Virus record (IMG/VR): IMGVR_UViG_3300037541_000343
Location: 1 to 37,356 of that record
Origin: a virus
Strand: one strand, 5' to 3'
DNA: 37,356 bases
The notes under the pieces are model-generated. The model was given only the letters and a program-made list of their open reading frames with translations. It was not told where the DNA came from and made no database searches. This document shows, piece after piece, positions 1 to 37,356 of this stretch (position 1 is the stretch's first letter; each line of letters starts with the position of its first letter). Position numbers and translations under genes: made by a program.

Positions 1-9
1 AGCCGACCT

Positions 10-21
10 TAGCCATGGCTA
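10..21. promoter_or_regulatory. Palindrome TAGCCATGGCTA, copy 1
   Basis: Exact copy of the 12-bp dispersed palindrome, in the first 35-bp tandem repeat at the left end of the window. Confidence 0.85.
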
Positions 22-44
22 GACCCCGACCCCACCCCCGACCT

Positions 45-56
45 TAGCCATGGCTA
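45..56. promoter_or_regulatory. Palindrome TAGCCATGGCTA, copy 2
   Basis: Exact copy in the second tandem repeat, exactly 35 bp after copy 1. Confidence 0.85.
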
Positions 57-79
57 GACCCCGACCCCACCCCCGACCT

Positions 80-91
80 TAGCCATGGCTA
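80..91. promoter_or_regulatory. Palindrome TAGCCATGGCTA, copy 3
   Basis: Exact copy in the third tandem repeat. It ends 20 bp before the TTGACA element at 112, a usual place for an operator or activator site. Confidence 0.85.
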
Positions 92-111
92 GACCCCGAC
101 CCCACCCCGAC

Positions 112-141
112 TTGACACCCCCCCTACAAGTCTGATAGCAT
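112..141 (+). promoter_or_regulatory. Rightward promoter of the left-end gene
   Basis: TTGACA at 112-117 and TAGCAT at 136-141 are 18 bp apart and resemble a vegetative sigma-70 promoter. Transcription would begin near 148, which puts the ATG at 149 at or next to the 5' end. Three palindromes lie directly upstream. Confidence 0.55.
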
Positions 142-148
142 GGTCCCC

Positions 149-1174
149 ATGACCACCAACACCGAGCGCCACGAAGCGCCCGACACCACCAACACCGAGT
201 GCCACGAGGCGCCCGACACCACCAACACCGAGTGCCACGAGGCGCCCGACACCACCAACGGCCCCTGGCACCCCGAGAGCGATGCCGATCGATTCGCGAC
301 CTTCCTCGCGGAGACCGTGACCAACCGCACCGTGAGCCCGTTCGCCGACGAGCGGCGGCAGCTCATCGCAGCCCACGCCGCGGACCTCACGGCCGCCCAC
401 CTGGCGAGCGGCTCCGCCTGGCGCACGGCCGTCCCGATCGTGGGGGACGCGCTCAAGCGGGCGCCGAAGAGCTGGACGGAAGACACCGCCCGAATCAAGC
501 CGTCGAACGTCTACCCGTTCGGCTCCGCTCACGGAACGGTCGCGATTTCGTGCGCCAACCGAATCTCAAAGGGCTTGACGCTGGTCCGCGACATCGTGGG
601 CCCGACGGGCACCCCCGAGGCCCTGGCCGCGGCATGGGACGAAGTGACGGCCGACGGCCCCGCCGCGATCGACAAGGCCCACAAGGCCCGCAAGGCCCCG
701 AACCCGACCCCGAACCCGACCCCGACCGAGACCCCGACCGAGGCCCCGACCGAGGCCCCGAACCCGACCCCGACCGAGGCCCCGACCCCGAAGGCCACCG
801 ACGGAGGCCCCACCGCGGCCGAGCTGGTCAAGCGGGCGCAGAACGCCGAAGCCGCGACCCTGCGCGAGACCCAGCGCCGCGAGGCGTTGGAGCGCATGGT
901 GGCGGAAGCGGACCGCAAGGCCCGCCACGCGATCGAACTGGCGGAGAACCAGGCGCCGATCGTGGCAGCGCTCCGCGCCGCCCTGGCCGCCGCCTACGAC
1001 CCCGAGGCGAACGGCAACCTCGTCGCGTGGGGCGAGAACCAGGGCGTGAAGGTGACCCGCTCGCGGGTGACGATGACCCGCACCCAGTGGGACGACCTGT
1101 GCGGGGTGGTCGACACCCTGCACGACACGCTCACGAAGGTGGTCGCCATCGTCGACGGCGAGCGCTCGGCCTAG
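149..1174 (+). CDS. Left-end protein of unknown function, repetitive and coiled
   Basis: Not recognised. I chose the ATG at 149 (341 residues) over the in-frame ATG at 140 because the promoter at 112-141 would start transcription near 148, giving a leaderless message; no ribosome binding site is visible for either. The N-terminus holds three copies of an 11-residue unit like TTNTECHEAPD. A globular part follows to about residue 185, then a low-complexity Pro/Thr/Glu linker (about 185-225), an Ala/Glu/Arg-rich probable coiled coil (about 230-280) and a final folded-looking segment. The gene is isolated: own promoter, strong terminator at 1202-1251, palindromes upstream and variant palindromes over and just after its stop. 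The arrangement suits a regulator or an early or lysogenic protein, but nothing proves this. Proline-rich linker and repeats would also fit a surface protein. Confidence 0.7.
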   Translation: MTTNTERHEAPDTTNTECHEAPDTTNTECHEAPDTTNGPWHPESDADRFATFLAETVTNRTVSPFADERRQLIAAHAADLTAAHLASGSAWRTAVPIVGDALKRAPKSWTEDTARIKPSNVYPFGSAHGTVAISCANRISKGLTLVRDIVGPTGTPEALAAAWDEVTADGPAAIDKAHKARKAPNPTPNPTPTETPTEAPTEAPNPTPTEAPTPKATDGGPTAAELVKRAQNAEAATLRETQRREALERMVAEADRKARHAIELAENQAPIVAALRAALAAAYDPEANGNLVAWGENQGVKVTRSRVTMTRTQWDDLCGVVDTLHDTLTKVVAIVDGERSA

Positions 1175-1200
1175 CCACGGCTCGGCCTAGCCACGGCTAG
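1171..1200. promoter_or_regulatory. Two variant palindromes at the end of the left gene
   Basis: TAGCCACGGCTC (1172-1183) and TAGCCACGGCTA (1188-1199) keep the arms of the dispersed palindrome but have CACGG in the centre in place of CATGG. They are 16 bp apart. The first contains the TAG stop codon (1172-1174) of the left-end gene. Confidence 0.6.
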
Positions 1201-1201
1201 C

Positions 1202-1251
1202 GGCCCCACTCCCTACCGGCCCCGTTCGGGGGTCGGTAGCGGGGTGGGGCC
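1202..1251 (+). terminator. Terminator hairpin after the left-end gene
   Basis: Long interrupted stem: arms GGCCCCAC (1202-1209) and GTGGGGCC (1244-1251), then CCC/GGG, TACCG/CGGTA and CCCC/GGGG, closed by the tetraloop GTTC (1224-1227). It is followed by CTTTG, not a full T-tract. It lies 28 bases after the stop codon of the left-end gene. Confidence 0.7.
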
Positions 1252-1444
1252 TTTGCGCGTCTCGGGTCGGTGCGGTCGGGCGCGCGGTCGGGAAATCTGA
1301 CCAGCGGGATGAGAACCTTAGTTCTGTTCCCGCCCGCGGCGCCCCGAATCGCCCCTGGCAGGGGGGTGTGGGGGGGCGGGGGGCTAGTCGTAACAGACTG
1401 GTTCTAACCAACTTTGGGAAACTAACGTTTCTCCCATTTGGGAG

Positions 1445-1473
1445 TTGACAATTTAGTTGTCAGAGCTAACGAT
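1445..1473 (+). promoter_or_regulatory. Promoter-like site in the left non-coding region
   Basis: TTGACA at 1445-1450 and AACGAT at 1468-1473 are 17 bp apart. The -35 box overlaps an inverted repeat TGACAA (1446-1451)/TTGTCA (1457-1462), and another, CTCCCA/TGGGAG, sits just upstream (1431-1444), so the site may be controlled. It would drive transcription through the hairpin array and perhaps on towards the terminase genes. The -10 match is weak. Confidence 0.45.
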
Positions 1474-1474
1474 T

Positions 1475-1803
1475 GTGAGGGGCGGGGAAAGGCGGGTTCC
1501 CTCTCGCTGCTACTTCCCCCTCGCGAAACGGGAAATCCGAATGCGAGTGGACAGAATTCTTGACCGAAAGGCCGTTTCGGTCAAGAATTGTTTACCTTGG
1601 CTTAGATCAGATCGGCACCCCTAAAGGGTGCCGATTACTGTCACTGTCCAGAACGACCTCACCCACCGCACAGGTGGGTGAGGTAACGCCCAATCACGCT
1701 TTCGCGTGATGTGTTCGTTACATCTGTATCCGCCACCGCTTTCCGGTGGCGGATCTTCAAGCAAGTACTCAATCCACCACCTCGCATCGGTGGTGGATCT
1801 TTT
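1475..1803 (+). ncRNA. Six-hairpin array, candidate structured RNA
   Basis: Six separate perfect inverted repeats follow one another: 1555-1589 (15-bp stem), 1611-1635 (10 bp), 1656-1684 (12 bp), 1693-1710 (7 bp), 1728-1754 (11 bp) and 1772-1798 (10 bp). Loops are 4-7 bases and linkers 8-21 bases. Hairpins 5 and 6 share the form ATCCxCCACC/GGTGGxGGAT, with a G-C pair in one replaced by an A-T pair in the other, which keeps the pairing. Hairpin 6 is followed by CTTTT, like an intrinsic terminator. A promoter-like site lies at 1445-1473. No convincing reading frame is present. It could be a phage RNA of about 320 bases, a replication origin, a packaging signal next to the terminase genes, or stacked terminators. 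The hairpins are certain; the RNA call is inference. Confidence 0.45.
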
Positions 1804-1914
1804 CACCGTTCCCTCGCCCCCCCCTTACCCCCCCCATTAGGCGTCGCTCGACCTGGGGAAACCTCCCAAGCGGCAAACATTGCAACACACTTGTAACATT
1901 TGCAGCCTCTATGG

Positions 1915-1935
1915 ACGCCCACAACGGGGTGTAAG
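1915..1935 (+). promoter_or_regulatory. Start-associated repeat, copy before small terminase
   Basis: Motif beginning ACGCCCACAACGG and ending GTAAG, 27 bases before the ATG at 1942. Close relatives stand at 15231-15252 and 22336-22357, each 24-27 bases ahead of a late gene. The GTAAG or TATAAG tail could be a -10 element; a translational role is also possible. Confidence 0.5.
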
Positions 1936-1941
1936 GGTGCC

Positions 1942-2439
1942 ATGGGACTCCGAGGACCGAGAAGCGCCACCGAACGGGCCGCGCTCAACGCCAAACTGAA
2001 TCACCGCAAAGACGCAGATGTCCGTCCACTCGACGAACGCCAACTGGCGTACATCGAGTGGCTAGTCTGCCCTCGCCCTGAACGCAACCCGCCGACGCAG
2101 CAGGAGTTCGCCGCCCAGCTCGGCGTCACCCCGCAATCCCTTGCGAAGTGGCGCCAGCACCCGTCGTTCAAGGCAACATGGGACGCGCGAGTCGACCAGC
2201 TCGCTGGCTCCCCAGAACGAGCGCAAGCCGTCTACGACGCAATCTTCCAGAGGGCCGTAGAGGGCGACGTACGGGCCGCAGAGCTGTTCCTGAAGGCATC
2301 GGGCCGCCTCCAGCCCCCAACGGTCACCGTGACCACCTCAAACCCCGCTGCGGACCTCTCCGACGACGAACTCGAATCCCTGATCGTCCAGGCCGCCAAG
2401 GCGGAACACGGTCGCCGACTCAAAGTCGTAAATGACTGA
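1942..2439 (+). CDS. terS: Terminase small subunit
   Basis: DNA-recognition subunit of the packaging motor. The 165-residue protein begins with GLRGPRS, an opening often seen in phage small terminases, and has a helix-turn-helix at about residues 51-72 (TQQEFAAQLGVTPQSLAKW) for binding the packaging site. The ATG at 1942 is preceded by AAGGG at suitable spacing; an upstream in-frame ATG at 1900 is less likely because the start-associated repeat lies between. The reading frame overlaps the large terminase by 8 bases, as expected for a coupled pair. Assignment rests on the helix-turn-helix, size and position. Confidence 0.85.
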   Translation: MGLRGPRSATERAALNAKLNHRKDADVRPLDERQLAYIEWLVCPRPERNPPTQQEFAAQLGVTPQSLAKWRQHPSFKATWDARVDQLAGSPERAQAVYDAIFQRAVEGDVRAAELFLKASGRLQPPTVTVTTSNPAADLSDDELESLIVQAAKAEHGRRLKVVND

Positions 2440-4027
2440 ACTCAACGCCCTCCTCACGGAGAGGCGCTGGCGCCAGTACTTCCCCCGCTGGGACGAATCC
2501 ACCACTGAAGCCAAATTGGCGGCATTCGAGAAGTTCTGTTCCGAATGCTGGACCATCCGCCACCCGTCGGACGGCCGCATCCCGTTCAACCTCCGCGACA
2601 CCCAACGCGAAACAGTTCGCTTCTGGCTCGACAACCGCTACACCCTCGTCCTCAAGGCGCGGCAGCTCGGGTACTCCACCCTCGCTGCCGCCTTTGTCTT
2701 CTGGTGCGCGTTCGGCTACGCCGACCGCTACATCGTCATGCTCTCCCGCACCGAACGAGAATCCGTCAGCCTTCTCGCCAAAGTGAAGTACGGGCTCAAA
2801 GGGCTCCCGTCGTGGATGACGGACCGAGGACCGTCGCTGATCGACGACTCGCAACAGCGAATCACCTTCGACAACGACTCGCGAATCGCGTCCTTCCCCT
2901 CGTCGAACGACCCCGCCCGAGGGGAAACCGTCTGGCTCGTAATCGTCGACGAGTGGGCGTTCCTCCCCGACGCCGAATCCGCCTGGGCCTCCATCGAGCC
3001 GATCACCGACGTCGGTGGCCGCTGCATCGGCATCTCCACGGCCAACGGGTGGGGGAACTTCTTCCACGCCATGTGGGTAAAGGCGGAAAGCGGAGCCTCC
3101 CGCTTCAAACCGATGTTCTACCCATGGAACGCCGACGGAATCCGCGGAGAGGACTGGTACCAGTCAAAGGCGGCCGACACCCCCGACTGGCTCATGGCCC
3201 AGGAGTACCCCTCCAACCCCGACGAAGCGTTCATCAAATCAGGCCGAACCGTCTTCGACGTCGACCTGATCTCAAAAATGAACGACCTGGAAGCCACCCG
3301 AGGCTACCTCGAAGGCGCGAACAGGGTGGATTTCACGCCCTACGCAAACGGCAACCTTCACGTCTACCAGTTCCCCGCCGAAGGCCACGTATACGTCGTA
3401 GGTGCCGACATTGCTGAAGGGCTGGACCACGGCGACTTCTCCTGCGCGTTCGTCCTTGACGCCTTCAACGGCGACATCGTCGCCCAATGGCACGGACACC
3501 TCGACCCCGACGTGTTCGGCGAGACACTCGCCGACATCGGGTGGTTCTACAACACCGCCCTCGTCTGCCCCGAGTCAAACAACCACGGCCTGACCACCGT
3601 CAAGGCGCTCCAAAGGGCTGGCTACCAGCGAATCTTCCGACAGCGCAAGCTGTCGTCAATTCGGGAAAACCGCACCGAAGTCTACGGATGGCGGACAACC
3701 CACGTCTCCAAGCCCCTGGTCATTGACGGCCTTGGCGCCTATCTCCGAGACCACAACGTCCCCTGCCCTCACGCCAGAGCGGAGCTGCGTACTTACGTCC
3801 GCGACGAGAACGGCCGCACCAGCGGCTCTCCCCACGATGATCGCGTCATGGCGCTGGCCATCGCCGTTCAGATGCTCCTCTGGGCGCGAACCCCCGAACA
3901 GCGCATGGACGTCAAAGCAGACACGGGTACATTCGGCTGGTATCAGCGCCTCGCCGACCAGCAATCAAGCAAGGCGGAGAATCGGAAACCTCTCGGATTC
4001 TTCAACACCCGCCGACGAAGGGGATAA
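2432..4027 (+). CDS. terL: Terminase large subunit
   Basis: ATP-driven motor and nuclease that packages DNA into the prohead. 531 residues, a normal full length. ATPase: Walker A variant KARQLGYST at 75-83, Walker B VIVDE at 170-174 and coupling motif GISTA near 200-204. RNase H-like nuclease: acidic residues at D326 (GADIAEG), E381 (CPESNN) and D469/D470 (PHDDR). All key residues are present, so it should be active. It overlaps the small terminase by 8 bases. Confidence 0.95.
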   Translation: MTELNALLTERRWRQYFPRWDESTTEAKLAAFEKFCSECWTIRHPSDGRIPFNLRDTQRETVRFWLDNRYTLVLKARQLGYSTLAAAFVFWCAFGYADRYIVMLSRTERESVSLLAKVKYGLKGLPSWMTDRGPSLIDDSQQRITFDNDSRIASFPSSNDPARGETVWLVIVDEWAFLPDAESAWASIEPITDVGGRCIGISTANGWGNFFHAMWVKAESGASRFKPMFYPWNADGIRGEDWYQSKAADTPDWLMAQEYPSNPDEAFIKSGRTVFDVDLISKMNDLEATRGYLEGANRVDFTPYANGNLHVYQFPAEGHVYVVGADIAEGLDHGDFSCAFVLDAFNGDIVAQWHGHLDPDVFGETLADIGWFYNTALVCPESNNHGLTTVKALQRAGYQRIFRQRKLSSIRENRTEVYGWRTTHVSKPLVIDGLGAYLRDHNVPCPHARAELRTYVRDENGRTSGSPHDDRVMALAIAVQMLLWARTPEQRMDVKADTGTFGWYQRLADQQSSKAENRKPLGFFNTRRRRG

Positions 4028-4050
4028 CGCCCGCTTCGGCGGTAAAGAAG

Positions 4051-4284
4051 ATGAAGGTTTGCACGCAATGTCGCCAAATGCGGCCCAGCGCCAGCTACAG
4101 CGAAACACGCTCTTGCTGCTTCGCGTGCCACCTGAAGAGCGTGCAGCTCGGATCCGTTTACCGAGGCGGAGACAAAGACTTCTTCCGCGACGTTACTGAA
4201 CGCGAGTTCAATCGCAAGACCATCGAAGAGGGCCGAGCAAAGGGTCACGAGCCAGTTCCCGTCAATCGCCGCCAGTGGATCTAA
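4051..4284 (+). CDS. Small zinc-finger protein
   Basis: 77 residues. CTQC near the N-terminus and CCFAC after residue 20 form a likely four-cysteine zinc site; the C-terminal half is charged (DFFRDVTEREFNRKTIEEG). Not assigned to a named family. AAAGAAG precedes the ATG. A weak copy of the start-associated repeat (ACGCCC...CGGTAAAG) lies at 4027-4047. It overlaps the endonuclease gene by TAATG, which suggests the two are translated together and may both act on DNA during packaging. Confidence 0.75.
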   Translation: MKVCTQCRQMRPSASYSETRSCCFACHLKSVQLGSVYRGGDKDFFRDVTEREFNRKTIEEGRAKGHEPVPVNRRQWI

Positions 4285-4691
4285 TGTCGCCGCACCCCGA
4301 ATACCGACGGGCGTACTACGAGCTGAATAAGGAGCGGATTCGCGCAAAGGCGAACGTCGCGCGCCAGCGGCGGCGTTTGGACCCCGAATACCGTAAACGC
4401 GAACAAGAGCGCAATCGCGAATACGGGCGAACCCCCCGCACCGCCGAACAGCGTAAGAAGCACAGGGTCTCGACGTCCTACCGCATCGACATTCAGCTTT
4501 ACGAGGAACTCCTCTCCAAGCCTTGTGCCATCTGCGGGACGGCAATCTCGACAGTCCTCGACCATTGTCACATAACAGGGAAAGTTCGCGGCGGGCTCTG
4601 CAATCGCTGCAACGTCGGACTTGGAATGCTGAAAGACGATCTCAACATCGTTACGGCGGCAGCCCGCTACCTCAAAGAACACGAGGGCTGA
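4284..4691 (+). CDS. Endonuclease VII-like HNH nuclease
   Basis: Resolves branched DNA before packaging, as T4 gp49 does, or nicks DNA. 135 residues from the ATG at 4284. The basic N-terminal half is a probable helix. The C-terminal half is the endonuclease VII fold: C81-x2-C84, DHCH at 93-96, then C106-x2-C109 with N110 and D118. The four cysteines bind zinc and DHCH is the catalytic core; all are present. It sits between large terminase and portal, a usual place for packaging-linked HNH enzymes. A GTG at 4275 is an alternative start. Confidence 0.88.
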   Translation: MSPHPEYRRAYYELNKERIRAKANVARQRRRLDPEYRKREQERNREYGRTPRTAEQRKKHRVSTSYRIDIQLYEELLSKPCAICGTAISTVLDHCHITGKVRGGLCNRCNVGLGMLKDDLNIVTAAARYLKEHEG

Positions 4692-6425
4692 ATGGCTACC
4701 ACCAACGCGGACCGACTTGCCAAATACAAACGGCAAATCGAACACTCCCGCAAGTGGCGCGAGGACGAGCGGCACGACGAAACGTGGAGACGTCTGGTTG
4801 ATCTCTACGCGCTCCGACACTTCAACGAAACCTACGTCGACGACATGGACCGCGTAGCGGTCCATCTCGCCTTCTCCACGATCAACGTAATCTGGCCAGC
4901 AATCTCGGTCTCTCACCCCAAGATCACCGTCTCCGCTCAAAGCGATGAACACGCCCCCCAGGCGATTATCGCAGAGGCGGTTGTCAACTACCTCTGGCGG
5001 CGGTACAAGTTCCAGCCCGAGTTCAGAAGGGCCGCCAAGGACCTTCTCGTCATTGGCCACGGCTGGGTCAAGGTCGGTTGGAAGTACGAAGAGGACGAAG
5101 TCGAACGAGACTCCGAAAGCCTCCAGGCTGAGTTCCAGCAGAAGATGGGTGAGATTCAGCAGGCCGTACTTGACCAGCCGTCACTCATTGGCGACATGCC
5201 ATCAGCGGAGGACGTCGAAAGCGCAATCCCCACCAAGACGCTCGTTGCCCTCGCTGACCACCCCTTCGTGAATCGGGTGTCGCCCCACGACATGTTCGTG
5301 AACGACGACGCGACCTGCATGGAGGACATCCGCTGGATTGCCCAGCGGATCTACGTCCCGCTCGACAAAGCCAAGAGCAACCCGTTGTGGTCGAAGACCG
5401 AACGTTCAAAGCTCCAGGCCGCCCGCTACGGGGGCACGGGCAGGGGCGACGAGAAGGACCGCAAACGAGATGACGCCAACCAGCACGTCGTCGTCTGGGA
5501 GTTCTACGACCTCGACTCCCGCCTGATGTCCGTCTTTGCCGACAACGCAGAGGGCTATCTGGTCCGCCCTCAGCAGATGCCCTACGCATTCGGGCACCCG
5601 TACGTCATGCTCCGCAACTACGACGTGCCCGACTTCTTCTACCCGCTGGGTGACCTCGAAGCAATCGAGCCCCTCCAGCACGAACTCAATATCACCCGTT
5701 CGCAGATGCTGAACGACCGCAAGCGGTGGCGCCGAAAGTGGCTCTACAAGCGCGACTCGTTTGACATCGACGGAATTGACGCACTGGAGTCCGACAACGA
5801 GAACGTACTCGTCCCCGTAATCGGGGACGAGTCGCTGCCTGGCGTCATTGCCCCAATGCCTGTCAGCCCCCTGCCGCCAGACTTCTACAACCAGTCGAGC
5901 CTCATAGCCAGCGACATCAACATCGTGAGCGGCGTCTCGGACTACGCCCGAGGCTCTATGCCCGAAATCCGTCGAACGGCAACTGAGGCGTCCATCATTC
6001 AGGACTCCGCAAACAGCAGGGCGTCCGACAAGCTGGACGAGGTCGAGCGTGCCGCGTCCGAGGTTGCCGAACGGATCATTCAGCTTTGCCAGGAGTTCAT
6101 GACGGGCGAACAGGTCGCCAGGGTGACTGGACCCGACGGAGCCAGCATGTGGTTCAACTACGACAGGGACTACATCGCTGGAGCCCATGACTTTCTCGTT
6201 GAGGCGGGCTCCACCCAGCCTAATAACGAGACGTTCCGACGGCAATCCGCTATGCAGCTTATGGACGCAATGGCGCCATTCATCTCGATGGGCGTCGTCA
6301 ATCCGATCGCCCTCGCCGAACACGTCCTAAGGAACGGGTTCGGCGTCCGAAACCCGCAGCAATTCCTTTCTCCGCCCCCCTCGCCAGAGGCGGTACCGAC
6401 TCAGGCCGAAGGGGTGCCCGCATGA
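4692..6425 (+). CDS. Portal protein
   Basis: Dodecameric ring at one capsid vertex through which DNA enters and leaves. 577 residues, within the usual range. The N-terminal part (WRRLVDLYALRHF, then AFSTINVIWPAISVS) and the central region with HPFVNRVSPHDMFVNDDA are typical of portals of short-tailed phages. An acidic and coiled segment lies around residues 130-165. Position after the terminase and before scaffold and capsid supports the call. The start follows the endonuclease stop directly. Confidence 0.85.
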   Translation: MATTNADRLAKYKRQIEHSRKWREDERHDETWRRLVDLYALRHFNETYVDDMDRVAVHLAFSTINVIWPAISVSHPKITVSAQSDEHAPQAIIAEAVVNYLWRRYKFQPEFRRAAKDLLVIGHGWVKVGWKYEEDEVERDSESLQAEFQQKMGEIQQAVLDQPSLIGDMPSAEDVESAIPTKTLVALADHPFVNRVSPHDMFVNDDATCMEDIRWIAQRIYVPLDKAKSNPLWSKTERSKLQAARYGGTGRGDEKDRKRDDANQHVVVWEFYDLDSRLMSVFADNAEGYLVRPQQMPYAFGHPYVMLRNYDVPDFFYPLGDLEAIEPLQHELNITRSQMLNDRKRWRRKWLYKRDSFDIDGIDALESDNENVLVPVIGDESLPGVIAPMPVSPLPPDFYNQSSLIASDINIVSGVSDYARGSMPEIRRTATEASIIQDSANSRASDKLDEVERAASEVAERIIQLCQEFMTGEQVARVTGPDGASMWFNYDRDYIAGAHDFLVEAGSTQPNNETFRRQSAMQLMDAMAPFISMGVVNPIALAEHVLRNGFGVRNPQQFLSPPPSPEAVPTQAEGVPA

Positions 6426-6739
6426 GCGCCGACCTGATCGCGGGGAAGCTTTCAAGCCTCGGAAGCCCAACGCAAGGCGAAAACGTCTGGGCCGCCCTAC
6501 GCGAATGGAGGCTGGACAACGGCCTCGCAACCCAGGACGCCTGGGCGGCCTACCTCGCGCCCACGTCCGATGCAGCGCACCTGAACGACGACCTTTACGC
6601 CTGGGCGAGCAACCAGCCGCCAAACGTCCTGTCGGAAGCCGTCTTCCTCATCGACGCATCCCGAAACAACGGACCAGGATTCAACCTTCCCCTGTTTGGG
6701 GCCACCTTCTTGATCGACGCCACAATGGAGACGTACTGA
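6422..6739 (+). CDS. Hypothetical head-region protein
   Basis: 105 residues, no family recognised. It overlaps the portal gene by ATGA and is followed at once by the LamG-like protein. The C-terminal half has two similar segments (AVFLIDASRNNGPGFNLPLFG and then TFLIDATMETY), perhaps a small internal repeat. No signal peptide or membrane segment. A minor virion or head-assembly role is inferred from position only. Confidence 0.7.
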   Translation: MSADLIAGKLSSLGSPTQGENVWAALREWRLDNGLATQDAWAAYLAPTSDAAHLNDDLYAWASNQPPNVLSEAVFLIDASRNNGPGFNLPLFGATFLIDATMETY

Positions 6740-6740
6740 T

Positions 6741-9416
6741 ATGGCAGTAGCGAAGAATCTCGGTGGCGGCGGAGTGGCGCTCGACGCGCAGTACGGGTCG
6801 TCGCCTGGCAGCAACACCAACGAGCCCCTTCTGCTCGGGCACAGCGGCGCGAATTACCTCTACCTGCCTGGTGTAACGGGCAACTTCGCCTCGGTCCCCG
6901 ACTCGGCGGCGCTGGACATCACGGGTGACCTTGAGTTGGTCTTACGCATATCGCTCGATGACTGGACTCCCGCAAGCGAGGAGTACCCGTTCGCGAAGCG
7001 AGGCGGGGCTAACCAAAAATCCTGGTTGTGGGCAGCAACCACGGGCGGGCTCATGCGGCTTTACTATTCAACGGATGGCAGCACCGAGGCGACCGCTACT
7101 TCGACTGCTGCCGTGCCGTTTACGAACGGCCAGGCCGGATGGCTAAAGATCACGCTGGACGTCGACAACGGTGCGGGCGGTCGTGACGTCAAGTTTTTCA
7201 CCGCAGCCGATCAGGCAACCGAACCGACAACGTTCACGCAACTCGGCGCAACGATTACGACTGCGGGCACGATCTCGCTGTTCAACAGCACGAGCGTCGT
7301 GAGCGTTGGCGCATACGCTGACGGCGGGTGGACTTCGGGCAAGTTCTATAGGGCAATCGTCCGCAACGGCATCGGCGGCACGACCGTGCTGGACGTGGAC
7401 TTCACCACGGGCATCACCTCGGGCGGGCAAGTGCGGATCCACTCCGACGGCCCTGGCGCTCCCGTCATCCCTATCGCGGCAGACACCGCCATCAACCTCG
7501 GCACGGGGGGCGCCGTCCTGGACGCCCGCTACGGCTCGGCGGTTGGGTCCGACACGAACGACCCGCTTCTGCTTGAGCACAGCGGCACGAACTACCTCTA
7601 CCTGCCTGGCGTGAGCGGCAACTACGCGTCCGTTCCCGATTCGGCGGCGCTCGATCTCACGACCGAGGCCGACATCCAGGTCCGCATCGCGTTCGACGAC
7701 TGGACGCCTGCCGTGCTCGGCCGGATCATTTGGAAGGGCAATACCGCTGGCACCGACCATGCCTACGGATTCACACTCAACGCAGCCGGAACACTGAATT
7801 GGCGCATCGGCGCTACGGCTGGTGTCAACGCCACGTCGTCAGTCGCGACAGGTCTTACCGATGGCTCGGCGGCATGGATTCGGGTGACCTGGCGCGCCTC
7901 TGACGGTCGCACGCAGTTCTTCACGGCTGCCGACAGCGCAACCGTTCCGTCGTCGTGGACGCAGTTAGGGACCGATCAGACGGCAAGCCTGGCAAGCCTC
8001 AACGACTCCACCTCGGCGCTGCACATCGGCGAACAGGGGGCTGGCGGCGGCAACACCGTGGCGGGCAAGGTTTATCGGGTTCGCGTCCTGTCGACCATCG
8101 GCGGCACGACGGTGCTCGACGCCAACTTCACCACCGGCATCACCTCGGGCGGACAGACCAGCTTCACCGAGTCGAGCAGCAACGCCGCAACGGTGACCAT
8201 CAACCGCTCCACGAGCGGCCGCAAGGCGGTCGCCGTCGTGCGGAACGTGTGGCTGCTCGGCACCGACGACTACTTCGAGGTGGCTGACAATGACTTGTTG
8301 GACTTCGGGGCGACCGACTCCTTCACCGTTGTCGCCGTCGTGCGGCAGTGGGCAACACCGACGAACTTCGGGCGATATGTGTCGAAGCGACCGATCCCGA
8401 ACGGCGACACTGGCTACGAGATGTTGTCGGAAGGGACGACCCTGAGTCTGCACGCAGCGATCGACAGCGGAACGCCAGCAGCCTCTCGTGTTGGGTTGAC
8501 CACATTCACGGCGGGCACGCTTAGCTCGCTGGGATTCGTTGTTGATCGTTCTACTCAGACGATGGCGTCGTTTACCGGCGGGACGTTATCCGCAACTGCC
8601 GACACGTCTGGCGTTGGATCACTCGTGAGCAGCGAGGGGTTGCGCATCGGCTCAAGAAGCGCAAGCACCGCCTATCAGGACTTCGAACTCCTCGCCGCTC
8701 TCGTGTTCCGACGGGCGCTGTCAGCGTCCGAACTTCAAGACATCGAGACTCACTACACCTCCGCCCCGACGGCAACGAGCAACGCCCTCATGGCGGGCTC
8801 CGTGTTCTGGATTGACGCTGGGCGGCAGAGGACCCTCACTATCAACCGCTCCACGAGCGGCCGCAAGAGCGTGGCTGTCGTGCGGAACGTGTGGCTGCTC
8901 GGCACCGACGACTACTTCGAAGTGGCCGACAACGACCTGCTCGACTTCGGGCCGACCGAATCGTTCACCGTCGTCGCGATCTATCGCAACTGGTCGACAA
9001 TTATTACTCAGCACACGTATGTCTCAAAGAAGCAAGACACCTCGGCGAGCACCGTTGGATGGATGCTTTATGGGAACCCTGGGCTGCCGAACGCGAGCTC
9101 AATGATTGGTGACGGCACGGACCGTCCATACGTCGATGGAGTCACGGCAGGAGCCGCAGGAACCGCTGTAATGTCTGTGGCGATCAGGAATACGCAAACC
9201 GATCAGTTGATCGCATACACGCGCGTCGGTTCTGCGGCGGCGCCGACGACCGATAGCACCACGACAAGCATTGCAAACAATCTCGCAATGCGAATCGGTC
9301 GCCGAGCTGGGAGCGGCACGGGCTACGCCGACATGGAACTCCTCGCCGCCATGGTGTTCCGACGTGCGCTGTCCGCCGCCGAACTGTCCGCCATCGCCGC
9401 CTACTACGGAGTCTGA
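6741..9416 (+). CDS. LamG-like repeat virion protein (fibre or capsid decoration)
   Basis: 891 residues built from four concanavalin/LamG-like modules in the order A-A-B-B. A modules start near residues 4 and 251 (ALDAQYGS/VLDARYGS, LYLPGV, FASVPDSAALD, DDWTP). B modules start near 486 and 700 (NRSTSGRK, VWLLGTDDYFEVADNDLLDFG, LVFRRALSA). The B copies are also very similar in DNA, showing a recent duplication. Such beta-sandwich modules bind sugars or cell-surface molecules. The gene lies inside the head cluster, between portal and scaffold, so it may be a capsid-surface fibre; a tail fibre is the other possibility. No signal peptide. Confidence 0.75.
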   Translation: MAVAKNLGGGGVALDAQYGSSPGSNTNEPLLLGHSGANYLYLPGVTGNFASVPDSAALDITGDLELVLRISLDDWTPASEEYPFAKRGGANQKSWLWAATTGGLMRLYYSTDGSTEATATSTAAVPFTNGQAGWLKITLDVDNGAGGRDVKFFTAADQATEPTTFTQLGATITTAGTISLFNSTSVVSVGAYADGGWTSGKFYRAIVRNGIGGTTVLDVDFTTGITSGGQVRIHSDGPGAPVIPIAADTAINLGTGGAVLDARYGSAVGSDTNDPLLLEHSGTNYLYLPGVSGNYASVPDSAALDLTTEADIQVRIAFDDWTPAVLGRIIWKGNTAGTDHAYGFTLNAAGTLNWRIGATAGVNATSSVATGLTDGSAAWIRVTWRASDGRTQFFTAADSATVPSSWTQLGTDQTASLASLNDSTSALHIGEQGAGGGNTVAGKVYRVRVLSTIGGTTVLDANFTTGITSGGQTSFTESSSNAATVTINRSTSGRKAVAVVRNVWLLGTDDYFEVADNDLLDFGATDSFTVVAVVRQWATPTNFGRYVSKRPIPNGDTGYEMLSEGTTLSLHAAIDSGTPAASRVGLTTFTAGTLSSLGFVVDRSTQTMASFTGGTLSATADTSGVGSLVSSEGLRIGSRSASTAYQDFELLAALVFRRALSASELQDIETHYTSAPTATSNALMAGSVFWIDAGRQRTLTINRSTSGRKSVAVVRNVWLLGTDDYFEVADNDLLDFGPTESFTVVAIYRNWSTIITQHTYVSKKQDTSASTVGWMLYGNPGLPNASSMIGDGTDRPYVDGVTAGAAGTAVMSVAIRNTQTDQLIAYTRVGSAAAPTTDSTTTSIANNLAMRIGRRAGSGTGYADMELLAAMVFRRALSAAELSAIAAYYGV

Positions 9417-9417
9417 C

Positions 9418-9729
9418 ATGGGAACCTTGCGAAGCTTGACTAATCACACTGGGTTGTCGGTCAATGGGGTCACCCTCGGTGAACCCATTGAGCTTGACGC
9501 CGACCCCCATACGTTCGAGTGGGACGACCATCGGATCCCGACGGGGGAGATCCTTGCCGACGGGACGGTTGTGGTCGGCGAAACCAAAAGCACTCCATTC
9601 GGCGCCGAAGAACCAGATGTCGTCTCCGCTCCGCTTGAAGAGCTTGACGGCCATGAGCCTCATGGCGAGGATTCGGCAGTTTCTATCACTGCTGTGGAAG
9701 ATGCCCAGGCGCCCGAAACGGGCGTCTAA
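9418..9729 (+). CDS. Hypothetical small protein in head cluster
   Basis: 103 residues, not recognised. The ATG at 9418 is one base after the stop of the LamG-like gene; an upstream in-frame start at 9271 would lie inside that gene and is unlikely. The N-terminal part (TLRSLTNHTGLSVNGVTLGEP) looks like a small beta domain; the C-terminal 45 residues are acidic and probably disordered. It may accompany the LamG-like protein or the capsid. Confidence 0.65.
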   Translation: MGTLRSLTNHTGLSVNGVTLGEPIELDADPHTFEWDDHRIPTGEILADGTVVVGETKSTPFGAEEPDVVSAPLEELDGHEPHGEDSAVSITAVEDAQAPETGV

Positions 9730-9763
9730 ATAGGCCAACCTTCGGGAGCCTCGAAAGGAAGTC

Positions 9764-10531
9764 ATGGACTTCGATACCGCCGACACGATGGAAGCCAACG
9801 AGCCCGTTTCAACGGACAGCTCCAGTTCTTCTGTCGCTGAAGGCACCGCCGACGACCCGTCGTTCGACGACTTCGACAACTTCGCCAACCACAAGGTCAC
9901 GGTGAAGGTCGGGGGAGCGGAAGAAAGGGTCCCGTTGGCAGAGCTTCGCAACGGCTATATGCGCCAAGCGGACTACACCCGCAAGACGCAAGAGCTTTCG
10001 CAGGCTCGCAAGGATGCCGAATGGGCCGCCGCAATGCGGTCCGCATTCGCTTCGGACCCGCAGGGCACCCTGACCGCCCTGGCCGAACATCTCGGCGTTT
10101 CGCTTGGCAATCCTCAGGTCAACGACGTCTACGACGACGACCCGAGAATCCAAACCCTTGAGCAGAAGATCGCCGCTTTCGAGCGGCAGCAAGCCCAAGC
10201 GAAACTCGAACGCGAACTCGACAGCCTTGCCTCCCGCTTTGACGATTTCGACAGAGACGCCGTCGTGCGATTCGCTGTCGCCAATCGCCTCGACAACCTT
10301 GAACTTGCCTACAAGTCGATGACCTGGGAGGCAAAAGCAGAGGCGGCGGCCCGAGCCGACGCTGAGCGCAAGCGAGCCGAAACAGAAGCGGGAATCGTCG
10401 ACAAGAAGAGGCAGGCCGCCGTCGTAAACGGCGGCCGTGGGGCGAACGCCTCGGCCGAGCCTGTCGGCAACTCAACTCGCGACGTTCTTATGGCGACGGC
10501 GCGAGAACTTGGTATCAAACTCCCCTTTTGA
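9764..10531 (+). CDS. Capsid scaffolding protein
   Basis: Guides prohead assembly and is then lost. 255 residues: an acidic, Ser-rich disordered start (1-45), a short beta-like segment with YMRQADYTRKTQEL at about 67-80, then a long highly charged helical part rich in Glu, Gln, Ala and Lys. This composition and the position just before the capsid gene are typical of scaffolds. AAAGGA lies at good spacing before the ATG. The gap to the capsid gene is 8 bases. Confidence 0.85.
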   Translation: MDFDTADTMEANEPVSTDSSSSSVAEGTADDPSFDDFDNFANHKVTVKVGGAEERVPLAELRNGYMRQADYTRKTQELSQARKDAEWAAAMRSAFASDPQGTLTALAEHLGVSLGNPQVNDVYDDDPRIQTLEQKIAAFERQQAQAKLERELDSLASRFDDFDRDAVVRFAVANRLDNLELAYKSMTWEAKAEAAARADAERKRAETEAGIVDKKRQAAVVNGGRGANASAEPVGNSTRDVLMATARELGIKLPF

Positions 10532-10539
10532 GGTGACCC

Positions 10540-11502
10540 ATGTCTAACCCCAGCTACGACCAGCTCATTACCACCACCATCGAGAAGCGGCTGACCGACC
10601 TTACGGACAACGTCTTCAAGGCGCGTCCCCTCTTCGACTTGATGCAGCGTGGCGGCAACATCAAGAGCTACGACGGCGGTCACAAGATCGTCATTCCCGT
10701 GATGCACGGCGATGCGTCGGCGCGATTCCAGACCTACGCAGACTACGACACTTTCACCCTTGGAAGCGTGTCGGGAATCTCGTCGGCTGAGTACCCGTGG
10801 CGGCAGGCGGGCCTCTCGATCGCTATTTCGGGCATGGAGATGGCCAAGAACAACGGACCGCAGGCGATCATCGACCTTGTGGACGCAAAGGTGATGCAGG
10901 CGAAGGAGACCTTCGCTGAACAGCTCACCTCTCAGTTGTTCACCTCGGACGGCACGGGCAACTCGGGCAAGAACTGGCTTGGCCTCCCCGCCCTCGTGGG
11001 CAACCACTCGGTCGGCCCGAACACGGTCGGCGGCATCAACTGCACCACCGCTGGTAACGAATACTGGCGGTCGATCATGCAGACTGGCGCCCCCGATGTC
11101 ACCCTCAGTCTGACGGGAATGTCTTCCATCTACAATCAGGCGTCGCGAGGCTCGGACGTCCCCGACGTGCAGGTGACCACCGCCGCTCTCTGGGAGAAGT
11201 ACGAGTCCCTTCTCACCCCGAACGCTCGGTTCGAGGACGCGAAGCTCGCCGAAGGCGGCTTCCGCTCCCTCATGTTCCGTGGCTCCACGGTGATCTGGGA
11301 CCCGACCTGTCCCGCAAAGTACTGGTACATGCTCAACACCAAGTACCTGTGGCTCGTTCGCCACTCGGATCGGTGGATGACCATGGGGCCGTGGATCCAG
11401 CCCGAGAACGCCGACGCCAAGTATGCGCTGGTCACCTCGTACGGCAACTTCGTTACGAGCGGGCGCAAGTACCACGCGAACGTTCGGAACTGGATCGCCT
11501 AA
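10540..11502 (+). CDS. Major capsid protein
   Basis: Main shell subunit, expected HK97-type fold. 320 residues. The N-terminal segment with TTTIEKRLTDLTDNVFKARPLFDLM, the central part EMAKNNGPQAIIDLVDAKV and the C-terminal WIQPENADAKYALVTSYGNF resemble capsid proteins of short-tailed phages in which scaffold is a separate gene. GAGG-like sequence precedes the ATG. A strong hairpin terminator follows at 11512-11537, as often seen after highly expressed capsid genes. Confidence 0.88.
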   Translation: MSNPSYDQLITTTIEKRLTDLTDNVFKARPLFDLMQRGGNIKSYDGGHKIVIPVMHGDASARFQTYADYDTFTLGSVSGISSAEYPWRQAGLSIAISGMEMAKNNGPQAIIDLVDAKVMQAKETFAEQLTSQLFTSDGTGNSGKNWLGLPALVGNHSVGPNTVGGINCTTAGNEYWRSIMQTGAPDVTLSLTGMSSIYNQASRGSDVPDVQVTTAALWEKYESLLTPNARFEDAKLAEGGFRSLMFRGSTVIWDPTCPAKYWYMLNTKYLWLVRHSDRWMTMGPWIQPENADAKYALVTSYGNFVTSGRKYHANVRNWIA

Positions 11503-11511
11503 GCAAAACAG

Positions 11512-11537
11512 ACGGGGGGCGGGCAACCGCCCCCCGT
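11512..11537 (+). terminator. Terminator hairpin after the capsid gene
   Basis: Perfect 11-bp stem ACGGGGGGCGG (11512-11522) with CCGCCCCCCGT (11527-11537) and a GCAA tetraloop. No T-tract follows. It begins 9 bases after the capsid stop codon and may act as a partial terminator or protect the capsid message at its 3' end. Confidence 0.75.
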
Positions 11538-11571
11538 CGCCTCAAGAGTCGGGCCTCTCCACTGCGGCCCT

Positions 11572-11583
11572 TAGCCATGGCTA
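11572..11583. promoter_or_regulatory. Palindrome TAGCCATGGCTA, copy 4
   Basis: Exact copy between the capsid terminator and the next gene. The ATG within it (11577) opens a seven-codon frame, MARDEVT, whose TGA overlaps the TTG start at 11597. Confidence 0.85.
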
Positions 11584-11596
11584 GAGACGAGGTCAC

Positions 11597-11821
11597 TTGA
11601 CGGCGATCATTCGAGCAGACTTCTGGGGGCACGCCCGTGGCGTGATCCCAGCGGCAACCTCAGGCGGCGACGTGGTGCCCGCCAACTGCATCCCAGCGTT
11701 CAACTTCGGTGGCGATGGACCCGACGCGGAAGTCGACGCTCGCCAGTGTCCAGGCTGCACTCGCGAGAAGCAGGTCCGCAAACCCCTGTGCCCTGACTGC
11801 TTCGAGGCGGCGCAACTCTAA
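11597..11821 (+). CDS. Small cysteine-rich protein
   Basis: 74 residues from a TTG start preceded by GAGG. The C-terminal part carries CPGC and CPDC, 14 residues apart, a likely zinc ribbon. Not recognised beyond that. It overlaps the adaptor gene by TAATG, and sits where head-completion genes are usually found, so a small role in the connector is possible. The TTG start is an inference; no ATG in frame is better placed. Confidence 0.7.
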   Translation: MTAIIRADFWGHARGVIPAATSGGDVVPANCIPAFNFGGDGPDAEVDARQCPGCTREKQVRKPLCPDCFEAAQL

Positions 11822-12519
11822 TGGCGGTCCAGACCCTTGGCTCGATTCGGGATTTCGTTCGCAGCGCCATGGAGGCGTCACAAAGTGACGTCCCTAACGC
11901 TCTGATCGACCTGTGGGCGCAAGACGCCCTTTACATGCTGACGGGTCGAACCGACCGCTGGCCCTTCTACGCCACCACTTGGACGATCACGACGACGGTT
12001 GGGCAGCGCGACTACGCCCTCGCGGGGCTGAATGTCGACATCGTGGAATCCATCTACGTCACGGCGGGGCTGGACGGCCGCGAACTCTGGCGCGTCACCC
12101 TCGAAGACGGGCTCGGCTATTACAGCGGGGTGAACGACGTTACCGCCCCGACCGAGTACTGGGCGGTGAGGGGCGAGACCCTGCACCTCTTCCCGCGCCC
12201 CTCTGGCGTCTACACCCTGACGTTGGTCGGGTTTCGCAACCCGACCAACTTCGTGGACCAGGGGGCCGGTGCGGCCCCCGACATGCCCGAGCGGTTCCAT
12301 ACGGCCATCTGCTACTACTGCCTCGCCCAAGCCTACGGCAAGCAGGAAGACACGCAGATGGCGGCCTACTGGATGGGTCAGTTCGAGCGTTCGGCCGTCA
12401 TGGCAGAACGGGAAACGCTCGTTCAACATCGTGGTCGAGTCCAGATGGCGCGGGGCTTCACGACCCCCAGGACGTTCAAGTCGTGGTACCGCAGCATCCA
12501 TAGAGGTCAAGGCTTCTAA
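11821..12519 (+). CDS. Head-tail adaptor protein
   Basis: Links the portal ring to the tail. 232 residues; the N-terminus (SIRDFVRSAMEASQ, LIDLWAQDALYMLTGRTDRWPFY) and a beta-rich middle followed by helical AICYYCLAQAYGKQEDTQMAAYWM are typical of phage adaptor proteins of short-tailed phages (gp4- or gp11-like). It overlaps the next gene by TAATG. Assignment is by family resemblance and position. Confidence 0.75.
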   Translation: MAVQTLGSIRDFVRSAMEASQSDVPNALIDLWAQDALYMLTGRTDRWPFYATTWTITTTVGQRDYALAGLNVDIVESIYVTAGLDGRELWRVTLEDGLGYYSGVNDVTAPTEYWAVRGETLHLFPRPSGVYTLTLVGFRNPTNFVDQGAGAAPDMPERFHTAICYYCLAQAYGKQEDTQMAAYWMGQFERSAVMAERETLVQHRGRVQMARGFTTPRTFKSWYRSIHRGQGF

Positions 12520-14138
12520 TGGCGCAGCGAACCCGCAAGTTCGCGCGCCTGGAGGACTTCACGGGCGGGTTGAACCTCAGAGCTGACCAGTTCCAGCTCG
12601 CCCCGAACGAGTCGCCCGAAATGGTCGATGTGGACATCGACCCTCGCGGGGGGCTGAAGGTGCGGAGGGGGGTGGCCCCCCTTCCAAGCTCCCTCGGCCC
12701 AGAATTCATCTGGGAAGCCCCCTTCGTGTTGGACGCCAACAACCCGAACGGACCCGCCCCCGTCGCCCCCACCCAGCTCTTTGCGTTTACGAACTCGACA
12801 GGCGTGCAGCAAATCATCTCTCGAAACGGCGAGGGGATGCGCTACGGCACGGGTGGAGACTTCCTGGCAATGGGCGCCACCGTGAACGCCAATGCCGTTG
12901 TCTCGTGCCGAAACTTCAATGACCTCTTCTACATTCAAGACGGAGTCAGCCAGGCGAGAAGGTGGGACGGCTCGACGCTCACGACCCTTGGAACGGCCTG
13001 GGCGAACAGCATCGCCGCCCCCACGGGCGGCAACATGCCAATCGCGAAGCACGTAACTTCCCATCTTGGCAGGGTCTGGGTCGCCCATACCACCGAGTCT
13101 GCCACCACCTACCGCAATCGGATCCGCTGGTCTCACCCCAACAGGGGCGAAGACTTTCGGCAGAGCGACTTCATCGACGTCGACATCGGTGTCGACGGCG
13201 ACGAGATCACGGCGCTCGTACCGTTCAGGGGGCACCTGCTCGTATTCAAGCGACGCTCCCTGTATGCAGTCTACGGATCGTCAGAGGACGACTTTCGAGT
13301 CGTGCTTCTCTCCGCCACCACTGGCTGTCCCGACCATCGGGCTATCGCCATGTCTGAAACGCAAGTGTTCTGGTGGGCCTGGCCCGACGGTGTGTACGCC
13401 TACAACGGCGAAGGTATCGCCTACCTGTTCGACCGCCTCCGCCCGTGCATACGGGACGGCCGCTCCAACCCCTCTAATGGCCATGTCGCCCTTGGTTACG
13501 CCGAAGGGCGACTCTACGTCGGCGTCCCATTCGGAACGGCGCCAACCCGCACAACCTTCGTCTACGACGAGACCGCATCCCGCAACGGGTCCTGGACCCG
13601 TCACTCCCTTGAGATGACGTCCTTTCTGCATCGTCGCCTCGCCGACGGGACGACACAGAGCCTCGTCACCCTCAGGTCTCGGCTCAGGGTTTATCGCTGC
13701 AACGTGGAAACTCAAGCTTCCGATGACTTTGGGGCTGGCCCCGTGCCGATCCCCGCCGTGTACCGCACGGCGTGGATCGACGGCGAAATGGCGCCAGCGA
13801 ACAAAAAGTTCGGCCGCCCCTGGATTGTCGGCAACTCGAACAACTCGGTGCCGATGACGGTTCAGGCGTACAAGAACTTCGATGGCGTCAACTACGACGC
13901 GAATCGGTTGCTGAACTTCACTCTCGTCGATTCCGCCTCGGGTTCGGGGACCTGGGGTTCTGGGACGTGGGGTTCTGGGACGTGGGGTCTTGCCCAGGCG
14001 GTCTACGAGGTCGAGTCCCTGCTGTCGATCGGCACCTGTAAGTCCGTCCAGCTCCGATTCGCTGCCCCCTCGTCGGTAGCGGCTGACTGGGCCATCAATT
14101 CAATCGTCATCCCGTACACCCCCAAGACGGTGAAATAG
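12519..14138 (+). CDS. Tail nozzle/hub protein
   Basis: Forms the main body of a short tail, like T7 gp12 or P22 gp10. 539 residues. The start DFTGGLNLRADQFQLAPNE followed by a GGLKVRRGV turn is characteristic; the rest is repetitive beta structure with FKRRSLYAVYG and WWAWPDGVYAYNG, suggesting a beta-propeller. Near residue 478 the unit GSGTW occurs three times, encoded by tandem 15-bp repeats at about 13943-13985. The TAG stop lies in a copy of the dispersed palindrome. Confidence 0.75.
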   Translation: MAQRTRKFARLEDFTGGLNLRADQFQLAPNESPEMVDVDIDPRGGLKVRRGVAPLPSSLGPEFIWEAPFVLDANNPNGPAPVAPTQLFAFTNSTGVQQIISRNGEGMRYGTGGDFLAMGATVNANAVVSCRNFNDLFYIQDGVSQARRWDGSTLTTLGTAWANSIAAPTGGNMPIAKHVTSHLGRVWVAHTTESATTYRNRIRWSHPNRGEDFRQSDFIDVDIGVDGDEITALVPFRGHLLVFKRRSLYAVYGSSEDDFRVVLLSATTGCPDHRAIAMSETQVFWWAWPDGVYAYNGEGIAYLFDRLRPCIRDGRSNPSNGHVALGYAEGRLYVGVPFGTAPTRTTFVYDETASRNGSWTRHSLEMTSFLHRRLADGTTQSLVTLRSRLRVYRCNVETQASDDFGAGPVPIPAVYRTAWIDGEMAPANKKFGRPWIVGNSNNSVPMTVQAYKNFDGVNYDANRLLNFTLVDSASGSGTWGSGTWGSGTWGLAQAVYEVESLLSIGTCKSVQLRFAAPSSVAADWAINSIVIPYTPKTVK

Positions 14139-14147
14139 CCATGGCTA
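14136..14147. promoter_or_regulatory. Palindrome TAGCCATGGCTA, copy 5
   Basis: Exact copy at a gene border in the late region: its first three bases are the TAG stop of the nozzle gene and its centre is the ATG start of the fibre gene. Confidence 0.8.
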
Positions 14148-14734
14148 ATGCTTCAGTCCCGAACTCGATATCTAACGGCCAGCCTCTGGACGCCAACCCA
14201 ATTCAGGCGAACTTCGCGTCACTGGTTGCGTTCCTGAACAACAGCACCATGCACTCCGATGGGGCGGTCGCCTTCACTGGCATCCCCGCGCTCCCCGCAA
14301 TCAGCCCCACAACCCCGAACCACGCCACCCGCAAGCAGTATGTGGACGATCGTGACGCCGCCACTGCGGCGACGGCGGCAACGGCCTTGACCACCCATGT
14401 CGCCTCGGGTGACCACGACGGGCGGTACTACACCGAAGCAGAGATAAACGCCCTTCTGGCCAACAGGCCGATCACCCGTTCTGGGGTCACCTCTTGCGTG
14501 TTCAACCCAGGGTTCGGGACGACCTCCCCCGTGACCGTGACCGTGCCAGGCGCTGGAACCATTTACAACGTAATGCTCCAGCCATCATCGCACGGCGTGA
14601 TGACCGCCGTCACGTCATTCTCTGGGAACCAGTTCACATTCATCGGGTCCCTCGTGAACGACACCATTGCGGCAAACCTAGGAACGCGCCCAATTACCGT
14701 CAATCTCACTTACCTCGTGGTGTGCGCGACTTGA
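14141..14734 (+). CDS. Tail fibre protein
   Basis: 197 residues. A short attachment-like N-terminus, a segment with HATRKQYVDDRDAATAATA, then SGDHDGRYYTEAEINALLA, a motif common in phage tail fibres between shaft and tip, then a beta-rich C-terminal domain. The start codon lies in the palindrome at 14136-14147. It overlaps the next gene, which likely encodes a partner or a second fibre tip. Confidence 0.75.
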   Translation: MANASVPNSISNGQPLDANPIQANFASLVAFLNNSTMHSDGAVAFTGIPALPAISPTTPNHATRKQYVDDRDAATAATAATALTTHVASGDHDGRYYTEAEINALLANRPITRSGVTSCVFNPGFGTTSPVTVTVPGAGTIYNVMLQPSSHGVMTAVTSFSGNQFTFIGSLVNDTIAANLGTRPITVNLTYLVVCAT

Positions 14735-15231
14735 CGTGGCGCAATCCCCGCCCCGAGGGGCTGCCTTTCGGGCTGTCCAACATATTCACCTCACTTGAGG
14801 CGTACTTCGCCAAGGCGAAGTACAAGGACTTCACGGTCCCGATCACGGCTACAACCGTAAACCCCACCCTGGGGACTGGAGGCTACGCGAAGGCCCGCTA
14901 CGCGGTCCACGGAAAGACGGTCCACCTTTACGGGCAAGTCGTTTTTGGGGCGGGGGCAACCGCTGGAACGGGGTCCTATTCCTTCCACTTGCCGACGCCA
15001 GTTGCCGAGCCCTTTTCGTTCCCACGAATCGGGTTCGCATCCTGTTACGACTCCAGCACTGGCGATTCAAATATGGCCTGGGCATACAAGTCGACTGGGG
15101 TCCAAACCTTTTCGCTCATGTACCCAATTACGAACACCGTTGACTTCTCCCAGTACTACGGAAGCAACGTCCCCTGGGTTTGGGCAAATGGCGACACTAT
15201 CGACTTCAACCTCGTGTACGAGACGGAATGA
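14731..15231 (+). CDS. Probable fibre tip or accessory fibre protein
   Basis: 166 residues from TTG at 14731, which overlaps the preceding stop as TTGA; a GTG at 14722 is an alternative. The N-terminal segment is followed by KYKDFTVPITATTVNPTLG and a Gly/Tyr/Phe-rich beta domain (KTVHLYGQVVFG, GTGSYSFHLP) ending in DFNLVYETE, as in receptor-binding fibre tips. Not matched to a family by name. Confidence 0.7.
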   Translation: MTWRNPRPEGLPFGLSNIFTSLEAYFAKAKYKDFTVPITATTVNPTLGTGGYAKARYAVHGKTVHLYGQVVFGAGATAGTGSYSFHLPTPVAEPFSFPRIGFASCYDSSTGDSNMAWAYKSTGVQTFSLMYPITNTVDFSQYYGSNVPWVWANGDTIDFNLVYETE

Positions 15232-15252
15232 CGCCCGTAACGGAATGTAACG
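15231..15252 (+). promoter_or_regulatory. Start-associated repeat, second late copy
   Basis: ACGCCCGTAACGGAATGTAA, 27 bases before the ATG at 15258. It matches the copies at 1915 and 22336 in the ACGCCC, AACGG and TGTA blocks, and overlaps the preceding TGA stop. Confidence 0.45.
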
Positions 15253-15257
15253 TTTAG

Positions 15258-15683
15258 ATGAGTACATTTGACGAGTCCCCGTATACGCTTCGGAAGAACC
15301 GTTACGACTTTGAACGCGACGCCCAACGGGCGGCGAACGAATACGGACGTTTCGTTTCCCAGCGGCGATTCAATCGCGGATACGAAAACTTGCTTCGGGG
15401 CTTTGACCGCCAGCGGGACAGGCTCCCCAACGCCTTTGCAGCGCGAGGGGTGATGAACTCTGGCATCTTCCAGAATGCACTCGGCCGCTACGCGCAAGAT
15501 CGGCTCGACGGCACCAACGACGCGCTCTCGTCTCAGCAGGAGGCCGAGCGCATGTTCGACATGCGAAACGCCGAAATCGACCAAAGGTGGAACTCGAACA
15601 TGTTGGATCTTGAAGCCGAGAAGCAGGCCCGCATTCGCGCCCTGGCTTCGCAGCTTGCCGACCTGAAGCAGTTCGGGGCGTAG
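15258..15683 (+). CDS. Probable internal virion protein (small, helical)
   Basis: 141 residues, almost wholly helical and charged (Arg, Gln, Asn, Asp, Glu), with no membrane segment. Not recognised by family. It opens a run of four genes that ends with the giant ejection-type protein, so a role as an internal core or ejection protein is inferred from place and composition. The ribosome binding site is weak; a start-associated repeat stands upstream. Confidence 0.7.
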   Translation: MSTFDESPYTLRKNRYDFERDAQRAANEYGRFVSQRRFNRGYENLLRGFDRQRDRLPNAFAARGVMNSGIFQNALGRYAQDRLDGTNDALSSQQEAERMFDMRNAEIDQRWNSNMLDLEAEKQARIRALASQLADLKQFGA

Positions 15684-15685
15684 CG

Positions 15686-16564
15686 ATGCCTCAAGGGAAA
15701 AACAAGATGCCGCCGAGGTACGCCCCCGTCAGACTCCCTGGCGATCGGGCGGCAGAGCGCAAGTCAATGTACGGCGGTGCGGTCCTTGACTACTCCAAGT
15801 CGCCCGCCCCTATCCCTCGCGACGTGCACCCACTGGACGGGACTGGCTTCGATGGCGGCTTCGGGGGGTCCACCGCGGCAGCAGAAAAGTACATGCAGGA
15901 AGCCGACGCCGCCAGACGGTCGGCCTATGACTCTCTCGCTCAGGAGATCGAGAACCCGTTTCTCGGCATGGCCGAGGACCAGGCCCCTGTCGCTGGCGGT
16001 AACGGCGGTGCGTCCTATCGGGCAATGATCGACTACCTTGAAGGCAGTCGACCCGACATGCTTCGGCCGTACCAGGACGCTGAAGGCCGCATTCAAGCGG
16101 CATACGGCGAAGGAAGCCAGAGGTTGAGGGAAGCCCAGCAGGCAATGCTTGCCCGAATTGCCGCTGCTACGGCGGACCAGCAGAGGATCGCCGCCGACCG
16201 TGACCTAGCGATTGAGCGGTCGGCGGCTACGTACTCCCCGCAGGCCCAGGCGGCCCTCCAGGGCATCCTGGCGGACCTTGCCGCACAAGGAGGCAACGCT
16301 GCGCCACTGAACGCCGTGGCGGCCCTTAGAGGTCAGCAGGCGGCGGACCTCGCCGCTCGCGAGGCCGCCATGCGGGCGCAGATGGATGCGGCCATGAAGA
16401 CCAGGCTGAGCGGCTACTCGACGGCCAGCGAGCAGCAGGGCGCGGCAGCCCAGTCGGCCCTCGAACTGGCTCGTGCCAACGCAACGAGTGGGCTCGCCCA
16501 GAGGCGGGCGGCGGCGGAGGCCGCCCTCAATCAGCGAATCGCCGAAATGAGAGCACGACTGTAA
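15686..16564 (+). CDS. Ala-rich coiled-coil probable internal virion protein
   Basis: 292 residues. The first 100 residues look disordered (Pro, Gly, Lys). From about residue 105 to the end it is a long Ala/Gln/Arg helix, probably a coiled coil, resembling internal core proteins of short-tailed phages. No enzymatic motif seen. It overlaps the next gene by TAATG. Confidence 0.7.
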   Translation: MPQGKNKMPPRYAPVRLPGDRAAERKSMYGGAVLDYSKSPAPIPRDVHPLDGTGFDGGFGGSTAAAEKYMQEADAARRSAYDSLAQEIENPFLGMAEDQAPVAGGNGGASYRAMIDYLEGSRPDMLRPYQDAEGRIQAAYGEGSQRLREAQQAMLARIAAATADQQRIAADRDLAIERSAATYSPQAQAALQGILADLAAQGGNAAPLNAVAALRGQQAADLAAREAAMRAQMDAAMKTRLSGYSTASEQQGAAAQSALELARANATSGLAQRRAAAEAALNQRIAEMRARL

Positions 16565-17250
16565 TGGCCAAGAACCCGTATCAAGGCGAGAACTGGTCGC
16601 TCGACTATCGAGCGAAGGTCAACAAGGCCCTCGGCTTTGACCCCATCTCCGACGCTAGATACTCGATTGCGGAAATCGAGCCATACCAGGAGAAAGCGTT
16701 TATCCCGAGGGCGTCACTCGCCAAGGGGTACGGCAAAGACATCAACGCCACCAGGTTCTTCGAGGCCATCGACTCGGGCTCCACGCTGGCGGAGCTGAAC
16801 GAGGCGATTGACAGAATGTCCCTTGGCCTCGACGGAGAGCCTCCGCAGTTTGGCGAAGACGACGCGAAGATGTACAAGGACGTCGTACGACGATACGTCG
16901 AAGAGGCTCAGGCGATGGAGCAGCAGCGACGCGACTTCGCCTCGTCTGAACTCGACAACGAAAGAAAGTGGTACGAGGGCCAGCGGAAGGACGAACGGGA
17001 TCGCGCCGCTGGGGACCCCCTGGGGGGGCTTCAGGGCGACATCATGGCGCCAACGGTTCGAGTGCCTGGTGACCCGCAGGAAATGGCACTGAGGGCGGTC
17101 CAGTCTTTGCAGTCCAGCGGATACGCTCGGCCGAGCACGACGGCGGCGGGGATGATCCCGTACCTGGAGAAGCTCATTGCCGAAAGGGACACGAACCCCA
17201 GGCTTCAGGAGGCGATCAGGCGTCTGGCGATGATCGGCGGGATCGGTTGA
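16564..17250 (+). CDS. Hypothetical internal virion protein
   Basis: 228 residues, mixed helical and charged, no recognised family. Segments such as FFEAIDSGSTLAELNEAID and a helical MEQQRRDFASSELDNERKW stand out. It lies between the coiled-coil protein and the giant protein, with overlaps on both sides, so it probably belongs to the same ejection complex. Its stop lies in the hairpin at 17236-17264. Confidence 0.7.
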   Translation: MAKNPYQGENWSLDYRAKVNKALGFDPISDARYSIAEIEPYQEKAFIPRASLAKGYGKDINATRFFEAIDSGSTLAELNEAIDRMSLGLDGEPPQFGEDDAKMYKDVVRRYVEEAQAMEQQRRDFASSELDNERKWYEGQRKDERDRAAGDPLGGLQGDIMAPTVRVPGDPQEMALRAVQSLQSSGYARPSTTAAGMIPYLEKLIAERDTNPRLQEAIRRLAMIGGIG

Positions 17251-17264
17251 CAACCGATCCCGCC
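17236..17264 (+). promoter_or_regulatory. Hairpin over the start of the giant virion gene
   Basis: Perfect 13-bp stem GGCGGGATCGGTT (17236-17248) with AACCGATCCCGCC (17252-17264), loop GAC. The TTG start (17247-17249) and the overlapping TGA stop of the upstream gene lie at its top. In RNA it would hide the start until a ribosome finishing the upstream gene opens it, which would couple the two. Confidence 0.65.
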
Positions 17265-20200
17265 GTCAGAATCGCCAGGAACCTGGAAGCGATTCGCTCG
17301 CGAACAGGGAGAAGCGGCGCGCTGGCGCTTGCCCCAGGCGTAGCGAAAGAACTCCAGAAGACCAGGAAGACGGCGGCGAACGCCGTTTCGGACTTCAGGG
17401 GACCTGACGGCGTCAAGGCCGACCTGGAGGGCAGAGCCCTTCAAGCCGTTGAGGGGAACGCCAAGGCCGACGAGGGCATCTTTGGCTACCTCAAGGACGG
17501 GCTCCCCGCCCTCTCCGCCGTGCTGGGGGCCGAACCAGTGCAGAGAGTCCTGTCGGTAATCGACAAGCCTCGCGCCCTAACGACCGCCGTGGTGATGGAG
17601 GGTCTCGACGCCCTTGACAGTGTGCTCCCAGAGGGGGCGCACCGCCTGGGTATCGCGCCGTGGATTCCGCGCGGTGGGGACGGCACTTTTGACATCGGCG
17701 ACATTGTCGAGAACACAAAGAAGAACAAGGGCTTTGGCCAGTACGTTGAAGACCGAACCCCCGACAGCCCGCACTGGGAGAAGGTCTTAGCTGGCCTGGT
17801 GGGGGACATCGCCCTCGATCCCTTGACGTACGTGGGCGGGGCGGGCGTCGTCCGATCGGCTGCTTCCACCGCCCGCTTGCCAGCGAAGAGCGGACGGCTG
17901 GCGAGCGCTGCCGAGTCCGCTGCCGAGCAGCTAAAGGCGCTTGGGGCGACCGATGCCGCCGCAGCGGTTCAGAGCGGGATGGAGGCGACCGCGCGACGGA
18001 TCGCTGCCCCCTCCAATCTTGCGAACACGACCAAGAGGGGCGGGGGCGTCGAGATCCTCGCTCGCGCCAGCGAACTCGGCTTGACCGACGAAGTTGCCCC
18101 GCTTGTCGCCGACTACGCGAGGCGGGGCAGGGCGGCCCTGACTCAAGCCAACCTGAAGAAGCTCGGCATCTCCGACGACGTCTTCGACGCCGTCGGTGGA
18201 CCAGAGCTGCGCCTTACATTCATGGGGAAGGCCATCCCAGGGACGCAGAAGGCAAGCGAGGCTCTTGTTACGGGTCTCGATGCGGTTGCTCGCGGGACGC
18301 GCGCCCGAAACGTCGCCCTTGAGCTTTCCCGCCGAAACGCCCCGCTGGACATGCGGCCTGGGGTGGAGAAGATCCTTTCGGGAAGCCCTACCGAGGCCGT
18401 GAAAGGCGCTCAGCTTCTTTCAGCCACTACGTCGCGACGGTCGGGGAACATCGTAACCGACCAGCTTGTGAACGCAATGAAGCCGATCAACAAGGCGCTG
18501 AACGCCGAAGGCGATCAGAACATTGCAAACATCATCGAGACGGGGCAACAGGGGGGCAGGGCGGCCCAACTGGTGCGCGCCCTGTTCTCGTCGGCAAAGA
18601 AGATTGCCGACGCCGAAGGCGTCGACATGGGGAACATTCAGAACTACTTCCCCCACATGATTACGGCCGAAGCACGCAGCAAGGCGCAGACTGACGCGGG
18701 CTTCGACGCTGCCATTCGGGCTATCGTTGTCGACCCCACGGCACAGACGGGAATCGTTCGCCTTCGAGAAATGAAGGGAACGATTGACGAGATCAATGCC
18801 GAGTTCGTCAAACAGCACGGCATCCCCTTGTTTGAGACGGACCCTCGGAAGGTTCTCCCCGCCTACGCCGAGCAGCTTGGGACCGAAGTCGGCAGAGCGC
18901 GTTTCAACAGGAAACTTGAAACGTTTGGAGTGGCAAAGCCAATCGGCAAGGCCGAAAGAGACGTCCCCGTCCCTCCAAAGACGGCCGAGGCATCCGCAGC
19001 AAAGGCTGAGGCAAAGCAGAAGACCAAACAGGCCGATGAGATCATCAAGGGGGTCGGGAAGGGCGAAGGGCGCGTTCCCGGCCTTGCGTCGCTTGGCCGA
19101 AAAGAAAATACGGCAGTTGCGTCGCGAGTCTGGCAAGCCATCGGAGAAACCCAAAGCGAAGTCGACAGGGGTGTCGAAGACGTTGCCAATCGTGTTGCCA
19201 GCAATGACGCCGAACTGAGCAAGCCCCTCAATTCGGCGATTTGGGCCGAACGTTACGCCAGGGAGCGAGTCGAGCGACTGGGGGAAGACGCTCTGAGGGC
19301 CGAGAAAGTCGAAGAGTCCGTGGCGGGTCTTGAGAAAGAGGCGGAAAGAGCGCAAAAGACGCTTGAGTCCCTCCAGAGGCGCGGTGAAGCAGCTCAGCGC
19401 AGTCGCGCTGATTACGCCAAGGCGATGATCGACGACGAGGAAGTGTTCCTCGACGCCGTGGATAGGGCGGCGGAGGCGGAACGGATTGCACTACCTCTTT
19501 CTCGCGCTGACGCCATTGACGTAGTGAAGGGGAAGCTCGGCGAGCTGGATTCACTCCTTAGCGACGTCAACGGTCAGCTAATGAATCACGGAGCTGAGCC
19601 GTTCACGAAGAAGGATAGCCTTCGCTTCCCGGCCTCTCCGCCAGCGAAGAAGTCCCAAAAGGGCGGCGAATGGGACTGGTTTTTCAACCTCAGCACCAAA
19701 CGGCAGCGTGACCTTCGCCTGAATTGGTTCAACGGGAAAATGGGCCTTGATGCCATTGTCGATGCGGTAAACGACGCCACGGGCAGAAATATGAGCATCG
19801 ACGAGTGGGCGGAGGAGGCGCTACGCCTTGTAGCACTGGAGAAGAGCACCAGGGCGGAGGCAAAAACCCTCCGAGCAGCAGCGAAGAAGCGGAATGGGAC
19901 TGAAGACCTTCTGGAAATGGCGTCAGAGCTGGCCTTCGACGCCGAGGCCGCTGACTTCGCCAGGTTTTCGGTCGACGAATGGGAAGACATATTCGATCAA
20001 TACAGCCAGCTCCGTGGCGGCGCCTCCGAGGGCGACCTCGTCCGACGCGTCCTTGCGTCGGACACGGACCCAGCGACGGAGGCCGCAGCCAAGGCCGCAC
20101 TGACTCGTGTCGAGAAAGATCTGGCATTCGCGAAGCTATCTCTCTCCAACGATTCGGCCGCCGAGACGCGAAAGCTACTTGCGACCGCCGAAGCCGAGCT

Positions 20201-22031
20201 TGCAGAGGCAGCAAGGCAGGTTCAGGCCACCCGCTTCGCGGCAACCGAGGCACGCAACAGGGCCAAGGGAAGCAACATGCCCGAGGACGTAGCGCTTCGC
20301 ATTGCCCTGAAGGACCAGCAGGCGGGCGAACTCTGGCTTGCCGCAAACCCTGACGTGGCGCTACGTCTTGACGCTCTCAATGCGGCCTATGCGGTCTTGT
20401 CTAAGCGTCTTCCGCAGGGGGGCTGGGAGGCGGCTGCCGAGCTTGCCGCACGCCAACCAATGCTCCACAAACTTGCTGCGGAGACGTCCGATCCCCGAGT
20501 GCGTTGGGCGGCCGAGTTTGAGCAGCAGTTTGACACTGGATGGGCGGCGGCGCAGGCAAACGCGAGGCAGGCCCTAAACCTGCGGGCGGCGGCGGAGGCA
20601 ATGATGTCGCCAACCGTGCGAAAAGAACTCGTAGACTCGATGGAAAAAGGCTTTGTCGACATCGGCAACCGCTTCCAGGGCGAGGAATGGGTGAAGGACG
20701 CCCTCAAGCAGATGGTCGACATTCGCGACCCGAGGAAGCAGAACTCGATGTTCAGGGGGCTCGCTGCTGCCTACGACGCCGTAAACCAGTACTTCAAGGC
20801 GTGGGCCGTCGGCACCCCAGGGTTCGTCATCCGAAACGCTTACAGCGCCATCTGGAACAACTACGCCATCGGCGGAGTCGGCGCCAAGGCGTATCGCGAG
20901 TTCATGCCCATGTTCAAGGTGTACGCGGACAACCCGTTCACCTACATGGACGAACTCACGAGAGCCTTTGGCGAGGTGAAGGCGACGCAGTTCGACGAAG
21001 CCATCAATGCGGTCGCAGCCTCTGGCTGGGGGCAGGGCATCCACGAGGGCGGGCGCATCCTCATGCCGAAACGGCGACGGATCCCTCAACCGTGGAGGAC
21101 GGACAACAAGTACCTCCAGGCCATTCAGAAGGCGAACGAGTATGTGGAAACGACCATGCGAGGTGCGCTCGCATGGGACGCGATCACTCGCAAGGGCGCG
21201 ACGATGGAGTCGGCGTCGGAACTAATCGGGAAGATTCACTTCAACTACCGAGACATTTCTGAGTTCGACCGCCAGGCAAAGCGCGTCATCCCGTTCTGGG
21301 TATTCCAGTCGCGAAACGTTCCCCTGCAAATCGCCCAGTTCTTCGTGAACCCCCGCAAGATGCAGCAGTTCAATGCCGTTCTTCGCAACACGCAGATGTT
21401 CTTCGGGGCGGAAGAAGAGCAAGTCGTGCCTGGCTACTACGCCGAGAACATGGCCGTACGCGTGGGGAGCATCCCATTCTTTGGCAAGGGGCAGACGTAC
21501 GCGATGCCCGAACTGCCGTTCGTGGCGCTGAACAACGATCTGGCGCGTCTGTCCAATCCCGTGCGCGGGTTGGCCGACGCCAACCCGCTTATCAAGATCG
21601 CAGCGGAGTCGATCAGCGGCAAGAACCTATTCACCGACGTCCCGTATCAAGGGCTCCAGCAGGCCCCGACGTGGGCGAGCGCTCCGCTCATTGCGGATCT
21701 GCTCAAGGGCCTCAATCTCGCCGAAACGTCCCGAACGGGCCAGACAATGATGCGGGACGATGTTACAAGTTGGATTGAGACGTTGAACCCAGCACTCGCA
21801 AGGGTCGGGCGTCTCGCCCCAGCGGCGAACGCCCTCCTGCCCGCGGATCCGCTCCCGACAATGTCGAAGCTCGATGATCGAATGGGCTCGTCTGTGGCCT
21901 CCTTCCTCGGCTTCGGTGTCCGCACCAACACCGAGGCGACCCAGCGGGGAGAGCTTCTCAGGCGCCAGAGGATCCTGAGGGACATCATCGACGAGCAGAG
22001 GAAGCTCGGCTACATCCCGAGCGGGGGCTAG
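17247..22031 (+). CDS. Giant internal virion (DNA ejection) protein
   Basis: 1594 residues, by far the largest gene. TTG start overlapping the previous stop as TTGA. The N-terminal region includes GLVGDIALDPLTYVGGAG (about 184-201), common in large phage internal proteins; the middle (about 640-790 and 900-1100) is rich in Ala, Glu and Arg coiled coils; the C-terminal third has aromatic and hydrophobic stretches (RVIPFWVFQSRNVPLQIAQFF near 1345). By size, place before lysis genes and lack of a tape measure, it is likely the counterpart of T7 gp16-type ejectosome proteins that move DNA into the cell. No lysozyme motif recognised. Confidence 0.8.
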   Translation: MTTDPAVRIARNLEAIRSRTGRSGALALAPGVAKELQKTRKTAANAVSDFRGPDGVKADLEGRALQAVEGNAKADEGIFGYLKDGLPALSAVLGAEPVQRVLSVIDKPRALTTAVVMEGLDALDSVLPEGAHRLGIAPWIPRGGDGTFDIGDIVENTKKNKGFGQYVEDRTPDSPHWEKVLAGLVGDIALDPLTYVGGAGVVRSAASTARLPAKSGRLASAAESAAEQLKALGATDAAAAVQSGMEATARRIAAPSNLANTTKRGGGVEILARASELGLTDEVAPLVADYARRGRAALTQANLKKLGISDDVFDAVGGPELRLTFMGKAIPGTQKASEALVTGLDAVARGTRARNVALELSRRNAPLDMRPGVEKILSGSPTEAVKGAQLLSATTSRRSGNIVTDQLVNAMKPINKALNAEGDQNIANIIETGQQGGRAAQLVRALFSSAKKIADAEGVDMGNIQNYFPHMITAEARSKAQTDAGFDAAIRAIVVDPTAQTGIVRLREMKGTIDEINAEFVKQHGIPLFETDPRKVLPAYAEQLGTEVGRARFNRKLETFGVAKPIGKAERDVPVPPKTAEASAAKAEAKQKTKQADEIIKGVGKGEGRVPGLASLGRKENTAVASRVWQAIGETQSEVDRGVEDVANRVASNDAELSKPLNSAIWAERYARERVERLGEDALRAEKVEESVAGLEKEAERAQKTLESLQRRGEAAQRSRADYAKAMIDDEEVFLDAVDRAAEAERIALPLSRADAIDVVKGKLGELDSLLSDVNGQLMNHGAEPFTKKDSLRFPASPPAKKSQKGGEWDWFFNLSTKRQRDLRLNWFNGKMGLDAIVDAVNDATGRNMSIDEWAEEALRLVALEKSTRAEAKTLRAAAKKRNGTEDLLEMASELAFDAEAADFARFSVDEWEDIFDQYSQLRGGASEGDLVRRVLASDTDPATEAAAKAALTRVEKDLAFAKLSLSNDSAAETRKLLATAEAELAEAARQVQATRFAATEARNRAKGSNMPEDVALRIALKDQQAGELWLAANPDVALRLDALNAAYAVLSKRLPQGGWEAAAELAARQPMLHKLAAETSDPRVRWAAEFEQQFDTGWAAAQANARQALNLRAAAEAMMSPTVRKELVDSMEKGFVDIGNRFQGEEWVKDALKQMVDIRDPRKQNSMFRGLAAAYDAVNQYFKAWAVGTPGFVIRNAYSAIWNNYAIGGVGAKAYREFMPMFKVYADNPFTYMDELTRAFGEVKATQFDEAINAVAASGWGQGIHEGGRILMPKRRRIPQPWRTDNKYLQAIQKANEYVETTMRGALAWDAITRKGATMESASELIGKIHFNYRDISEFDRQAKRVIPFWVFQSRNVPLQIAQFFVNPRKMQQFNAVLRNTQMFFGAEEEQVVPGYYAENMAVRVGSIPFFGKGQTYAMPELPFVALNNDLARLSNPVRGLADANPLIKIAAESISGKNLFTDVPYQGLQQAPTWASAPLIADLLKGLNLAETSRTGQTMMRDDVTSWIETLNPALARVGRLAPAANALLPADPLPTMSKLDDRMGSSVASFLGFGVRTNTEATQRGELLRRQRILRDIIDEQRKLGYIPSGG

Positions 22032-22033
22032 CG

Positions 22034-22336
22034 ATGTTCTCGTCCGTGAGTGTTTCCGTTGACGTCGCAGCAATCCTCACGGCGGCAACAGCACTACTTA
22101 CCGCCCTAATCGTCATGTGGGGTAAGGCCAGGAACCGTCTTGGCTCTATCGAACACGACGTGAAAGTGGTGGAGCAGGAAGTGCGAACGGGCAACGGATC
22201 GACGAACGGAGAATACGCAGTGCGGATCATGCACGCGCTTGAGGACGTCCACGGCGACGTGGAAGCGCTGCGGGACGACGTCCGCGCCCTGACCGCGGCA
22301 ATGCTTGCCCACACGACCGACCCGAAACTCCACTGA
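22034..22336 (+). CDS. Membrane-anchored coiled-coil protein
   Basis: 100 residues: one membrane segment at about 10-28 (DVAAILTAATALLTALIVM) followed by a charged helix with heptad character (SIEHDVKVVEQEV, ALEDVHGDVEALRDDVRAL). Similar small proteins lie next to endolysins in many actinophages. It could be a holin partner, an antiholin or a membrane chaperone of lysis. Two bases separate it from the giant gene. Confidence 0.7.
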   Translation: MFSSVSVSVDVAAILTAATALLTALIVMWGKARNRLGSIEHDVKVVEQEVRTGNGSTNGEYAVRIMHALEDVHGDVEALRDDVRALTAAMLAHTTDPKLH

Positions 22337-22357
22337 CGCCCACAACGGGTGTATAAG
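22336..22357 (+). promoter_or_regulatory. Start-associated repeat before the endolysin
   Basis: ACGCCCACAACGGGTGTATA and on, 24 bases before the ATG at 22360. It contains TATAAG, a fair -10 box. It is the closest match to the copy ahead of the small terminase. Confidence 0.5.
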
Positions 22358-22359
22358 CG

Positions 22360-23109
22360 ATGCCGAGCATTACCCCACGGTCCCAAATCGGATTCAATCC
22401 GCCCATCAACGGTCCAGCCTTCGAGCCTGGGTTCGTTGACGGAATTGTATGGCATTGGGCTGGGGGCGACGTCAACCTCTCGATGGGCGAGGACTCCGTC
22501 CTGAGGACGATGCAGTCCGTGTACGTGAACTCGCCGAGCCGAGGGTACTCACTCGGCTACTCCTTTGCGGTCGGACCCTCGGGTTCGATCTGGGAGATCC
22601 GCGGGTTGACGTTCAGACCAGCGTCGAACGGCGACCTGGCGACCAACCGCCGAGCGCCAAGCGTGCTGATTTTGTGCGCCAAGATGACCGACGATGTGAC
22701 CCCCGCCCAGTTGGAGTCCCTCCGCTGGCTTACGGGTTTCATCGTGGAGCAGGTCCCCAACGCCGTTCGGCGTTACGGACATCGCGACCTGTGGGCAACA
22801 GCCTGCCCAGGCGAAAGATTCCACTCCGACATTCACGCAGGGCGCTTCGAGCCCGCACCCCAGGAGGACGATTTGTCCGTTCAGCTCGTGCGGGACCCCG
22901 CACGCCTTGCCGTCTACGCCGCCGTGCCAGCGTTTGGCCGCACTTGGGTGCGGAACGAGCAGCACCTGGCCGCCCTGAAGTCGGCCTACCCGACGGTCGG
23001 CGAAGTGCAGCTCGTCCCAGTCGCCCAGCAGCGTGTGCTGTTCGGGCCTCGCCTTGGCGGCCCGTCCGAGATGCCTGAGAACAACGGCTTTCCTGGTGAA
23101 GCGGAGTGA
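22360..23109 (+). CDS. N-acetylmuramoyl-L-alanine amidase endolysin
   Basis: Cuts the amide bond between muramic acid and the stem peptide at the end of infection. 249 residues. Amidase_2/PGRP-like domain at about 20-165: zinc ligands H32 (VWHWAGG), H141 (YGHRD) and C149 (ACPG); the strand YSFAVGPSGSIWE is typical. The C-terminal 80 residues are a separate domain, perhaps for wall binding. No signal peptide, so it needs a holin, which lies just downstream. Confidence 0.85.
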   Translation: MPSITPRSQIGFNPPINGPAFEPGFVDGIVWHWAGGDVNLSMGEDSVLRTMQSVYVNSPSRGYSLGYSFAVGPSGSIWEIRGLTFRPASNGDLATNRRAPSVLILCAKMTDDVTPAQLESLRWLTGFIVEQVPNAVRRYGHRDLWATACPGERFHSDIHAGRFEPAPQEDDLSVQLVRDPARLAVYAAVPAFGRTWVRNEQHLAALKSAYPTVGEVQLVPVAQQRVLFGPRLGGPSEMPENNGFPGEAE

Positions 23110-23117
23110 CTGGCGCC

Positions 23118-23309
23118 ATGTCGTTCATCCTTGATCGAGTGAAGCGAGAACCCGCTGTCCTCGCCGCCGTGTTTGGAGCAATCTTCACGGGCATCGGCAG
23201 CCTCATGACCGACGGGGACCTCTCCTGGGCCACCGCAGTGCCTCTTGTCGTCGGGATCGTCACCCGACACTTCGTCACCCCAGCGAACGGAGCAGAAGCC
23301 GATGAGTGA
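23118..23309 (+). CDS. Holin candidate
   Basis: 63 residues with two hydrophobic segments (about 12-30, AVLAAVFGAIFTGIGSL, and 37-52, WATAVPLVVGIVTRHF) joined by a short polar turn, and a charged tail: a usual small holin. It follows the endolysin. A GTG at 23106, overlapping the endolysin stop as GTGA, would add four residues and is an equal alternative start. It overlaps the next gene by 8 bases. Confidence 0.7.
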   Translation: MSFILDRVKREPAVLAAVFGAIFTGIGSLMTDGDLSWATAVPLVVGIVTRHFVTPANGAEADE

Positions 23310-23454
23310 CCTGTACAAGCTGAAGAACGGCCCTGGTCCGCTGAAAGCGGACGAGGGCAACGGCGAAACGGCCACCGCCCAGGACCAGCAGTTCCGCAAC
23401 GGCGGGGCCAAGGTGCAGGACCTTCGGCGGGATCGGTTGAAGCCGAAATGCTGA
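23302..23454 (+). CDS. Small hydrophilic protein
   Basis: 50 residues, Gly/Lys/Asp/Gln-rich, no family recognised; the opening YKLKNGPGPLKADEGNG looks like a short ordered motif. ATG at 23302 overlaps the holin end. Tight overlaps on both sides support translation. Confidence 0.6.
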   Translation: MSDLYKLKNGPGPLKADEGNGETATAQDQQFRNGGAKVQDLRRDRLKPKC

Positions 23455-23585
23455 AGCCCAAGAACCCCAAGACCCCCCTGAAGAAGATGCCGAAGCCCGA
23501 GAACCCCAAGACTCCCCTGAAGAAGATGCCGAAGGACATGCCGCTCAAGGCAATGCCGAAGAAGCCCAAGAAGGCGTCGTACTGA
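23448..23585 (+). CDS. Lys/Pro-rich 45-residue protein with internal repeat
   Basis: A short gene of 45 residues. ATG at 23448 overlaps the preceding TGA as ATGCTGA; stop at 23583-23585. The sequence is nearly all Lys, Pro, Met and Leu, with the unit KPKNPKTPLKKMP present twice (second copy KPENPKTPLKKMP) and the repeat also clear in DNA (about 23452-23530). It is strongly basic. It could bind nucleic acid or membranes, or help lysis; none is shown. The coupling to its neighbour supports it as a real gene. Confidence 0.6.
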   Translation: MLKPKNPKTPLKKMPKPENPKTPLKKMPKDMPLKAMPKKPKKASY

Positions 23586-23588
23586 CGT

Positions 23589-23600
23589 TAGCCATGGCTA
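23589..23600. promoter_or_regulatory. Palindrome TAGCCATGGCTA, copy 6
   Basis: Part of the 20-bp perfect palindrome ACGTTAGCCATGGCTAACGT (23585-23604), directly after the Lys/Pro-rich gene and 14 bases before the next start. Confidence 0.85.
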
Positions 23601-23613
23601 ACGTAGGTCTACG

Positions 23614-23889
23614 ATGGCGAAGTCGGGCGCCTGGCAGCGCAAAGAGGGCAAGAACCCCAAGGGCGGCCTGAACGAAAAGGGTCGCCGCTCCTACGAGCGG
23701 GAGAACCCAGGCTCGAACCTGAAGCCCCCCGTGAAGAAGGCCGAGGCGGCCCGCTCCAAGGCATCTGCGGCACGGAGGGAATCTTTCTGCGCCCGCATGG
23801 AGGGCATGAAGCGGAAGAACACCTCGGCGAAAACGGCGAGGGACCCGAACTCAAGAATCAACAAGTCCCTCAGGGCCTGGGACTGTTAG
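23614..23889 (+). CDS. DUF6321-like small basic protein
   Basis: 91 residues. The pattern SGAWQRKEGKNPKGGLNEKG, NPGSNLK, RRESFCARMEGM and DPNSRINKSLRAW is the conserved layout of a small protein found in many phages (DUF6321-like). Its role is unknown; it is basic and may bind DNA or act in the virion. Last gene of the rightward block, followed by the shared terminator. Confidence 0.75.
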   Translation: MAKSGAWQRKEGKNPKGGLNEKGRRSYERENPGSNLKPPVKKAEAARSKASAARRESFCARMEGMKRKNTSAKTARDPNSRINKSLRAWDC

Positions 23890-23898
23890 CAAAACGAC

Positions 23899-23929
23899 AA
23901 AGACCCCCCAGCAATGCTGGGGGGTCTTT
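23899..23929. terminator. Bidirectional terminator between converging blocks
   Basis: Perfect 14-bp stem AAAGACCCCCCAGC (23899-23912) with GCTGGGGGGTCTTT (23916-23929), loop AAT. The stem ends in A and T runs on both strands, so it works as an intrinsic terminator for both. It lies 9 bases after the last rightward gene and 13 before the end of the last leftward one. Confidence 0.92.
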
Positions 23930-23942
23930 CGTTGCGGGGGAG

Positions 23943-24170
23943 TCAGGCCCAGGAGAGCCCGCAACATTCGTGCTGCGCCGCCTCCACGCCATCGAAGAAA
24001 CCCTGATGGTACGGACACCAGTTTCGGCGTTGGTGCTTGACGTGGCACCCGCATGACCACCATTCCCAGCCGTTGCCTCCCGGTTCGATCGTGGAGTGCC
24101 TGCGAACGTCTGCGATCGTCAGATCATGGGCGCCGTCTTTGCCCCCTCCGAAGAAGGCTCGTTCGCTCAC
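23943..24170 (-). CDS. Small Cys/His-rich protein
   Basis: 75 residues from GTG at 24170, overlapping the upstream stop as GTGA, with GGAGGAAGA as ribosome binding site. The middle holds CGCHVKHQRRNWCPYHQGF and ECC near the end, a likely zinc site. No family assigned. Last gene of the leftward block. Confidence 0.7.
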   Translation of the reverse strand: MSERAFFGGGKDGAHDLTIADVRRHSTIEPGGNGWEWWSCGCHVKHQRRNWCPYHQGFFDGVEAAQHECCGLSWA

Positions 24171-24697
24171 TCTTCCTCCATGCCATGCACCTTGAAGGCT
24201 TCCTTGAGCGCCCTCTGGCGAACCCGATGAGCGAGAAATAGGTTCAGGTAGGCGACCGACATCGAATACGCCATCTGCCCGTCGATGCGAGCAAAGTCGA
24301 CGGACTTCTCGTTCGGGAAGTACTTGTCGACCATCCCGTCGCGCACCCTCTGCCCCATCACCCCAGTCGCCGCAGCGATGAAGCCAACGCCGTAGTGGTA
24401 TTCCTCCACCTGCTCAGCGTCGAGCGTTTGGAGGATCATCATGAGATCGTGCATCGTCTGGTAGATGTCACGAAGGGGGATTCCCAGCTCGACCGCTGCG
24501 GCTTCCATCGACGCGTCCATGCGATCGAAGTGGTCCTTGATGTCCATTCCAAAGCTCTCACCGAGCAGCTCTTTCAGGAAGTCGTCCTCTTCAGCGCTCA
24601 CTCTCAACCTCCAGTAATAGCGTTCCGACTGGAATGCCGTTTGCCCCAGTGCCAAGAGTGTGGCGGAGTCGGCGACCCGTTCGGGCAGCAACGCCAT
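24167..24697 (-). CDS. Hypothetical helical early protein
   Basis: 176 residues from ATG at 24697, which has AAGGGG six bases upstream; a TTG at 24748 would add 17 residues. Almost fully helical, acidic, with DFLKELLGESFGMDIKDHF and MSVAYLNLFLAHRVRQRAL. No membrane segment certain, no family recognised. It may bind a host or phage protein. Confidence 0.7.
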   Translation of the reverse strand: MALLPERVADSATLLALGQTAFQSERYYWRLRVSAEEDDFLKELLGESFGMDIKDHFDRMDASMEAAAVELGIPLRDIYQTMHDLMMILQTLDAEQVEEYHYGVGFIAAATGVMGQRVRDGMVDKYFPNEKSVDFARIDGQMAYSMSVAYLNLFLAHRVRQRALKEAFKVHGMEEE

Positions 24698-24760
24698 CGG
24701 CGACCCCTTGAACCAACTCTTCCTGCTGCAACCCAAAGGTTGCGGCAACGAGCATCTGAA

Positions 24761-25066
24761 TCACGCAACCTCCGCCCCCAGGTTGTGTACGTACGCCATT
24801 CTCGCCAACCGAGCGCCCTTCGGGGTTGCGAGCACAAGCTCGTAGACGTGGTCCACCCCGCCGCTTTGCAGGATGATTCTGTCGGGGATGGCGAAGGGGT
24901 TTCCGTAGTCCTTCGGGTCATCAGCGTAAACCCTGAACATGTTCTTCAACCCCTTGACCTTGCTCCCATCGGCCCACGTCAAGTGATAAGGGCCACCAAG
25001 GACCAGCACGGAGAACGAGCCGTCGGGGTGCTCTTCAACGCCAGGGCGATCAGTCTTCTTCGGCAA
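24761..25066 (-). CDS. Hypothetical small early protein
   Basis: 101 residues from a TTG at 25066 with GGGGAG upstream, overlapping the end of the DUF1599-like gene by 17 bases. Beta-rich (FSVLVLGGPYHLTW, VDHVYELVL). No family recognised. The gap to the next gene is 63 bases. Confidence 0.6.
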   Translation of the reverse strand: MPKKTDRPGVEEHPDGSFSVLVLGGPYHLTWADGSKVKGLKNMFRVYADDPKDYGNPFAIPDRIILQSGGVDHVYELVLATPKGARLARMAYVHNLGAEVA

Positions 25067-25559
25067 GTTGCGCTCCCCAGTTCCCGTCGATCATCAACAC
25101 GGCAGCGACGCAGTAGCCAATCGTGTCGTGAAGCGTGTCGAGAAGGGACTCATCACGATAAACGGATTCATCCCATGATGCGCCCGTCAAGTTGTCGTAA
25201 CGAGCAAGCTTGTCGGCCAGCCTCACGCAAATGCCGTTCAACCCGTGGCGCTCCAGGTTCTTGGGTCCGTACGTGCGCCGCTTGTGCTCCAGGAGCCAGG
25301 CAACGTCGGAGACGACCTGAGCGACGTCGCTTGCGCTCGGGTCGCCCGACCATTGACGGCGCCATGGGAAGGGCGGGGTCATCGTCGCCGCCCTTAGGGC
25401 GGCGCCGCCAAGGGCGCAGAACCCCGAACGTGCCATGTTCATCTCTCCAACCGCTTGCTCGAAGTGAGAAAGGTCGGGGCAGTTGCCTGTCGCGTGGGGG
25501 CGAAACGACTCAAGCGCCTCTTGAACGTAGTGCTGAAACGAGCTGGGATACGCGTTCAT
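25050..25559 (-). CDS. DUF1599-like (nucleotide modification-associated) protein
   Basis: 169 residues. The C-terminal half carries the pattern YGPKNLERHGLNG, VRLADKLARYDNL (112-124) and DESLLDTLHDTIGYC (136-150), which matches the all-helical Nmad1/DUF1599 family. Some members lie with DNA-modifying genes; others are common in phages without known modification, so the role here is open. Conserved Asp/Glu residues (D116, E137, D141, D145) could bind metal and a nucleotide. ATGA overlap with the upstream sigma-like gene. Confidence 0.7.
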   Translation of the reverse strand: MNAYPSSFQHYVQEALESFRPHATGNCPDLSHFEQAVGEMNMARSGFCALGGAALRAATMTPPFPWRRQWSGDPSASDVAQVVSDVAWLLEHKRRTYGPKNLERHGLNGICVRLADKLARYDNLTGASWDESVYRDESLLDTLHDTIGYCVAAVLMIDGNWGAQLAEED

Positions 25560-25918
25560 CCATATCCTTTCGGTGAAAGCTCACGTCGGAGTTTCGCCAT
25601 CGCCTTGTCGGCGATGTCGCGAACGGTCCGTCGACTCAGGTTCATGCGCCTTGCCAACGTCTGCTGGCTGATCTTCTCGAACACGAGACTTTCGACCACA
25701 AAGCGTTCGCGTTCGTCGAGAACGTCCAAGGCGTCTAGGACGTCGTCTCTGCGGGCAAGCGACTGGCGCTTGCTGGGTTCAGGCTCGTGGCCAGGAGCGG
25801 CCTCCATGAGTGCCTGCACGTCCGTCTCGGGGCCGTTGCGGTCGCGATCACCCCAACCTTCGTTGCGGGAGCCCCAGGGGTGGATCTCGCCAACGGGGGA
25901 GGGGTTCGGTCTAGCCAT
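25556..25918 (-). CDS. Sigma region 4-like DNA-binding regulator
   Basis: 120 residues. The C-terminal half (about 60-115) is a helix-turn-helix of the sigma-70 region 4 type: LDERERFVVESLVF, ISQQTLARRMNLSRRTVRDIA, AMAKLRREL. No region 2, so it is not a full sigma factor; it may be a transcription activator of late genes. The first 50 residues are disordered. The ATG lies at the centre of a 22-bp palindrome and no clear ribosome binding site is visible, so the gene may control itself through that site. Confidence 0.75.
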   Translation of the reverse strand: MARPNPSPVGEIHPWGSRNEGWGDRDRNGPETDVQALMEAAPGHEPEPSKRQSLARRDDVLDALDVLDERERFVVESLVFEKISQQTLARRMNLSRRTVRDIADKAMAKLRRELSPKGYG

Positions 25919-25923
25919 GGCTA
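25912..25923. promoter_or_regulatory. Palindrome TAGCCATGGCTA, copy 7 (22-bp perfect)
   Basis: Core of a 22-bp perfect palindrome (25907-25928), the longest copy in the window. On the leftward strand it holds the TAG stop of the upstream gene and, two bases on, the ATG start of the sigma-like regulator. Confidence 0.88.
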
Positions 25924-26361
25924 GACCGACGTCCAGTCCACATCAAGTTCCCTGGCGGAGATGGCGTAATAATCACCGCCGTCGTCGAAGGACTGGATTT
26001 CGGATCGCAGGCTCGCCTCCAGGATGACCCCGACAGGGGCGGCCGCCCACCGCTGGGTGTGCGAATCCCAGAGGAAGATCCTCACGGGAAGCAGCGCGTT
26101 CCATGACAGGAGCGCATCCAGCTTTGACAGCTTCATCTTGATGATGCCATCACGCCCGAAACCGCACGTTTCGATTAGCTCGCCGCTCGTTGCGAAGTCG
26201 GGAACATGACGAAGCATCGGCGGCCACGTCGAGATCCTGAGTTTCGGGCGGTTCCACCCGAACCGCTCAAATGAGGATTGCCAGACCTCGCAGAACTTTG
26301 CTTCCGCTTCGTCGCCCATGACGCCCAGTCGCTGAGCAAAGGTTCCCTTGCTGAAGCTCAT
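25921..26361 (-). CDS. Possible PD-(D/E)XK-type nuclease
   Basis: 146 residues. E18 (GDEAEAKF), then VPDF at about 53-56, then ELIETCGFGRDG with a later KMK, is similar to the acidic-PD-ExK layout of restriction-like nucleases but with TC in place of the usual xK, so activity is uncertain. It follows a RusA-like resolvase by ATGA overlap, in a DNA-processing cluster. Its stop is in the palindrome. Confidence 0.5.
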   Translation of the reverse strand: MSFSKGTFAQRLGVMGDEAEAKFCEVWQSSFERFGWNRPKLRISTWPPMLRHVPDFATSGELIETCGFGRDGIIKMKLSKLDALLSWNALLPVRIFLWDSHTQRWAAAPVGVILEASLRSEIQSFDDGGDYYAISARELDVDWTSV

Positions 26362-26702
26362 TTCGTAACCAGAAGCTTTCTGACCAGGCGGTCATCCTCG
26401 AACGCCAATCCATTGAGGCCGTCGAGAATCGCTTTCACGTAGTTGTCGACATCGCCGCGAAGTGCCGACTTGTCGCCCCAGTGCGAGGGGGCGACAATGA
26501 CGTCAAAGCTGTCGTGCCTCAGGTAGATTTCTACCTCCACGGGACCGCTCGTGAAGACGCCACTCCGCAGCGACCATTCCTCCCTCACCATCTTCTCGAA
26601 CCTCTTGGTTCGGGGGGGCGTGTAGGACGCCCCTCCGTACTTCGGCGCCCTCGGCCGTTCTTTCGCTATCGGGCGAAAGGGGAATGTCATCGAGGCTGTC
26701 AT
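26358..26702 (-). CDS. RusA-like Holliday junction resolvase
   Basis: Cuts four-way DNA junctions. 114 residues. The N-terminal RPIAKERPRAPK stretch and the conserved acidic motif GDVDNYVKAILDGLNGLAFEDD (83-104) are characteristic; catalytic Asp residues (D84, D86, D94, D103 region) are present. ATG at 26702 has GGAG at seven bases. It overlaps the upstream membrane protein gene by about 200 bases if that gene reads to its end. Confidence 0.85.
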   Translation of the reverse strand: MTASMTFPFRPIAKERPRAPKYGGASYTPPRTKRFEKMVREEWSLRSGVFTSGPVEVEIYLRHDSFDVIVAPSHWGDKSALRGDVDNYVKAILDGLNGLAFEDDRLVRKLLVTK

Positions 26703-26805
26703 CCAGAAGCTCCATCGTTACTGACGCTGCGGCGAGGAAAGCAATCCCAATGGTGGCGAAAGCGACGGCAACAAGCGTGATCTCGATAAGATTTCGAGTG
26801 GTCAT
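26503..26805 (-). CDS. Small membrane protein overlapping rusA
   Basis: 100 residues with one membrane segment at about 7-30 (EITLVAVAFATIGIAFLAAAS). The tail from about residue 35 overlaps the RusA gene in another frame and has a composition (Arg, Glu, Gly) that looks like a shadow, so only the first part is convincing. GAGG stands about ten bases before the ATG. No family recognised. Confidence 0.4.
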   Translation of the reverse strand: MTTRNLIEITLVAVAFATIGIAFLAAASVTMELLDDSLDDIPLSPDSERTAEGAEVRRGVLHAPPNQEVREDGEGGMVAAEWRLHERSRGGRNLPEARQL

Positions 26806-26836
26806 CGTGCGCGTCCCTCGGTAGTCACTTTACGCA

Positions 26837-27115
26837 TCATGTGGGGTTCGCATCTGGAAACAGTTCGAGCTGCTGAAAGCCTCGCTGGTGGGCACCAAAG
26901 CCGATACCGTAGATCGGCTCGTCTGGGCCATAACGGAGCAGGTCCCGCCCCCCGTCCCAGGTTTCTACGGTTATCAGGCTCGGCGGAGTGGGGGAGTTCA
27001 CAAGCTCATTGAGCATGTGCGACGCTTCAGCGGGCGTCAGCAGTGGCTTGATCGGGCTGGAGATGTACCCACCGCCGTGCCAGGTTGCGGAAACCTGATA
27101 GCGAATCTGCTTCAC
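26837..27115 (-). CDS. Hypothetical small protein after the primase
   Basis: 92 residues from a GTG at 27115, overlapping the primase stop as GTGA. Mixed alpha/beta: YQVSATWHGGGYISSP, then PAEASHMLNELVNS. No family recognised. Position suggests a replication accessory role. Confidence 0.65.
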   Translation of the reverse strand: MKQIRYQVSATWHGGGYISSPIKPLLTPAEASHMLNELVNSPTPPSLITVETWDGGRDLLRYGPDEPIYGIGFGAHQRGFQQLELFPDANPT

Positions 27116-28026
27116 GAGAGTTCTTCTCCGTATGCGAGGCCGAGGATTTCAAGGAGTCGTTGCTCGCCGTCGGCGCGAGTCGAGAACTTCCCCCATCGGG
27201 AGTCGGCAATGGTCAGGGCAAGCGCTGCTGTCGCGACGTCGAGGCCAGATTCGGCCATCCTGTGAGCAAGCCTGACTAGAGAGTTGCTCCTGTCGTGACC
27301 TGGCCTTGGCCCGTCCAGGACGATCATTCGGATCCCCTTGGGGAGTCGATCCACCAGCGCGCGAAGTGTCGCGGGGTCAACAACGGGGATGGAGGCGATG
27401 GTGTCAGACTTGGGCCTCACGCTCGGCACTTCTGCCGCCAGCTCTGCCCAGCGTGAGTTTGGGGCAGCGGCGCAAGCCGTTGCGCCGACGACGAAATCCT
27501 CCAGGGAAAGCTCGCTCCCCCTGGGGGTAATCACCACCTGCCGATCAGGCTTGCGAATGTCTGGGTAAGGAAGGCGGACGAAGTTGCCGTAAGACCCTGG
27601 CGCCAGGGCCACCTGCTTGGGGTTCACCTCTCTGGGCGCGTAGCCAGACGCCTCGCAGGCGTGGAGGAGCCCTGCCCTGACGTGCCCAGCGGGAACAGCG
27701 TGAGAGAAGAACACCCAGACGTGATACCCCTTCGAGCGGGAGCGCTCAACGAAAGCCCACTGGTCTAGTTCTCGCGTGATTGAGTTCCGGACGTCGAAGG
27801 CGAGGTCGGGATCTTCAAAGTCGATGTCGACGCAGCCCCAATAGACGTTGTTGTCGCTGTTGATCGGGTAGATGCCGATTGGGGCCGACCCCCAGAGGTG
27901 GCCATCGAATGTGTGAGCCAAGGGCGTCATGTGGACGCATCGGGGCAAATCCCCGCCCGCCCCGTAGGCATCGGTGTTTCCTCGGAATAGCTGTGCAAAG
28001 GCGTCGCGCAGCTCGGTTCTATCCAT
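27112..28026 (-). CDS. AEP-family primase (primase-polymerase-like)
   Basis: Makes primers, and perhaps DNA, at the fork. 304 residues. Archaeo-eukaryotic primase signatures: D67-I-D69 (WGCVDIDFED) binding metal, S98-K-G-Y-H102 (RSKGYHVWVFF), then NPKQ (135-138) and GNFVRLPY (147-154), the layout of phage and TOTE-type primases. The C-terminal part (200-304) is helical and may contact the helicase. AAGGGG precedes the ATG. The helicase gene is nine bases upstream. A dual primase-polymerase role is inferred because no DNA polymerase is in the window. Confidence 0.85.
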   Translation of the reverse strand: MDRTELRDAFAQLFRGNTDAYGAGGDLPRCVHMTPLAHTFDGHLWGSAPIGIYPINSDNNVYWGCVDIDFEDPDLAFDVRNSITRELDQWAFVERSRSKGYHVWVFFSHAVPAGHVRAGLLHACEASGYAPREVNPKQVALAPGSYGNFVRLPYPDIRKPDRQVVITPRGSELSLEDFVVGATACAAAPNSRWAELAAEVPSVRPKSDTIASIPVVDPATLRALVDRLPKGIRMIVLDGPRPGHDRSNSLVRLAHRMAESGLDVATAALALTIADSRWGKFSTRADGEQRLLEILGLAYGEELS

Positions 28027-28035
28027 TAGTGCCCC

Positions 28036-29100
28036 TTAGGAGCGCAGCGCCCGCATTGCGGGCGACAAGTTCATGTCCTCAACATCTTCACAAGCGGCGG
28101 GCTTGACGGGGGGAAGTGCCTCAATGAGCGGCCCAATGATTCTTCCCGACGCTGGATCAATGGCTAGATCCAGCTCGTCGACAAGATCACAGGGCGGGGT
28201 CTTGTTCTTCAGCAGAGACACTGTGATGGTCGTCTCGTGCTTTGAAAGCTCGTACTCCAAGTCGGGGAGCACGATTTCGACCAGCCGATCCCTGGTTGCC
28301 GACGATGTCGTCGGCTTTGCCATCGTCTCGCGAGCCTCTCGAATGGCCGACAGGAGCGCATTCTTCTTGCGGCGGATGCCGACGAGGTGAGTCGCCTCCT
28401 TCTCGCCGCCGTATTCACCTGAAGTCATCGTCATGACCTGGCCGTCACGTCCCGAGGTTCGCGACGCCTGATGCAACACGAACATCGAGACGCGATTCCT
28501 CTTGCCGAACGCCTTTAGGGCTTGAACCTTCGAGCGGATGTCCTCGCCGTGATCCAGTAGGGCGGCGTAGTCGAACACGACGGCTTCGACTGGATCGCCC
28601 CATTCCTCCGCCATTTCGAGCAAGGCTCGCTCCATGTCGGGAACCGACACGGATGCGTCAACCACGGAGAGGGTGGGGTAGGAATCGCAGGTTTCCTGCA
28701 TGATGTCTCGGGCGTGACGGTTGCCATCCGACATCCAGCCCTCAAGCCGTCGGGCTGATACCCCGTGCTTAGCGCACGTCAGTTTCACCAGGATCAGCTC
28801 GCGCGTCTCGTCGGGCGTGAAGACAGCGATCCGACGTTGGGGATTGTGCAACAGCATCTTCGTGGTGAACAGCGTCTTACCTGAGTGGGCGAACCCAGTG
28901 ATGAGAGTCAATTGCCCAGGTGCCGTTCCACGCATGGCGGCATCGAGGGCGTCGACCCCCGTGTAGACCCTCTCCTGAGGGGTGGATGCCCACCCCTCGT
29001 AGTCGTCGATGGCGCGAGCCAGGGGAACATGCAATCGCCGTTGCTCGGCGAGCGGGGGGAGGCCCGCAAGGGCCTCCCCCAGAAGCTCGGACAGACTCAT
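28036..29100 (-). CDS. DnaB/RecA-like replicative helicase
   Basis: Unwinds the fork with ATP. 354 residues from ATG at 29100, overlapping the upstream stop as ATGA. RecA-type core: Walker A GFAHSGKT (69-76), Walker B VVFDY (D177), and FVLHQAS (H210, Q211) as motif H3. The segment VYTGVDALDAAMRGTAPGQL before Walker A is typical of DnaB C-terminal domains. The large N-terminal DnaB domain is absent, so it is a short phage version. It pairs with the primase directly downstream. Confidence 0.85.
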   Translation of the reverse strand: MSLSELLGEALAGLPPLAEQRRLHVPLARAIDDYEGWASTPQERVYTGVDALDAAMRGTAPGQLTLITGFAHSGKTLFTTKMLLHNPQRRIAVFTPDETRELILVKLTCAKHGVSARRLEGWMSDGNRHARDIMQETCDSYPTLSVVDASVSVPDMERALLEMAEEWGDPVEAVVFDYAALLDHGEDIRSKVQALKAFGKRNRVSMFVLHQASRTSGRDGQVMTMTSGEYGGEKEATHLVGIRRKKNALLSAIREARETMAKPTTSSATRDRLVEIVLPDLEYELSKHETTITVSLLKNKTPPCDLVDELDLAIDPASGRIIGPLIEALPPVKPAACEDVEDMNLSPAMRALRS

Positions 29101-29486
29101 TCGTCCTTGCCCCACCGCGAAAAGAACGCCTCACGCGAGTCGGTCCAGTCGCACGCCCTCGTGCCGCTGCCGAAGAAATCCGCCAGCTCCGTAGCGCGAT
29201 CCCAGACCCACGCACCGAAGCCGAACCTGTCGTCGAAGGGCGTGACCATGGTTTGGTCGAAGTGCGCCCGCACGGCGGCGAAGGCGTGGGTGTGAGGCGA
29301 ATCCGCTGGGGTCGCCACGATGGTGCAACCCTCCAGGCTCTCGCCGTTGGGACCCTCATTGTACATGGGCCAATCCAGCGGGATCACGGTGACGCTGACG
29401 GGAACCTGTAGCTTCTTCATGATGAACCCAGGGGAACGCAGGACGGTAGCCCCGTCCTCGTTTTTGATGAACCACATGTGGTTCAT
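29097..29486 (-). CDS. Hypothetical replication-region protein
   Basis: 129 residues from ATG at 29486, overlapping the upstream stop by ATGA. The N-terminal MNHMWFIKNEDGATVLRSPG and beta-rich middle (QVPVSVTVIPLDW) suggest a small domain; the C-terminal AAVRAHFDQTMVTPFDDRFG is helical. No family recognised. Confidence 0.65.
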   Translation of the reverse strand: MNHMWFIKNEDGATVLRSPGFIMKKLQVPVSVTVIPLDWPMYNEGPNGESLEGCTIVATPADSPHTHAFAAVRAHFDQTMVTPFDDRFGFGAWVWDRATELADFFGSGTRACDWTDSREAFFSRWGKDE

Positions 29487-30070
29487 CGCGGCGGCCAGAA
29501 GCCGATGCCCTGGGCGTCGGTGCTCTTGAAGTGCGGCTTGCGCGTCCCAGCGATCTGGTCTCGGTTGTCCCAGACCTCCCGCACACCCTTTGCGGCGGCC
29601 TGCTCGATGAACCAGTCGGGCAAAGGCCCGTGCTGCTTCCCCTTCACCCGAACGGTGGCGGCGGAGTCGTCGTACGACACCGACGACCCAGGGAACGCCC
29701 GAACGACGGTTGCCGCAGCCTGCTCGATGGACACGGCGGGGGTGTGCGCCTCTCTCACGATGCCGTCGTCGCCGACGACGAACTCGATACCCGCCTCCTG
29801 GAGAACGGCGAGCTTGACCGACTTGAACGCATCCTGGAGCTTGAGGATGTAGTCCGAGGTGTCGGCGCTGGAGGGCACCTCCGCCTCCACCCACGCCCGA
29901 TAGGTGGCCGACCCGTAGTTGGGCAGGCCCACCTTGCGCTCGAAGGTCACCGACACCTTGTAACCGCCTGCCATCTCGGCGGCAGTGATGGTCATGTCTT
30001 CCACTATGAGCCCCTTTGGGGTTGCTCCAACTCGCAAGTTGGAACTCGTTCTTGAGGAAGAGTTAGCCAT
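29483..30070 (-). CDS. Hypothetical replication-region protein, possible DNA-binding
   Basis: 195 residues if begun at ATG 30070, which lies inside a palindrome variant and has no ribosome binding site. An ATG at 29995 (MTITAAEMAGG) has GTGGAAG ahead and would give 170 residues; the stretch between holds two small hairpins (CCAACT/AGTTGG and GCCCC/GGGG), as a leader might. Content: a beta segment VSVTFERKVGLPNYGSATY, a helical middle and a C-terminal GTRKPHF...GFWPP. Some phage proteins of this shape bind single-stranded DNA, but I cannot show that here. Confidence 0.6.
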   Translation of the reverse strand: MANSSSRTSSNLRVGATPKGLIVEDMTITAAEMAGGYKVSVTFERKVGLPNYGSATYRAWVEAEVPSSADTSDYILKLQDAFKSVKLAVLQEAGIEFVVGDDGIVREAHTPAVSIEQAAATVVRAFPGSSVSYDDSAATVRVKGKQHGPLPDWFIEQAAAKGVREVWDNRDQIAGTRKPHFKSTDAQGIGFWPPR

Positions 30071-30079
30071 ATGGCTAAC
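30062..30079. promoter_or_regulatory. Palindrome variant with ATAT centre
   Basis: GTTAGCCATATGGCTAAC, an 18-bp perfect palindrome with the arms of the dispersed repeat but two more central bases. The leftward ATG at 30068-30070 lies in it. Confidence 0.75.
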
Positions 30080-30094
30080 GACTAGTGGAGAAGC

Positions 30095-30913
30095 CTACCA
30101 CGCATCGGGGCCGAGGTATCGGCCCTTGCATTCATCCCAGTTGTGGCACCACTTCGGTGAGCACAGCGCCGAGTCGTCGCGTGTAATCCAGGGCGAGATG
30201 GCGTCATTGGCGAGTACGTACTGCGTGGCGAGTTGCAACTGCACTTCCAGCCACGACCAGTGCTTGCGGTCGCGAGTCACGGGAACGACCTGAACACCAA
30301 CATCCTTCGTCATCCGCTTCATGAAGACAAGGTAATGGAAGGCGTTGATGCCAGTGGCGTAGGTGTAGAAGGTGGGCTGCTTCGCCCACCGCTGGTGCTC
30401 CCACTCTTCGTAGCGACGCGATGAGGTCTTCCAGTCCCAGACGGTCGGGGTGCCGCCGCTCTCCACGGCGTCGATCCGCCCCTCGATGTACACCTCCCAA
30501 TGCTCGCCCTGGTGCCTGACCGATCCTACGGGCCGCTCGAACGAAGACTCAATCGCAAGGCGATTGCTTTCGGCGGAGTGACGGAGCTGAGCCCTGATGG
30601 GGTGGTCGATCCACGCCCTGAGGCAGTTTTGCAGCACGGTGAGGCTTGCGCCGAAGTCGTTCTGGACCATTCGCACGCCTTGCCCCCATTCGCACTCCAG
30701 CGCCTCGTGAGCTTCGCTGAAGACCTGCTCGACGCTGATCGGGGAGGGGGCAAGATCGGCCTCGATCGCTGCGTGCAGGGCGGTCCCGAGGGCCGCAGCG
30801 TCGGTGGGGATCTCGACGTCTGGCTTCGATCTCAACCTTTCGGGGCACTGCGTGAAGGTGTTGAAGGATGACTGCCGCCAGAACACCACGCGGTTATCCC
30901 TGTCGATTCTCAT
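30095..30913 (-). CDS. Cas4/RecB-like Fe-S nuclease
   Basis: PD-(D/E)XK exonuclease or recombination nuclease. 272 residues from ATG at 30913 (ATGA overlap with the upstream stop). Motifs: H47 (GTALHAAIE), D148 (EGRIDAV), D160-W-K162 (VWDWKTS), then QxxxY (Q179-Y183). Four cysteines, C23 (TQCPERL) and C251, C256, C262 (CSPKWC...EC), fit a 4Fe-4S cluster as in Cas4 and AddB. All key residues are present. It is a phage recombination enzyme; no CRISPR array is nearby. Confidence 0.85.
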   Translation of the reverse strand: MRIDRDNRVVFWRQSSFNTFTQCPERLRSKPDVEIPTDAAALGTALHAAIEADLAPSPISVEQVFSEAHEALECEWGQGVRMVQNDFGASLTVLQNCLRAWIDHPIRAQLRHSAESNRLAIESSFERPVGSVRHQGEHWEVYIEGRIDAVESGGTPTVWDWKTSSRRYEEWEHQRWAKQPTFYTYATGINAFHYLVFMKRMTKDVGVQVVPVTRDRKHWSWLEVQLQLATQYVLANDAISPWITRDDSALCSPKWCHNWDECKGRYLGPDAW

Positions 30914-31770
30914 GACGCCTCCGCTTGCGAGTACTTCGCCGACATCTTGATCTGGGCGTCTTCCCACATTTGCGCCACCCAGGTGTAGTGAAGGCCCAGT
31001 TCTTCGCTGACCCTTTGCAAGGTCATGTTTGGTTTCTTCATCAGGCGCCAAATGCGCCTCTGGTTGTGGCTAAGGCCCTTCAGGTCCTCGATAACGGCAT
31101 CCGAGGTCGCGAGCATCGCAGGTATGGCGGCGCGCTTGGCGCCGCACGTCGAAGTCAAGTACGCCAAGAAGCTCCTGCCGATGTCGTGCTTTCGGTAGAT
31201 TTCCGAACGCGGGACGCCGCTGATGTAGTCGTCGACGATGGCTGGGAAGTCGTACAGGCCGCACGGCCCCGTCCACTCTTTCCTGAGGGCGGAGCGGTAC
31301 AGCGACGCCACATAGTCATGGCTAAGGAACGACGCCTCGCAAACCTCGGCGAGTGGCAGCCCCCACGAGGCGAGGGCGCAGGCGGCGACGCGCCTCTCCT
31401 TGTGGGGAACCTTCGGCGTGATGCGGGCACGCACATGTTCGACGTGGCGAGAGCGCGCTTCCTTCAGGGCAGCGACGTTGGAAAGCTCCGTCAGGGGAGT
31501 CGTCGGCCACTGGCTGACGCCGTCGCGCACGGAGCGGGCAAAGTCGTACCAGGACAGCACGCGAGCGGCCCAGGGCGCCACATCTTCTGGAGACTGCGGC
31601 TCGCCCGTCAGGCGAGCGGCAAAGTCGCCGAACAGCACCTGACTCGGGCGGTAGCGCACCGCCACCCTCCTGTCGATGACGACGTCGCAGAGGCAGGTCG
31701 GGTCACTGTGCGCCGCACAGCCAACGCTCGGCTCGGTGAACTCGTACAGGGGAACAGGCGTTACGGTCAC
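30910..31770 (-). CDS. Hypothetical protein with C-terminal helix-turn-helix
   Basis: 286 residues from GTG at 31770 with AAGGAG ahead. Near the N-terminus a CAAHSDPTCLC cluster may bind metal. The rest is helical; the C-terminal 60 residues (LSHNQRRIWRLMKK, TLQRVSEELGLHYTWVAQMWEDAQ) look like a sigma-like helix-turn-helix. An approximate palindrome copy, TAGTCATGGCTA, lies inside the gene near 31314. Function unknown; DNA binding is likely. Confidence 0.65.
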   Translation of the reverse strand: MTVTPVPLYEFTEPSVGCAAHSDPTCLCDVVIDRRVAVRYRPSQVLFGDFAARLTGEPQSPEDVAPWAARVLSWYDFARSVRDGVSQWPTTPLTELSNVAALKEARSRHVEHVRARITPKVPHKERRVAACALASWGLPLAEVCEASFLSHDYVASLYRSALRKEWTGPCGLYDFPAIVDDYISGVPRSEIYRKHDIGRSFLAYLTSTCGAKRAAIPAMLATSDAVIEDLKGLSHNQRRIWRLMKKPNMTLQRVSEELGLHYTWVAQMWEDAQIKMSAKYSQAEAS

Positions 31771-32420
31771 AGGTCGGTCTCCTTCTGCGGAGAGAGCCCG
31801 TTGAGAATGACTGCATCGCCCGCAATCTTCATCATCTCGAAGGTTGCGTTAGCCATGGCTACGCGGAGTCGCTCGTCGATAAGTCGCACGGCTTCGGGGC
31901 TCTGCGTCACCCCGCAGAGCCCAAACGCGCTATCGGCCATCTGGACGTACGGTCCTCTGTTATCCCGCCTGAACATGAAGGGTGCGATCGGGCCGTCGCC
32001 TGTCCGCAGGCAGAGTTCGGCGTTGAAAGCCACCCGACGAGCGGCATGGACGTCGGCGTCGAAGACCTTCACGCCGGTTTCCCCCATGGCGCTGTAGATG
32101 ACCCGGCGGGCCGCCGATCGGTTGTGTTCGTGCGCTATCTCGAAGCGCGCTTCGTGGCCTCCGTCCGAGCCAGTGCCGAGAAGCGCGTACACATGCTCGG
32201 CCGTCATGTATTTCGGGTACAGGAAGCGAATGGCCGACGCGAAGATCGGGTCGAGGAACGGTCGCTGCTCGACTGGAACGGCCTTTTCGAGCATGAACGG
32301 GATGAAGACGGGCTTCAGGTCGTCCCGAAGGGCGTGTCTGACCTGGCCGAAATTGACGTTGTATACGCGCACAGGTTGTTCCGTTCGCGCTGCCCCCAAG
32401 GTTCTGGGGGAATAGTTCAT
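31767..32420 (-). CDS. Hypothetical protein, first gene after stacked hairpins
   Basis: 217 residues from ATG at 32420; an in-frame start at 32471 exists but lies in the hairpin region. Mixed fold, no family recognised (FGQVRHALRDDLKPVFIPFML, MTAEHVYALLGTGSDGGHE). It opens the replication operon: GTGA overlap with the next gene. Upstream, GTCCAAAC occurs twice within 30 bases, perhaps a binding site. An exact palindrome copy lies in the coding region. Confidence 0.65.
   Translation of the reverse strand: MNYSPRTLGAARTEQPVRVYNVNFGQVRHALRDDLKPVFIPFMLEKAVPVEQRPFLDPIFASAIRFLYPKYMTAEHVYALLGTGSDGGHEARFEIAHEHNRSAARRVIYSAMGETGVKVFDADVHAARRVAFNAELCLRTGDGPIAPFMFRRDNRGPYVQMADSAFGLCGVTQSPEAVRLIDERLRVAMANATFEMMKIAGDAVILNGLSPQKETDL
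31850..31861. promoter_or_regulatory. Palindrome TAGCCATGGCTA, copy 8 (inside a gene)
   Basis: The only exact copy wholly within a larger reading frame (31767-32420). Here it codes for residues VAMAN in the leftward gene. Confidence 0.7.
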
Positions 32421-32469
32421 GGTTTGGACCGCTTTGGTCTCACCGTTTGGACAACGGCTCAGTGCTTGC

Positions 32470-32555
32470 ATCGCCCCCGCCTTGAGGCGGGGGCGATCAG
32501 TTCACTCGCGTATTCGCGAGGGCTTTGAGCGGGCGGGGCTTTGCGCCCCGCCCGC
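32470..32555 (-). terminator. Three stacked hairpins after the lysogeny genes
   Basis: Perfect stems: 32470-32497 (12 bp, loop TTGA), 32505-32520 (6 bp) and 32529-32555 (11 bp, five-base loop). They lie between the helix-turn-helix gene next to the integrase and the first replication gene. Without T-tracts they may still stop leftward transcription and so insulate the integration genes from replication genes. Confidence 0.65.
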
Positions 32556-32637
32556 CAGGTGGAGGCCGCGACCAGGAGACTGACCTACTCACCTTAGCAC
32601 AGTGCTTGGGTGCTGGGGTTTCATGCTGTGGCTTGGG

Positions 32638-33003
32638 TCACGCCATCGAGGCGATCCTCGCTATGGCGTTCTTCAACTCTTGTGAGGCTGACGGGTCGCG
32701 CTCGACGCGAGCGACGATTTCGTCAACGACGTAGCGGAGTCGTCGTTCCGCTTGCTCAAGGGTGAAGATTCGTTCCTGGGCGTCCGCAAGGTCGCTTACG
32801 AACTTCTTGAGCATGGCTCGCGTTTCGTCGTTTGCCTCAATCCTGTATGCGGATAGCTGACGCCTGCCCTTGTATACGCCGTACCTTGCTAGGTCGGCGT
32901 ATATGGCGCCACGGGAAACGCCGGTGGCTTTCTGTATGCGGTCCAACGTGACGCCGTTTATGTACATCTCGACGTGCTCGGGCAGCTTGCTTTCTTCGTT
33001 CAT
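32638..33003 (-). CDS. Helix-turn-helix protein next to integrase
   Basis: 121 residues from ATG at 33003, overlapping the integrase stop as ATGA. The N-terminal VTLDRIQKATGVSRGAIYADLARYGVYKGRR is a resolvase-like helix-turn-helix; the C-terminal half is a coiled coil (LKKFVSDLADAQERIFTLEQAE). Candidates are immunity repressor, Cro-like protein or excisionase. Cotranscription with int favours a lysogeny role. It is a possible binder of the dispersed palindrome. Confidence 0.75.
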   Translation of the reverse strand: MNEESKLPEHVEMYINGVTLDRIQKATGVSRGAIYADLARYGVYKGRRQLSAYRIEANDETRAMLKKFVSDLADAQERIFTLEQAERRLRYVVDEIVARVERDPSASQELKNAIARIASMA

Positions 33004-33902
33004 CGTGACTTCATTTCTCTCCTCAGGGTTGCGAGATGCTGGGCGAGCATCCCCCCAACCTTTGCGTAGCGCCTGGTGACGTCTACGGAGGAGTGGTTCA
33101 AGTAATGCGCCACCAGCTCCAGACGCCATCCCGAACGCAGTAGATACGTAGCACAGGAGTGGCGGAGTTGGTGCGGCGTGTACGGCGGCAGGCCGAGGCG
33201 CTTGCACTGACCCGTCATCCTCTTGTTCAGGGCGTTGGGGTCGATGCCGTCTGATGCCGCCCAGTCGGCGAATACCAGAGCGGTTCCCGCTTCCCGATGG
33301 GAGGCAAGCACCTTTGGGAAGTCTACATTGCCCGTGAGCTGCGGGGTTTCAGCCTTGAACCAGTCCCATACCACCAGGAACTCCACAGTGTCTGAGTCGC
33401 CCCCCTTCCTGGGCAGATGGACCAGCTCCCCGTTCCCGATGTTCATGCCTCTCAGCCCCAGAATCTCGTGGCGGCGCAACCCGCCGAAGAACCCCAGGCC
33501 GTAAGCCAAGCGGAGCATCCCGCTTGAGTCGTCCCACATTTTCCGCCAGTCGGATTCGGGGATGGGCGAGGGCTCGTCGTTATGCACCGTCGGGCCGTGG
33601 AGCCCTGATGCTGGGTTGAGGTTGCACAGTCCTCGCTCTTGGCACCATCGGTAGAAGGCCCTGAGCGTGTCAGCCTCGCGCTTGACCGTGGCGGGGGCAC
33701 GTAGAGCCCCTGTTTTCGCCGAGGGTCTTGCGATCCACGCTTCCATGTCTTCGATGGACACGGCGAAGGGATCCCGTTCGCCTAGGTGGGCAGCGTACGC
33801 ACTGATCGTGCTGGCGTAGCTGTGGATAGTGGCGGTTGCCCGCCTGCGGGAAGTGAGCAGGTGGCTGACCCACCTGCCCGTGATCTCTTCCGCTTTCTTC
33901 AC
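33000..33902 (-). CDS. int: Tyrosine integrase
   Basis: Integrates the phage by site-specific recombination. 300 residues from GTG at 33902 with GGGAG ahead. N-terminal SAM-like core-binding domain (about 5-95), catalytic domain (about 110-300) with R143 (GLRRHE), K166, H244 and R247 (HQLRHS), H270 (LNHSS) and Y279 (RRYAKV): complete. The attachment site lies about 35 bases upstream. The protein lacks a long arm-binding N-terminal domain and may use simple arm sites. Confidence 0.92.
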   Translation of the reverse strand: MKKAEEITGRWVSHLLTSRRRATATIHSYASTISAYAAHLGERDPFAVSIEDMEAWIARPSAKTGALRAPATVKREADTLRAFYRWCQERGLCNLNPASGLHGPTVHNDEPSPIPESDWRKMWDDSSGMLRLAYGLGFFGGLRRHEILGLRGMNIGNGELVHLPRKGGDSDTVEFLVVWDWFKAETPQLTGNVDFPKVLASHREAGTALVFADWAASDGIDPNALNKRMTGQCKRLGLPPYTPHQLRHSCATYLLRSGWRLELVAHYLNHSSVDVTRRYAKVGGMLAQHLATLRREMKSR

Positions 33903-33916
33903 TGGTTTCTCCCTGT

Positions 33917-34075
33917 CTACCAGGGGAAACGCGGGAGTGGAGCTGAGGGGAATCGAACCCCTGTACTGCGCCTGCGGCGCAATACCCGTTGCGCTGCAAC
34001 GGCTTTGTCATCAGTCCACTTCCTGCGCTTCCCGATGTTGTCGTGTTCTGATACTGCTGTCTCTGCCTTAGCCAT
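33917..34075 (-). CDS. Small basic protein whose gene spans attP
   Basis: 52 residues from ATG at 34075, the ATG inside palindrome copy 9; stop TAG at 33917-33919. The start MAKAETAVSEHDNIGKRRKW is followed by Arg-rich VLRRRRS. The reading frame runs through the attP core, so its last residues (GVRFPSAPL) are those encoded by a tmRNA 3' end. Integration would replace this tail. It could be an excisionase or a small regulator, or not expressed. No ribosome binding site is visible. Confidence 0.45.
   Translation of the reverse strand: MAKAETAVSEHDNIGKRRKWTDDKAVAAQRVLRRRRSTGVRFPSAPLPRFPW
33937..33961 (-). other. attP core matching a tmRNA 3' end
   Basis: On the leftward strand this reads GGGGTTCGATTCCCC followed by CAGCTCCAC, the T-arm and acceptor end of bacterial tmRNA (ssrA), with no partner 5' acceptor and no cloverleaf. 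Placed 35 bases before the integrase start, it is best read as the attP core for insertion into the host tmRNA gene, whose 3' end would be restored on integration. Two hairpins with three-base loops (33967-33981 and 33986-34002) lie next to it. Confidence 0.75.
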
Positions 34076-34080
34076 GGCTA
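34069..34080. promoter_or_regulatory. Palindrome TAGCCATGGCTA, copy 9
   Basis: Within the 16-bp palindrome CTTAGCCATGGCTAAG (34067-34082), between the stop of the 116-residue gene and the integration region. It holds the start of the attP-spanning frame. Confidence 0.85.
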
Positions 34081-34084
34081 AGCG

Positions 34085-34435
34085 TCAAGCTTGCGGGACC
34101 ACCACGAAGTTAGCGCCGTCGTGGCGGACCCTGGCGTCGAGACGCCTCGCGACCAGCCCGAGAAGCTGGTCCTGCAAGAACATGATGCGGCCCGTAACCT
34201 CACGGCCGTCGGCCAGGTCGTCTTCGTCGAGGTCCGACAGGTCGACGTCATCCGCCGTGATGTCGCGCCCGAGGGCGTCGGTGATCGTGTCGGGGTTGCC
34301 GTCAGCATCGTCGGATGCCAAGACGACTGTCCAATTGAGGCCCCACGGCTGGTGCTCGGAACCAGAAATGATCGTGCCAGGCCGCAGCTCTGGGAGCTTG
34401 AGTAGGATCGACTCTATTAGGTCATTCGTGCTCAT
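34085..34435 (-). CDS. Hypothetical acidic early protein
   Basis: 116 residues, ATG at 34435 directly after the upstream stop. Acidic middle (DITADDVDLSDLDEDDLADG) between two beta-like parts. No family recognised. Its stop lies three bases before palindrome copy 9. Confidence 0.7.
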   Translation of the reverse strand: MSTNDLIESILLKLPELRPGTIISGSEHQPWGLNWTVVLASDDADGNPDTITDALGRDITADDVDLSDLDEDDLADGREVTGRIMFLQDQLLGLVARRLDARVRHDGANFVVVPQA

Positions 34436-34693
34436 CTAGTCTCCGTCTTGGATTTGTCGAATGCGCCCGAAGGACAACCCCGTCAGGGCCGCACACTCCA
34501 TGAGTGTGTGGTCACGGCGCAGCTCGCGCACTCGCGCACGGCGCAGTGAGGCGATCTTCTGGGTTTCAGCCCTGATTGCCTCCATGGCGATTGCGGCGTC
34601 GAGGACGACCGTTACGTCGTCCTGGAAGGAAAGCTCTTCCAGGAAAGGGGCGAGGCACTCTTGCACGCGCCTCTGGATGTAGTCTGGCTCCAT
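34436..34693 (-). CDS. Small protein with C-terminal helix-turn-helix
   Basis: 85 residues from ATG at 34693 with GAGGAG ahead, one base after the upstream stop. Mainly helical; the end (HTLMECAALTGLSFGRIRQIQ) resembles the recognition part of a sigma-like helix-turn-helix. Possible small DNA-binding regulator. Confidence 0.65.
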   Translation of the reverse strand: MEPDYIQRRVQECLAPFLEELSFQDDVTVVLDAAIAMEAIRAETQKIASLRRARVRELRRDHTLMECAALTGLSFGRIRQIQDGD

Positions 34694-34694
34694 G

Positions 34695-35117
34695 TCACTC
34701 CTCGGCGAACAGGGTGTCGTGAAGCATTTCACGATCTAGTACCACGAGGCGATCGAGTGCGTCCTCGATGGCCTCCTTGATCCCGTAGGCGATGGCCACG
34801 GCATCGTGCCTCGCCCCGTAGCGGGTTGCGATCTCGACCGCCTCCCGCTTGCGGCGTCGCACCTCGATCGAGAGACACTCGCGCAAGGTGTCCACAGATT
34901 TCGAGGTGAGGCTCACCGAGGCGGGGTGATCTGCCAACTGGCGGCGGAAGTCAAGAAGTTGGCCAACCTGTCGGTCTTGCTTCGCCCCTTTGCGTGCGGC
35001 GGCGGGGGACGCCTTTCGATCGTTCGCCTTCCTGGCCTCGCTGATGACGCCGATGATGGCGTCGATAGCGGCCCCCAGCTCGGGCATGTGCAGAGTCATG
35101 TCGATTTGAACTGTCAC
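34695..35117 (-). CDS. Hypothetical helical early protein
   Basis: 140 residues from GTG at 35117 with AAAGGA ahead; a longer in-frame start at 35162 would run through a hairpin and is rejected. Long charged helices (VISEARKANDRKASPAAARKG, LRECLSIEVRRRKREAVEIA). No family recognised. Confidence 0.65.
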   Translation of the reverse strand: MTVQIDMTLHMPELGAAIDAIIGVISEARKANDRKASPAAARKGAKQDRQVGQLLDFRRQLADHPASVSLTSKSVDTLRECLSIEVRRRKREAVEIATRYGARHDAVAIAYGIKEAIEDALDRLVVLDREMLHDTLFAEE

Positions 35118-35134
35118 TTCTTGTCCTTTCCTAC

Positions 35135-35160
35135 GGGGAGGGGCGCTGGTGCCCCTCCCC
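35135..35160. repeat. GGGGAGGGGC hairpin, copy 1
   Basis: 10-bp stem GGGGAGGGGC/GCCCCTCCCC with six-base loop, between a stop and the GTG at 35117. Same stem as at 35455-35480. Confidence 0.8.
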
Positions 35161-35175
35161 ACTCGTTCTTTCGCT

Positions 35176-35189
35176 TAGCCAGATGGCTA
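35176..35189. promoter_or_regulatory. Palindrome variant with AGAT centre
   Basis: TAGCCAGATGGCTA keeps both arms of the repeat with two more central bases, one pair unmatched. It includes the TAG stop (35187-35189) of the upstream gene. Confidence 0.65.
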
Positions 35190-35441
35190 GACCTGCGGCG
35201 GGGGCATCTCCGTCGAGCGCACCATCCGCAAGAGGACGTCGCGCACGACGTCGGTGATGATGGCGCACAGAACCGTCATCTGCTCCTCATCCAGCTCCTC
35301 GAAGCTGAACCGCGCGTGGACCTCGTCCATGGTGACCAGGTCCTGGTTGGAGGCGTAATCCCTCATCACGCCTTGGACGTTGTCGTTCATCACTTCGACG
35401 ACGAAGTCGGTGAGTGAATCGGTAATGTTGCCTCTGTACAC
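35187..35441 (-). CDS. Hypothetical acidic early protein
   Basis: 84 residues from GTG at 35441 with GGAGGAGG ahead, an unusually strong ribosome binding site. Helical and acidic (FSFEELDEEQMTVLCAIITD). No family recognised. Hairpins of the GGGGAGGGGC type lie on both sides. Confidence 0.7.
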   Translation of the reverse strand: MYRGNITDSLTDFVVEVMNDNVQGVMRDYASNQDLVTMDEVHARFSFEELDEEQMTVLCAIITDVVRDVLLRMVRSTEMPPPQV

Positions 35442-35454
35442 TTGTCCTCCTCCA

Positions 35455-35480
35455 GGGGAGGGGCACTAGCGCCCCTCCCC
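35455..35480. repeat. GGGGAGGGGC hairpin, copy 2
   Basis: 10-bp stem with loop ACTAGC, between the DUF932 gene and the GTG at 35441, just before a strong ribosome binding site. Confidence 0.8.
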
Positions 35481-35497
35481 ACTAGTAGCTGCGTGTA

Positions 35498-36532
35498 TCA
35501 GGCCAAGCTCAGGATGAGGTCGGCCAGGCCCTGCTTCTTGTCGTCGTCGGCACCGTCCAGAACGCGCTGCGCCCGCAGGGTTGCCTTCTCGGCAGAGTTC
35601 TCGGCCCCGTTCACCTGGGCGTGGTGGTCCAGGTACTCGACCGCTGCGTTCCAGATGCTCCAACCGTTGAGCCCGCAGAACCCGACGTTTCGATCGTTTT
35701 GGAGAACCTCCCAGAAGACGTCACGCTTGTTCTCGGCGATGGTGCGCGCGCGCCCATCCTTCTCGGGCAACTCGCCCAACAGCGCGTCGATCACCTTGTG
35801 AGTGATCTTGTGCTGGGGGTCGCTGGCAAGAAGCAGCTTCTCGGCCTGGTAGACGATGTGCTTCTCGGCGTGCATGGCTGCCGCCATGTCCATGGCCGCA
35901 TTCCGCATCCGGAGATGCGCACCACGGGTGTGCTTCGACGAGATGACGTTCTCGGCGGCGGCGGTTGCCTGCTTTAGGGTGTTGTTGCACACCACCCTCA
36001 CCCACGAGGTGAACACCCTCGTGCGCGAGCTGCCGTCGAAGCTGGTGACGCCGCTGACGTAGCGGTCGATCACGTCGTTGATCCCGTTCGGGTCAACGAC
36101 GATGGGTTCCATGTTCATGGATCCGAAGAAGCGGGTTCCATCGTAGATGAACCCCGCCGACGCCATCGCCGCCCCGGCCTGGGCGCCGTACTCCTGAACG
36201 ATCTCCAGGAGTTCACGAGGGGTGAACCCCTCGTACTTCGAAGAGAAGATGCGACGCATCCTCTTTCTAGGGATGTCGACGATCTGCCCATCGGCGGTGA
36301 CGCCCGAGAAACCCCCCAAACTGAGGCTGTACATGGGCGACTTGCCGTTCGCCCACACCTCCCCATCGGGGAGTTTGACCTCCTCGATAATCAGTTCGCG
36401 GTTGCCGAAGCAGGCGTCGAGCGCTTCGTCAAGCGTCATCCAGCGACTCAGGTTCACCCCGAGCCCGTGCCAGGCACGGCTTGCGCCAGCGAAGCTGGCG
36501 GTAGAGCCGTTCATTTCCAGTTCGTGTGACAT
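35498..36532 (-). CDS. DUF932 (phage/plasmid TIGR03299-like) protein
   Basis: 344 residues. The N-terminal WHGLG (21-25), central FTPRELLEIVQEYGAQ, and VVCNNTLKQA match the DUF932 family of phage and plasmid proteins, whose job is unknown but which is often found with replication or early genes. AAAGGA stands six bases before the ATG. Palindrome copy 10 lies 20-31 bases upstream. Confidence 0.85.
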   Translation of the reverse strand: MSHELEMNGSTASFAGASRAWHGLGVNLSRWMTLDEALDACFGNRELIIEEVKLPDGEVWANGKSPMYSLSLGGFSGVTADGQIVDIPRKRMRRIFSSKYEGFTPRELLEIVQEYGAQAGAAMASAGFIYDGTRFFGSMNMEPIVVDPNGINDVIDRYVSGVTSFDGSSRTRVFTSWVRVVCNNTLKQATAAAENVISSKHTRGAHLRMRNAAMDMAAAMHAEKHIVYQAEKLLLASDPQHKITHKVIDALLGELPEKDGRARTIAENKRDVFWEVLQNDRNVGFCGLNGWSIWNAAVEYLDHHAQVNGAENSAEKATLRAQRVLDGADDDKKQGLADLILSLA

Positions 36533-36551
36533 GTCGTTCCTTTCTCTTGGT

Positions 36552-36563
36552 TAGCCATGGCTA
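36552..36563. promoter_or_regulatory. Palindrome TAGCCATGGCTA, copy 10
   Basis: Within the 18-bp palindrome GGTTAGCCATGGCTAACC (36549-36566) upstream of the DUF932 gene. Its leftward ATG (36558) opens a 15-codon frame that overlaps the DUF932 start. Confidence 0.85.
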
Positions 36564-36583
36564 ACCGCTTGTTCTTCACTGCT

Positions 36584-36607
36584 GGGCGGGGCACTAGTGC
36601 CCCTCCC
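36584..36607. repeat. GGGCGGGGC hairpin, copy 3
   Basis: Stem GGGCGGGGCAC/GTGCCCCTCCC with one mismatch, akin to the hairpins at 35135 and 35455, between two leftward genes. Confidence 0.7.
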
Positions 36608-36637
36608 TGCCATCCTACCCGTTGAGGCGGTTGGGGT

Positions 36638-36901
36638 CTACTCGTCGTCGGGGGACGAATACTTCCGTAGGAAGTCGAAGGGCGCATCGGGGTTCGTTGC
36701 CCCCCACGCGTCCATGATCCTGCCGAAAGCGAGATGCGGAATGTCCGCTTCGCTTTCGGACATGAGGTCCTGCTCCTCTGCTTGTTGCGCGTGCATACTC
36801 GCAACCATCAAGTGGAGGGCAACCTCTTCCAACGCTGAGTCCCTGTCTTCTGTCACTTCACCTCCCTTCATCTGGCAGACGGCGAAGGTTAGGCGGACCA
36901 T
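36638..36901 (-). CDS. Hypothetical small early protein
   Basis: 87 residues from ATG at 36901 with GGAG five bases ahead; a GTG about 15 codons later, after GGGAGG, is another possible start. Helical, acidic (DSALEEVALHLMVASMHAQQAEEQ). No family recognised. It follows the pentapeptide-repeat gene closely. Confidence 0.65.
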   Translation of the reverse strand: MVRLTFAVCQMKGGEVTEDRDSALEEVALHLMVASMHAQQAEEQDLMSESEADIPHLAFGRIMDAWGATNPDAPFDFLRKYSSPDDE

Positions 36902-36932
36902 GGGGGCTCCCGGTCGGCGGGTGACGGGTCGG

Positions 36933-37356
36933 TCATCGGATCACCTCGGTGAGGTTGGCGCCGGTGAGGTCGGCGCCACGGAGGTCGGCGTCACGAAGGT
37001 CAGCCTTGGTGAGGTCGGCGCAGGTGAGGTTAGCCTCGGTGAGGTTGGCCCAATTGAGGTTTGCCTCGGTGAGGTATGCCTCGGTGAGGTTGGCCTCGGT
37101 GAAGTTGGCCTCGGTGAGGTTGGCGCCAGTGAGGTTGGCCTCGGTGAGGTTGGCCCAGTCGAGGTTGGCCTCGGTGAAGTCGGCGCAGTTGAGGTTGGCC
37201 CCGATCAGGTTGGCCTCGATCAGGTCGGCGCAGGTGAGGTCGGCGCCGGTGAGGTTGGCGCCGGTGAGGTCGGCGCCGGTGAGGTTGGCCTTGGTGAGGT
37301 CGGCGCCGGTGAGGTCGGCGCCGGTGAGGTTGGCGCCGGTGAGGTCGGCGCCGGTG
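36933..37356 (-). CDS. Pentapeptide-repeat protein, truncated by the window end
   Basis: At least 140 residues, made almost wholly of about 27 pentapeptides of the form A(D/N)LTG or ANLTE, ending EVIR and a TGA at 36933-36935. The start lies beyond the right end. Such repeats fold into a right-handed quadrilateral beta helix; some mimic DNA and protect or inhibit gyrase (Qnr-like), others have unknown roles. The repeat DNA is strongly homogeneous. A role against host gyrase or in immunity is only possible, not shown. Confidence 0.88.
   Translation of the reverse strand, partial: TGADLTGANLTGADLTGADLTKANLTGADLTGANLTGADLTCADLIEANLIGANLNCADFTEANLDWANLTEANLTGANLTEANFTEANLTEAYLTEANLNWANLTEANLTCADLTKADLRDADLRGADLTGANLTEVIR

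Follow-up and report, generated by a model that had tools for sequence, protein, structure and literature searches.

Six perfect hairpins upstream of the terminase genes of an uncultured podovirus-like phage: a probable control or packaging-start region

Results

The phage and the surroundings of the array

The window, by which we mean the whole stretch of DNA that was analysed, is a virus record of 37,356 bases and belongs to an uncultured, temperate, podovirus-like phage of bacteria. Downstream of an array of hairpins the genes come in the order small terminase subunit (TerS), large terminase subunit (TerL), endonuclease VII, portal and major head protein (Table 1). The gene upstream of the array (140-1174) is an orphan that belongs to no family and has relatives only in the same phage. 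The minus strand encodes an AEP primase and a DnaB-like helicase (27112-29115), a XerC-like integrase and a sigma-region-4 protein, and this last one (25556-25918), which has region 4 of sigma-70 only, is a candidate late-gene regulator. The large gene after the portal (6741-9416) contains internal repeats, e.g. 6780-6923 and 7518-7661, which are 78% alike, and has relatives in otherwise different phages.

Perfect palindromes, TTAGCCATGGCTAA / TTAGCCATATGGCTAA, are found at 23588, 30063, 34068 and 36551 and are absent in shuffled sequences. Related forms occur at 360-2210 of contig L004, the palindromes often lie just upstream of minus-strand genes, and a phage regulator may use them as its operator. 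At 36900-37356 lie repeats of GGTGAGGTTGGC, probably a minus-strand pentapeptide-repeat gene. They resemble positions 1-350 of L004, and as the right end of the window thus resembles the left part of that contig, a circular map with a short missing piece is suggested. The record has no end repeats; assembly would collapse terminal repeats (PMC3350473).

A tmRNA-like 3' end at about 33935-34015 adjoins the tyrosine integrase. The tmRNA model gives 17 bits, below the gathering score, and the T arm (GGTTCGATTCCCC..AGCTCCA, minus strand) is clear by eye. This is the probable attP of a phage that integrates into ssrA, and the array is therefore not the attP. The arms of hairpin 1, TTGACCGAAA, resemble what we take to be an actinobacterial XerC arm; an attP or dif reading of this hairpin was rejected, there being no dif match and the attP lying at the tmRNA-like site.

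Table 1. Positions of the hairpins, the elements beside them and the first packaging genes in the window.
Feature	Position	Strand	Remarks
GC-rich hairpin, long and imperfect	1201..1254	+	followed by CCTTT; read from sequence
G-run cluster GGGGGGTGTGGGGGGGCGGGGGG	1361..1383	+	roughly the C-run pair inverted; lies before the array
AT-rich stretch	1385..1474	+	several short dyads (e.g. TGACAATTTAGTTGTCA) and TTGACA at 1445; not called by promoter scanner
Hairpin 1	1555..1589		15-bp perfect stem, 5-nt loop GGCCG
Hairpin 2	1611..1635		10-bp perfect stem, loop of 5, ATC..GAT ends
Hairpin 3	1656..1684		12-bp perfect stem, loop of 5
Hairpin 4	1693..1710		7-bp perfect stem, loop of 4, ATC..GAT ends
Hairpin 5	1728..1754		11-bp perfect stem, loop of 5, ATC..GAT ends; related to hairpin 6
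Hairpin 6	1772..1798		10-bp perfect stem, loop of 7, ATC..GAT ends, then CTTTT
C-run pair CCCCCCCC-TTA-CCCCCCCC	1817..1835	+	corresponds to C6-8/TATAAT or TATAGT/C6-8 before the TerS of relatives
Inverted repeat GGCGTC..GACGCC	1840..1919		lies before TerS, after the C-run pair; belongs to an inverted repeat of 24 nt (75%)
TerS, small terminase subunit, HTH type	1942..2439	+	terminase small subunit profiles
TerL, large terminase subunit	2432..4027	+	phrog_2 type, T4-like N domain
Endonuclease VII (branched-DNA/Holliday-junction nuclease family)	4275..4691	+	inside the packaging cluster

The hairpin array

A first-pass annotation, made from the letters of the window, had described six perfect hairpins with stems of 7-15 bp that fill about 245 bases without a gene, and this description holds. 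The six occupy 244 bases (1555-1798) of non-coding DNA, with the orphan gene on one side and the terminase genes on the other, and consist of 65 Watson-Crick pairs with neither a G-U pair nor a mismatch. Folded as RNA, positions 1475-1803 reach -166.6 kcal/mol against -107.6 +/- 5.9 in dinucleotide shuffles (z = -10.0), and 40 first-order Markov simulations of the window gave at most one perfect hairpin of at least 9 bp per 320 bases, against five in the real window. The six hairpins are confirmed as real and far beyond chance.

Beyond the ATC..GAT ends of four of them, the six hairpins have no sequence in common. Hairpins 5 and 6 are alike (77% over 30 nt), and a base-pair swap between them that keeps the pairing had been read as a sign of selection; the swap is real, hairpin 5 having 1732 G / 1750 C where hairpin 6 has 1776 A / 1794 T, but this is a single event. 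The array is identical in two further contigs of this phage, which match the window at 99.8-99.9% overall, and no covariation can therefore be had from them. The CTTTT reported directly after the last hairpin is present. Of the reported upstream promoter-like site, the TTGACA stands at 1445-1450, but the -10 is poor (AACGAT) and the scanner made no call. That the region is neither a tRNA nor a known RNA agrees with our searches, in which ARAGORN found no tRNA and Rfam covariance-model scans of the array region matched no family. A direct DNA similarity search of the array region in phage records gave no match either, and the motif of hairpins 5 and 6 was found in viral contigs of the same phage and in two chance matches, one of them inside a polymerase-like gene.

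The C-run pair contains the only G or C runs of at least 8 in the window, and it is separated by 18 nt from hairpin 6, which sits where the relatives carry their hairpin. Inside the inverted repeat that follows, TTGTAACAT (1891-1899) is found in some relatives too. On the other side of the array, the AT-rich stretch is possibly a regulated promoter, and the long GC-rich hairpin is the probable terminator of the orphan gene, so that the array is not needed for its termination.

Conservation in relatives

Relatives of the TerL at 51-56% identity are numerous. No array was seen upstream of their TerL, because in many of them TerS lies about 3.5 kb further upstream. Directly upstream of TerS there is a common layout of hairpin, short spacer, C-run pair, inverted repeat and TerS, and this layout is also present in the window. 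The C-run pair of the relatives is made of a TA-containing core, mostly TATAAT or TATAGT, with a run of 6-8 C on either side. The relatives all come from metagenomes and were picked up by exact pattern matches; the counts given here cover the matches listed.

Among 85 distinct sequences (the window and 84 relatives listed), the 150 nt upstream of the C-run pair have a mean fold z-score of -2.65, and 61% lie below -2; control regions of the same sequences give -0.52 (next 150 nt), -0.73 (TerS coding) and -1.38 (just downstream), all computed with RNA energy parameters. The letters of the stems diverge between loci. As many as 70 of 83 outer arms are distinct, and arms swapped between loci pair at 41%, the native 100% being given by construction. 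Double changes that keep the pairing are seen between close relatives (L217/L222, L121/L143, L175/L213 and L220/L228), and the upstream regions of distant relatives are too diverged to be aligned for column-wise covariation. The first-pass annotation had named a lack of conserved pairing in relatives as the result that would speak against it; what we find is pairing kept at the same site in stems that have strongly diverged. Position and pairing are conserved and the stem sequence is free. As the hairpin keeps its place and its pairing and changes its letters, the array is probably not an RNA gene of its own but a control region or packaging start that has so far gone undescribed.

The number of hairpins is particular to the window, which has six perfect hairpins of at least 7 bp in 260 nt where the relatives have none to three; none of the 84 listed has six. 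In one large group of relatives, among them L217, L224, L233, L252, L262, L267 and L271, a recurring loop type, CACTNNCGTT, is carried on wholly different stems, and some hairpins of relatives (L124, L194) have a T tail. The gene upstream is usually divergent, being on the minus strand in 61, on the plus strand in 21 and missing in 2 of the 84 relatives listed, by a crude ORF rule. One contig with a TerL of 55% identity (L091) is filed under a Euryarchaeota MAG and has a 20-bp G/C hairpin just upstream of TerS; it is probably a phage contig that was binned with that MAG.

The C-run pair and the terminase genes

A scan of viral contigs for the C-run motif alone found it on at least 120 contigs. 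Where the contig has this type of TerS, the motif precedes it by 38-207 nt, in the same orientation, in 54 of 54 cases among the matches listed, and many of the 66 listed contigs that do not have this TerS carry another terminase beside the motif. In 12 listed contigs an oppositely oriented gene for a protein of about 470-577 aa ends 23-53 nt from the motif; most of these proteins have 574-577 aa and end 23-41 nt from it, and the two that were tested are both TerL of the phrog_38 type, which is T7-like. This group (L118, L131, L133, L139, L157, L160, L169, L174, L196, L197, L204 and L210) has the form C6-7-TATAGT/TATAAT-C6-7 and comes from unrelated aquatic phages. Other motif contigs have a TerL of the phrog_2 type 158-1412 nt downstream of the motif, and a strong hairpin stands immediately upstream in two of them, L146 and L168 (z -3.3 and -3.9), whereas the structured part in the phrog_38 class is 150-300 nt away. 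A part of the 66 has no terminase call near the motif, and in some of these contigs the motif is inside an ORF. That one cis element is kept beside terminases of unrelated families speaks for a role in packaging. A text search for the C-run motif in papers found no description of it.

RNA or DNA

Stems that act as RNA of one sense should tolerate G-U and not A-C. Inside the stems of the relatives there are 6 G-T against 4 A-C, in modest counts that come without a positive control; the next pair outside the stems gives 12 against 10, and the next pair inside 13 against 8. With no clear G-U excess in the relatives and zero G-U in the 65 pairs of the window, a purely RNA function is not supported. 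Compensatory pairing, which a structured RNA should show, is present, but DNA hairpins would show it too. The G-U data fit inverted repeats at the DNA level at least as well as RNA, which, the counts being what they are, is an argument and not a proof. Of the first reading of the array as a structured phage RNA, the structure has thus stood, in the form of conserved pairing with diverged stems, and the RNA part is not supported. The main alternative named at that time, an origin or a packaging site, fits better, since the C-run element adjoins terminase genes of several unrelated families.

Discussion

We suggest, at what we consider close to an even chance, that the array may be an expanded terminase-proximal element that acts at the DNA level, as a packaging-initiation or genome-junction region. 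The usual form of such an element would be a hairpin, about 10 to 30 nt, the C-run pair, the inverted repeat and TerS, and the array would be a six-unit expansion of it. The region would work as DNA, at which the packaging of replicated phage DNA starts and/or the genome junction is cut, whether as a pac site, a cos site or a terminal-repeat junction. Binding of TerS would take place next to the C-run pair, and on DNA that is supercoiled or being replicated the perfect inverted repeats might extrude as hairpins or cruciforms and so mark, stall or help to process the junction. It is conceivable that endonuclease VII acts on branched DNA at the array, but as it was not found in the relatives compared, such a role could not be general. 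The location expected of a pac, cos or terminal-repeat site, beside the terminase genes across relatives, is what we find, both in the listed contigs with this TerS and with other TerL families. The attP lying elsewhere and the usually divergent gene upstream in relatives speak for this reading as well. Against packaging it must be said that the region is unbroken in the contigs of this phage, and that a full-length end was not supported by a contig beginning at the motif. Contig ends at the motif are few, and the enrichment count is too small to judge. Also, P-SSP7, the ends of which have been mapped, has no C-run pair, and P-SCSP2 has no motif after its TerL, which is 78% identical to the T7-like class that bears the motif.

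The main rival of a packaging function is a structured 5' leader RNA that regulates the late genes, which we regard as possible but doubtful. Transcription would start at a promoter near 1445, and the hairpins would act in cis before TerS, as an attenuator, an antitermination site of the nut/put kind or an RNA stabiliser. The array does follow a possible promoter and precede the first late gene, its fold has a z of -10, the pairing is conserved in relatives, and both the CTTTT after hairpin 6 and the T tails of some relatives would suit a transcript. Protein-bound RNA hairpins often have a recurring loop on variable stems, and the CACTNNCGTT loop in one group of relatives is of this kind. On the other hand, the promoter candidate is weak, hairpins 1-5 do not have good T tails, and a clear G-U excess is not seen. 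In another class, moreover, the C-run element is on the 3' side of an oppositely oriented TerL, and a leader of TerS is therefore not applicable there.

Three further explanations are less likely than either packaging or a leader RNA. The hairpins might be single-strand initiation sites for the AEP primase and the DnaB-like helicase that the phage encodes, as parts of an origin or another replication structure, and perfect pairing without G-U would suit hairpins of single-stranded DNA; G- and C-run clusters flank the array. We consider this unlikely, for the six hairpins share only the ATC..GAT ends, and these in four, the region showed no iterons, the replication genes are some 25 kb off in the record and about 12 kb off along the circle that is inferred, and the C-run pair follows terminases and not replication genes. 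No more probable, and in our opinion slightly less so, is a cluster of transcription terminators that, in the prophage, keeps transcription from upstream out of the late operon. CTTTT and then a C-rich, G-poor stretch come after hairpin 6, and two sites pass a lax terminator scan, but 0.9 are expected in shuffles, the upstream gene already has its terminator-like hairpin and is divergent in most relatives, and many relatives have AT-rich stems. An intrinsic terminator should combine a GC-rich stem with a run of T after it, which the array does not show; a fair T tail stands after hairpin 6 alone. The reading of the first-pass annotation, a trans-acting RNA of the phage some 320 nt long, we hold to be very unlikely. 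A compact multi-hairpin region with no gene, a possible promoter and a T tail would agree with it, but it has no Rfam match and no clear G-U excess, and the relatives keep only position and pairing near TerS and no sequence.

Returning to packaging, a wider and more speculative proposal, which we put forward as rather improbable as it stands, is that a free-stem hairpin, C-run/TA/C-run and inverted repeat might together form a widespread undescribed terminase-proximal DNA element and be the start of packaging or the genome junction in many uncultured aquatic phages whose terminases are unrelated. The signal would then be the structure of the DNA hairpin (and possibly that of a G-quadruplex or i-motif) and not the base sequence, and it would be amplified six-fold here. 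For most uncultured phages the packaging start is unknown, because metagenome assemblies hide the genome ends. If the proposal is true, hairpins and a C-run pair that can be read from sequence would allow packaging sites to be predicted and tested in bulk, and if it is the DNA structure that is read, this would make the element unusual among the packaging signals of phages.

Comparison with known systems

The pac and cos sites of tailed phages lie at or just before terS and are in known cases flanked by repeats to which TerS binds. The array likewise lies just before terS, but it consists of unrelated perfect hairpins and is a putative site, read from sequence alone; to our knowledge pac and cos sites have not been described as arrays of this kind. 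The nut/put antitermination leaders of lambda and HK022 are also hairpins before an operon, one or two of them and of conserved sequence, whereas the array has six of free sequence and without G-U, and no factor for antitermination was identified in its phage. At the ssi sites of RSF1010, DNA hairpins are used together with an AEP-type primase and a hexameric helicase, and the phage of the array encodes an AEP primase and a DnaB-like helicase as well. The ssi hairpins, however, have a conserved sequence and are found at oriV, while the neighbour of the array is the terminase.

The concatemer junction or direct terminal repeat of T7-type phages is, like the array, a non-coding region tied to the terminase and to maturation of the genome. 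The passage of PMC4281155 that cites Chung and Hinkle (1990) reports a DNA hairpin containing the terminal repeat in T7 infection, and the mapped terminal repeat of P-SSP7 has a C5/G6 hairpin at about 26-39, near the start of the repeat (PMC3350473). These two cases make a packaging function of the array plausible. There are differences, in that the terminal repeat and the genome end are known in the T7-type phages and the phage of the array is known from its sequence only, and in that its TerL is of another type; its C-run element, furthermore, is a direct C/C repeat, and not an inverted C/G one as in P-SSP7.
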